DNA of 64,000 nt. Source: Owenia fusiformis. Its lineage: Eukaryota > Annelida > Polychaeta > Sabellida > Oweniidae. A program made the position numbers and the translations under genes. Shown here piece after piece: positions 1 to 64,000 of this stretch; position 1 is the first letter of the stretch; every line of letters begins with the position of its first letter. Location of the stretch: assembly GCA_903813345.2 (NCBI GenBank), contig CAIIXF020000010.1:13831181-13895180 (forward strand), written 5' to 3'. A model generated the notes under the pieces. That model was given only the letters and a program-made list of their open reading frames with translations. It made no database searches and was not told the DNA's origin.

Positions 1-1489
1 ATTTTCATGGCACGGGAAGGGGGTCAGGGGTTGTGACTCTGCCTTTTCGCCACCTGTTTGTAAACCTCCTATGACGTACATTACACTTGTCTAACTAAAG
101 TGCATTCTAAACAATTCTAAACACATTGTCTACTTAGCCTACCACCTACCAGCAGTTACATAGTATTTCTTCAGAAATATTTTGGGAGGCAGATTTTTCC
201 ATCACTATTTTATGTGATCTGTGAAACTGGCCAGGTGGCTGGAATAAACAGATAGGCGATAATCCAGTTTTTGAGTAATTAAATCAAAGATAATCTCTGT
301 TGTAATACTGATTAAAAGGTTATATATTTCCTTGAATCGGGGATTAAGTTTCAGGAAATAGTCCGAATAAAGTATCCCTTGGGGCGATCGAGTTTCTTCA
401 CAGGTGGGGATATATACTAATAAATGTAAAACTTATCAAAAATATTTATTTCATTTGCATTTTATGTTTTGGATGATTGGGAATGTAAATTATTTGTTAA
501 CTAGTTTGTATCATTGGCAACTGGTTTGTTTCAGTGTTAACAGATAAATTACATTTTACGACTGTTTTATTCCTGATTAATTTCAGGATTCCTAGTTAGA
601 TTGCATTTTCAAAATTGATAGGATTGCTCACTTAAGTATGCTTATTTTGAATGGAAGTTCCTGACTTTAAGATCAAATCCTCAAGCAAAAAAAGTTCCCA
701 GCAAAGGTAGATTGTTTGAGATGTTTGTCCTGTGGTATTATAAGTACGATTGATAGTTCCATATCTTTGAATAAGTCAGCAAAATAAAGGTGCTTTACCC
801 ATGCTTGAAGCACAACCTGTAAAATGATGGATCCTAGTTAAGGCTAGTCCATAATTGCTCTCTGATTGATTGACTGTCACACATGTGACATAATGGTGCT
901 CTCTTATTGGTTGAATGTCACACATGTAACACAATCATGCTCTCTGATTGGTTGAATGCCAGACATGTGACATAATGGTGCTCTCTGATTGTTTGAATGT
1001 GATACTGTAAAATCAGAGGCTAGTTTACCTTACCTGACTTCCTAAACAAAAGTAAAAATGACCAGTTTATAACCCTGAGTACTTCTCCAGAGATGGCTTT
1101 TATTGTATCTAAAACTGTATTCCTTATGTACAAACACAGACAAACAAATATGTGATAAACAAAGATTATGTAGTTAGTAAATATTAATGTATTTATTTAT
1201 TTTTTAGAAACTACTACATTGTATCTTATGCTATATGGGCAATGATTTAGCCTATGTGACAAATTATTGATCGACGGTCATTTGATATAATTATATGTGC
1301 AATACTTTTAATATACATGTATGAAACGTCTCTCATAAGCCGCACTGGCTGGGGCAGTGTTTTTATTATGACATTTTAGTACTACTAGTATCTGTAAAAT
1401 AAATCTGCTGTGAGACGAAAAATAAAAAAAAAATATAAAACTAACCAAGACATCAGGGTAATTTTATTGATACTGTTTGTATTGTACAG
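1..1489 (+). other. ADAMTS intron (partial), no exon recognised
   Basis: This stretch ends at the acceptor TTGTATTGTACAG before the first recognised exon, so it is read as intron sequence. I see no further exon in it. It holds the short tandem array at 857-1006 and is otherwise AT-rich. Confidence 0.5.
857..1006. repeat. 41-43 bp tandem repeat, about 3.6 copies
   Basis: Unit close to GCTCTCTGATTGGTTGAATG followed by TCACACATGTGACATAATGGT. Copies start near 857, 898, 941 and 981 and differ by a few bases. Each has an ACATGT palindrome and an ATTGGTT (inverted CCAAT-like) motif. It is intronic and no function is evident. Confidence 0.75.
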
Positions 1490-4400
1490 GTGTCCAGTAT
1501 GTACCATGACAAGAGCCTTGGGAATGCAGTGAACATTGTCCTTGTGAAGCTGATATACTTAGAGGAACCAGAGGTAAGAGTTCTTCCATTTTGGTATTGT
1601 GTGGCAGGGGGGGGGGTTCTTTATAGGGGTTGGGAATTGGATGCAAGAATGTAATAATGACTAGAATGGAACAGCTGATTTGTAATCATTGAAAGAAATG
1701 CAAAAGCCAAAAAGTCCATCAATCTTTTATTCTCGATTTGAACTTGCCACACTAGGAGAGTTCACCAAATTTGTTTTGCTTGGCTAATTAGCAGCTGAGA
1801 TAAGTAGTGAGAGGGAAGATATGCGATATCTATTATGTGATTAATACAACAATACCTTAACTAGGTCTGGCATGCTTCCCCTGTCTTTATACAATGCATT
1901 GCTTAGCTGCAGAAACAAACTGGTCAGTAACTTAAATACAGAAAAATATTTGGGAACTTTTGGTTTCTTCAAAAATTACCAGAATGAAACATTAGGTAAT
2001 AATGTTATCGATACCTCAAGGCTTTTGCTTTAGTGTATCTTTACCCAAATGCTGTTTAAACCATTGGTCCCATATTATACAGTATAACTCATTTTACTTG
2101 AGTGTATTACATGGAAAGAGATTTTCCAAGGGGGGGGGGGTCACTTTGGCAAATTTGGCCAAAAATCACTCAAAAAATAGTCAGAATGGTGAAAAACTGC
2201 ATGATTTTGAAAGAAATTTTGGCCAGGGGGGTTTGCCCGAAACCCCCACGAAGGGATATCCATGTTGAAGCTTCTGTTACAATGTGCTTTAGTAGAATGA
2301 GATGTTCCAAAGACAATAGGAATACCATGCCACACTGCTGACTATCTCCATGTGATTAATAACACACTTTTGGTACAGACTCATTAATTCTCCCTCCACG
2401 AATGAGATATGTCACATCTGAACTTATGCTACCAAGATTGCACCACGTAGGTCTGTCTGTGATTTGACTATATGGAGTAAATTACGCAAACATAATTTCA
2501 AGACAGTTTGAATAAAATACAGTGAAACCTTTAAAGAAATACCTCTTTAAATGGAACACCTCTGTCAGTGAAACATTTCAGAATCCCCAGACCAACTAAC
2601 TTAATGTTAAAATGAACCTCTGTATAAGAGGAACACCTCCCATGTTAGAGGTAGCAAAGTTGTTCCACTTAGATAGGTTTCACTATACTATAGTAATTTT
2701 AGTAAAAGGCACAAAGGGCACAAGCATCATGGAATTGAATAGATCATAAATTAAATGTATATACACACATTTTATGACAACGACATCATCCAAAACAAAA
2801 TCATATTTGTCCCTGTGTAACACCCTAAACAATAACATTAATTGTGAAAAGATAAAGACACATATTGTATATCATAATTATCTTGTAAAATATGTGTCTG
2901 ATAAAGATATGACACGCTTATATAGCTACATGATATCAGGTAAAGTGATGTCTCCAAACTATGGCAGTCTACATGAAATATGACAGCTAGTTTATAGTTT
3001 ATATGAAATATAACATGTAATCCATCTACAAGTACATGATACTTTTTGCATGTCCCATTCAATAAGGTATTTTGCTAATACAATATAACATTCTCTTTCA
3101 GTCACACTCATTAGGATATTTTGTCACTATACCAATAGTATTTTTATAACACACAATTGTCTGTGATTTCACATTCAATGAGAAACGTTGTCATATATAA
3201 TATAGTCTTTTTTATCACATACAATACATACAATAGTCCGTTTCAGACATAAGACATTTTGTCACACATAGTCCATAGTAACTGTTCCAATAAACATTAA
3301 AATATTTTGTCACCTACAATAGGAACTGTTTTCTTGTACGTTCAGATATTTTGTCATATACTCTTCTCTGTCACACACTATTGAAAAATATAACAAATAC
3401 AACGAATAATTAAAAACAAATCAAACATCTTTCATATTCCTACACAATGGGGGAAATAATATTTCCACTTTTATGAATTTTTCTTTTATATCTAGGTGAC
3501 TTTTTTTAAAAACTTTTGTTTAAAACATATACATTCCCTTTTATTTCAACTGTCTATGCAATAATATAGCATTCATTTTTGTTTTTAATGAATGTTTGAA
3601 AGCCTATTATCACTTTCAAAAGTGTTTTGCCCAAATATATGTCGCGACACAAACTGTTTTGCATTCTTATATTGCCAAGCAATTCAGTTAGTTTAGTCTT
3701 AAACTAGTAAAGGTGTAGCGAGTCATGATCGACCCCTTTTTGAAAATACAATTGGCGAATAATTTTCTGTTCCATATCGAAGTATATGTAGAACTATTTG
3801 TCTTTGTTTAGATTTGAGTAGTATTTTCTCTGTAGCAGCCATGTACTTATATAACAAGTGTGTATTTGTATGAATAGCAGCTATATTTATGATTTGTTGA
3901 AAAATAATATTTTCGGGTTTAGTGTATACATGCAAAATATTCCATAAATTGGTGAATTTTTCACAGCAATTAACCCGTCTCAAGTAGAGTAGGAGCCGGC
4001 TAGCCTCATCCCCGTATACTAGCAACGAGTCGCGACTTTTTGACTTTTTTCACTGATAAAACTGACCAGAAATGTTAAGCGAGTGTTTGTTTTGTTTTCT
4101 GATAAGACTTTGATGGTCAACTGTTATCATAGTAATGATTTGATTCATTTTGACCGAATATAATAATTTATCGGTCATTACTTCACTATAAAATCCACAT
4201 TGCCTTCACATATCTGAAACATTGACCTGCTAGAAAATATGCAGTTTATGAAAATGCATCAAGGCATGGTCTTTCAAGATGCAGATTTTTGTCCAAATTA
4301 TTATGGCCAATACATGGAATTAGCATCAATTTTTAAATGATACTTATATGATTATCTGCATTCAAAAACTAAATTACAATAGGCAACATTAGAATAAATG

Positions 4401-7400
4401 ATCCAAACCTCTGGAAACCATATCTATTATATATAAAAACAACATATTTTTCGTTTTAACCCAGGAACATCCGGAATGTTGTTGAAGCACACAGTTAAAG
4501 TAATGTACAATGAACTTAGTATAGAAATGTTTATATTGGAACTTGCCTAGAAAGTTAATTAAAAAAACAACCCAACAACAAGATGTTGCTTGGCCTTGTT
4601 TGACCAAGACTTGAAAAACATGCTTCTTTTTCTATTCTAGACTTGGGAGAGAGGGATAGCTAGATTGTATGTTATGCCTTTGAGCATGACCTGTTGTTAT
4701 TTGAACTACAATGTAAAGTTAAATCATTTTGACAAAATGAACAACGCTGATTATTCATTATTAATGAAAATATAATAACTCTTTCAGGATGAGCTTCCAA
4801 TCACGCATCATGCTGACAACACATTGAACCATTTCTGTAAATGGCAGAATAAGATTAATCCACGTCATGAAAGTCACCCGAACCACCATGACGTCGCTGT
4901 CCTCCTCACAAGGTAGGTTTGGCTTATGATCTGTATTTCTTCTCTCATTTAAAAAAGTAGTATATGCTATTACTTCTGATGTTTTTGTGATGACCTTTAC
5001 TTTTCATGTCTCTCTCTCTGATCTTTCCCATTCTCTTGTGTATTCATATCATTCATTTCTTCATTGATTTATTGTTCTTTGTAATGAGCATTTTCTCTTA
5101 ATGATAATGAATCCACATACCTTTTTTCATGACTCCATACTTTTCTAAATCGTTCATTACTTGTGATCCTCCCTATTTCAAGCCATTTTTCAATCTTTAT
5201 ACATTTAAATCTTTGGGGCCCACTCTTTGGGCCACTTTCCTTTTTTCTACACATGATTTATGTAAATGCCTATTGTTTCTTTCATCGAATCTTTTTCCTA
5301 TCCTAGACTAGATACCTTTTCTGGAGTTAGGTAAGGTGTAATATACATGTAGTTCATGTATTATACTACATGTAGTATGTACATGTTTCATCTCTAATAT
5401 GTTTAACATACTTTGATTTTCCACTATCATACATGTATGTGTTCACAAATACTCACTTTTATAATATATATTTATACAAAATAAATATGTATTAAAATTA
5501 TTAATAATGGAAATATAATTTGTGTTTTAATCAATGAGATGTAAAATGAATTAACATTTTAATTACAATAAAATTGTTTAACATTTGTGAGAATTTAACC
5601 GACCTTATTCACCATTAACTCACATGGCAATGACCAGCTTGGAATATTATTTAACTAATTAACTCATTTTATTTATGTATTTATATTATTTATTAGTTTT
5701 ATTAAAACTATTGCTTTTCCTAGAATTTGTAAAGGATTCATATAAAATATACACGAATTGAAATAAAGCTGATTTTTGTCTGGCAAAACAATATTACGGA
5801 AAAACTATTTTTCTGGAAAAATCTATTATCAAAAAATCACATTAATGATTAAGTAAACTGCACATTTAATGTGTACAGTAAAATATAAATATAGTGAATA
5901 TTCCTGGGAAAGCCTAGTATTATTCACAGAAATGTTAATATTTTTCTATTATTGTAGGTATAACATCTGTTCACGCTTGAATGAACCATGCAGTACCCTC
6001 GGACTTGCACATGTTTCTGGAATGTGTCAGCCCCATAGAATGTGCAACATCAATGAAGACACTGGACTGGCATTGTCATACACTATAGCGCATGAACTTG
6101 GTCACAAGTAAGTCGAGGAGAAATACTATCCTAAAATTCATTCTGAAAAGGTTATTGTCTTGCAATAGTTATCATGTGCCACATTTAAAGGTACCATGTA
6201 AATTTTAAATCAATATGGCATTTGTATTACAAAGATCTTATACATGAAACCTTTCTTTTTAAATTCAAAAACTCTATTTTGAAAAGGTTTTACTTAGGTT
6301 CAAAAACTTATTTTTCAAAATAATTCTGAAATAGCTTTCAAAGGCGTGATAAGAAAACTTTATTTTCAAACTTTGCATGTAACCTTTGATAACAATATGT
6401 CATTGTTCATTGATTCAAAATATTTTACAAACTTTTATTTTGAATAATTAGAGATTTAGGATTTACAAATGTCTCATTATTGTTTTAAGCTTTGGAATGA
6501 AGCATGATGGCGCACACAATGGCTGTCAAGCCAAGCAAGGGGACCGTCAACACGTCATGGCACCCCAGTTGATTGGTGATAATGAACCCCTTATATGGTC
6601 AAACTGTAGCCGCAAAGCTATCACTACATTTCTAGAGTGAGTACAGTACATGTTAACTATCTAATTACTAGTAGTTTTCAATGTAAAGCAATTAATATTT
6701 GTAGCTTAAGTGCATTCCTTAACTTTTTGGTGTAGTATAAATTTTTGAGTAACTTTCTGTTCTCTCATATAAAGAGATTTGATTTTGGAATTGTTTAGCA
6801 TCTTATCAACGAAGATCTTAAGGCATTATCTGAACATGTGACTCTGTTACAGTCGAGATTGGGGTTTCTGCCTTCAAGATGAGCCAAGTGATCATGACTT
6901 TAACTACCCTGTCCTCCCTGCAGGGGCCCTGTACACTGTTGACCACCAGTGCCAGTTACAGTATGGGCCTAGCGCAGAGTATTGCGAAGGAATTGACGTA
7001 AGTTTATATACTGTACCTTTACTAATATGAAAGTGCACGAGATTGAATGTCGTAGAGTTGAGCCTCAAACAAACAAACAAACCAAACAACCAAACAAACA
7101 AACGAGCAAACATCAAAACTCATTCTTAGTTTTTACCTCTCATGTTTTTGAGGTCATACATTTGTCTCCATACGTCTGGTATTCCATACTTCTCATATCT
7201 TATAAAAATTTTGATTGGGCCCATTTTGTATTTCAGGACCCCTTAACCTTTTCAGCCATACTCCCCTGTTCATTTAATATCATATGCAACATACTTTAGA
7301 ATGAAACATTTTTTTGTTCATTTCAGGATCTTTGTGCCACATTATGGTGTAAGATAGACAATAAGTGTCTTACAAGACTCGAGACCACAGCTGAGGGGAC

Positions 7401-10400
7401 CCAATGTGGACTGGGCAAGGTATAGACTATAATTTTTTTTCCATATTATTTCCATGTATTAGATTATATCATGTTTGCTTTAATATTTATACGGACTATT
7501 TTTGTATATGTTTTGAAATGTTTCTCTTTGTGCTTTCTACAGTGGTGCTATTCAGGAAAATGTATTGAGATGGGGCAACGTCCCAATGCCATCAGAGGAG
7601 AATGGGGCCAATGGGGGAGCTGGTCTGGCTGTTCACGTACCTGTGGGGGAGGAGTCAGGTACAGAGAGAGGCTATGCAACAACCCAGCGTAAGTTTGTGA
7701 TTTTATGATACAATTAAAGAAGAACTCTTGCTTTCTATGATTTCTAAAGATTTTTAATAGCTAATGCTCATTCTTCACATTTTATTTAGTGCTCCTTTAT
7801 TTAGTTTTGGTATGAGACATTCAATGTTGACGAGGATAACGATATTTGTTTTATTCAAGAACATTGAAATAAGTTCTTTTTTGTCAAAAAACTCAAAATA
7901 TATTTTAAGTTCAGGCGTATGTACACATTGTAAGTTTGTACTACATGTACATTTATTTCATTCATGCTTACAACATTTCCTTTGTAACTCTATCGTAAAT
8001 CATCTAGATTGTTTATTGTTTCCAGGCCCAGTAATGGAGGAAAATATTGTTTGGGAGAGAGGAAACTTTATGACATCTGTAGCACAAAGGTATTAAGAAG
8101 AACTATTTATTTATAATTTATTAAAAATTAGGTAAAAAATGACGAAATCTTAAAAGCTAATGTACTGTACATGTATACAGTTGAACTTTTCACTTTGGTT
8201 ACAATTTTTTTTACTCATATCGCAGTATTTTTGAATTTCAAGATTTTTGTCGAGATTACTTCCAACATTTTACATGTATCCTTCAGTGTCACCATGAAGT
8301 TTAACTTCTCTTGAAACCCCATGGTGCTACTTTAAAGTTGTGACCCAACCTATTTGACCCACCCTATGTGACCTATATTATTGACTCTACTTTCATTTCA
8401 GGGTTGTATATCTAAGAAGAGCTTCCTGCAGACCCAATGCGAAGAGTTCAACTATGTGCCTTACAAGAATGGTCTCTATGAGTGGGAAGTGGTACGTAAC
8501 CCAGGTAGGTAATCTTTTATACACTGGCCCCCCTTTGCATGGCCCATACTGGCCCTTCATGAGTATTGACTAATTTGAAAAGAATTTAGTTTAGGTCACT
8601 TTATAAATCAGCATTTGTCTGAAGGACTCCCAAATGTTTACCTGAACTATTGTACAATGATCTTTTTCATGAAATGAAACATTTCAAAAATAAAATGATT
8701 TCTGAAAAAATACTTTATTGGACATGAAATAAGGATTCAATATCAACTGATGACTTGTATAAGTACAAGAGTTGATATTAAAGCTTAAAATCAAATCATT
8801 TAGCTTAACTGTATATATTGTTAACCATTTATTTCTATTTATTTTGAATCTGTCTTGTAGCAAGTCCATGTCAGCTGCACTGTAAGCCTGTAGCAGAGTA
8901 CTTCTCTGTGTTGTTGAAGGACATAGTCACCGATGGGACACCCTGTAGGGCTGGCACCAAGGACATGTGCATCAATGGACTCTGCCAGGTATGTAATATT
9001 AATCTTGCATCTAAATCAATTTGTTTCTTTAACCTTTATTTAATGAATGGCATAAACATGCTTTTAAAGTGTTTCTGTTATTGAGAGGGCCAGAACTTGA
9101 TGCAAGGCTAAACACTTGGATGTTAGACATATGTATTTAGTTATCACTTTTAAAAAGGATTGTTACAATTTTGTCACACTTCTTTTTTGCTCACATATGT
9201 TTGCTTCATGTGTACAAAAACCTATTAACTGCCATGTTGAAATAAGTGCTCTAAAGATATTGTTTCCTATGTATTCATGCTTTTACTTCAGCATGTTGGC
9301 TGTGATTGGGGCATAGGATCAGATGCAAAGGAAGACAGATGTGGGGTGTGTCATGGTGATGGGTCAACATGTAAAACAGTACAGACAAAGTTTGATAAGA
9401 CAAATGGCATTGGTAAGTGGGATAACATGTGCTAATACATTAAGTGAAACAACACAAATGCATAAAGCGGAACTTTTATCGTTGAATAATGAACAAATCA
9501 TTTAAATTTAATTCATAAATAAGGCCTATATGCAGTAGTTTACATGTACATGTAATTTGAAGTTAAATTGGCTATAATTGGAGTCCACAAAACTTTTAAC
9601 TCATTACTTCTATATACAGGTTACGTGGAGGCCACTGTTATACCAAAGGGTGCCAGAAATATTCGAATTGAAGAAGTTGCTGAGGCAAACAATTTCCTTG
9701 CTATAATGAACTCAAAAGGAAAGTTTTTCCTAAATGGTCACTGGTTTATACAATGGAGTGGGGACTACAAGGCAGCAGGGACCACTGTGCACTACAACCG
9801 TGATGGAAATAAAGAGACGCTGAATGCCGAGGGTCCACTCACTGAACCACTGCATATTCTGGTAAGTTTACAAATGGAATTCAGTTTTGAGACAATTTCA
9901 CTATTCTAAAATAACACCAGAAATGATGCAGTACCAATGATTGATTATAGATATTCCTGAAATAAAATATCATTCCATACATGTACCTACATTACACACT
10001 GTATAGTTCTATATTCCTCTGCCATTCCTTATTTAGAAACTGATCTGAGTATAGTTGAATACATTATGAGAGCATAGGGCACATTGAAGGGAATAAAGCA
10101 TTAATGTTTCATACATTCAAATGATTATTTTCTATTTCAGTTGTTGTTCCAGTCTCAGAATCCAGGAGTGAAGTTTGAGTACACAGTTCCTAATGCAAAT
10201 GCTAGCAGGATGCACATCCCTGTCTTTAAGTGGGAACATGAGAAACATTGGAGCCATTGCAGTGTATCTTGTGGGGGAGGTATAGAACTATTTATGATTA
10301 TCTGAATTACAAGTAAATTAAGAGTAATCAACCTAAACTAAGTCAAAATCAATCCATTTCCATTTGGTTTAGATTCCGGTCTAACTGCAGAATTTTGAAA

Positions 10401-13400
10401 ATGCTGTATTTACAATTTGCATCCTTACTTACGGAGCGTTATTTAAAGGTGGAATATTTGAGGAAACTATATTGTACAATTTTGTATGCTGCAGGACACA
10501 GACGTAAGGAGGTTGTATGTAAAGCTCTGGGAGCAGGAGAGGTGGATAGTAGTTATTGTAATGCTACTACCAAACCAGATGATCTGAGGGCCAGCTGTAA
10601 CACACACTCTTGCCCTGCAAGGTAGGACACTTCAGTCATATTCTGTGCCTTCCACATATTGCCTTTGGTGCTGTCTCATCAATGTAATAAAGGACTTCAT
10701 CATTTCGGATAGAGCTTGTTCTTCAATCACCTCTTGTAGACCTTTTGTAGATTCTACCTATAGCAAGTGAACTTTTTAACCTTGTACAAAATATCAATAC
10801 AGTAACTAAGGTACAGTACACCTAAAAATTTGCCATTTATTTCAGATGGTGGCCAGGACCATGGCAACATTGCTCAGTGACATGTGGACGAGATGGCATC
10901 CATAGACGTACTGTGATCTGTGTCCAAGGTCTAGGAATGGATAGGCAGATTGCCTTAGATGACAGCAATTGTGAAGATACACCTAAACCTACTGATGTTG
11001 AGGCCTGCCATCATAAAGATCCCTGTCCTGAGGATGTACACTGGGAAGTGGGACCCTGGTCAGATGTGAGTACATGTAATTTTATTGGAGCTTGATCGGA
11101 AATATCATTTTATAGTGAAACTAATTTCATTCATTGACCTTGGTCAGATATGAGTACATGCAGTTATATTGCACAATGTACCACATATATGTGAGAGCTG
11201 GATCAAACAATGTCATTTTAGTGAAACTCATTTCATTAGGGGGACATGAAATAAACCTAGCCATATTTGTAGAAAAATTAAATGTCTTGTTGAATTAACA
11301 CATTTTTGTTTGATCTGGCCCCTTATTTGATATTTTTATTTCTTATAATAATAATATAGTAATATGTTATTCAGTTCAAAATTGTACTAATAAGAGTCAG
11401 GACAAATTCTATGTTTGATGGCCAAGGTCAGTTCAGAAGGAGATTTCTCTCCTCAACACATAAAGCATCAGTTTTCATTTCTGCATTTTAACATCCATTC
11501 CAGACATTAATCTAGAGCTACCTCATTATCATCCAACCACTATAACACTAGAAATTATTTTCAGACTTGCAATGGAGACCCATGTATGATCCAGACCCGT
11601 AATGTTCAGTGTAGCGATCGCAACTCTCTGATTGGCTGCGATCCATTGGAAATGCCTTCTGTTATGAAACAGTGTACTAACATCACATGTGGTCAGTGGG
11701 CCGCATCTGAATGGACACAGGTATGAATGTGTAAATTGCAGTTGTGAAATGAGGAGCTTCTCTGTGTTGGATGATTTTGCTTTTATATCATAATTGGCTT
11801 ACAGAACATGTTAAATAATATACCAACTACATGTACAAGCATACAATTTTAAGGTTTAAGATTCATTCATTTCAACGATTTGTAGTTGTTACGTTAGACT
11901 CAAATTATGTTTTACTGTAAAGATGTTTGTAGAAACTGTATTTTTAGTAAAATGTTTTTCTCCTTTAATATGTCATGAATATGTGTTTTGGTTGAAATTC
12001 AAAACTCTAGAATCCATTATTTAACCAATGATCCATTTTTTGAAAATCTTTCAGTGTACTAGAAGCTGTGAAAGTGGGGTTCAGATCCGGAAAGTGACGT
12101 GTGTAGGAGGTTCCGTATGTCCACAGAGCAACAAGCCAACTTCTCAACAAGAATGTAACACGCAACTCTGCCCTACAACAACAACAACAACAACTACAAC
12201 AATGCCTCCAACAACAATAACAACATCTACTCCCAGCGCTACCTCTCCTGAAAATATCTCCACTTCATCACCAATAGATGGTGCCACAACAACACAAGAT
12301 GTTATCAAAAACAAGGAATTCGATGAAAGGAAATCAGAAAATGAAATAAATAAGAATTATATTACTCCTGACACAAAACATAAGCATCGTAGCAAAAACA
12401 ATCATCTGAAAGATAATGTTAAAAATACTGAAGATATCCATCCTGCCCCAATACAAACAATAGATGGAGTTACTACCTCAAAGATGCCCAGTGAAACCAT
12501 AGCAACAGAGATTAGTAAAACAGTTACTATAGCTACAGTACCATCAACAAGCAATCAACTTGAAATAACTAATGATAGTGAATTTAAAAATACTCAATAT
12601 AAAGAAGCAACTACTTCTGCTCCAACTAGACATGTTACATCTGCAACAGAAGATACATTAAATGTTGATAGTTTGGAAGTCAATGATTTTGAATGGCTCC
12701 CTTTAAACTGGGCAAAGGTATGAATATTGCATTAAAACTCAAAATTCTATTAGATAAAAAGATGTTGAGAATATGGCAGCATATCAAAATAATCAAAAAG
12801 ACCTTTTCCATAATTTGTCTCAATTTGAGCATCATCTTTTGAGCTAATATCATTTCCGTCATTCTTATTTGAAATGGTAAAGGACAATTTACTTGTCGAT
12901 ATCTCTCTGATTTAATCTTTAACAACTGAATTTATCTTATTGTTATTTTAGTGTACACGGCCCTGTGGCGAGGGAATAAAGAAGAGAGAGGTTATATGTG
13001 CCAGTAAACTGCTTCAAAGTGAGGTGGAGGCTTCCAAATGCTCCTCTCTACCTGCTGTTCCTAATACACAGCCATGTAATGTTGAACCTTGCGTTGAGTG
13101 GGAGATGTCAGAGTGGAGTACGGTAAGTGCAGGGGATAAAATTTAGGGGGAGTAGGGGGTCTTAATGTGCCCCCTGCGTACATAAAAGAGTAATAGTTGT
13201 TATCAACAGGCAACACATTGAACTATTTGTTATTATTAATTATGCAAAACCCATTGCATAGTTGGAATTAGGATCACAGGGAAAAAGAGCTCATAGTGGA
13301 TTGAGCTTACGTAAGTTCAATTTTCTAAAATATAAGGCAATCAATTTTGGTTGAACCAATGGTATCTAAAGTATGTCACTAAAGTTAAAGTAGCTTCAAA

Positions 13401-16375
13401 GTTGTTTCAGATTGAAGGTGCCCTAGATAAACATACAATTTTATAGAAGAATATAACTTTATTCAATACACAAATTGCAAACAGAATTTAGAGTTTTAGT
13501 GTATGTTCTTCATAATTCCAGTGTTCAAAGACATGTGGTCGAGGATCACAGGAGAGAGAAGTGACCTGCCCTATACCCAACATGTGTGATGATGAGATGA
13601 AACCACAGACTGTACAGCTATGTGAACTACAGGCCTGCTCAAGATGGGTCAGTGGACAGTGGAGCAAGGTATGTCTACATGCTATAAGCTAGTTTTGCAT
13701 CAAGTCTCTAGACCCTTGTTTTTGTCTCCTTTACCCCCAGTGAGGATTAGCTGTATAATTGGGGGTAGGGGAGGGAGTCACCTGGGTTTGATACAAGACT
13801 GCAATAATACATTACAAGAATACAATAAAGCATAAACATTTACTGCCAATTGATCTGACACCAAATATGGAGCAGTGAAGTCTCTAGACCCTTGTTTTTT
13901 GTCTTCTTCACCACTAGTGAAGATAAGCTGTGTAATGAAGAACAGGGGGACATCACCTGGGTTAGATATACAAGACTACAATAATACAATACAACAAGAA
14001 TACAATAAAGAATAAAGCATTCACATTTACTGCTAATTGATCTGACACCAAATATCCAGTAACATGTACATGTACCATAAAGTCTATAGACCCTCTTTTG
14101 TGTTCTTCACCTCCAGTAAAGGAGGGCCGCTGTGTAAAGGAGGACAGATCTCCTGGGAATTTTCAGAGACATTCTATGTTAACATTATCAGTATATGATG
14201 AACTCTTTATGATATTTCAGTGCACCAGGACATGTGGAGGGGGCAATCAGATCAGAGGGGGCAATCAGATTTTCAGATACATTCAATGTTAACATTATCA
14301 GTATATGATCAACTTTCTATGATATTTCAGTGCACCAGAAAATGTGGAGGGGGCAATCAGATCAGAGGGGGCAATCAGATTTTCAGATACATTCTATGTT
14401 AACATTATCAGTATATGATCAACTCTCTATGATATTTCAGTGCACCAGAACATGTGGAGGGGGCAATCAGATCAGAGGGGGCAATCAGATTTTCAGATAC
14501 ATTCTATGTTAACATTATCAGTATATGATGAACTCTTTATGATATTTCAGTGCACCAGAAAATGTGGAGGGGGCAATCAGATCAGAGGGGGCAATCAGAT
14601 TTTCAGATACATTCTATGTTTTACATTATCAGTATATGATCAACTCTCTATGATATTTCAGTGCACCAGAAAATGTGGAGGGGGCAATCAGATCAGAGGG
14701 GGCAATCAGATTTCAGATACATTCTATGTTAACATTATCAGAAAATGATCAACTTTCTATGATATTTTCAGTGTACCAGAACATGTGGAGGGGGCAATCA
14801 GATCCGCCATGTACAATGCGTAGACAACAGCAACAATACTCCAACTACAGGCTGTGATCCACAGCACCAACCTAAAACATCAGCCAGATGTAACACAGCT
14901 GCTTGTACACATCATAAATCAGGTAAAAAATATTATTTTTTATCACAATGCCAAATTAATTTTGTTCCACTTGTACATGTACTTACCCTACTATCACACC
15001 AAACTAGTTCTCACTACGTTCTAAGAAAACGGGCTTCAACTGTGTACGAACGGACTGGACCTACTAAGAACCGTTTGGGATCCATTTACAAACTTCATCG
15101 AACGTACTCGAACGGGTAGGTCCTCTAGAACTTAGACAATGCTCAAAATGTTCTCGTGGCCGTCACGTTCTACAATTAGAACGAGTGACAACGTACTAAC
15201 GACGAGCTGGACGTACTACGAACGGAACCGTCGTACTTCAATCCTACTAGGGACATTTTAACAACGAGTTGAACCGTCTGAGGACGTGTTGAGAACGAGG
15301 TAGAACTAATTGCAAACGGGTTTAAACTGAATAAGAACGTATTTAACACTGCTTATTAACGAGTTAGCAAAAATATAGCTTTCACACCAAACAAGTTGCC
15401 ACTGCGTTCTTCAAAACTGGGTTTAAACTGTGTGCGAACGGAATGAACGTAGCTGCAACTTTCTAAGGTCTATATACGAACTTTATGAACGTTCTCAGAC
15501 GGGAATGTGATTTTAGAATTTTGAATCGATTCGAAATTCGATGGCGACCATACCGTTCTGTAATCAGGTCATGTTGACCTTCTAGACTAAGGGACGCGTT
15601 CTACGACGTTGCACACCGACGTGGTGCGACCTGAACGAACTGCAAACGAGATGGACGTATTGGAGACTGTTTAAGAACGAAGAAGCTAATTATTTCAGAC
15701 ATATTTCCCGACCACAGCCAGATTGAGCCCGTTTTACGACGTTTTCATAGGACTGGCAAGAACGGGTAAGAACTAGTTTGGTGTGATAGGGGGGTTATGT
15801 AAAAAGAATTAATTTAAGTTTGGCTTACTTAACTTTTTAAACTCGTGATTTAATTATCCTTTTTTAGTTCAATGCAGGTCATAACATTTTAATTGTACTG
15901 TTTGAGCATTTGTTTATTTTTTATGTGTACAAATACACTGAAACCCATAAAAGCGGACTACCTCTAGAAGTGGAACACCTCTGTTTGTGGAACACTTTTC
16001 AGAGTCCTAAGACCAACTGACATAATGTTAAATAAACCTCTATAAGTGGAACACATTCCAAGTTGAAAACACTTTTTAAAGGTACCAAAGGTGTTCCACT
16101 TAGATAGGTTTTACTCTACTCTCATCATGGGTGTGCTTAAAATGATGCTTAATGGACAAGTGCATGTATGTATAACTATGCATTCTTTTATTCCAGCTCA
16201 CCTCAACACAGGCAAATTCCAGTGTAGAAGGAATACAATGAGCAATCACATATGTGGTGCCTTAAAACGATTTGGACAATGTCAACAAAGATATGTACAA
16301 CTAAAATGTTGTCGGACTTGTAATAGCCACAGATACCATAGAACTAAGTCTAGGCTTAGAACTAGGACGACGTGA
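1490..16375 (+). CDS. ADAMTS: ADAMTS-family secreted metalloprotease, ADAMTS7/12-like, 5' part missing
   Basis: Twenty-one exons join in one frame: 1490-1573, 4788-4912, 5958-6107, 6490-6636, 6853-6997, 7327-7419, 7543-7688, 8026-8089, 8402-8504, 8861-8988, 9292-9412, 9620-9861, 10141-10279, 10495-10621, 10846-11065, 11565-11720, 12055-12717, 12952-13122, 13522-13668, 14772-14922 and 16197-16375 (stop TGA 16373-16375). All boundaries are AG/GT and phases agree. Domain order: catalytic metalloprotease (enters mid-domain at [17 protein letters not shown]), disintegrin-like, central TSP1 repeat ([17 protein letters not shown]), Cys-rich, spacer, four TSP1 repeats, Thr/Ser-rich linker, three TSP1 repeats, six-Cys PLAC domain. 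The family cleaves extracellular matrix proteins outside the cell. [17 protein letters not shown] and HQCQLQYGP most resemble ADAMTS7/12, which also have eight TSP1 repeats, a mucin-like module and PLAC; this assignment rests on recalled family features, not alignment. Signal peptide, prodomain and first catalytic exons lie before the window. Confidence 0.93.
2114..2265. repeat. Dispersed short repeat (CAGAATGGTGAAAAACTGCA family), copy 1
   Basis: A G-rich left end leads into a core shared almost word for word with 28014-28168 and, more diverged, with 36740-36912: CAGAATGGTGAAAAACTGCA followed by TGATTTTGAAAGAA. The right end is also G/C-rich. The better-preserved copy at 28014 has 12-bp terminal inverted repeats, so this is probably a miniature DNA transposon. 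It lies in an ADAMTS intron. Confidence 0.7.
2520..2685. repeat. TA-flanked miniature element with AGTRAAACCT termini, copy 1
   Basis: Left end CAGTGAAACCT and right end AGGTTTCACTA are inverted copies with TA outside, which is the Tc1/mariner target signature. The interior (GGAACACCTCTGT, ACCAACTAACTTAATGTTAAA, TTGTTCCACTTAGATAGG) matches the copies at 15936 and 54321. No coding capacity. Confidence 0.7.
3060..3400. repeat. Degenerate ATTTTGTCACAnnCAATA repeat, ADAMTS intron
   Basis: The motif ATATTTTGTCAC followed by a TACAATAG-like tail recurs irregularly near 3067, 3115, 3185, 3250, 3301 and 3345, spaced about 45-70 bp. It is an old, decayed tandem array with no coding signal. Confidence 0.45.
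6091..6507 (+). other. ADAMTS zinc-binding active site, split by an intron
   Basis: The metzincin motif HELGHNFGMKHD (pattern HExxHxxGxxHD) is complete, with all three zinc-ligand histidines and the catalytic glutamate. It is divided by the intron at 6108-6489, which falls inside the Asn codon. A Met-turn (HVMAP) follows about 15 residues downstream in the exon 6490-6636. The protease is therefore predicted to be catalytically competent. Confidence 0.93.
12178..12690 (+). other. Thr/Ser-rich mucin-like linker between TSP1 repeats of the ADAMTS
   Basis: Inside exon 12055-12717, after the TSP1 repeat ending CNTQLC, about 170 residues are rich in Thr, Ser, Pro, Lys and Asn. They start with an ACA-rich run of nine threonines after a proline. 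No cysteines are seen until the next TSP1 repeat ([16 protein letters not shown]). This composition suits dense O-glycosylation and parallels the mucin module of ADAMTS7 and ADAMTS12. The ACA run is also a trinucleotide microsatellite and may vary in length. Confidence 0.75.
13700..14135. repeat. About 180-bp tandem repeat, three decaying copies
   Basis: Three successive blocks begin TCTCTAGACCCTTGTTTTTG (near 13708 and 13879, and as TCTATAGACCCTCTTTTG near 14080). Each continues through a C/T-rich stretch with a CCAGTGAGG-like sequence; the first two also share ACAAGAATACAATAAAG and AATTGATCTGACACCAAATAT. They lie directly upstream of the 110-bp array in the same ADAMTS intron. Confidence 0.75.
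14160..14771 (+). repeat. 110-bp tandem array duplicating a splice acceptor and TSP1 exon start
   Basis: Five near-identical units carry TATGATATTTCAG followed by the start of the TSP1 exon (TGCACCAGAACATGTGGAGG). Exon-like starts fall at 14221, 14331, 14441, 14551 and 14662, with the genuine exon at 14772, so spacing is 110-111 bp. Each false exon copies about 30 bp of the real one, then an internal duplication (GAGGGGGCAATCAGAT), and reaches an in-frame TAA (reading IQC-stop or ILC-stop). No good donor is seen inside a unit. The array looks like a recent tandem duplication that created decoy acceptors. Confidence 0.9.
14986..15794. mobile_element. 809-bp double-unit inverted-repeat element, TTA-flanked, in the last ADAMTS intron
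   Basis: Left end CTATCACACCAAACTAGTTC is the exact inverse of the right end GAACTAGTTTGGTGTGATAG. TTA lies just outside both ends (14983-14985 and 15795-15797). Internally it is two related units of about 400 bp, with a second CACACCAAACAAGTTGCC start at about 15383. The sequence is full of short AACG/CGTT words (GAACGG, AACGAG). A single-unit relative sits inverted at 44303-44715. There is no ORF of note. A 3-bp TTA duplication would suit PIF/Harbinger, which is inference. Confidence 0.75.
15936..16116. repeat. TA-flanked AGTRAAACCT miniature element, copy 2
   Basis: CACTGAAACCC at the left and AGGTTTTACTC at the right, with TA on both sides. The interior shares GTGGAACACCTCTGTTTGTG, ACCAACTGACATAATGTTAAA and TGTTCCACTTAGATAGG with the 2520 copy. 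It lies in the last ADAMTS intron. Confidence 0.7.
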
Positions 16376-16784
16376 GGAGAGGATTTTATAGATTTAAATT
16401 AATATTATGATTGGTTTATATCAGTCTCAAGCTATATATGTATATTAGTATTATGTATATGGAACAGACACCCCTCTCCAGGGGAATAATGGACTAGTCC
16501 CATTGTTGAAACAGTGAAGTGGAATATTCCATGTTGTGTAGTTTGGCCCATGAGGGGTGTGAGATTCGCCAACCCAATATGGGAAAACCTTTGAGTTGTG
16601 AAGAGAGAACTGAATTTAGTTTGTACTGCATTTATAATAGAAATAATATTTAAAGTGACATATAGATGGCATAATGAACTAGTAACATTTTAAGGTTAAA
16701 AAGGAGAATAATACTACATATAGTAGATGTACCTATGCAATTTGAAGCCATTAAATGACTATTTATTCTTCTCATGACTTGTTT

Positions 16785-16790
16785 AATAAA
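16785..16790 (+). terminator. Candidate polyadenylation signal of the ADAMTS gene
   Basis: AATAAA about 410 nt after the stop codon, in GTTTAATAAAGCC. It is the first canonical hexamer I found downstream. Cleavage site not determined. Confidence 0.5.
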
Positions 16791-18717
16791 GCCTTGACTG
16801 CAGATCGATCAATGTAACAATGATATCAGGTTCTAATTCACATAAAGTCGTGATGTTTTATCTTCTTTTCATACAGAATGTGTACATTAATTGATGATGT
16901 TACACATCAAGTGATGATGTCATTACATTCTTGAAATTCAAGTCAAGTCATAATGTTTCACATTAGTCATGATGTCTTTGTCATCTTGAAATGTACATTA
17001 AATCATAATGTCATTACCTTTATGTAATATAAGTAAAGAATGATATCACACATAAAGTCATAATGTCATTTTATAAATGTTAATCCTAACATGACACTAT
17101 TGAAGGGTAGAGTGAGTATGAGTACACGTCATGAAAATTATGCTTGTAATGTTATTGAGTGGTGGAAAAGACAAGATTTGTCAAAAGTGAACACTACAAA
17201 AATTGTTTATTTATAACCCTCTTCCTCAATAAATAGAATCATACAGTTCTTAAAGGCCCCATACAAAATCTGAAAATGTGGTTTAAACTTTATATGGGGC
17301 CTTTAAGAGTTAATTTGAAATATGAATCATATCAAAAAGACAGGTGTTCACTTACACATATTTTACTGTTTATATGAGACTATTGCAAAAATATGCTGAG
17401 CAAAAAATAGCCATTGTGTAAACGTAAAAATGATCTGAAGACTATAGGGCTTAAGATTATTGTAGATCGCAGGGGCATAGTCAGGATTTGAAAATAGGTG
17501 AGGTCGTTTTAAAATTGGAATGATCTGATTTCAAGTTGAAATGAAAGCTGTACATTTTAGCGTAAAAGTAGTGATAAGAACATAATTGACCTTGTGAAAA
17601 CACGCATGTTTTTCACAATGAAATCTTATTATGTGTCTGTAAATGTCTGACTTTGTACCATTATATTCATTGTTATACTAGCCCAGATAAATTATGGTGT
17701 AATTATATTCAGAATAAATGATATGTTACTAATACAAAGTCAACTCAGAAGTTTTGTTCACTGCTAATGTCTTTCTGTCATACTTCTTTTTTAAAAATAT
17801 GAAGCATAAAACAAAAGTCAATGGGTTAAAATGAGTTAAATGGTTCAATGGGTTAAAATGAGTTAAATGGTTCAATGGGTTAAAAGAGTGTTTTGAAGTA
17901 ATTTATAAAAGCTATTTTTTCAAATATCTTTTGTATTTAAAGATACAGTAAATACAACAACTATTTCTTTCCCATGAACAAATTCAGACTTATACAGAAA
18001 AACCTGTGTACATGAAGGTGTTCAACCTACAGAGGTTTCAGCCTCATTGGGATTTAAGAAAATACATGGCCATTATAACAACAGGGGTATGGTAAACAGC
18101 ATGGTTTGATGAATGATCTGTTCAAGGTACCTGGGCCAGTACCTTAAACTCAACATAGATGTTTCACAGGCATCCCAAGGTCTCTATAGAAGTCCCGAAT
18201 GCCCTTAAATAATCTTTAGGTCAAACACCCGGCTCATGTCATATCTGTCCAAAGTTTCATGCTCTAGTTCTCAAAAATCTCCATTGACAACTTGTTTATA
18301 TGAAATTGCTCATTTAAATCCTTTAGACTATATTTTTATCCATTTTAGTATTGTTTTTACTTTTTCAGCTGGTTTGACCTTACCATGGGAAAAAAGTAGT
18401 TCCAAATATATTATCAAGCTATGGTGCTCATATTTTAAGATATATGTCTCGACCTTACAATGTTTTTATACACTATTTATCAAATATAGCCTACTTCAGA
18501 AAAGTATAAAAATATGCATCAAAATTAGATAGTTGGTTGTGTTCAAAAAGTGACCCACTTTTATAAACACATAACTGAATAAAAATTAAATATAAATATA
18601 CCAACTTTTTTACACACTTAATTCGATAAAATTATTGTATATAAATTAACCAAAAGCTGACTATGAGACAGTAATACAGCAGAACTGAATTATTTCATCT
18701 CAAAAACATGATTTATG
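16791..18717. other. Intergenic AT-rich region downstream of ADAMTS
   Basis: No gene recognised. It holds degenerate AAGTCATAATGTCAT-like repeats (16850-17070), a 15-bp-arm hairpin (17249-17307) and a 31-bp direct repeat (TTCAATGGGTTAAAATGAG, 17818-17886). Fragments resembling the AAAACCTGTGTACA repeat family appear near 18000. Part may be ADAMTS 3' UTR if a later poly(A) site is used. Confidence 0.5.
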
Positions 18718-21700
18718 AAGTAGTAGATTGGTTAACTACATTTGGACTTCATTGTATGATGCAAATGTCCCATTTGGCATAGAAGTACCTTAGGGCAATA
18801 GAAATAAATTTATCCAAAGACACAAGCTAGATGGCGCTTTATATTGAAAATATATGCATTTTTCAAAATGGCCGCCAAAAATACACCAGAGACAATATCT
18901 TTGCTTCTGTGCATGCTACAATTATAAGATTGGTGTCAAAAAACAGTGATGTAGTTGTAAAATATATTTTATTAGATGTTGAGTCTTGACAATTAAGAAC
19001 TTCCACTTTATATTCAAGACATACGCGTTTTTCAAAATGGCTGCCAGAAATATAACAAAGAAGATATCTTACCTTACGAATACTTACAAATTAAGATATC
19101 TTATCTAACAAATGTCCCCTTTGGCATGGAAATACCTTAGGGCAACAGAAACAAATTTATCCAAAGACACAAGCTAGATGGCGCTTTTTATTGGAAATAT
19201 ATACATTTTTCAAAATGGCCGCCAAAAATACATCAGAGACAATAGTTTTGCATCTGTGCATGCTACAGTTATAAGATTGGTGTCAAAAATACATTAATGT
19301 AGTTGTAGAATCTATTTAATTAGGTTTTGAGTCTTGTAAATTCAGCACTTGCACTTTATATTCAAAATAAATGCATTTTTCAAAATGGCTGCCAGAAATA
19401 TAACAAAGATGATATCTTCGCTTCTAAGCATGCTACAATGATAAGAGTGGTGTCAAAGTATACATTAATTGGGTTGTTGTAGAATCCATTTAAATAAGTT
19501 TGGAGTCTTTCATAATAAGAATTTTTACTTTATTGAAATTATGTGTTTCTAAAAATGGCCACCAGAAATATAACAATCATGATATCTTCACATCAGTGCA
19601 TGCTACACTGATACGATTGGTGTCAACATTTTAAATTTATGGGATAGGAGAATCAATTTCATTAAGTATTGTGAAATAATAGTTTTCACTTTATATTGGA
19701 AATATACGCAGCTGAAAATATAACAAAGATTATATCTTTGCTAACAAAGATTGTACTTTTGCTAACAAAGATTGTATCGTTGCTAACAAAAATTGTATCT
19801 TGGCTAAAAGTTTCTTTGCTTCTGGACATAATATTTCATAAAACTTGCTTCAAAATCTTCATTTGTAGAAATGTAAAACCTATTTAATTACTTAGATTCG
19901 AGTAGGTAGTTACCATTTTTCCCACCAGGTGGCTAATTCGGGTGAAATAACATTGCAGGGTATTACAAAGTTCCCTTAAACTTGAATATTCTTAATTTTT
20001 AGTGGTTCACATTTCATATTACTATTTTGTATCTGATAGTTGTACAAATTAAAATATCTCCAGTAAAAGAAAATATTATCAGCCCAGCACAAGGAAAGAT
20101 ATTTCACTTTTTGTGTTTTACAACGTGGGAACTATGGGGAACTTCCCTGACCTAAATGTCACATTTTCGAAGAAAATTTGATTTTAAAGTTGATGGACTC
20201 TTTTAAAACCACATTTCTAGATGCAATTTTTCATGAAGATCCCAAATTCGACAAAAGTTAGACTGAATATGAATTTTTGATGACAAAATTAAAGATTGTT
20301 TTCAAACTACTGAGTTTTAAATAATTCATTTTGAAAAATGCCTACATGTATGTATACACATACAGCACTGAATATTGTCACATTGAGAAAAATATTCTTA
20401 TTTTTTTTCATTTGAACATTTAGGAGATTAAGATTTTAAACCGCATTAATATGTCTTTCACCATGAGTACTTCCTGGCCATAAATACATTGTAAAATATC
20501 TATCCAGCTTTAATTAATTAAAAGGGGATGGCATTTGAAATGCGCTGAAGTTGAAAACCACATCTCCCATGATATCCATTGTTTTCAGCATAGTTTCCGT
20601 CATCGCAAATTGATACATTCAAAACTACTCTTTCAAACTATTCTACTTTTGAAGAAGTTTTAGAACACTTGTTAGATATAATTTTTGTATTATTTTCCAC
20701 AGCCATTGAGAAAACGGCATACATTTTCAATAAAAAGTGAATATGTTAATAGACATACAGTACATGAATTTTTGCTGATTTAAACATTTTGGTGACCATT
20801 TAGTCAATGGTAAAAATCATATTTAGACAATAAAAAATTTGAGATCTAACTTAATATAATGTAACCAGACTTTGACGAGATATCTAGTAAGTAACAGGTA
20901 ATCAACTCCTTCTCTTGGACATTTTGAATTTTCTGAGGCATTAATCATAGAAATAACACCATCTTCAATTTAGTGGAGGCATCAAAAGTTCGATGTCGGA
21001 TAGAAAACTAAATAAATCTAGTTAGGGGGGGAGGGGGTTCAAACCCATTTCAGTTTGCTATCCAAAAAAAATTCAACATTTCAAATTTTTGGCAATTTTG
21101 ACCCAGAATGCCTTGGAATGGTTAAAAATAAAGATTTTACCTGATGCTTTCTTCGTCAAGATCATTCCAAAGGATTCTATTCAATTAGTAGTTGTTAAAA
21201 GCCGCAAATGATGATAAGAATTAACAAAAACTAGATCGTGTTTAGCAATAATTTTTTAATTCTCAAACTGGAAGTCAGCGATCAACTTTCATGGTATTTA
21301 GTTTTTGGGGGAGGGGGGGGGGTCAGAGTCAAAACTAGATTTATTTAGTTTCAATCCGACATTGAACTAGTGATGCCTCCCCTTAATTGAGTATATATGG
21401 CCATAGTTTGAAGGAATCTGAAAATAATTGCAAAATCATATTTAAGACAGACGATGGACTGACAGACTGGCGGACGGAGGGCTTCACTTTATCCCCACTG
21501 AACTGTCTTCATTGGGAAAATAAAGACTGTAAACCTTATCAAATGGACTCTACCACCCATTAATGTATACTTGGACATCAATCTTACTATTGTTTTTAAT
21601 ATAGAGAGGAAGTTCCTTATTTTCAAGACTCAAACCCATACTAAATTGATTCTTCACCCACAAAATGTATATTTAGGCACCAATCGTATCATTATAGCAT

Positions 21701-21905
21701 GCATAAAAGAAAATATATTGTCTCCGTTGTATTTTTGGCGGCCATTTTGAAAAATGTGAATATTTCCAATATAAAGCGCCATCTGGCGTGTGTCTTTGGA
21801 TAAATTTGTTTCTATGGTCCTAAGGTACTCTCATGTCAAAGGAAACGTTTGCATCATAAATTGAAGTCCAGGCCCCCTAAAATGCAGTTAACCCATCTAC
21901 TAAAG
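18718..21905. mobile_element. Foldback-like composite repeat with inverted arms
   Basis: The left block 18718-18900 (TTGGACTTCATTGTATGATG, GCGCTTTATATTGAAAATAT, AAAATGGCCGCCAAAAATAC) reappears inverted at about 21690-21905, ending in a decayed copy of GTAGATTGGTTAACTACAT. Inside are five or six direct copies of a roughly 175-bp unit (AAAATGGCYGCCARAAATAY, GTGCATGCTACA, ATTGGTGTCAAA) and four 21-bp units at about 19722-19808 (AACAAAGATTGTATCTTTGCT type). A nested inverted pair lies at 20973-21021 and 21335-21380 (CTAAATAAATCTAGTT). There is no transposase ORF. The structure recalls foldback elements; class uncertain. Confidence 0.65.
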
Positions 21906-24234
21906 TTATTTAAATTGATGCGGAAATATGTGCGGAAAAAAGAAATGTTTCAAGATTACCTTTTTATCCTACTGTACTTTGCAAAACAACTTAGATGAAA
22001 TAAGCTTTCCTGGGTTAGCTTCTTTCATCTAAGCCTATAGGCTCATTATTGCCACACCTACTTTCTTCCATCCTCCAAAGCAGGTATCCAGAATCCATAC
22101 CTCCTTCTTCCCCCCTGCTATAACCAATTTGAAAGCGCCCGATTAAACTGAATCACGTGATATAATTATGCGCAATGACTTATGATTTCTGTCGCAGTGT
22201 TGCGACAGCCAATCAGATTGTGAATTCTTAATCAGGGAAATGCTGACTGCTTATCGCAGGGGGTAAAAAGAAAGAAGATATTCTGGATTTTGAAGCCCTT
22301 TGATCGGAGGATGACTTTCTTTTGGATTGTTACATTTCCCAAAATAAGTTGGGCATCACACATGATAATCGGTGGTTGCTTAGCAGGTTCAATGGATTTT
22401 CCCGGGGCTATGCTGTCTGGATGTTCAAATTAAACATATGTTCAACTGCTGCATATTCAAATGATGATGCACAAAAAACAGATCTAGATATACAGGGTAT
22501 TGTTAAAGTCTCTTTACAGATCACACAGTCTTTGTATTGAAAAACTAGAGACCTTATGAACACCTTGTATATTTTCAAGTGAAACAATTCGCAATATATG
22601 ATTGCCCAAATAAAACAATTATGCTCCTCAAAAAAGTTAAGGACCAGTGGTTTTCCTCATAGGTTTAGATGTTAACCCCTTAGTTGTTTGAACAACTATT
22701 TTCTAGGCTTGGAACAAAAGAAAACCTGATAAAGTAAATAAATCTGTATCTTGATTCTATTCTCTATAAAGTCTGCAAAATTATTGCAATGTTACATTTC
22801 AAAATTTGATGTCAGAATTGATGAATTTCATGAAATTTAACAAAAAATGACTTGATAGTATTTAATTGATGAATCATCCATAGAGGACAAGAAATTTCAC
22901 AGTCACTATCACAAATAGAGAACAAGGCTGGCTTAAAAGTATTTAGTGCTATATTTGGGAATAATCAATCATGTACTTTTAGTCCTATATAAGGTAACAA
23001 TCTCTGGACAGATATGTTCAAATAGCATACTTGCAAAAGTATATTTAGAGTCCATCCAAGTCTAAATAATTCTTAAGTTTTTTCATACATTCCTCCAAAA
23101 ATAGTAAAAAAAAATTCTCATAGAAAATGCTTAACAACGTCATAAAGTCATAATTTTTCACTGTCACTTTGCTATACCTTTACATTTTGACGATTGTTGA
23201 ATGTATCATATTACAAGGGATATGTAAGGACTGTTCATGCCTATAGAGTAAAACCTGTGTACAATGAACACCTATGGAGCCACAAAAATGTGTTCACTGA
23301 AGTTAGGTGGTCAAAACAGAGAGGGTATTTATATAGAAGTCAGTATAAGAGTATGTGTTGAGGAAGGGTGTCAACTAGAGGCAGGTGTTCGCTAGAGTGA
23401 GGTGTTCACTGGAGTGAGGTGTTCACTAAGACAGGTTTTACTACATATATGTATAAACTATATAGCATATAAATTATATCAACAAATACATAAATAAAGT
23501 AACAAACAAGCAAACAAATATTTTGTTTGGTCAACTTCTAAGCATATTAAATATAATTTTAGTTCGATGGGATTTGCTACGCCTCAGCGTTGCTGTTACC
23601 TAGTTTCAATCGAAACATGTAAAATATAGAATGACTAATTTAGGATGATAAATTGCCGTTTTATTTTGAATTTTATTTATTTTGGCCTTTTAGGAAAATG
23701 AGAGGAAAAATATAAATCAAATATAAAACAATAATAACAATTTAAACAAGGCATTAACATGCAAAATGTCACCACTTGGCACTTGTTACAGATTCCAATA
23801 GCTGAACACCAACCATCAAACACTGGGAACAGAAAATTTGGTGACCTAATAAATATGTGTTCCAGGTTCCAATCCCATAGGGGAAGGGGGCGACTATAGA
23901 GATATAAAGTCTATCAAAACATGAGGTATAATAGGCAGATATTATATAGAAGGTTGAATCTAGTCAAGGTAATGTATAATCTTGCTTCAAATCTCTGGAC
24001 CCCACTATCTACCTCAACACCTTTCGGTGGTGGTGCGTAATGGGGGGGGGGGGGGTCGCAACGGCTTGTACCTAGACTTTGTAATGTATAAGTGAGCACA
24101 ATGCGGCAGAAAAGTTACACGTAGGTGAGGTAAAAATAAAAGCTTTGCAAAATACAGTACAACCAATCCAAATACCTCAATAGAGCCAAAATCCCTAATT
24201 TCACTTAAATTATCAAGAAACTTATACATATTCA
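21906..24234. other. Intergenic region between the foldback repeat and the FBXW2 3' end
   Basis: No gene recognised on either strand. It includes a short hairpin CTGTCGCAGTGTTGCGACAG near 22191, the repeat element at 23246-23444, an inverted fragment of the GCAAATCCCATCGAAC family near 23563-23615, and a 14-G run near 24042. Confidence 0.5.
23246..23444. repeat. AGTAAAACCTGT element with internal GAGGTGTTCACT repeats
   Basis: Starts AGTAAAACCTGTGTACAATG and ends ACTAAGACAGGTTTTACTAC, giving inverted AAAACCTGT/ACAGGTTTT termini. The right half has two or three GTGAGGTGTTCACT units. Related half-copies are seen near 18000, 24480 and 51848. It looks like a Tc1/mariner-type miniature element with diverged ends. 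Confidence 0.55.
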
Positions 24235-24240
24235 TTTATT
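24235..24240 (-). terminator. Candidate polyadenylation signal of FBXW2
   Basis: TTTATT on the + strand reads AATAAA on the - strand, about 324 nt beyond the FBXW2 stop codon. Weak evidence on its own. Confidence 0.35.
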
Positions 24241-24563
24241 TGAAGGGATGTCATTTTGAAAAATCTTACACTTTGATCTGTTAAACTCAATACAGTTGAG
24301 TGAATAAGATATCTCAGCCAAATATTCCTGAAAATCATTGACTAGTTGGATACAAAGCAGCCCAGCTGCTTTTGTCAATATTGTAATCCGAAAAAGTGTA
24401 ATCAGAATGTGGTCCCTGGGACTTACTAATAACAATAAAACCAGCCTAAGTGAACAAATGTGAAAATTTCGACCTAGTTTCAAAAGTGTTCACATGAGAC
24501 GGGTTTTGCTGTAGCTAAGTGATAGCTTTCTCAATGATATGATCTTGGATCTATGGTTGTTTT

Positions 24564-26380
24564 TTAGATTTTATCTTTCCATTTTACCAATAGTGCATCG
24601 TAGTTCTTTAATGCTACTGCCATCACAGGGCCTTTACATGTCCTGTCATCTAAACCATTCAACCATTTGTCATTACACAAAGTTGTTGTTTCCCCGAGTC
24701 TAGCATTGCTTGGTAAGCTAGCCATCAGGTTTAAGTTGAGTGCCTTTTTACCGTTACACTTCTCCGTTTGTTTCGAGACCACGTGTAGCATCTTTCCATT
24801 GGAACTAAAAATGTCCTCAAAGAGCATGAAGTTTTTCCCAGCTCCAAGTAATGTGGATACTTCAACGGGGCGGAGATGATCGTTGATGATGTCATAACAG
24901 GTGTGGTCGATGTCAAGATTGTCACTGATGTTATATTCTCGGATCTTGAGATGAACTTTACAACAGAATGATACTGTACGATCCTTCATGTAGACATAAT
25001 CAATATCGGGACAAATCGGCCATTTCAGATGATTCGTTACCAAATATTCATCATCCTGAGTGATTTCAAATGTTAAAAAATTCAGTCCACTTGACGAATT
25101 ATAGTTCTCAATCACCAGCCCAAATTTATTTGGATCATTTTTGCAGTCATAAATACGAGCTTTCAATACCCATTGCTGGATTCCAATGTCAATTGTTTTG
25201 ATACATTGCTCCGTTGACATGTGCCATAGTTTGGTAAATGAATCCGCAGATCCTGTAACAAGGAGGTCCATATCCTTATTAAAATCTAACGCAAAAACTG
25301 CACCAACATGTCCTGCATACAAACCACGTTCTTCTCCAGTATGGCTATTCCATAGAGTAGTAGTGGCGTTGTAGGAGCCAGTCACCAGGTAGCTGCCTTG
25401 GAACTTTAGGGCAGATACAGAGTGACCTGTTTTTATATCTTTGATGCATTTACCAGTAGAAGCATTCCATAGTCTTACAGAGTGATCATCTGAACCTGAA
25501 ATTATAAGAAAGAATGTGTAATTACCTGGGTATGTACAATGTAGCTAGAGACAAAATCAGGAAAATAAGAGTAAAGACATCAATGTTATGTATAACCCCT
25601 TGCAGCTATTTAGAAGTACATAAGGGACAGGGTTGATGTTCTTTTTCTGATTTGTTTACATTTGTTGTAGCCTAATTAGAAAATACATAAAACCGTATGA
25701 AAAATATTCAGACATCCTAATCTACCATATTCAATCAATGACAGAAAACAAACGTACAAATGTACAATCCAGCAACATTTCATCTAAAAAGACTAGCTTT
25801 GGGCAAAGTAAAGACATTTACAATTTTTATCAAATCAGAAAGATGACATGGGTAAATGATCCTTACCAGTTGCTAAGATACCATTGCTATAATCCATGGC
25901 CATAATTCGGTCATTGTGACCCTCTAAGGTTATGTACTCAAATGCTGTCCCATTTTGTAATGCTTCAAGCTTCAACTTGACTCTATGGTATAAGTTCATG
26001 TGATACTGACTAGTACTGGATTTGTTCTCCTTTGTGGCGATTCCATTAACCTCACATATAGATTTCCATACTTTATCGCAAGAGGTCGTGACATTGTACC
26101 AGGTCTGACTAACCAAGCAACACGCATCAAGAGAAGACGCATCTAGGTAACTAAGAATCTGAATAACTAGTTCATTTGGCAGTTGGCGCAGAAAATCTCT
26201 CTTACAGTAAGTTTCTAAATGTTGTGTAAGATGGAATAGTTGGCTCGAGTCACTGACACTGATGAGGCGATCCAAAGTTTGTGTACGTTGGCCCGTATCT
26301 AAGTCACAAAACTCACGAGTTATGGTCTCTAGCCACTGGTCAAACTTGTTTGAATTGGAGATGTGCACTGGTTTGTCCAT
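24564..26380 (-). CDS. FBXW2: F-box/WD40 protein 2 (FBXW2), SCF ubiquitin ligase substrate adaptor
   Basis: Two coding exons on the - strand: 26380-25867 and 25495-24564, joined in phase (donor TG|GTAAGG, acceptor TTTCAG|GTTCAG), giving 481 residues against about 454 in the human protein. I start at the ATG at 26378-26380; two codons upstream the same frame has only GTG. Residues 62-108 form the F-box (FLRQLPNELVIQILSYLD, CCLVSQTW), which binds Skp1. WD40 repeats follow from about residue 153, with clear units such as GSDDHSVRLWNASTG and VTGSADSFTKLWHMST. The C-terminal NDKWLNGLDDRT block matches the FBXW2 ending. The family selects substrates for SCF ubiquitination. A splice acceptor (TTTCTAG) lies 20 nt upstream of the ATG, implying a non-coding first exon. 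Confidence 0.92.
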
Positions 26381-26400
26381 ATTCACAGATCAAGTTAAAC

Positions 26401-27219
26401 CTAGAAATACAAAATATATGGAGGTATTGAAATGATACTAAAAGCAGATGTGTCTACATTTACTTTGATTAAACGATAATGACATCAATTTCATTTTTCC
26501 ACAATTGTTGGCATTTGGACATGTTCCCTAACACTACAGGGTAACTCTCTCAAGAAACTGGATATGCTGCCTTATTGTAAGTAGGGGAAATAAAATGTAT
26601 GGAGTTCTAGCCTATCGCACTGTGTCATGGGTCTTCCCTAAAGATAAATGTAGACCCCCAAAATGCACAGCCTTCGGACTCGCAATCAGCCATCTCCGAG
26701 TGGACGTACCAACTCAAAATATAGCCCTACGTCCATGCAGAATGTATCATAATAGCAAATTCTTAACTCAGAGATCAAATTTCAAAATTGAAGCTAAATG
26801 TAAGTCCCTGGAAACTATAAGCAATGAGAAAATAAATCTTATAAAATTATATAAATGGGAGTGATTGAATTTTCACTTTTATTGATGATTTTCGGCATGT
26901 GTTATTTGTCTTAGGCTCTAAATATTTTGACAATATCAAAAGCAAGATAAAAGCAAGAAATAGAATGATATTACAGTGTTTTCAGTAGGCTTGTCCAAAA
27001 TTGCGTCCCTTGGACGTAATGATTTTCAAAAAATGCGTCTCCCTTCAAAAAACTGCGTCCCTTGAAAAAATGTTCCCGGGAATTCAAAAGTCACGTTTTT
27101 ACACTGGATGAAATAAATTGATGAAATTTTGTACCACTGCTTTTGCTATTTATCGGTCTGAATCAGCGTTCTTGCAAGTCTAGTATGTCATTGAATGATA
27201 CAGATACCATCATAACTTA
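26401..27219. other. FBXW2 upstream region
   Basis: It should contain the 5' untranslated exon and promoter of FBXW2 on the - strand, since a splice acceptor sits just 5' of its ATG. I could not place the first exon. A + strand open frame at 26595-26864 has no recognisable similarity. Near 26990-27080 the word GCGTCCCTT recurs three times. Confidence 0.4.
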
Positions 27220-27228
27220 TATTCTCCC

Positions 27229-29311
27229 GGTTATAATGAAAACACGCGCTACGCGCTAACGCGCTAGCGCACTAACGCACTGTTCAGAATGATCGTTCCC
27301 ACAGGCCCGGGAACATGTATAAAAATCGAGTGAGTGAAGAGATTAGGTGGCTCATCAGAAAGCAGAAGTATGAAGAAGCCCAATGTTTGATCGTTAACTG
27401 TGCAAAGATTATCGATTGTCAGTGTGTTTTATCTGATTTAAAAGGAAGATAGAAAGTAGCACCATACAAGATGAATGGTCGCAGATATGCGAATATGCTC
27501 CCTATTTCATTGCATTATTTGGGTCCATCCATCGGCGAGAAAAATCCCGTTTCGAAATCTGACCCGGGGGCCCGACTACTTGACTAATGACTTAATATAA
27601 TGTTTATTTGTCGCATGTTACCTCTTAATATCAAGTCATGGATGTTTTATATATCTTTACTCTTTGTATTTGAAGTTATATCTCACATGACTTACCAAAC
27701 GGTGGAATAATTCAGGCGTTGCATTTATATTTTTCCATTTTTCTTTTCGTGCCCGGTTACTCTCTTTCGCTTTCATGGGGGGGGGGGGTGTATAGGGTTA
27801 TCGTATAAGAGGAGGGTGAAAATCTATTGTGTATGGCCGCATAAGAGGGGGCAACATTTATCGTATATGGCATCGTATAAGTTAAATAAACATATGTTTT
27901 AAAAGAATTAAAGAAGCCTATTATGAAATTTAAAGGCAGTTTGAACGAATACTGCAGATCCAGCTTATCCCCATAAATTTGGGATTTCAATACACAAGTA
28001 GTTGTGGGGGCTTGCCCGTAGCCAGCTTTTTTCCAGGGGAAGCTTTTTCACAATTTTGGCTAATAATCATGAAAAAAATCTCAGAATGGTGAAAAACTGC
28101 ATGATTTTGAAAGAATCTCTGGCCAGAGGGGGAGCTCCGCTCCCCCAGCTCCCCCTCTGGCTACGGGCCTGATTGTGGGGGTGATTTGAAAAATCAGTCC
28201 CACGTTTATGGGGGTAATTCAGATCTCTATATAGTAGTCTCTATATGCCATATGCCAGGACAGTAACCAGGATTTCCCAGGGGGGGGGGTCACTTTTTCA
28301 AAAATTCCAAAGTCACCCTCCGAACCCCCCTGGCTTCGGGGCTGTGTACTGCCTATTTGCCGTATGATTATACATTTGGTACGACGTGGATTCTTGCATT
28401 ATGTTAATTCCTTCTGAATATTATCCAAACTTTTCTCAACGGTAATTTCAAAATTATCGTACAGATATATTATTTACCCGACCTTTTTGTGTTGGTTCAC
28501 CGTCTATATAGGGAGGTGTGAAAAATATTGCATACACTGTATGTTATACATGTAAAAGGGGTGAAAAATGCTGTAAATGGTATAAGACTGAAGGGCTTGT
28601 GAAAAATAGTGTATATGGATTTCCAAGACCCCTATGAACCCCCCTTTCATGTTTGCTTTCGTTTTTCTCAATTTGATTTTAGATTTAAAAAGTTTTGAAT
28701 TACGTCAGTCCCAGTGAATTGTATTACCTATTTTACCAGGAATATTGTTGAAAACAGGATTGTATTTCATTTGGAATTAAAGTTTTAAATAAGAGACGAT
28801 TTAAAAAGTAATGTAAACCCGACCAGCGTGTTTTATCATTGTCCGGTAATTGACCGTAAATATTTATTAATTCTAAGTTACTCATGTTCTTTCAGGTCAA
28901 ATACAGAGAAAAGTACACGTTCATTTAGTTTTGGAATTATTTCCTAAATTGAAGTTGAATTCTGTTTTTTAACGGTGTGAAGAACATCTTAATTGGTCTT
29001 ATATTTTTAGAGAAATCGTAACTTGAAAAGTGTAATTTTCGAGAGGCTTTGTTTATTTCCTGCGGCCGCAAAGTTCACATCAAAGTCTGATTGACAGGTT
29101 AGCGGTGATTTATACAGTCTTTGAAGTGTCAATGTTTTGACAAGTTCCCAGGGAGTCATAACCCTAATTATACATGTCCCTGGGCCAAGGGTATAGACCA
29201 ATCATAAACATGTGCTTAAAACATGCGCACACATCGTGGGGGAAGGATCATTTTCTATTAGCGCATTGGCGCGTGGCGCGTTAGCGCGTAGCGCGTGTTT
29301 TCATTATAACC
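27229..29311. mobile_element. 2083-bp Mutator-like non-autonomous transposon with 9-bp target duplication
   Basis: The ends are perfect 36-bp inverted repeats starting GGTTATAATGAAAACACGCG and running on through CTACGCGCTAACGCGC; weaker matching continues to about 72 bp. TATTCTCCC is repeated exactly on both flanks (27220-27228 and 29312-29320). A 9-bp target duplication is typical of the Mutator superfamily. The subterminal DNA is a run of GCGCTA/GCGTTA words. No transposase is seen inside. It contains a nested 155-bp element (28014-28168), another G-rich repeat (about 28255-28350) and poly-G runs at 27777 and 28280. Confidence 0.88.
28014..28168. mobile_element. 155-bp miniature element with 12-bp inverted ends, nested in the Mutator-like element
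   Basis: GCCCGTAGCCAG at the left is the exact inverse of CTGGCTACGGGC at the right. The core CAGAATGGTGAAAAACTGCA defines the family also seen at 2114-2265 and 36740-36912. An internal GGGGGAGCTCCGCTCCCCC is itself palindromic. No target duplication is evident. Confidence 0.75.
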
Positions 29312-29320
29312 TATTCTCCC

Positions 29321-30085
29321 ATTTAAAACACCTTTTCCTTGCGAATTTCGAAACAATTTGCTATTGATTTTGCTTTAGCATGTTTAGTTTAGGGGCAATC
29401 TGCGCGAGGTTCAACTTTTTAGTTCAGTTTCTTGCGCATATGCAGTCTCAAATAATGATCACGTGATCACACTTGACCAATTGAAAATGGTTTGAATCAG
29501 GTCTTAAGCTACCGGCCAATCGTAGGACTCATACTGATTACTGCTCGGAAATCGAGTATTGTATAAATTTTTGTCCTATCACATGCCTCGTACTATTTCG
29601 ATCAGAAATCAACTTCCGGGAAGGAAATTTCGAAAGAAAATTTTATTTCTTTTAGAAATAGAATTTTCTTCAATTATTTATTGGATTCTGACGAAATAAA
29701 GAGACTGAAGGTAAGATCTTTATCAAATCATTCATCCAAAGTTGATTGTATGAGTATGGCTTGCACTGCGTCCACAAAACGCAATCACTTTTTATTTCCG
29801 GGTCGGACGGCGTTATTGAAATAGCAGATATTAGATTTGTTGACATCCATTTTTAGGCCACATAAGCACTTCCGGTTGACCTCTGAACTTGTCAAAAATG
29901 GTTAAGTGCGTTTTTCTATATTTCAGCCTCTAAGATCTCACTTTTTTTAGATTGGCAGTAAAGATCAAACTCTATTAGATCGTATAAGGAAAAATACAGC
30001 TAATATTGATACACGTATAGCCTACACATATACAATATAAAATTATTTGCTGCTTGAGAATGACCTTGACCCAAGGTATTTAAAA
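29321..30085 (+). promoter_or_regulatory. NUDT2 upstream/promoter region
   Basis: Between the Mutator-like element and the NUDT2 start codon. It includes ACTTCCGG motifs near 29610 and 29867, resembling ETS-family sites common in housekeeping promoters. GAAG|GTAAGATC near 29707-29718 could be the donor of a non-coding first exon, with candidate acceptors TATTTCAG and TTTTTTAG near 29920-29950. Inference only. Confidence 0.4.
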
Positions 30086-30986
30086 ATGGCGACACCCAGA
30101 AATCAGCTTGTTGCTGCTGGTTTTATCATTTTTCGAAGATTACAAGCAGAAGTACAATACCTCTTCCTACAAACATCATACGGTGAACACCATTGGACAC
30201 CTCCAAAAGGTATATGCTTACACCAAGATCTGTCATGGCCTAGATAATTTGATACTTTCATTTAGTTCTGCTGTTTTGTAGTTTCCATCAGGCCTGGTTT
30301 CACTTTCATTTCTAATTTTTCAATTATTTTGAACAAGAGATACAGCGTATTGTATTATTGTCAGTGTTAGTCGGGTATAATAACATGATTATTTGGGATC
30401 CTAATAGATGTTTTATAGCAGAGTATCGATAAAGTTTTGACTGCTGAAACTTTATTTCCATGAATGTGTTCACATATTGGACTAATATTTCAAAGATGCT
30501 TGTTCTATAAGGACCCAAAAATCTCAGATATAATGAATGCATCCAGGTGTGATTGATCCATACATCTACATGTACAGCAATCTTGAGGGCCTCTCAATAA
30601 TAACACATTCAATGTAACTTTTTTCGAGGCCAACACTTACTCTTCAAACCTTTGTTTCAGGACATGTTGATCCAGGAGAGTCAGAGATGGAGACTGCACT
30701 CAGAGAAACACACGAGGAAGCTGGCCTTTCAAAAGAACAATTCACAATAGTTGACAATTTCAAAGATGAGCTTTTATATGAAGTTAGGGGCAAGCCAAAG
30801 AGAGTTGTTTATTGGATTGCAGAACTAAAGAATCCTGAGACACCTATTAAACTTTCAGATGAACATATAAAATATGACTGGGTAAACTATGCCAATGTAA
30901 ATAACTATGCTCAATGGGATGATATGAAATTAACAATGAAACGAGTACATCAATTCATTAATGAAAAGCTATTAGTGTCAAATTAG
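30086..30986 (+). CDS. NUDT2: Diadenosine tetraphosphate hydrolase (NUDT2), Nudix family
   Basis: Two exons, 30086-30209 and 30661-30986, joined through a split Gly codon (AAAG|GTATAT, TTTCAG|GACATG), give 149 residues against about 147 for human NUDT2. The ATG at 30086 sits in AAAATGGCG, a good initiation context. The Nudix box is complete, from GHVDPGESE to RETHEEAGL, supplying the metal-binding glutamates; the intron falls inside its first Gly codon. The N-terminal GFIIFRR and HHWTPPKG are characteristic of NUDT2. The enzyme splits Ap4A asymmetrically to ATP and AMP, controlling this signalling nucleotide in cytosol and nucleus. Confidence 0.95.
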
Positions 30987-31025
30987 CCTAATTGACTTGC
31001 ATGTAAATGTATCAGATCCCAGGAC

Positions 31026-31031
31026 AATAAA
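31026..31031 (+). terminator. Polyadenylation signal of NUDT2
   Basis: AATAAA 40 nt after the stop codon, in GGACAATAAATATT. Position and sequence fit a short 3' UTR. Confidence 0.6.
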
Positions 31032-31064
31032 TATTAAATACTCAAGCAATAGTCATTCACCGCA

Positions 31065-31950
31065 AAATTTCCATTAACGTGGCTTAAAACCCCGTTTCAT
31101 GGAGACACTCGGTAAAATTACGATTTCTCTGCACCATGATGTCCAATCAAGATCATTTGAGTACCTACAGTATGTGTTCCTGAGATGTCTGGTCATCTGC
31201 TAATGACAACGGTTATCTACTGTATGAAAGCTATATTGACGTAATCTATGACTGAAATTGGGATGACAAAATTTGAGAAAACTTTTGCTTGTGAAAACTA
31301 TTTACAAAAGTTTTCCAGAGACTCAGTCTACTTGGCTAAGGTTTTATTTGAAGATAGATTGCCTTATTAAGCAGGTAGAGAGGTATACAGAATGTGGAAG
31401 CAAATGCCATATTGAAAAATGCTACATTACAGTTGGAACATGTGGGTAGGGCAGTGTTGTATATGGGGATTAGATGTACTTTACTTGTTTTCATGAACTT
31501 AAAACATTGCATTATGAAATCTGCAGTCTTCGTGCCGGGTATTCTCTGGGTTTGTATTGTCTCATTGGGGCTTTCTACCTTTAAAACAAACCCCTTACCT
31601 AAATCATGGGCATTCAACTAGATGAATGCCCATGCCTAAATGGATTAGTCCCGGGGGATTAGTGTCTCAGGAACATTTTTTGTAAATAGTTATTATAAGC
31701 AATTCTGAAAGAATATCACACCTTTTTAATGTCCTTTTAGTTTTCCCGAAATTACGTCAATATGACGTGCAAACGTTGGGCGGTTGTTGCCATCCCCCGA
31801 TGCCCAAGTGGGCCAAGTGTGTCGGGAACACATAGGTACTTGAATGATCTTGATTGAACATCTTGGTGCAGAGAAATTATAATTTTAATGAGTTGTTTCA
31901 CGAAAAAACAGGGTTATATACCACGTTAAGAGGGCAAGTGTCCGTGGCTT
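31065..31950. mobile_element. About 880-bp inverted-repeat element downstream of NUDT2
   Basis: The left arm (about 31070-31195: TTAACGTGGC, ATTTCTCTGCACCA, AATCAAGATCATTTGAGTAC) is repeated inverted in the right arm (about 31830-31945), and further matching continues inward (ACTATTTACAAAAGTTTTCC against its inverse). A 12-bp-arm palindrome CATGGGCATTCA/TGAATGCCCATG lies at 31605-31634. No transposase; exact ends and target duplication not found. Confidence 0.6.
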
Positions 31951-33361
31951 TCAGTTTTCCTTTCCCCGTGCCGTCTTGTACATTTTAGAGTTTTCAAGCT
32001 GTGCACATAATGAATGAATTGATATTTTAAGTTGAACTATAGAGTATGAGTAAGGACATTTGTCTTTTATCAAGGTGAAATATATGGGTGGTAGAAGAAA
32101 AATATTTGTTTTAATAATCAATACACAAGAATTTATAAAAGATTAAAACACAATGCCAATAATGGAAAATCAAAGAGTAGTACAAACATGCATGTCCAAA
32201 ATAGATATCGTTACACTGATTTTTTTTCGCCTGATAGATAAATTGTTATATTTGAAATACAAATGAAAATGGATTTGTTATTGTATGATCATATCGTTAG
32301 TTTTTCAATAAATATTATATTTTAAAAGAAATCCTCCATTTACATCATCATTGGGGTAGGAGATACATGTAGAAGTCTTGACTACTTTCAATATTTATAC
32401 CTATTTATCATGTTTATTGTTTAAGTCGACATGGTATACAATAATGTAGCCTTGTATGGCTTGGTCGTATATTTAGATATTTGGTATGGTATTGGTCTTA
32501 TATATGATATCACGTTTGGGCGTTATTTTGGTTGGAATGGTAACACATTGAGATCGATTTGACAGATTGGTATGGGAACACATTGATATCTGACGGTTCA
32601 GCCTAGGTCTCCCGCCAAAATTTGTATGCAGTGAACCCCCGGGGTGTACCTCCATATCTCTCTATTCAGTATGTCGATATCATGTAGACATTAGACTAAG
32701 AACTTGATGAAAGAGTACGTATGGACTTGTTCCGGAATAAGTGTACTACCAATCACTCTTAACGTTCATCTTAAGCCCAATTAAAGGAACAAAAATATGT
32801 TATAATTATCCATACCCAATTTATTATATATTTTATAATAACAATACAAAAAGCAAGCAATCGGTAACAGAATTTAACAAATATATCTTTGAAAATGTAA
32901 AATAACAATTTGATTTGAATTAAATTAGTTTAGGGTTTTGAGCATTTGAGAAAACGTCAAATCGATATAACACGACCCTTTTTAGTGTTAGTCATTTTTT
33001 ATTATTTATGTTGATCTCAGATGAGACGCATTTTCTCCTCTTGATTCCCAATTGAGGAAACATGTGTCGCTTCTGACAGAAAATGGACCCTTTATCATGT
33101 CAGGAAAAACAGCATGCATATCTTCGTCTAGAGTTGTATCAAAATGAAGTTTTCTCAATTTTTGTATTATTTAACTGATATTTTCCAGAATATACCATTG
33201 TATTTAGCACAGAAAGTTGAAGCACTATGATATGAGCAGTATAAGTAAGAGAATCATCATTCATCGTATACCATATACGGTGCTTCAAGTTCCTGTGATA
33301 ATTGGAATATCAGATACACCAAACTGTCCAAGGCGAAAGTCCATCCAAGTGGTTTGGACAA
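31951..33361. other. Intergenic region between NUDT2 and the globin gene
   Basis: AT-rich, no gene recognised on either strand. It should contain the 3' untranslated region of the - strand globin gene; TTTATT at 32998-33003 (AATAAA on the - strand) is a weak poly(A) candidate. Confidence 0.4.
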
Positions 33362-36300
33362 TTATGCCCCATACTCGTCGATTCCGGTGCACAACTGCAC
33401 GACTATGAATCCATATAGGCGCTCCCAGAGACGATCGTTTGAAGGAGTGTAGTTGGAAAGTTCCTTCTTCATGAGGCTACGCATGGCAATCCCCAGATGC
33501 TGAAAAGACATCAAGTCACTTATGTGAGTGGTCGGTTACATGCGCCGAAGGTCTTTAAAACATGTAAGGGGTTTGGGGTCCCACGATTGCAGTCGATCCC
33601 GGGAGTTCGATAAAGCTTGTATTCGCGAATGCAACTTTCGGCTGTCGGCTTCCGGAATAACCTTCTATTTTATGGGCAACTTATTTAAATATGTAAAGTG
33701 CCTAGCACTTCCATTCATGAATTGGTCACAAAATGGTATGCAATTCGGTAGCCGACAGTCGAAAATTGCATTCACGAATACAACAGCAACGTAAATAAAA
33801 TGTCTATACTTACTGGGAAGTAATCTTTAGGCACATTGTATCCTGAACAGCCGTGTCGACCACCAGCTGCCCTCAGCAGGGGAACAACATTCTCCAACTT
33901 ATCAAGATTCTCTATCACCTGTAACGAAACATTTGAATACATGATATCTAGTTTTCCAATTCTTATACCCCACTCTATAAGGTCACAACAGAATAGGTTA
34001 AAATGCATTTTATCTTAAAGAATGTACAGTTGTAGCAAGAATAGTCCATTCTTTTTCTATCGATTTTTTCTATTGACTTTAAATAATGCACACTTGGCAA
34101 GCTATCAAAAACCAATGTGTGGTACAAAAGATGTATCGATAGTTCAATAGTCAATAAAAAAATCTTTACAGTTGAATAGTACAGTGTTTAGCTTAAAGGG
34201 GGAACAAGGCCTGTAGGGAGAAAATATGACATTTTTAACTTTTTCTGAGCTATCAAGGCAACATTTGGCTTAACATCTTCTTTAACATACCTATTTTCTT
34301 AAAATCAATGTCTGGATAAACTATCAATTTCAGCATTAAGAAGTGTAAATTCAGTTCAAAGCTTCTAAAAGGGGAAATCGACTTTTATATTTTTAAATCT
34401 ACCATATTTCAAGAGGAATATCAGCTGAAATAATGTTTATCCAAGGGGTTTCTTTGAAGATAATGAAAATAGATGTAAGTCTTGATGAAATATCCAAACT
34501 TAAATATATTTTGACACTGGTCCATGATCGTTGAATGGCCCCTCTGCACTAATTGTTGCACCTTTAAATGGATCGTGGATAATCTACCTTTCATAAAAGT
34601 CAGTGTGGGTTTGAAGTATTATAAAACATGAGTACTGGCTGTTGGGAGAAATGATGGCCTCGGGCATACGACCCTCGGCCATTATTTCACCGAACAGCCA
34701 CTACTCATGGTTTATACATTATACATGTGGCGTTTTCTGGCCCACCCTGTGTATGTAAAGGTAAAGAAAAGCCTGGGTTTCAGGCCAATAATTACCATGT
34801 TGATGTACTTGAAGACGCGGGTGACGTGAAAGAGCAGCTTTGACGAGCTCTGCATCTGCTCTACTGATGAACCTTTAGCGAAAGAGAAGACTTGTTGCGT
34901 CTCTGGCTTATCTTGAAACATTCTGAAAGTAAGCCATACACATATAGTAAATGTAGCACTTATTCATTTGAGTTTGATAAATACCTGAGTGATAGTATAT
35001 GAAGTAGTTGGGATTTTAATTGAATTTCTGTATTTTCTTTTTTTATTGAGAAACGCTTGTACAACTTAGAATTCATGTCTTGATCCTTGTCAAAACTAAT
35101 CAAATCGTGAAAGATAGTCCATTATTGACTATATATCGTATCTACTGTTGTGACGCGGCAACGAACTTACTTGACGAATGATTCGAATCCCCTGCTAGCC
35201 GTATCTCCTTTGTTCCAGGCATTCCACGAGACACGAAGTTGAAGTTTCTCGTTGACGCTGAGGTCCAACCTCTCGCTAGCTGAGCTGTTAATGTATCTCA
35301 CCCGATCGTACAATCTGTTATGGAGAAATTATGAAATATATGACAACGAGGGATTGGAGAAATTACATCGTGAGGTATCACAGCCTCCTTTCAGGTTCGT
35401 TCTTTGCATGGCAGAGATGGTCTGAGTATCAGAATGGAAAAATCATGATTAGAAACGATTAGAAATTATGATATAATGGACGAATGTGACATTCGTCCAT
35501 TATATCATAATTTTAACGGAATGAAAAGATATGAGATGTTGATATTATCGATGTCATGTATTTTTAGAAATATTTCTTTGTTACTGAATACAAATTAAAT
35601 GTAATCTAGTTAGTTACGTTGTCAACTGATCTCCACAATGGTTATATTGCCATCGGAAAGTATTATTTGGGAAACGCTCTTGCTTATAGTCAGACAAACA
35701 AAGAAACGTAAACAAAGAACCGTAAACAAACAAACAGACAAACAAATGTACTTACTGCACGATGCAAGTTTCAGCTACAGTTGCGTATTGTGTCTGTAAA
35801 ACATGAAGAATAGCAATATCATTAATTACAAATTACTGATGAATGATAAGTGGTGAGGAATATGAAAGTGGGCAGGAATGTTTTCTTCTGCGAGAACAAT
35901 TACGATTACGTAGCCAGGTTTCAAGAAGCGTGGCCAGGTTACACCCAAGAGTGAAGAGGCAAAATCAGACGAGGCAAATTTAAGGTCAACGAGGCATATT
36001 CTACCCGTGTTCTTCATTTCCACATTTTCAGTTGTGAAAAACGTGTGAAAATATATATTTCTGTATAATTTTGGTAAGGCAGACATTTTTATATTGTTTT
36101 TAAATGATGAAAACTTGGCAAACTATCAAACACTGTCAATCCTCTTTTTTGCCACACTGGTTTTTGATAGATTGCCAAGTGTGCATTCTTAAACAACAAT
36201 AGAAAAATAATTCACTCTTCTTTGTTACAACTGTTTATTCTTAGAAATGAAACACAGTTCGTTCATTCTATTGTGACCTAAGTGTGATTTAAGGGTTGAT

Positions 36301-39247
36301 ATAGGTCAGGTCGCCTCAATTTTTGAAATCTATGTCGCATGTACAGACACGGTGCGTAGCAACATTGAATGCACATAGCTTTTTCACTTTTACATATCGA
36401 GAAGAATCGTCAACTTTAAAAAGTGGACTTTTCATCAAGGCACTTTTCTAAAAAAAGGAAATAAATTATTTAAAATCTTAATGTCGTCAAGCTCTTGCAA
36501 CTTGCATCAAAGTTACGAAAACTGAGGTCAGATCATTTATAAATCATGAGGTGTCTAGTATTCTTAACTCAATATTCGAAAAATACGAAGTCTGTACTAC
36601 TTGTATGTTGTTATTTCTGTCGTGTTTCATTAGTGATAATATTTTAAATAACTCCAATATATTTGGCAGAGTTTAATGTTTCAGGATAGGTTCTAAAATC
36701 CATATTTGGTTGTTGACTTATCTCCAAGTAGCCCTTTCTACCAAGGAGGGAAGAGCTTTTACCGAGGAGGAGCTTTTGCCAAGGGGAGGAGTTTTTGACA
36801 GCTTTGGCTAAAAAACGTGCGGAAAGTGCTCAGAATGCTGATAAACTGCATGATTTTGAAAAAATCTAGCCAGGGGAGCAGGCTCCCCCAGCTCCCATGG
36901 GTATGGGCCTGCTTTGACTATTCCAAACTATAGAACTGTTTGATGCAAATAAAATATACATACATACAAACACATACATTAATGGCGATCGTGCAGAATA
37001 TCAGATATGGTGTGCCTTTTACAAAACAAATGCATCGAATCTTTTTAAATTTCACGTAAATAATTTTAGAATTCACAAGTTATTGCAAAATCATACCGAG
37101 CCATTCTAATACGTACTGCATCTCCTTTCTTCAAACAGATTTATGAATCTAGGTGAAAAGGTTGCAAAAATGGTAATTCATGATAGATACATGCATTGAG
37201 GCGTCATCGCCGTTCTTTATGAACATGGTACATAAAAATTAACAAGTTTGTGGCTTAACCCACTTGTAACTTCTTCATACCTAGTCCTGGTCCACACTTA
37301 AAAGTGGCAAAAGTGTACAATTTCGTTGGAAAATAATACAAACCTTCTTGTCACGCCTAACCATCGCGTAAGCAGGCGTCACCGTACAGCGTCAAAAAAT
37401 ACAGTAACTTACAGTTTTCTGTACGGTGACGAAAATTAACTGAGTTGAACCAAAAACTATAATGAGGGTTTTAAAAATATTAATTAGATGAAAATAAATA
37501 CGATTTCGGGTGTAATGAAAACAGCATTCTCTTATGAATTGTTTTAACTTTCTAATTATGATAAAAGTTTTTCGAGCACTGCTCGGATTTTCTCTGACTG
37601 GATCGGCCCACATAATCGACTCGAGAGAAAAATGGTGTTTTTTTCACTTTTCGTTTGGTTATTATTTTCCCTGTCGTCGGAGAGTATGGATTATTTTTAT
37701 GAGAATATGTATTTGTTATCTACACATTTTAGAACAGATGAATATTCGGCAAATAATCATTCAGTGTATTTATTTAAAAAAGATCAGAACTGTACGGTGA
37801 CGCATCAGCTGTACGGTGACGCTTCCTTAGATTTTTATGAAGTGCTCTAAGCTTACTGTTCGAACAAGAGGTAAAGAAGCGTCAGATCTACATGTACATT
37901 ATCACTGGTAAGTATCAAGCGAAGGTTACAGCCGTCACCTTCGCATTTAAGATGGCGGACAGGAAGTATTAATTTCGATATTTTTAGTTTTCATGGAATT
38001 AACTATTTGAAAGTTGACTTAATGCTTTGGTATCATTTGAACTAAACCAGGCTTTTCTCATATGACTAACAAATATAGCCTACACAGCCATCTTTACCCC
38101 ATGCAAGATATTGCATCTTTCATCCTAAAAAGTCACACGTGCAAGATGAGATTTACTTGTGACATCCCTTGTTTTAAAACATCAATAACATAGCAACAAG
38201 AGAGTTTTTGGTTTCATGATCTTTACCGTATCATACATTTCCAGTAACCTTCCATTAAGCTGTGGAAGATATCGTTGAACTGTAGCGCCCATGCACTATA
38301 TATGAACAAATGATCATACTCCAGAGTTTCCATTTCATACTCTTAGTCTCATTTAGTTCATCAAAGCATAGCGTCACCGTACAGCTGGTGCGTCACCGTA
38401 CAAATTTGATCTTTTTAAAATTAAATAATGAATGGTTGTTTGCTGAATCTTCGCCCGTTCTAAAATGTGTAAGTAACAAATACATATTCTCATAAAAATA
38501 ATCCATACTCTCAGGCGGTAGGGCAAATAATAACCAAACAAAATGTGAAAAACAACCTTTTTTCACTCTGGTCGATTATGTGGGCCGATTCACTCAGAAA
38601 AAATCAGAACGGTGCTCGTAAAACGTTTATCATAATCAGAAAGTTAAAACCATTTCTAAGAGAATGCTGTTTTTATTTCACATGAAATCGTATTAGTTTT
38701 CATCAAATTAATTTTTTTAAACCCTTGTCATAGTTTTTGCTTCAAAGCAGTTAATTTGCGTTACCGTACAGAAAACTGTACTCCGCTATTTTTTGACGCT
38801 GTACGGTGACGCCTGCTTACGCGATGGTAAGGCGTGCTTGTACTAAATATGAAAACCTGAAAATTGCTGATTTATTGTTTCAGTTCCCAGCACGAGGGCT
38901 TTTAAAATCTATGAATGAATTCACTAATTAGGTCAGCAATGTTTTTCAAGCTTCGATAGTTACATTAATACCGTATAAGTCTTGATTTGCAAGTTTCTGA
39001 TCGTAGTAATTTAATAAATTCAAGGTATTTCAAGATCAGAATTAGAATTAGTCCCCCAAAGAAAAAAATGTACCAATATTTTATGTGATGTCATAAACAG
39101 AACTGTTTTACCGAGACCACTGTTTAAAATACAGAAGAAAATACTCACCATTTCAGCGTTGTTATTTTTCGGGTCCAGACCACAAGGATAGGATTTTGAA
39201 GTGCCTTTAACTTTTATAAGGCCCCCGCCTTTTTGGTGACATTTCAT
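33362..39247 (-). CDS. Globin, neuroglobin/globin X-like, with N-terminal extension
   Basis: Six - strand exons join in one frame: 39247-39149, 35793-35756, 35314-35171, 34922-34796, 33918-33814 and 33499-33362 (216 residues, stop TAA). The globin fold is clear: A helix LSVNEKLQLRVSWNAW, B/C FESFVKMFQDKPETQQVF, E helix SSKLLFHVTRVFKYINMV, F helix LRAAGGRHGCSGYNVP, and G/H from HLGIAMRSLMKKEL to DRLWERLYGFIVVQLC. His in FHVTRV fits E7 and His in GGRH fits proximal F8, so haem binding is expected. Introns fall at the classic B12.2 and G7.0 positions, plus one in the E helix as in other neuroglobin-type genes. The first two exons (about 46 residues, including a 38-bp exon) are outside the globin fold and less certain. 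Likely role: intracellular oxygen, NO or redox chemistry. Confidence 0.85.
33617..33784. mobile_element. 168-bp foldback miniature element in globin intron 5
   Basis: TTGTATTCGCGAATGCAACT plus TTCGGCTGTCGGCTTCCGG at the left is matched, inverted and with a few mismatches, by CGGTAGCCGACAGTCGAAAA plus TTGCATTCACGAATACAA at the right. The arms are about 40 bp around a central 90 bp. No coding potential. Confidence 0.7.
34019..34140. repeat. Dispersed repeat, inverted partner at about 36085-36240
   Basis: ATGCACACTTGGCAAGCTAT plus CAAAAACCA here matches, on the opposite strand, TGGTTTTTGATAGATTGCCA plus AGTGTGCAT near 36155-36185. Flanking CAGTTGTAGCAAGAA also matches. Both copies lie in globin introns, in opposite orientation and about 2 kb apart. 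Confidence 0.6.
35463..35513. repeat. 51-bp perfect palindrome with 25-bp arms
   Basis: Left arm 35463-35487 (starts AAATTATGATATAATGGACG) and right arm 35489-35513 are exact reverse complements around a single G. It lies in globin intron 2, between the exons at 35171-35314 and 35756-35793. It may be the remnant of a tiny inverted-repeat element. Confidence 0.85.
36740..36912. repeat. CAGAATGNTGANAAACTGCA family repeat, copy 3
   Basis: A diverged copy: GCTCAGAATGCTGATAAACTGCA followed by TGATTTTGAAAAAATCTAGCC, with G/C-rich ends (CCAAGGGGAGGAG, GGCTCCCCCAGCTCCC) and GTAGCCC/GGGTATGGGCC-like termini. It lies in globin intron 1. Confidence 0.6.
37352..38836. mobile_element. 1485-bp DNA transposon (CACGCCTAACCATCGCG family), copy 1, non-autonomous
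   Basis: Ends are inverted: CACGCCTAACCATCGCGTAA at the left and TTACGCGATGGTAAGGCGTG at the right. CTTGT is repeated on both flanks (37347-37351 and 38837-38841), a 5-bp target duplication. Imperfect inverted arms of about 480 bp surround a unique centre of about 500 bp (37850-38365). The motif GTACGGTGACGC recurs several times in each arm and may be a transposase-binding repeat. No credible transposase ORF. It sits in globin intron 1. The second copy is at 56985-58470 and a short relative at 50701-51194. Confidence 0.9.
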
Positions 39248-40357
39248 TGGCTAGACGAATCAGCATATTTGGGAAATTATATCTTGTATCAATCCGCCGT
39301 GTCTGAGCCAGGCAAACGAATGTCGTCCCATTTGCAGATTAATAAAGGATTCGATGGCCAGTGAACGCTGCGCTACTAACTCAAAAAATCAAGGGTCCAT
39401 TGACAGGTCAGGGTGATATATACTTTGGCATCACATCAAAACAACTCCATCTCTCTAGATATATTATTACTCATTGATAGAGTACAGGGTGAACAAAAAC
39501 TGAAAAGTGTACATTCCTACTTAAACTACTAGTGAGGAGTGATGCCTTTTATTGCAAATACCAATAGTTGTACCCAAACTATGTTTTGTTTTTACCATAG
39601 TTTAAGTAAAATGTTCCCCAAAGAAACACAGTTACAACTTAGCCTATCACGTGACATCATTCATATTAAGAGCTATACTCCCCTCCATAAGTTTGGCAAC
39701 CTTAGCTCCCCCCTTGAACTACGTGTTAAAGCCCCTTTAATGAAATTACTTATAATATTGATGGAAACGTAACTTGACTTTATTTCAAATACCTCCAAAT
39801 TTTCCCAATTTTTTCCTCAATTACAATAGGTCGAAAATTGATGATAAATTTGATGACAATTTGAAAATCGTCAAAAATTGAGAAAATGTAAACGTAAAAT
39901 CGAGACTCATACGAGATGCTAAATTAAAAAATGATATAAAAAATGTATGACTTCGAATACTTATGATTCAGATGTAGACGTAATTTTGCATATTCCTCAT
40001 TCTAATTGGTTAGACCCAATTGGACCAGGTTAATGAACTAGCATTCAAATCTATGAAATGAATATTCATGTCAGATGTGGTATCTGATTTCTCATCGAAT
40101 TCATATACCTGTCCAGTTGACTAATCAAAACATAGAATCAAATACATTTTTGTGACTAAATTCTTAAACAAAAAATCAAAACTACATTCGTTTTTTATTG
40201 ATGATGAATGAGTTAAATGAGTTTCTTTTTTGTATATATTTTGTCAGTTTGATATTTTCCACATTCGCGATAAGATATAGTTCTTCTGCACAAAAGTAGA
40301 CGCATCCACGTTATTTTGTCACATCTTCTGAATCAGTCGAGTGGACATATCTCAGAA
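39248..40357. promoter_or_regulatory. Shared upstream region of the globin (-) and calmodulin-like gene A (+)
   Basis: The two start codons are head-to-head, 1.1 kb apart. No other gene is seen. The last 100 bp (CTGCACAAAAGTAG, GTCACATCTTCTG, AGTCGAGTGGA) match the DNA upstream of paralogue B at 45170-45270 (CACAAAAGTAGG, TCACGTCTTCTG, GAGTCGATTAGA). This marks a conserved promoter/5' UTR for the EF-hand pair. Confidence 0.5.
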
Positions 40358-43300
40358 ATGGTAAGTTTTTATTTTTATTTAGCATTCAGACATTCTAGAC
40401 TGTACTACAGTGACGTTTATTTATATTTGTATGTTCCACATGGTGAATATTAAAATATGCATTTATAGCGAAATATCCTTTTATAAGAAGTACTGAAAAC
40501 GAAGAACAATAAATGTCTCCCGTACACGACCTTTATAACTTGAAGTACTTTTATTTCAAACACATCATAAGATACATGGCTGTTCGCATGGTGGAACTAC
40601 AAAAAACCATAACTATAATAAAAAGGGAATATAAACTAGCATAAGGCATACATTTTGATAACGGTTACATGATGATTTACATGTAATAATTATAACTAGA
40701 GAACAACAGCGCGAAGGTGTAGCAAATCCCATCGAACAGCCATGGCTGCCATTTTAGCCTTTTAACTAAATTGTCATGATACTATGTCCCGATCTCATGT
40801 ACATTTACGTTGCAAACAGTGAAAATAATGCTAAAACGGCCGCCTGTTGATGCTGTGAGGTATCATCAATTGTTATTTAATCCAAATAAAGTAAACATTA
40901 TTTTGTAGATTTAGACACGGGCTTTCAGGTCATATATGCATTTTAGTCATTAAATGAACAAGAACGCTGGATTATACGTGTTAATAGGGTATCAAATTGA
41001 AATAAAATAACGAAATTAAATATGAACACATTAATGATAAATGACTTTCCGCTATCAGTATTAATGACTATCCGCTACTCAGAATAATTAAAATTGTCTG
41101 AACTATGTGAAGAATTTTTCTATATAACCCCTTGAATGGTCTAATTCACTACCGTCCTCAAAAACCGATCATTTAAAATATTCGATAGTGTAATATCCCT
41201 CAAACTATTCATTTATTTAAGTATAAAATTTCAACAAAACGTTCCACTGCTTTTTTCAGTTATGGCGAAATACTTATGATAAAACATAAATACTGGCCAA
41301 TAATTTCCACCATTTTCAAAATGGCCGCTTGTATTAGCTAAATGTCATTAGAAAGTGTAATAAGCTAGAACTAGGGATTTACATCAAACAACGTCATTGC
41401 ATTACTCATTTCAACTCCTCTTCGACTTATTCAATATCCAATACGATTGTTGACACTAAAATGGTGGCCAATTTAAAACAGCTAACATTCTGAAAATCGG
41501 CTTTACATATAAAACAGAAACAATATTGGACCAGCAGTATTTGAGTTATCGCCTGGACAGACGGACGGGTGGATGGATACGTTCACTATATCCCCCCAAA
41601 CTTCGTTTGATGGGAAAATTAAATAGTAGGGTCTATAGTGGTCGACCTTGCTAATTGTTCTTTTTTGCCTTTTCAACCATGACATTTTTCTTTTTTCAGC
41701 CTCTTTACAACTTATCCCCATCGTCCTACCTCGGTAAGTATCAGTAAATACGCAAAGTAGATTAGCTTGTCTTACTTTTGGAATTTTGATTCTAATATAG
41801 GAATGAAGACGGTGTTGTGAAAATCAAAATAAAGATGAAAAAGCATTTATAAGACACAAATATTATACACATTTAGTGAGAGACGTTCATTATTTCAATG
41901 TAGGGCTGTCAGCCTGGTTCAACCAATACGCACGAGGCAGCACACTACTGGGCAAGCAGGAGCTGAGGGCTGTTCTCTCCAAACACGGGCTCAAACCAAC
42001 CGACAGTGAGCTCCAGTCGATGATCGATGAGGTCTCCGTCGAGAGTAAGTGGAATTTTTTGACTTCATCAATCTGTCTTCAAGCTAGTTCATGATTTTAT
42101 AATTATACCATGTAATCAAGTATTTCCAAAAATTACACGCAAATATGGTTACGTTATTTGGACCTGAAAGAGGGGATATCACTGCTCTATCCGCATGCTT
42201 TGAAAACACTGCCTGATTTCAAGCATTCTACCTTTTAAATATGTTTCGCCTTGCTTATACTCTAGTATGTCATATGCTAATTGAGTTTATTATCAAGATA
42301 TGAAGTTTTCTCAGGGATGATGCATTTGTCCAAAAGATTATAACTGTTACATGATCAGAAATACTCAGTGCTAGATTGGAGTCTCCTAAGATATTTTGTA
42401 CAGCCCTTTGTTGATTGTTGGAACATGAAAAGGATCTGTTAAAATAGAAAGACCTTCTAGTCACCAGAGACATTGTCATATTCGAGCCAAAATTTAACAT
42501 AAACCATTTCTTATGGACACATTTTTTGGACAGGTAATGGCATCGGATTCCAGGCGTTCATTGATTTGGCCAGCGAATACGATGGTTACAGGGACCAAAA
42601 CAAGGAATTCGCAGAGGCATTCAGAATATATGATCGCAGTGGTGAGTGGCTTTGTAACTTCATGAATAATCGAGATAGGTTTTGATATATACTATTAGTG
42701 AGGCATGTCAGTGCTGCTAAAGAGAATCTATATTATCAAATATCCCTAATAGCATAAAATAGAGGGAACTTGAACGAATTGTTACGAAATATGATCACAT
42801 GCTACAATCTACATATTGTGGATATCTAACAACCAGTGTTTTAGTAATTCACATCAGTTTAGTTCAGATACCACTATTAAAAGTAAGTTTCACTACATAC
42901 AAGAATAACTTTTAATGTACGAGGAAATTATGGCCCCTTCTACATATATATAATATGTTCCTGACAGTATAAACTAATATGAAAAAGAGCTGTAATCATA
43001 ATACTAAAAGGTACACAAATGGTAAAAAAATTACACGCAAATATGGTTAAGTTATTTGGACCTGAAAGAGTACACCGATGATGAGGTGGACCTTATTGAC
43101 TGAGATCTGGATATAATTGATATCCACTTCTAGGTTCCGGTGAAATTTCCAAAGAAGACCTTGAATACTGTCTGAACAAGATGGGCAACAAGGGGGCGTC
43201 GGTGGACGCCATCATTGCAGAAGCTGACAGAAATAAGGATGGAAAGATCCAATATGACGGTTGGTTAAATTAACTTTATTTTGAAATAGTGACATTTGAA

Positions 43301-43506
43301 CTCGGTTTGTAGTTGGTATTGTAGAAAATCATCATATCTGCATATGATGGAGCTGCTGGATTTCAATGTACAATTCAATACATGGGGAAGTTAAGATATT
43401 TTTACTGTTTTTGTACCTGTCATGGTTATTATCAATCTCTGGTACATCCAATCCAAGGCATTCTTTATTTTCAGAATTCGTTGAATTGATGAAGAGACGT
43501 TTATAG
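40358..43506 (+). CDS. Calmodulin-like EF-hand protein, paralogue A
   Basis: Six exons: 40358-40360 (ATG only), 41700-41733, 41904-42044, 42534-42641, 43134-43259 and 43475-43506, all with AG/GT boundaries and matching phases, giving 147 residues. Four EF-hand units are laid out as in calmodulin. EF1 (FNQYARGSTLLGKQEL) and EF2 (DEVSVESNGIGFQAF) have lost key calcium ligands. EF3 (DRSGSGEISKED) keeps most, with Asp at position 12. EF4 (DRNKDGKIQYDE) is canonical. The protein should bind about two Ca ions through its C-terminal lobe and act as a troponin C- or calmodulin-type sensor; partners unknown. The intron directly after the start ATG is a calmodulin-gene hallmark. AATAAA at 43823 is a likely poly(A) signal. 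Confidence 0.92.
40690..41635. repeat. Dispersed element with GCAAATCCCATCGAAC left and TTCGTTTGATGGGA right ends
   Basis: Left end ACAGCGCGAAGGTGTAGCAA plus ATCCCATCGAAC; right end GACAGACGGACGGGTGGATG, TTCACTATATCCCC and CTTCGTTTGATGGGA. The same ends bound 52135-52925, and a right-end fragment occurs near 21465-21530. Internal CAAAATGGCCGC tracts resemble the foldback repeat. It fills much of intron 1 of gene A. No coding sequence. Confidence 0.6.
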
Positions 43507-44302
43507 ACCACGTGACTACTACATGTCGACCCAGCACATAATTGTTATGAACATTTTGTTATGAACATTCTCAAGAATTTATCAAAAATTTTAGATTTTC
43601 TATACCACTCGGTGAACATTTTCTATAGTTTTAGATTTGTCTATGTTTCCCAGTATTTACAGTGACACTCAATTGACAATTATTCAACATCAACTACTTA
43701 TTTTCAAATTATGATATGTATTTTCACATATCTTATTAAGTGGTTAATTGTAGTGTGTATGTGTGTCTGCAGGGTCCTAATGGAAACAAGAAAACATATA
43801 TTTCTCTTATTCGATAACCCTGAATAAATAAAATAGAAATAAATAAACTTGTATTAAATCTTATACATCATCTACTAAAATGGTTGTCCAATCAGTGGTC
43901 AGGACCCAACCACGTGACTTAACATCATCACATGATTGGATAGTCTATTTTATGATGGACGTCTTCAAATGTTTTATCGCTAAAAGTCTACTAATAAATT
44001 GTTATCGCTTTGTGAAAATATATATTTATGTAACCACTAAATTATATGTGTCTTAGTTATTTCATTTTGAGGAGTACATCTGGTCGCAATATTTATCATT
44101 GGATTTTTATTGAGATTTGATACATATAGTACTATATTCTATAGGAAATATTAAATATTACATGTACCTCCAGAACGTTACGGGCTAATGCACCTGATAT
44201 TTTGTAGTTAAGGATATACAGTAATCCGAACAATAGGACGCGACGATTGTGCGAAATTGAGAGCAGCAGCTGTATACCACATTTCAACCAATATGTCTTT
44301 AA

Positions 44303-44715
44303 CCCCCCTATCACACCAAACTAGTTCTTACCCGTTCTTGCCTGTCCTACGAAAACGTCGTAAAACGGGCTCAATCTGGCTGTGGTCAGGAAATATGTCT
44401 AAAATAATTAGCTACTTCGTTCATAAACAGTCTTCAATACGTCCATCTTATTCGCAGTTCGTTCAGGTCGCACCACGTCGGTGTGCAACGTCGTATAATG
44501 CGTCCATTAGTCTAGAAGGTCATCATGACCTGATTACAGAACGGTATGGTCGCCATCGAATTTTGAATCGATTCAAAATTCTAAAATCACCTTCCCGTCC
44601 GGGAAAGTCCATGGAGTTCGTAAACAGACCGTAGAACATTGTAGCTACGTTCATTCTGTTCGCACACAGATTAAAACTAGTTTTGAAGAACGTAGTGGCA
44701 ACTTGCTTTGTGTCA
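44303..44715. mobile_element. About 410-bp single-unit copy of the CTATCACACCAAAC element
   Basis: It reads CCCCCCTATCACACCAAACT plus AGTTCTTACCCGTTCTTGCC at the left and runs as the reverse complement of 15383-15794. It ends AGTGGCAACTTGCTTTGTGT, the diverged inverse of the other terminus. An ORF across it (44257-44634) shows no protein resemblance and reflects low stop density in an AACG-rich repeat. Confidence 0.75.
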
Positions 44716-44832
44716 ATCTAGAGGACCTATCGTTTCGACGAAGGTGCACAATTTTCTTACTGATTGCATAATATTTGCAATAACAATGCTAGTTGGTGGA
44801 AGCATTAGTCTTAAATACTTTTATAGGATCAT

Positions 44833-44836
<4 letters not shown>

Positions 44837-44881
<45 letters not shown>

Positions 44882-44902
44882 TGTGTGTATACGTGTGTGT
44901 GT
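44837..44902. repeat. (GT)n/(GCGT)n microsatellite
   Basis: About 15 GT units followed by GCGT units, then an interrupted GTGTGTATACGTGTGTGTG. Simple repeat between the EF-hand genes. Confidence 0.95.
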
Positions 44903-45270
44903 TTTGGGTGCCTCTATTTCTAAATTATTCCTAGTATACAATCGACATAATTATTTGTTAGAATTTTAGAAGGAGTGCTTACTAAAATGTTAGTTACATA
45001 CATTGTGACATTTTTATATGATATAGACATGGTATATGCCATGATATAGCCTCAGAATTCACTTATCTATGAATGAAGTTCTTATTGAATGAGTGACAAT
45101 GATAGCTCCAAATGGTGCACCCCAGGCAATGGTTACGTTCGTGTGCCTTGAGAATAACTTTCGATGACTCGCCTCCGCGACAAAATAAAGTTCCATTTCA
45201 CAAAAGTAGGTACTTTTAGTTTAGTTTATCACGTCTTCTGGGTGAGTCGATTAGATCTTCAATCTTCATT

Positions 45271-48200
45271 ATGGTAAGTCTTTATTTGCATTTATGAATG
45301 TAGTTTCGACTTTATTTAAATTAAAAAAAAGTTCAACTAAAAGCAAAAAGCAAACATATTTTGGAGCTCAAAATTTATATTTGATTTTGATTATATATCT
45401 TTTCTGCTCACTAATACCACATTTATTCCGGGATCCATCAATAAGAAAATTGCAATTAGTTAAAAATTTAAAAAAATTCAAAATGTCCCAATTACTGTTT
45501 TTGTGTGACCTACATATAAATGGTTAATTTGAAGATGGATGGATAAGGGACATAACTCAAGGACTATGTTTTTAAAATGATTATTCACTGCATGCCATGC
45601 CAACGCATTTGACAAAGTGTACGTTTTTCGACCATCCGGATTTTAGTTTTGTATAAATTTATTTTCTGCTTGAAAGAAAAATGTCAAGATGGTTAACTTT
45701 GAATAATGACGTTACGTTACATTCTTATACAAATACTAATAAATAGTTATACAGGGTCATGAAATTGCTGACATTTATTCAGCAGTTGTTCCATCTGGTA
45801 GATTCTCTATTCATTTGTAATATGTATTAGACACATATATAATGTTGTATTTGAAGTAATATATAAATTAATATTTTTCTTTGGAAACGTCCACAAAAAT
45901 TAACTGTGTCGTAGGGCATACGTGTTTTTCTTATGGAACTATAAGAACGCTAAATAGGAACAGGAAAACCCCAAACGCCCTATTCTGGTGACTTTGAAAC
46001 TGCGTGTGTATGTGTATATTTCTAGATTATTCCTAGTATACAATCGGTATATTCATTTGTTAGAATTTCAATGCTCGATCTCCATTGAACAAAATGTGCA
46101 ATTTTACTCAAATATGATTGATTTGCTTCCTAGGCCTACTTATGTCTCTGTATTTAAAAAATACCGATGTTCTTTCGTGCTACGCTTCTTTAATCTGTGA
46201 AAAATGCTTCTTTTTTCAGCCTCTCTTCAACTTATCCCCATCGTCCTACCTTGGTGAGTATCAATACGTAACGTATACTACTGGATTAGCATCTTGTCTT
46301 TCAGATTCTTGATTTTATTTCTGGAATATATATAAAATAAAGAAAGAAAAAGGCAAACATGCAAAGTGTGAGTAGGGTCACCCTGTGAATACTAAAAGGA
46401 TTCGTCCTAAAATCAACAGGCGAAAGTAGAGAAGTAACCATGAATTTTACAATTATACTTTCACGTACCATGTATGGTTTTATGAATTAGTTTATGAATT
46501 TTAACGGTCAACTTTCAACGATTTAAAAAAAATAAGACTGCATTCAGCCAATCGCCAACGATATTACTGCTCAACAAAATAAATTAAGTGAGTGTTTTGG
46601 AAGACATCAAAACATCCAATTTGTTAATGTGAACATTATTCCAACAGGGCTGTCGTCCTGGTTCAACCAATACGCACGAGGCAGCACATTACTGGGCAAG
46701 CAGGAGCTGAGGGCTGTTCTCTCCAAACACGGGCTCAAACCAACCGACAGTGAGCTCCAGTCGATGATCGATGAGGTCTCCGTCGAGAGTAAGTGCTGGT
46801 TTTGGACTTTATTCTGATTTAAAACTGGAATATAGTTTTATGATTATTTCATCAGGAATAACTTTTTAAACCAAATTCACAAATCCTGCTGATGCATTGA
46901 CACCTAGCAAGATATCATTGCAGCTCCAAAAATCAGAATAGAAACATAAAAAGAATCCATTAAAACAAAATAACCTTGGATCAGAAAACATCTGTATTTA
47001 TCAAAAATTAAAGCATGCACACATCAACTATTCTGTAACGGATATTATTTTTGATAGGTAATGGCATCGGTTTTCAGGCCTTCATTGATCTGACCAGTGA
47101 ATTTATGGATTACAGGGACCAGGAGAAAGAATTGGCAGAAGCATTCAGAATATATGATCGCAGTGGTGAGTCATTCTGATTTATCAGAGTCCCTCGATCT
47201 TTACCTAACGCTTTTGAGAACTATTCCAAAAGGATAGTAAAGGCTGTGGATCCCACAATGGTGGTGAGTGGTTTCGTAACTTCATATGTACCTGTAATCC
47301 ATTTGGAACAGTACAGGGTGGGCCAAAAAATTTTGCAACCTTTTTAGAAGGCAAAAAAAGTATTATAACATTATGGTATTGACATGAAATTTTTTTTACA
47401 GAAACTTAAGGATAGGCATATTTTACAATTTAAATGCTTAAGCTAATACTGACATCAAATTTTTTTGTCAGATGTTTGAATATTAATGGTAAATTGTTCA
47501 TGTGTCCGAGATTTACCGATTTTCCTAGAAAATGTGATTTTCTATCATTTTATGTGATCATCGATAGAACATTTGTTATGTTCACTAAATCTGCTGCAAT
47601 CTTTGTTAAATGGTGTATTGAGCGGCTATTCATCAGGACTAATGAATCAAGGGGTATTTTGCTCCAGATATTCCATAGTGACTTTTGGCCTATGGTCAGG
47701 AGCGCTATCCTGCTGGAATATGTAATCACTTGGGGCTGAAAGAGCCCCCATTCTTGAAAGATGTCCCTTTAGAAGAAGATTAATCCTGAGTCGAATGGCC
47801 ACCCAATACACCAGATGCCAACCCCTGGGACTATCACACATGGGGGCACCTGGAGCAATGTATTGTAGTTAATGGTTATACCCCACAAATTATTGATCAA
47901 CTATAAGAAGTTCTGCAGGATAAGTGGAGACGACTACCACAAGAACTGCTGGATCTCGCCATTGACCAGTTCAGTTCTCGTCTCCGTGTGATTGTTAAGG
48001 TGAAAGGCGGATGCATAGAACATTTGTTTAATAAATAATTAATACAGTGTAACAATATTACCATAGTGACTAGATCCTGATATAAACCTGTACTAGACAT
48101 TGGTTAAACAGTTATCAAAGATTGTAGCAGATTTAGTAAACATAATGAATGTGTTATTGTTGATCACATAAAATCATAGAAAGTCCGATTTTCTCGGAAA

Positions 48201-49085
48201 ATGGTAAATCTCGGACAAATGAACAATTTACCATTAATATTCAAACATCTGACAAAAAAATTTGATGTCAGTATTAGCTTAAGTATTTAAATGGTAAAAT
48301 ATGCCTATCCTTAAGTTTCTGTAAAAAAAAATTCATGTCAATACCATAATGTTATAATACTTTTTTTGCCTTCTTAAAAGGTTGCAAAATTTTTTGGCCC
48401 ACCCTGTATATATTGCAATAGCTTGATCATGTTTTGGAGGGCCCTAAAACTGAAACTGTTTCATCTATGGTAGAGCAGAGCGAATTTGGTGTCATTGTAA
48501 TCATGGGCATTCAATCTATTGAAAGCCGACTGTTGTAATATACTTTCTGCTTCTAGGTTCCGGTGAAATTTCCAAAGAAGACCTTGAATACTGCCTGAAC
48601 AAGATGGGCAACAAGAGCGCGTCAGTGGACTCTATCATTGCAGAGGCTGACAAAAATAATGATGGCAAGATCCAATATGACGGTGGGTTAAACTACATTT
48701 GAAATAAAGTAACCCCCCCCCCCCATCCGACCACCACTGAGACCAGCCAATATTGTTCGAATTAGCAGGTGTTCACATTTCAATTTTTTAAATATGTAAG
48801 TCAATGGAAAACAAATTCGAACCGAGAAAACCGAGAGATGTTCGGACTAGAGAGGTGTTCGGATATACAGCTTCCACTTTAGTGCCATTTGAACTTTCTA
48901 AAGTTTGTTTAGTTAGTAAAGTAACATCGAAAAACATCATATGGTGGAGCTGCCGGGTTTTTGAATAACGAGCGGTTTTTTAATATACGATTTAATACAA
49001 TAAAATAATTTACTGTTTTATTAACCACTAATCAACAAGTTATTCTTTCCTTTCAGAGTTCGTTGATTTGATGAAAGGTCTGTAA
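45271..49085 (+). CDS. Calmodulin-like EF-hand protein, paralogue B
   Basis: Six exons mirror gene A: 45271-45273 (ATG only), 46220-46253, 46648-46788, 47058-47165, 48557-48682 and 49057-49085, giving 146 residues. Intron phases are identical. EF1 and EF2 are degenerate as in A, EF3 reads DRSGSGEISKED and EF4 DKNNDGKIQYDE, so calcium binding should be confined to the C-terminal half. The tail is shorter (VDLMKGL against VELMKRRL). Exon 3 differs from gene A at only three of 141 bases, while exon 4 differs at roughly 17 of 108. Intron 4 is enlarged by a mariner-type insertion (47314-48406). Upstream and downstream flanks resemble those of A, so the two may share regulation. Confidence 0.92.
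47650..47725 (-). pseudogene. Mariner-type transposase fragment with QQD motif, inverted
   Basis: The - strand reads YIFQQDSAPDHRPKVTMEYL. The (F)QQDxAPxH motif carries the second catalytic Asp in mariner-type transposases. It points opposite to the C-terminal fragment at 47795-48038. Confidence 0.7.
47795..48038 (+). pseudogene. Mariner-type transposase C-terminal remnant
   Basis: The frame reading EWPPNTPDANPWDYHTWGHL continues through YTPQIIDQL to an in-frame TAA, then resumes with EVLQDKWRRLPQELLDLAI. PD(A)NPxDYxxWG is the third catalytic Asp motif of Tc1/mariner transposases. It is disrupted and not joined to an N-terminal half. Confidence 0.75.
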
Positions 49086-50270
49086 ACCACGTGATCACTG
49101 CATGTCGACCCAATACATAATTGATATGGACATTTTGTTTTATGTACCCCTCTTGAGACATCTTGATTCCCAAGATTTTAGTTGCGAATCATGAACAATT
49201 TATTGAGTCACGTGCTTCAATTATTTTCACACATTGCAAAAGATTTTACACAATATAATTTTGGAAACGTTTCTGCAAGGGTTAACTTGGTCAACACTTA
49301 CCATTTGACATTCATACATAATGAGACATTTGACCTGCATAAGCGCCTGAGTTGTTATTCCCTTCTACTATTTATAGATTTTCACTTCAATTCATAGTTG
49401 TAATCAGTTTCACTTGAGTGAGTGCTTGGTTGATTATTTCATGCATCCACATTATTCAAAATACTGTGATTGACTGGAATTTGACACGCCTTACCTAGCT
49501 ATGTGTGAATGTCCTACTAGTGGCCATGCAGGACCTTGCCACGTGACTCGACATCACCATCAGTTTGGATAATTCATTTCAAGTACGATTGACATCTTAC
49601 ATAAATGGGCATAAATGTAATCTTGCTGAAAATCTGTTGTTATACTATTGAGAAATATACATTTACACGAGATTTATGCGTCCACCTTATATTAATTATT
49701 TCTCTAGTTGAAAGCCCATGGTTATACGTAAAGGATTTGATACACCGTTGATCTATCTACCATTCATAGATGTCACCCGATGTCCATGCTTACAGAAACT
49801 GAATTTTACATATTTTTTCAAACTCTGTTTTGAGGCTACCTATGAATAACACCGATCGGTGGTCGTTGAGGTCGGTCTTTTCCGTAAACCCTTAACTCGT
49901 CCCACACAATGGTCAGAACAAATGATACAATATCGTGACCACAGTTCCTACTCCTAGGCTGTTTGAAATAGTCATAGGAGACAAATTACTGAAAATTTCC
50001 TATGGAAATAGTGTTAAAAAGAAATACAGTATATCAGTCATAAGCTCAATTTAGATAAAGAGACTCTGATAAAACAAAATGGTTCCACTGATCCACACAC
50101 ATACTAAACTCTTAGCTCGCTGTGGAATAGGTCCCAGGAATAGGTACAGTGTTGTACATGTTACGATGGCGGTTTTGCACATGTGACATATGATTGCGAC
50201 ATGTACGTATGAAAATGGCCAATTGATATCGATTCTAACAGATGTTAATCACACATAATGTCAAAACATC
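49086..50270. other. 3' flank of EF-hand gene B and intergenic DNA
   Basis: The first 550 bp resemble the 3' flank of gene A (CCACGTGA, CATGTCGACCCA, ACATAATTG). The remainder has no recognisable gene. Confidence 0.5.
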
Positions 50271-50272
50271 TA

Positions 50273-50466
50273 CCGGGTGTCCCAAAAATGTACTCGATTG
50301 AAACGAAACTCCTTTGTCCTTCATCGAAAAAAGTTGAACTTTGATATAAATTCCTATTTTGTAAGTTGTTTAGACCACGTGCATGCAAGTTACGTCCATC
50401 AATGCTGAATGTCATTTGAAACACGGAAAAGGGTGATGGTAGCTTAAACAATTTTAGGACACCCTG
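50273..50466. mobile_element. 194-bp TA-flanked miniature element
   Basis: CCGGGTGTCC at the left and GGACACCCTG at the right, with TA on each side, suggest a Tc1/mariner miniature element. Sequence between is non-coding. Confidence 0.65.
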
Positions 50467-50700
50467 TATTTTGATCACGCTGTAAACAAGATTTGCCATC
50501 TGATGCAATTGACCAGACAGAGCCTGTAGGTGAGCCAGTGCACATCTGGACAATTCTCAAGAAAACGGACTCAATACCCGATGAAATGCATGTAAAAGCT
50601 AATTTCACATTCCGACTAAATCACCGAATATGCTGATATGCTGGGTGTTTACATATTACGTGATCTCGTGAAATCTGCATCACACGTTTGATGATTATAA

Positions 50701-51194
50701 CACGCCTAATAATCGACAACGTACAGTGATAAAATATACGGGTGTACACTTTAGCTGTTTAGAGCAAAAATTGTGATGTAGGTTTTAAAAGTTTTTATGT
50801 AAGGAATATGATGAAATATTTCATTTTTAATTTCATGTGCATGATCTTGGCAAGACTTTTAACTTTTTAATTACGTTACAGATTCTCAAACAGAGCGCGA
50901 TGTTTTTCCAGGTACTTCAATCCATATCCATGTAAGCATTTTCCAACCGGTCAATTATGTCAGTGGAATTGCATCGAAAAAATCCGAGCACTACTCGAGA
51001 ATCTATTAACGTAATTAGAAAGTTAAAAGTCTTACCAAGAGCATGCACATGAAATTAGACATGAAATACTACTTTATATTCCTTAGATAAATGTTTTAAA
51101 AAATACATCACGATTTTCGTTCCAAACATGACAACGTACAGCTAAGTGTACAACCGTATATTTTGTCACTATACGTTGTCGATGATTAGGCGTG
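50701..51194. mobile_element. 494-bp relative of the CACGCCTAA transposon, with 5-bp target duplication
   Basis: The left end CACGCCTAATAATCGACAAC continues GTACAGTGATAAAATATACG. The right end is its inverse with few changes (CGTTGTCGATGATTAGGCGTG). TATAA is repeated on both sides (50696-50700 and 51195-51199). The inner arms (CTCGAGTAGTGCTCGGATTT type, TTCTAATTACG) resemble those of the 1485-bp copies, so it is a short, diverged member of that family. Confidence 0.85.
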
Positions 51195-51445
51195 TATAAG
51201 GGAGTGATTGAATGAGGTGTTTAAGGTATGCAACGTCAAACGCATTTGATAAAAAACAGTTGCATCGTTTTAAGAGAACTAGAGCATGTACGTGTAAATC
51301 AAGGGTGTACGAAAAGACCGATGGCTCCAAGCACCGACTACGTATTTTTGACCCGTATGCGTGGAGATTGATTGGTCGGTGGTAGGTGTGGGCCTGTTTT
51401 ACGTACACCCTGAAATCAAGACACCGATGATTCTTGTTTTTCCAG

Positions 51446-51547
51446 GAATCTAATAACTATTTTCCTTACACAAAAGCACGGGGTAAAGCAGACCCGATGA
51501 CAATGGATGATGCAATGAGCTTGCTCGGCGGTATCATGACTGTGTAA
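51446..51547 (+). other. Possible terminal exon, unknown protein
   Basis: After TTGTTTTTCCAG a phase-0 frame of 33 codons ends in TAA: ESNNYFPYTKARGKADPMTM, then DDAMSLLGGIMTV. The strong acceptor and coding-like composition are suggestive, but I cannot find partner exons. The nearest similar acceptor (TGTTTTTCCAG, 50913) lies inside a transposon. Could be chance. Confidence 0.2.
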
Positions 51548-52134
51548 CGGGTCTTAATGTATAAGTGTGCTCGGCGGTAGGTTCAAACAACGCGGATCCT
51601 CAAAGCATGTGCTCATGGTATATTCGTGTTTTAACACCCGTGCAAAAGGGTACGTAGCTAATTTAGCCTGATAGTGGAACGCGCGGGGCACGGTACAACT
51701 GTGCACAAGGGTGATGAAATGTGAGCAAACAGATATTTTCATCATTCAGAATTGAAACATCAGTTTGCTCAAATTTCATCACCCGCGTTTTGTATGGAAC
51801 CTGCGCGTTCAACTGTCACGCTTAATTTGGTACGTATTCCGTGGATACAGTAAAACCTGTCTTGGTGAACACCTGTCTCTATATAGTGGACACCCTTCCT
51901 ACCCAAATACTTTCCCGACTTCTGTGAAAATTATTACCCTTTCTGTAGGCAAGTGAAAATATACCGGCAAAAATGTTAATTAGACCCAGGTTTACTGAAC
52001 ATTCTTTGTCCATCAATCAAGTAAAGGGGAGAACAAATCCCTACAAAATCAGAAAATTATACAGATCAGACAGACTTTGAAAAAGCACACGCGTGGTCAG
52101 TGGCATCTCCAACATTCATCTCTTCGATAAATAC

Positions 52135-52925
52135 AACTAGATAACGGCAACTCCGCGGAGTAGCAAATCCCAACGAACAAAATATCAATTACCGAATTCC
52201 AATCAATTATACTCATTACTTTGGTTGAAAATGAAAAAATTAGATTTTAGAATTGCGAATTCCTGCAAAGCAGCCATTTTGAATTTTCTGAGGTACAAAT
52301 CTGAAAAATAATACCATAATTGTGATCTCCTCCAAAATTCCTTCAATTTGAGTATAATATAGCCATACTTTGAAGGGATCGAAAAATTATTGCGAAATCG
52401 TACATTAGACGGCCATTTTGAATTTTCCGAGGCTCGAATCAGAAAAAAGATACAATATTTGCAATCTACTCTTAATTGCCTTTCATTTGAGTATAATAAA
52501 GCTATACTTCAGAAAGATCTAAAAATAAGCGAAAATTTCTGTTTTCCTGTCCCCCCATACATGGCCCCTGGGGGTCAGGATGAAAAACACGGAATATATG
52601 TGAAATAGATAAATGTTGTGAATACACTACCAAAATTTCAAACAATAATATTAATTACTTTGGTTTAGAATGAAAAATTTATGATTTTTGCGAAAAAGTC
52701 CCGTCATTTTTAAAGCGGCGGCCATCTTGAAATTTTTTTTTGCGTAAAACTATTCACCAATATACATCTTTCCACTAAATATGAAGAAAATCTGTCAACT
52801 TGTATTTGAGTTATCTTCCGGACAGACGGACGGACTGACTGACTGACGGACAGACGGACGGACGGACGGACGGACGGACAGAGGGCTTCACTATATCCCT
52901 AACGAACTTCGTTCGTTGGGATAAT
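52135..52925. repeat. Dispersed element, GCAAATCCCAACGAAC to GTTCGTTGGGAT, with (GGAC)n microsatellite
   Basis: ATCCCAACGAAC near the left end is inverted as GTTCGTTGGGAT at the right. The right end holds the (GGAC)n tract at 52812-52871, then AGGGCTTCACTATATCCC. Internal CGGCCATTTTGAATTTTC tracts recur. Second copy at 40690-41635. No coding sequence. Confidence 0.65.
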
Positions 52926-54318
52926 GACGGCTTCAGGGCTTAGTCAAAACAAATGTACAAAGGTGATGAGAGAAGGTAACTACTGTGTAACTCATCACGA
53001 ACATACGCAACAATGCAAATAGGCCTGGCAATGATTGGTCCATCGAATCATCAACCGGATCATCACTAGTCCTTTCCCATCTACATGTAGTGGATTTCGT
53101 GATATACATTACTTATCATACTCATATGACTACAGTAACTAATATATGATTTCAATAGCAATAAAGCTTTATTAACATGCATATTTTATTGATGGTTTCA
53201 CATATATAAACATCATTAGACAACGTTGATAGAAAACAATTTTCAAGCTGATTAAATGGGCACGCATCATCGCTCAACATCAGTTTAATCTGGTATTAAA
53301 TACTCCTATTTAATTAAAAATGATCTACTTAAAGGTGGCAATTTTATTGAATTAGAAGTTAGAATCTGACAAAAGGGGAGAATAAACCAGATTTCATAGA
53401 TGAAACTTTCTTAATGTAAAGAGATGGGTTCATCTATGAATTATGGGTAATATTTTCCTCTTATCTCACAAGGTACTACCACTCATGCGTAAAGAATATA
53501 GTATGTGGTTTGAAATTGGTCACACATTGATGAATGCCAGCTTCAAAAATGTGTTTAAATTAACTTATGTTTGCTATGTAACCACATACATATGAGTGAT
53601 AATATGACATCCATACATGAAGCGTTTTTGCCATAGGCCCCTCCACCCCTCCCCTATTTTTACTTCCAATGGTGAGATGGGTAGAGGTGGAGTGGGGGAG
53701 GGGGTCACAAATGAAGCAAGACCTGCATAAATGTGATTAGATTTCTCACTGAACACATCATCCAAGTCATTTATTTATATGACATGATTATTGAGTCAAT
53801 AAAATATATACTATATGTATATGAACAGCAAAGTTCAAAGTAATGGCTATATACTACTCATACAGTCGTGTGCACATCCATAATAATACATGGCAAATTG
53901 GATAATAAATTCTGACAATGCATCAAACCAATTTGAGTGATTTCTTTATGTACTGAATATTCAACATACTCCGAGTCCATCATTTTACATTTATTTATAT
54001 TATTGTTCAAGAATACAATCACATATTCAGATATATCTAAAAAGAATGATTGAATCTTTGGATAATAAAAATGCATCCATATTGAAACCTCCAGTATTAT
54101 TATTTCAATTCATCACAGACATAGTCATGTTTTATAAACTCACTTCTATGTTGCTCATTTACAACTTATACCTACACCTGTACATTGTGTAGATAATGTT
54201 GAGCTCTTTGAACACTTCATTAACTTCATCATATACACTTACATACTTAATACTGTGGTATATGACTCCGTCACTTTATAATAATTGATTTTCCATTAAG
54301 AAATATCAGACAGTAGTA
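52926..54318. other. Intergenic, no feature recognised
   Basis: AT-rich with no gene signal on either strand. Short open frames (for example 53574-53765 and 53858-54076, - strand) show no domain resemblance. Confidence 0.5.
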
Positions 54319-54320
54319 TA

Positions 54321-54834
54321 CAGTAAAACCTGTAAAGTGGTACACCTCTAGGAGTGGATTACATCCATAAGTGGAACAGTTCAAGCTCCTGGTACTCATT
54401 AGCTTTATGTAAAATAAACCTCAAAAGTAGACTACATCCATAAGTGGAACAGTTCAAGCTCCTGGTACTCATTAGCTTTATGTAAAATAAACCTCTCCAG
54501 TGGAACACCTCAAAAGTGGATTACATCCATAAGTGGAACAGTTCAAGCTCCTGGTACTCATTAGCTTTATGTAAAACAAACCTCTCAAGTGGAACACCTC
54601 AAAAGTGGATTACATCCATAAGTGGAACAGTTCAAGTTCATGGTACTCATTAGCTTTATGTAAAATAAACCTCTCAAGTGGAGCACCTCAAAGTGGACTA
54701 CATCCATAAGTGGAACAGTTCAAGTTCATGGTACTCACTAACTTAATGTAAAATAAACCTCTCAAGTGGAACACCTCAAAGGTGGAATACTAATTTGAGC
54801 TACCAAAGGCTTTCCACTTGTAGAGGTTTTACTG
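54321..54834. repeat. TA-flanked AGTAAAACCT element expanded by a five-copy tandem array
   Basis: Termini CAGTAAAACCT and AGGTTTTACTG with TA outside match the family at 2520 and 15936. The interior is amplified into five units of about 73-91 bp, each with TACATCCATAAGTGGAACAG, GGTACTCATTAGCTTTATGT and CCTCTCAAGTGGAACACCTC. Confidence 0.85.
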
Positions 54835-54840
54835 TAACGT

Positions 54841-56979
54841 TATACAAGTAATAATAATCAAAGGAAACTCTAGTCATGGCAATTAATATTCGATGACAAT
54901 ACACTGATACATGGGTGTAGCTAGGCACGAGGCAGGCAAGGTAATTTGTAATTTCCACTAAAATCTCTTTCTGAGATTTTTTCCACAAATAGAAAAATAT
55001 GTCCCATTGTAGCAAATATGCTCCTTGGCCAAAGCTGACCATGCCCCAATGACCCTGTGAGATATATTACAAAATACTGGATAGTAAAATTCTGGACTTC
55101 CCAAGTACAGGTTTTAAGAAAACATTTCTTTTAAATGAAAATTTACAACTTGTCATCAGTTATTTTACAAAAAAGTCATTAGTTTTTTCACTGGTAATTA
55201 ATTTGATCTTATATTTATAAACAATTTATCAATGTGACACTAGAAAAGTAACTAAATCATGTTTTTCACTTGTAAGAAGTTGGGTCCAACATCAGCTCCT
55301 GGCAAAATATGCAATTGTTTGCAATTCTGAAATGGGGGGGGGGGGGGGGGGGGGCTGAAATGACTTCTTTGATTGAAGTCTTGCATTGAGCCCATTTTCA
55401 CAATTTCCTCTCAAAGGCAATGGATGAATAGATAGTTGGGGGTAAAAAGGTGAGATTTTTTAATTCCATATTTATTTAATATGCCGTTGTCTCTTCATTC
55501 AATAAAGTCTGTTAATCTCCATAAAAACATCTTCAAACATTTAAGATGGGAGTGAACTACTCATACAAGGTTACATTTCAAGGTATTCACTTCTAAAGCC
55601 AGGTGTTCATAATTTAGTGGACATTACTTCTTTTAAAGGTTTTACTCAACATTTTATTAATTATCCACTGTTTTTCTTCTGAATTAGTATTGGAATATGA
55701 GTTGAACTCTACCTACACTATATGGTTACCACATGTTCTAATCAATATTTAACATTAATTTGTTTTGTGAAATAATACTCATACAATTGATTATTATTGA
55801 CTGATTTACTTAAATGACTCGTTAAACACTATCTTCAAAACCAACTGTTAAACTTCACACAATAAAGCTCAACATTTTTGCAACACAAAAAAATAAAATA
55901 TAAATGTGCATCAAGTGCAAACATGTGATTTGTTGATAAACACTGTAATTTCAATTGTATGCTGTATCTCTTTACACAGAGATCACAATTGTCATATATT
56001 GTGCTTAATGAGCAGAAATACAATGACTTAAATGAGAATTATGTGTATTGGAGCATGATTAATGAACTCTATGTTACAGCAAAAATAACTTCCCAGATCA
56101 TCATCATTTGTCATTGCATTTTTATTTATATCATCATGGGTGTACCAAAGTAAGGAAACTGCCTCAATAAAAATTTTCAGGAAACGATGTCGTTTAAAAT
56201 TAGAATATCCTTTTTAGTTTAAGTTTTTCCTTGTCTATTATAAATTTGCATTTCCTTTGGAGGTTCAGCTACTGAATATTATCATCACAAAATTCCATGA
56301 CATGAGAGTGTGAACTATCAAAGTATGACATTAATAATCTACCGATACATTGCATTTCAAATGTCATTTGAGGTGACTGTCTAAGATAATGGACTTAATG
56401 CAGTGTAAACATTTTAGGATAACAATTTTCAATATAAACAGCTAGTAAGTTTAACCTTCTTTATAAGCTTTATAATATTTTTCTTTAATTGTTTTCACAA
56501 TGATCACTGACCTAATGATCACAGTCAATAATATTTATGGCACTGACGGCATCCAGTTGACAATGTTCTCGGTGAATTAGAAAAAATCTTTGTTACACCA
56601 AGATGAAAATTTGAAAATATTCCTTCTTACACCTCATTGAAAATTTCCTCATAAGAGAAAGTTGAGAATTTGGAAAAATTTGGACCTGTTTAAATTAAAT
56701 TGGGAGGACATTTCACTATTAAACGCAATCATATTCATATTTTTGAGCAACTTGTGAAACAAGTGATAGTCAGTCGTGTAAGCAACAAATCCTAAACAAT
56801 GAACAATTTGTTACCCAAGTGAAGTTATGATCTTAACCATGTTGTATTAATGGAATCTGCTCAGTATAGCAAAGCAATACAATTGATCAATTATGTATAA
56901 GAATGTATTAATTGATTTGAAATGATGTTGGATAACAATGGCTGATATCATAATAGCAGAACCTAATTTACTTCATTGT
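54841..56979. other. Intergenic, AT-rich, with a 21-G run
   Basis: No gene recognised. A pure 21-guanine tract lies at 55334-55354. Confidence 0.5.
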
Positions 56980-56984
56980 ACATA

Positions 56985-58470
56985 CACGCCTAACCATCGC
57001 GTAAGCAGGCGTCACCGTACAGCGTCAAAAAATACAGTAGTACAGTTTTCTGTACGGTGACGAAAATTAACTGAGTTGAAGCAAAAACTATAATGAGGGT
57101 TTTAAAAAGATTAATTAGATGAAAATAAATACGATTTCGGGTGTGATAAAAACGGCATTCTCTTAGGAATGGTTTTAACTTTCTAATTATGATAAAAGTT
57201 TTTCGAGCACTGCTCGGATTTTTTCTGACTGGATCGGCCCACATAATCGACTCGAGAGAAAAATGTTGTTTTTTCACTTTTCGTTTGGTTATTATTTTCC
57301 CTGTCTTCTGAGAGTATGGATTATTTTTATGAGAATATGTATTTGTTATCTACACATTTTAGAACAGATGAATATTCGGCAAAAAATCATTCAGTGTATT
57401 TATTCAAAAAAGATCAGAACTATACGGTGACGCATCAGCTGTACGGTGACGCTTCCTTAGATATTATGCAGTGCTCTAAGCTTACTGTTCGAACAAGAGG
57501 TAAAGAAGCGTCAGATCTACATGTACATTATCACTGGTAAGTATCAAGCGAAGGTTACAGCCGTCACTTTCGCATTTAAGATGGCGGACAGGAAGTATTA
57601 ATTTCGATATTTTTAGTTTTCATGGAATTAACTATTTGAAAGTTGACGTAATGCTTTGGTATCATTTGAACTAAACCAGACTTTTCTCATATGACTAACA
57701 AAGATAGCCTACACAGCCATCTTTACCCCATGCAAGATATTGCATCTTTCATCCTAAAAAGTCACACGAGCAAGATGAGATTTACCTGTGACATCCCTTG
57801 TTTTAAAACATCAATAACATAGCAACAAGAGAGTTTTTGGTTTCATGATCTTTACCGTATCATACATTTCAAGTAACCTTCCATTAAGCGGTGGAAGATA
57901 TCGTTGAACTGTAGCGCCCATGCGCTATATATGAACAAATGATCATACTCCAGAGTTTCCATTTCAAACAATCTCAGTCTCATTTAGTTCATCAAAGCAT
58001 AGCGTCACCGTACAGCTGGTGCGTCACCGTACAAATTTGATCTTTTTTAAATATACATAATGCATGGTTGTTTGCTGAATCTTCGCCCATTCTAAAATGT
58101 GTAGTCAACAAATACATATTCTCATAAAAATAATCAATACTCTCAGACGGCAGGGAAAATAATAACCAAACGAAATGTGAAAAAACAACCTTTTTTCACT
58201 TGGGTCGATTATGTGGGCCGATTCACTCAGCAAAAATCCGAACAGTGCTCGTAAAACGTTTATCATAATCAGTAAGTTAAAACCATTTCTAAGAGAATGC
58301 TGTTTTTATTTCACATGAAATCGTATTAGTTTTCATCAAATTAATTTTTTTTAAACCCTTGTCATAGTTTTTCCTTCAAAGCAGTTAATTTGCGTTACCG
58401 TACAGAAAACTGTACTCCGCTATTTTTTGACGCTGTACGGTGACGCCTCCTTATGCGATGGTAAGGCGTG
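56985..58470. mobile_element. 1486-bp DNA transposon (CACGCCTAACCATCGCG family), copy 2
   Basis: Nearly identical to 37352-38836 across its length, same orientation and ends. ACATA is repeated on both flanks (56980-56984 and 58471-58475). A target duplication different from copy 1 shows independent insertion. Internal GTACGGTGACGC motifs and the long inverted arms are kept. Short ORFs inside do not resemble a transposase. Confidence 0.9.
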
Positions 58471-58475
58471 ACATA

Positions 58476-59995
58476 GAGAAATCGTGATGTTTAGAGCACA
58501 TTGAAGTAATTCGTTAACAACTTATTACAATGATGATGTGTTTATAAAACATCCTATCAATTTGAAACACTGTAAGATCAACATTGAATACTTATCTGGT
58601 TACTTGCCAGGTAAAACATTTAGAGAAAATAAAACTCTCAGACCTTAGTTAATATCTTAAAAATAAACTTTGGAAGAAATATGGTTGTTTATAATATACA
58701 AAAATAAGTAGATATGCTACAATACAAAGTAATTTTGTATGATAAATGTAGAACTTACATTGATATCTCAGCATTAGAACATTACATACAGAATTTAAAG
58801 GGACATTCCTGGCCAGATCATTTCTATCCTGATATGATAGCTATAATCATATATGACATCACTTCCTGTGTGAAATCTTAAAAGATGGCAGCCTACTGGA
58901 ACTGAGAACTACATTTCTAAGTGATGATCAATATTGACCATATCAATAATCAAAACATTTTTCCGTGTTTTGTTAAATACATGGAAAGTATACATATGGT
59001 TATAGCTGCCATATTAAGAGAGTCTGGCTGGCAAGGAATATATCTTTAAGTGCTGTCAGTGAACCAATCAGACATATAGGTATTTATCATGTACCAGAAA
59101 CTCTATTATCAATCATTTTTATTGGAATTATAAAATTGAGGATAGTCATTAGAGGTGTAACTCCCAAGTCCTTAACTCGAGTACAGCTTGTCAGAGCTGC
59201 CTATACATTGCCTCTAGAAACTTGCAATCTATTTCAACTCGCGAGCTAGCTATAACTCGAGGTAACTCGCAAGTTTTGCCTATCTTGCAAGCATGTAAAA
59301 TGAATTTGGGTCCCAGAGATCGTGCAACATTACTTCATTAGGAGAATAAATATACCAATGATCGCAGTATTTAGGATTTTTACTCAAGTTTTGGAAATAT
59401 TTGGATTTTTCTGGGGAGTTACACCTCTAATAGTCATGCATTAAGCCCATTGTGTGACCCACATTCTTTCTCACTTCTTGACTACTACAACGAGAATGGG
59501 TTGGATGGTGGGTATGGGAGTTTAATGCAAGTCCAACAAAGGGGTTGTTCCAAAAACACTCTATTAAAAATAACTGAGTTATATTCAACATCTTTTGAGA
59601 AAACCAATAGGAATTTATATACCCAAATAAGCAATAGATATGAAGCAAGATTACATGAACATTTAAGAAGCATATGCATATGTATATACTTTGTTTCATA
59701 AAAAAAGTATAGTGAAATTTACAGTGATATAGCACTGTGAAGTTGTTTGAATTTATCATAGATACAACTTCTGACATACATTGCCACAATTAAAACTTCT
59801 GATTTCAACTGAAATGCTTTATGGTGGCAAATAGACTGGCCAGAGGTACAACTAAATACATTTACATTAAATGGTGGAATATAAAATAATACATTTCAGT
59901 TGATATAAAAAGTTTTGATTGTTTCTAAAATAAATATGTACTATTTTACACTCCTTATATGGCATTGAGAATATAATTTCCTAATATGGAGTAGG
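58476..59995. other. 3' flank of LARP6 and intergenic DNA
   Basis: Presumably includes the LARP6 3' UTR on the - strand. No further gene seen. GAGGTGTAACTCCCAAG near 59153 and GGAGTTACACCTCTAAT near 59414 are inverted copies, possible ends of a 280-bp element. Confidence 0.4.
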
Positions 59996-61567
59996 CTATT
60001 CAGCAAGGGGACTTATGGGTTTCCCCCTTCCTTTGAATCCAAGTGTTCCATCTGGTCCCTTTGGTTGCCTTATGACACCGCCCATGTCAGACATACGTCC
60101 TTGAATTTGGCGGCGACCTAACATTGGGCTTGCATTAGGGCTTAAGTCCTTTACTAGGGGGCTAACTTCCTGTGCTGCTTTGAGGCGGCGTGCAACCCAA
60201 GGACTCCCTGGGCTACCTTCTTCCCCTGAGGAATACCCCTTTCTTGTGGGGTCAGGGCTACCTTTGGGACTTTCTTCATCACCTCTCCCACCCGCAAGGG
60301 GAGATTTCTTTGGAACACTTAATCGCCTCCGTTGCATGGTGGGTGAAGTCTTAGGACTTGATTTAGGACTTGACCTAGGTGAGGCATTTGGACTAAGGTA
60401 GCTACCATATCCAGGAGTAGGACTTAGAGAATTCCTGGAAGGGGTTTTCTGTGGTTTGTTTCCCCAGGACTGTGATCGATTTCTTGGACAATCGCCTTTG
60501 CCCCAAGAGTTGCTGCGATTCCTTGATGTCGGACCATCAGCCTCAGAGCCGCTACTATTTGGTGTATCAGCGTCACCGTCCCCAGTTAATTCCTCAACCC
60601 GTGAGTTGCGCTTCTTTTGATTACGTCGTTTCTTTCGCTTTTTATCCTCAACTTCTACATCGCTTCCTTTTTCTCCATCTGATTTAAAATCATTTTTCAT
60701 TTCATTTTCTTTATCTTTACGCTCTTTGTCCTTATTTTTCCTCTGATCGGCTAATAATACAACACGTAGGCCAGATCTCCAATTATCAGTACTATTCATA
60801 GTGTCACATGCCTTTTTAGCGAATTCGTGTTTTTCAAATTCAACAACTGCACATGTGCTAGTCCCGATCTCTGGATGTTTACTGGTATGTTTCTTAACAT
60901 CCTGAGGCACAGTTTTTCCAGGTTTTAGAATACGAATCAATGCTATATCTCCACACTTGGAAAATAGCTGCGATATATTTCCTATTGATGGATTTTCCAT
61001 TGGCAGATTAATGGCAACAACTGTCTTTGATGGGGTTGTTTCATCATAATCAGGAAGCGGATCTTTTCTCTTTACTTTAGTTCCTTCTTCATTCACTAAT
61101 AACTTTTCAGATTGTCTAAGACTGTAAGCCACGACACGATAATCCTTTGTCAATGACTTCATCTTTTTGAACGAGGTTATAAGCTTGAGACTGACATAGC
61201 CTTGCTTGTTACGTTTTACGTGTTTCAACAGGAAAGCGTCTTTCAGAATATTTGCATCTGAAAAATAAAACTCCACTTGGTTGATGACTTTGTCACGGAT
61301 TTCATCATTCGGTGCCACAAATTCACCAAGTGACGGACCTTCTGCATCAGAATTCTCCCCAATACTCAACCCCTCTTCTTCACTTTGGACACCAGAACTA
61401 CATCCTTCTTCCTCCTTTAACTGTTCAACTCTCAGTACGGGCGCGGCTGGTGACTTCATTATTGCTTCAGCCTGTGTTTCATCACTTGAATTCACAACAG
61501 GTGGAATGTCATTTGCTGAAATTCCATCACTCAATTCGCCATTTTGTAAAGCCGTTGATTCACTCAT
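59996..61567 (-). CDS. LARP6: La-related protein 6 (LARP6), RNA-binding
   Basis: Single uninterrupted 523-residue reading frame starting at the ATG at 61565-61567. An acidic N-terminus (1-85) is followed by the La motif (about 86-166: INQVEFYFSDANILKDAFLL, QGYVSLKLITSFKKMKSLT), an RRM-like domain (about 180-275), and a basic KDKERKDKEN/KKRKKRRNQKKR segment (about 278-322). A Ser/Pro-rich tail and a C-terminal LSA/SUZ-C-like motif (499-514, IRQPKGPDGTLGFKGR) complete the LARP6 layout. The family binds mRNA stem-loops (collagen mRNAs in vertebrates) and steers their localisation and translation. The Ser/Pro tail (SPNASPRSSPKSSPKTSP) suggests phospho-regulation. It is head-to-head with DCTN3. 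Confidence 0.95.
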   Translation of the reverse strand: MSESTALQNGELSDGISANDIPPVVNSSDETQAEAIMKSPAAPVLRVEQLKEEEGCSSGVQSEEEGLSIGENSDAEGPSLGEFVAPNDEIRDKVINQVEFYFSDANILKDAFLLKHVKRNKQGYVSLKLITSFKKMKSLTKDYRVVAYSLRQSEKLLVNEEGTKVKRKDPLPDYDETTPSKTVVAINLPMENPSIGNISQLFSKCGDIALIRILKPGKTVPQDVKKHTSKHPEIGTSTCAVVEFEKHEFAKKACDTMNSTDNWRSGLRVVLLADQRKNKDKERKDKENEMKNDFKSDGEKGSDVEVEDKKRKKRRNQKKRNSRVEELTGDGDADTPNSSGSEADGPTSRNRSNSWGKGDCPRNRSQSWGNKPQKTPSRNSLSPTPGYGSYLSPNASPRSSPKSSPKTSPTMQRRRLSVPKKSPLAGGRGDEESPKGSPDPTRKGYSSGEEGSPGSPWVARRLKAAQEVSPLVKDLSPNASPMLGRRQIQGRMSDMGGVIRQPKGPDGTLGFKGRGKPISPLAE

Positions 61568-61944
61568 GTTGGACTAAGTAAGTATCCAGCACTTCTCAAT
61601 TCCAATTAATAGTCTGTAATCAACGATACTCACACGAGAAAGTCACAATATGGTATGATTTGAACCCCAAATTGACCCACACTTTTCGGGCAACGTAACT
61701 GGGGCAAATGGCATTTTTCATGAGTCACCCCATAAAAATTAGTCACTGGGCTAAAATCCAATTAGTGCTTTCCTTATTTTAAGAAAAATAGGGTTATATT
61801 TGCACAATATAACACGTGAATATTTATTTCCGTATCACAAATGAACCATACTTATGAAATTCCCCTTATTGAACTCACAATATGAATTTAAGATGGGAAG
61901 AAATATTTGTTGCTCGATTAGTTTTTCTGCACTCTCAAATCAAC
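61568..61944. promoter_or_regulatory. Shared LARP6/DCTN3 intergenic region, probable bidirectional promoter
   Basis: Only 377 bp separate the start codons of divergent LARP6 (-) and DCTN3 (+). Both 5' UTRs and promoters must fit here unless upstream non-coding exons exist. No TATA box is obvious at a sensible distance. Confidence 0.5.
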
Positions 61945-62040
61945 ATGGCGGATCAAAATTTAGAAATTCTTGAAAGTCGACTGAAATCTTTAGAAAACTC
62001 CGTCTATGGGGACTCAAATAAAGATCTGTCATATCCAAAG
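61945..62040 (+). CDS. DCTN3: Dynactin subunit 3 (DCTN3/p24), first coding exon
   Basis: ATG at 61945 in CAACATGGCGG opens 32 codons ending in a clean donor AAG|GTAGAA. The peptide has the start of the p24 coiled coil (LEILESRLKSLENSVYG), resembling the LQARVEELERWVYG region of vertebrate DCTN3. The protein belongs to the shoulder/arm of dynactin, the cofactor of cytoplasmic dynein. The remaining exons are not in the 2 kb that follow, so the gene continues past the window. With one exon the assignment is probable, not certain. Confidence 0.65.
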
Positions 62041-62158
62041 GTAGAAAGTCTTTATATTTGTAGTATAGGTCAACTTATGGTGTTTTCGGAACATGCAAAC
62101 TTTATTAGAATGCCACACTTTTGTAAAAATTATATGAACAAATTCAAACCCGGAAGTA

Positions 62159-62395
62159 CAGTTGGGGACATAAATAAATGACAGGTGGATTTGCTGAAGT
62201 GAGGATTTCCCATGTTAAAAATAAGAGAATTTACAAGAGGCCATACATCAGTGGATGAGATTATACAAAATGTAAAATATACAAATTTTAAGGGATATAT
62301 ATCTAGACAATATTGGAAATTATGGGCTTTCAGACCACCATAATTAGGAAATGGTGATCGAAAATCGACCTGTCATTTATTTTTGTCCCCAACTG
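62159..62395. mobile_element. 237-bp TA-flanked miniature element in DCTN3 intron 1
   Basis: CAGTTGGGGACATAAATAAA plus TGACAGGT at the left is matched by ACCTGTCATTTATTTTTGTC plus CCCAACTG at the right; TA lies at 62157-62158 and 62396-62397. Typical Tc1/mariner miniature element with 28-bp, nearly perfect ends. Confidence 0.85.
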
Positions 62396-62460
62396 TACAG
62401 TTGTATCACTAGATGCAGAGGGGGAATAACCACAGAGTTCAAAGATGATATACGCTTATA

Positions 62461-63210
62461 ATTATGTCACCACCAAAAGTGGTGACATATTGTTATGGTC
62501 TCCGTTTTTTTGTGACGGCGGTTGGCGTCAGGTGGTTGGCGTCCGGCGGTTGGCGTCCGGCGGCTGGCGGTTGGCGTCCGGCGTCTGTAACAATTTCTTA
62601 CAACTTCCTATAACTTAACAAATACTGTTTAGAACGACTTCAATTTTTTTCTAAATCATCTACATGTTCTCAGAAGTTCAAATCTGACTTAAGATTTGAC
62701 ATTTGACCTTCAATGACCTTCTCAAGGTCAAAAAGGTCTTTTTTCAACTTGCTTCACATTGACTAAATTTTTTTTCAAAATCATCTACATGTTCTCAGAA
62801 ATTCAAATCTGACTTTAGATTTGACTTTAGATTTGACATTTGACCTTCAAATCTGACTTTAGATTTGACATTTCACCTTCAATGACCTTCTCAAGGTCAA
62901 AAAAGGTCAAAAAGGTCTGTTTTCAACTTGCTTCAAATTGACTAAATTTTTTTTTCAAAATCATCTACGTGTTCTCAGGAATTCAAATCTGACTTTAGAT
63001 TTGACATTTGACCTTCAATGACCTTCTCAAAGTCAAAAAAGGTCAAAAAGGTCTTTTTTCAACTTGCTTCAAATTGACTAAATTTTTTTTTCAAAATCAT
63101 CTACATGTTCTCAGAAATTCAAATCTGACTTTAGATTTGACATTTGACCTTTAATGACCTTCTCAAGGTCAAAAAAGGTCAAAAAGGTCTTTTTTCAACT
63201 TGCTTCAAAG
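62461..63210. repeat. GTTGGCGTCCGGCG minisatellite followed by a 130-175 bp tandem array
   Basis: GGTTGGCGTCCGGC units recur at 62518-62585. Then four units of about 130-175 bp run from about 62635 to 63210, each with CATCTACATGTTCTCAGAAA, TTCAAATCTGACTTTAGATT, GACATTTGACCTTCAATGAC and CTTCTCAAGGTCAAAAAAGG. The second unit has an extra internal duplication. It lies in the presumed DCTN3 intron 1. Confidence 0.85.
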
Positions 63211-64000
63211 GAGTTGGGTAAACTAGCAACAGAGAGTGCCCCAATTGAAGTGTGAAAAAACTTTTTTTAAGAATAGGAGAAAAAAACATCAGAAATGCAT
63301 AGATTGAAGTCTATATTTTAGGGTAGTATTTTTAAAAAAGTTTAGAAAAAATTGTTACGGTGTCTGGAGACCTTCAAAGAGGGTGGGGGCCAGAAGGAAA
63401 AAAATTCACATATTTTGCAACCCTCTTGATGAATTCCAATTTACTCAGCTATGAATGAATGTTTTTCATTTATCTGTCCTGGATTATGTAAATATATATT
63501 TATTTGATCCATACATACAATTGATTTAAACAATATGTACAGTTTAGAGGTAAGTAAAGCTTTGAAAGGACATTTCATGCTGAGTCTGGGTGACATTTTT
63601 ATTCACTGGAGGTAGTAATCCTTTGAGTGTTTTCACATAGAGCATAACAAGTCTCCACTCTAATAAGTGCTTCTTTAGTTACATAAATGTTATATTGTTG
63701 CATACAAAGAATAATTTTGATGGAGACTTATTATGCTCGATGTGAATTTTAGAACTTTATAGAAAATTTTGCCTGCCATTTTTGTTGATTATTCAAAATG
63801 GCCAAATGCTATTCATGCTGCATATGTAGGAAGCAAGGGCATTATAAAATTTTAGATGCTAAAATACCTGAAACATCAAGTGGTTATATGTGCACAACAT
63901 CTGAATCAGGTAGTTCAAGTGATAATGAGTAAAACTAATCAGAAAATGTATCATTGTTATTTCATTAACAAGCCAATGATGAAATGTGTTGAGATTTTAG
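63211..64000. other. Presumed DCTN3 intron, right edge of window
   Basis: No second DCTN3 exon recognised. A 44-codon + strand frame at 63798-63932 (starts MAKCYSCCICRKQGHYKILD, ends in an acidic Ser-rich tail) has clustered cysteines recalling a zinc-binding tail, but lacks supporting context. Confidence 0.4.

Follow-up and report, generated by a model that had tools for sequence, protein, structure and literature searches.

According to our in silico analysis of a 64,000-nucleotide stretch of the Owenia fusiformis genome (hereafter the window), three elements, A, B and C (Table 1), very probably form a single extended family of non-autonomous DNA transposons, moved by a transposase encoded elsewhere. 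This reading is based on matched CAC ends, long arms, exact 5-bp duplications at three unrelated sites, a mirrored motif and the lack of any coding sequence found. The family fits a general kind, the non-autonomous TIR DNA transposons, in its sharp-edged inverted ends, its fixed-length duplications and the absence of a detected transposase gene. An initial annotation had proposed a non-autonomous transposon family with two copies. The family itself holds, with three elements in which no coding capacity was found and a 5-bp duplication in 3/3; A and B were both confirmed, while C had been missed.

Table 1. Coordinates of the three elements, their parts and their target duplications (positions in the window)
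Feature	Position	Strand	Remarks
Element A, complete non-autonomous TIR transposon, 1485 bp	37352..38836	+	
Target duplication CTTGT, 5 bp, left of A	37347..37351	.	
Target duplication CTTGT, 5 bp, right of A	38837..38841	.	
A left arm	37352..37832	+	blastn self-alignment; motif copies at element positions 25, 68, 439, 458 (motif scan)
A central region, 526 bp	37834..38359	.	97.3% match to B centre
A right arm, inverted	38360..38836	-	motif copies at element positions 1020, 1039, 1407, 1448
Element B, second copy, 1486 bp	56985..58470	+	K2P 0.034 from A
Target duplication ACATA, 5 bp, left of B	56980..56984	.	
Target duplication ACATA, 5 bp, right of B	58471..58475	.	
Element C, 494 bp, diverged relative, nearly one palindrome	50701..51194	+	
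Target duplication TATAA, 5 bp, left of C	50696..50700	.	
Target duplication TATAA, 5 bp, right of C	51195..51199	.	

Three elements with CAC ends and 5-bp duplications

A and B had been described as nearly identical copies of about 1485 bp, and both their lengths and their coordinates were borne out: the two sequences are identical at 1432 of 1490 alignment columns (about 96%) and differ by 49 substitutions (21 transitions and 28 transversions) and 9 gap columns. The imperfect inverted arms, given previously as about 480 bp, align in A over 483 columns with 85.7% identity (blastn self-alignment), and the differences between left and right arm are common to A and B. Outside B, the 526-bp centre of A gave only short and weak matches in the window (17-29 bp, E 0.027 or worse, at a limit of 1).

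All three elements have the form CAC...GTG, with a CAC start at 6/6 ends. A 15-bp tip, CACGCCTWAYMATCG, is common to A, B and C and occurs without mismatch at all six ends; searching the window with this pattern, itself built from the six element ends, at up to 3 mismatches yielded 7 occurrences against 3.57 expected, which is not significant. The inverted tips of the initial annotation stand as far as the CAC...GTG ends are concerned. The right tip had to be corrected, as it reads CACGCCTTACC and not CACGCCTAACC, and that of B carries two further differences.

The flanks of A, B and C are identical at length 5 only (lengths 2 to 11 were tried), so that the 5-bp duplication is perfect in 3/3 insertions found in the window: CTTGT, ACATA and TATAA. 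The first two had already been claimed as independent duplications, in agreement with their unrelated flanks. Flanking stretches of 300 bp, taken from both sides of every element and compared with the window, each matched only themselves, which indicates that A and B are separate insertions and not parts of a duplicated segment.

Element C was detected by a scan for degenerate CACGCCTA ends (up to 2 mismatches) with identical 5-bp flanks. The scan returned 4 pairs; the tips of A, B and C match at 15/16 positions and those of the fourth pair at 7/16. As a control, 1286 degenerate end pairs were analyzed for identical flanks of other lengths: flanks of 2, 3, 4, 5 and 6 bp were found in 92, 33, 14, 4 and 2 pairs, respectively, and flanks of 7, 8, 9 and 10 bp in none, and 3 of the 4 pairs in the 5-bp class are A, B and C. 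The two halves of C agree with each other at 182 of 226 aligned columns; with the outer arm parts of A and B, each half agrees at 138-169 of 225-246 columns. C is therefore a diverged relative and not a chance look-alike. As a single strand, C folds into nearly one hairpin (-142.1 kcal/mol against a mean of -42.4 for 100 shuffles, z -21.5). The initial annotation had named copies lacking a 5-bp duplication as evidence that would speak against its proposal; the one further copy in the window, C, carries TATAA.

A lone CACGCCTTACC, corresponding to the first 11 bases of the right tip of A, lies 1.2 kb upstream of C (49485-49495), with 0 such matches expected in 100 shuffles. It looked at first like another element end. 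The match to the tip stops at 11 bases, a downstream search found no inverted partner above background (score 22; among 52 control scores, the top ten reach at least 30), and a search for a matching duplication found none.

The window has a G+C content of about 35% and its genes are animal-like. One gene (59996-61573) resembles La-related protein 6, which is also its best solved-structure match, and has a Pfam La domain. Exons of ADAMTS spacer and thrombospondin type lie at about 9.5-15 kb, those of F-box and WD40 type at 24.5-26.4 kb. Other repeats were seen as well. An inverted-repeat element of about 1.1 kb (47312-48408) has ends TACAGGGTGGGCC and outer arms that are 97% complementary, and adjoins TA; by eye, it carries Tc1-type-transposase-like fragments on either strand, as though one portion had been flipped, and two of its frames scanned with Pfam gave no match. 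A 164-bp repeat pair (41888-42051 and 46634-46795; 95.7% identity) carries in both copies the reading-frame stretch ARGSTLLGKQELRAVLSKHGLKPTDSELQSMIDEVSVES, which looks EF-hand-like by eye; when one of the copies was scanned with Pfam, no EF-hand was matched. At 14159-14804, a unit of 110 bp is repeated 5.9 times in tandem (95% matches); it adjoins a thrombospondin-type exon and appears to contain a copy of the start of that exon. Several overlapping inverted repeats (arms of up to 199 nt, 85% complementary) and a 170-bp tandem array (19184-19626) lie within 18743-21870.

A mirrored 14-bp motif in the arms

The initial annotation had also pointed to a motif repeated in each arm. Our scan found the 14-mer CTGTACGGTGACGC in four copies per arm in A and B, at mirrored positions and with at most 1 mismatch. 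In each of these arms, the copy near the tip is reversed, a facing copy lies about 30 bp inward, and a tandem pair spaced 19 bp apart occupies the inner end. Allowing up to 3 mismatches, the whole window contains 18 matches against 1.04 expected, with A and B holding 8 each, C a single one and the last lying outside the elements (60570). The 12-mer GTACGGTGACGC has 11 exact occurrences in the window, all of them within A or B. Among the 16 sites in A and B, two have GTTACCGTA and a single one, in B, has GTCACCGTATAG; all others have GTCACCGTA. The tip site and the partner facing it can still be recognised in C, where 3/4 of the expected sites read GACAACGTA, with the same two base changes, and the fourth is degraded.

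We then compared the terminal 50 bp together with the motif sites to the remainder of the arms. Arm against arm, these regions differ in A at 4/92 columns versus 68/388 elsewhere (Fisher one-sided p 4e-4) and, more weakly, in B at 7/92 versus 61/386 (p 0.027). With motif sites alone, the figures are 3/56 versus 69/424 for A (p 0.018) and 4/56 versus 64/422 for B (p 0.072). Between A and B, the terminal 50 bp plus sites did not differ significantly from the rest, either in the left arms (1/92 versus 17/387, p 0.109) or in the right arms (2/92 versus 23/386, p 0.108); for motif sites alone, p was 0.041 in the right arms (0/56 versus 25/422) and 0.356 in the left arms. The regions were defined after the alignment had been seen, and A and B are not independent, being of common descent. 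We therefore take conservation at ends and sites as supporting, not decisive. The mirrored arrangement and the conservation of the CTGTACGGTGACGC sites, with the shared base changes in C, suggest that a transposase acting in trans binds them. The changed sites of C are weak evidence for co-evolution, because only one copy of this form was seen and its two arms could have become alike by homogenisation.

Coding capacity and proposed mode of movement

The longest stop-to-stop frame in the elements is 119 aa. Pfam analysis of 9 of the 12 ORFs of at least 60 aa in A and B gave no match at the curated cut-off; the best match among those 9, to DUF1453 (E 0.01), fell short of its cut-off. In C, all frames are shorter than 60 aa. 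Beyond the window, a scan of IMG/VR with the 17-base tip returned six exact matches, which we read as chance and not as relatives since none of them continues like the element past 17 bases. The 22-base patterns from A and B gave 0 matches in viral and genome contigs, and the one from C gave 0 matches in viral contigs. A full-text literature search with the element end sequences returned no paper title on such a transposon. Neither a transposase nor an empty site was found.

By analogy with other TIR elements, a DDE/RNase H-fold enzyme is the most likely transposase, and movement would be of the cut-and-paste kind carried out by such a DDE enzyme. We propose that a transposase from elsewhere in the genome would bind the 14-bp sites and the tips, bring both ends of the element together and cut next to CAC. 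Insertion into the target with a 5-bp stagger, followed by host repair, would produce the duplication. A and B probably came from one source whose arms were already about 14% diverged, and C from an older sub-family with altered putative binding sites.

Candidate superfamilies and comparison with known elements

In our judgement, the superfamily may be Transib/RAG-like or another CAC-ended relative, or, with the same tentativeness, something other or undescribed, while a hAT5-like placement is unlikely. The initial annotation had left the superfamily unassigned, and we do the same: many ordinary CAC sites fit the RAG-like consensus as well as these ends do, and the hAT, Ginger and Kolobok end rules fail.

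It is possible, if rather doubtful, that a Transib or RAG1-like transposase moves the family, which would then be a non-autonomous member of Transib/RAGL with an atypical heptamer. CAC at 6/6 ends and the 5-bp duplication in 3/3 elements agree with this. At all six ends, however, 0/4 positions past CAC match the heptamer consensus CACWRTG, in line with the earlier remark that CAC and 5 bp resemble Transib/RAG-like elements while the heptamer does not fit; the vertebrate heptamer is given as CACAGTG (PMC8289069). In protostome RAG-like elements, CAC and 5 bp are described as constant and the ends depart from the vertebrate heptamer beyond CAC (PMC7204232), yet only 10-12 of the 17 positions of their consensus agree here, a level that 37% to 7% of all CAC sites in the window (1517) attain as well. 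At the right end of C, an ACAAAA tract lies 21 bp after the first seven bases, within the Transib spacer range, as symmetric Transib ends are described with spacers of 20-22 bp (PMC8355894). A nonamer of at least 6/9 at a spacer of 20-24 is present at 1/6 ends (spacer 21) compared with 7.4% of random places, and the A-rich tract of A and B sits at a spacer of 33. Targets of Transib, RAG and ProtoRAG are reported to favour GC (PMC8289069), whereas the duplications hold 3 G/C in 15 bases, a figure from three sites only (P of at most 3 at 35% GC = 0.17). Non-autonomous RAGL copies are described from the oyster Pinctada imbricata and several deuterostomes (PMC7204232).

It is doubtful, too, that the family represents an undescribed CAC-ended lineage with 5-bp duplications, which could be either a Transib/RAG-like branch, with the heptamer CACGCCT and mirrored putative 14-bp binding sites replacing the nonamer, or a superfamily of its own.

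Elements of the hAT superfamily often carry several short subterminal repeats to which the transposase binds, and the repeated motifs of A and B resemble these. The 5-bp duplications would likewise suit hAT5, a branch of hAT described with 5-bp duplications and as present in some invertebrates (PMC12730594, PMC9004415). Membership in hAT5 is nevertheless unlikely: the tip YARNG, an end rule for hAT in general and not for hAT5 in particular, matches at 3/5 positions at all six ends, with positions 3 and 5 failing, and arms of about 480 bp far exceed the usual inverted repeats of hAT. Finally, replication errors can generate palindromes, and the window has one more inverted repeat of similar size (47312-48408), though it also resembles a transposon relic; the three unrelated flanks, the exact element boundaries and the three perfect 5-bp duplications make it extremely improbable that a palindromic tandem or segmental duplication, and not a transposon, accounts for the ends and arms.

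As it stands, this is a well-formed small transposon family, which matters mainly for repeat annotation of this animal genome. If it is an undescribed lineage, the two sub-families with matched site changes would record co-evolution of transposase and binding sites. If an autonomous partner turned out to be RAG-like, the ends would extend the range of RAG/Transib signals known so far and illustrate one way in which end-recognition rules drift, and a partner from an unknown superfamily would be of interest to transposon classification.

Among known systems, Galileo is a foldback element of the P superfamily with long inverted arms, non-autonomous copies and 7-bp duplications; it resembles our family in its arms and non-autonomous state and differs in duplication length (5 bp here). 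En/Spm (CACTA), of the CACTA-Mirage-Chapaev-Transib group, has in common with the family a CAC tip and short subterminal motifs in both orientations. The tip here is CACGC and not CACTA, a 3/5 match on which CACTA was rejected, and the duplications are 5 bp as opposed to the usual 3 bp described for EnSpm families (PMC12730594). Ginger2/TDD is similar in that Dictyostelium TDD-4 and TDD-5 are described with 5-bp duplications (PMC2836005), and was rejected with its tip TGTNR matched at 1/5. Some KolobokP families, from molluscs and other animals, are described with 4-5 bp duplications (PMC9587614); their tips are RR..YY, compared with CA..TG in A, B and C, and they were rejected as well. Also rejected were IS3EU (tip TAYGG, 3/5), PlavakaB (tip CATCA, 2/5) and IS481EU (TGT tips, usual duplications of about 4, 15 or 25 bp). 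With hAT5, the family has the 5-bp duplications in common, and departs from usual hAT features in its tip and in its much longer arms. From Transib/RAGL elements it is set apart by its long arms and mirrored 14-bp repeats, by duplications that are not GC-rich, and by the lack of a heptamer match past CAC and of a clear nonamer, and it resembles them in its CAC tips and its 5-bp duplications.
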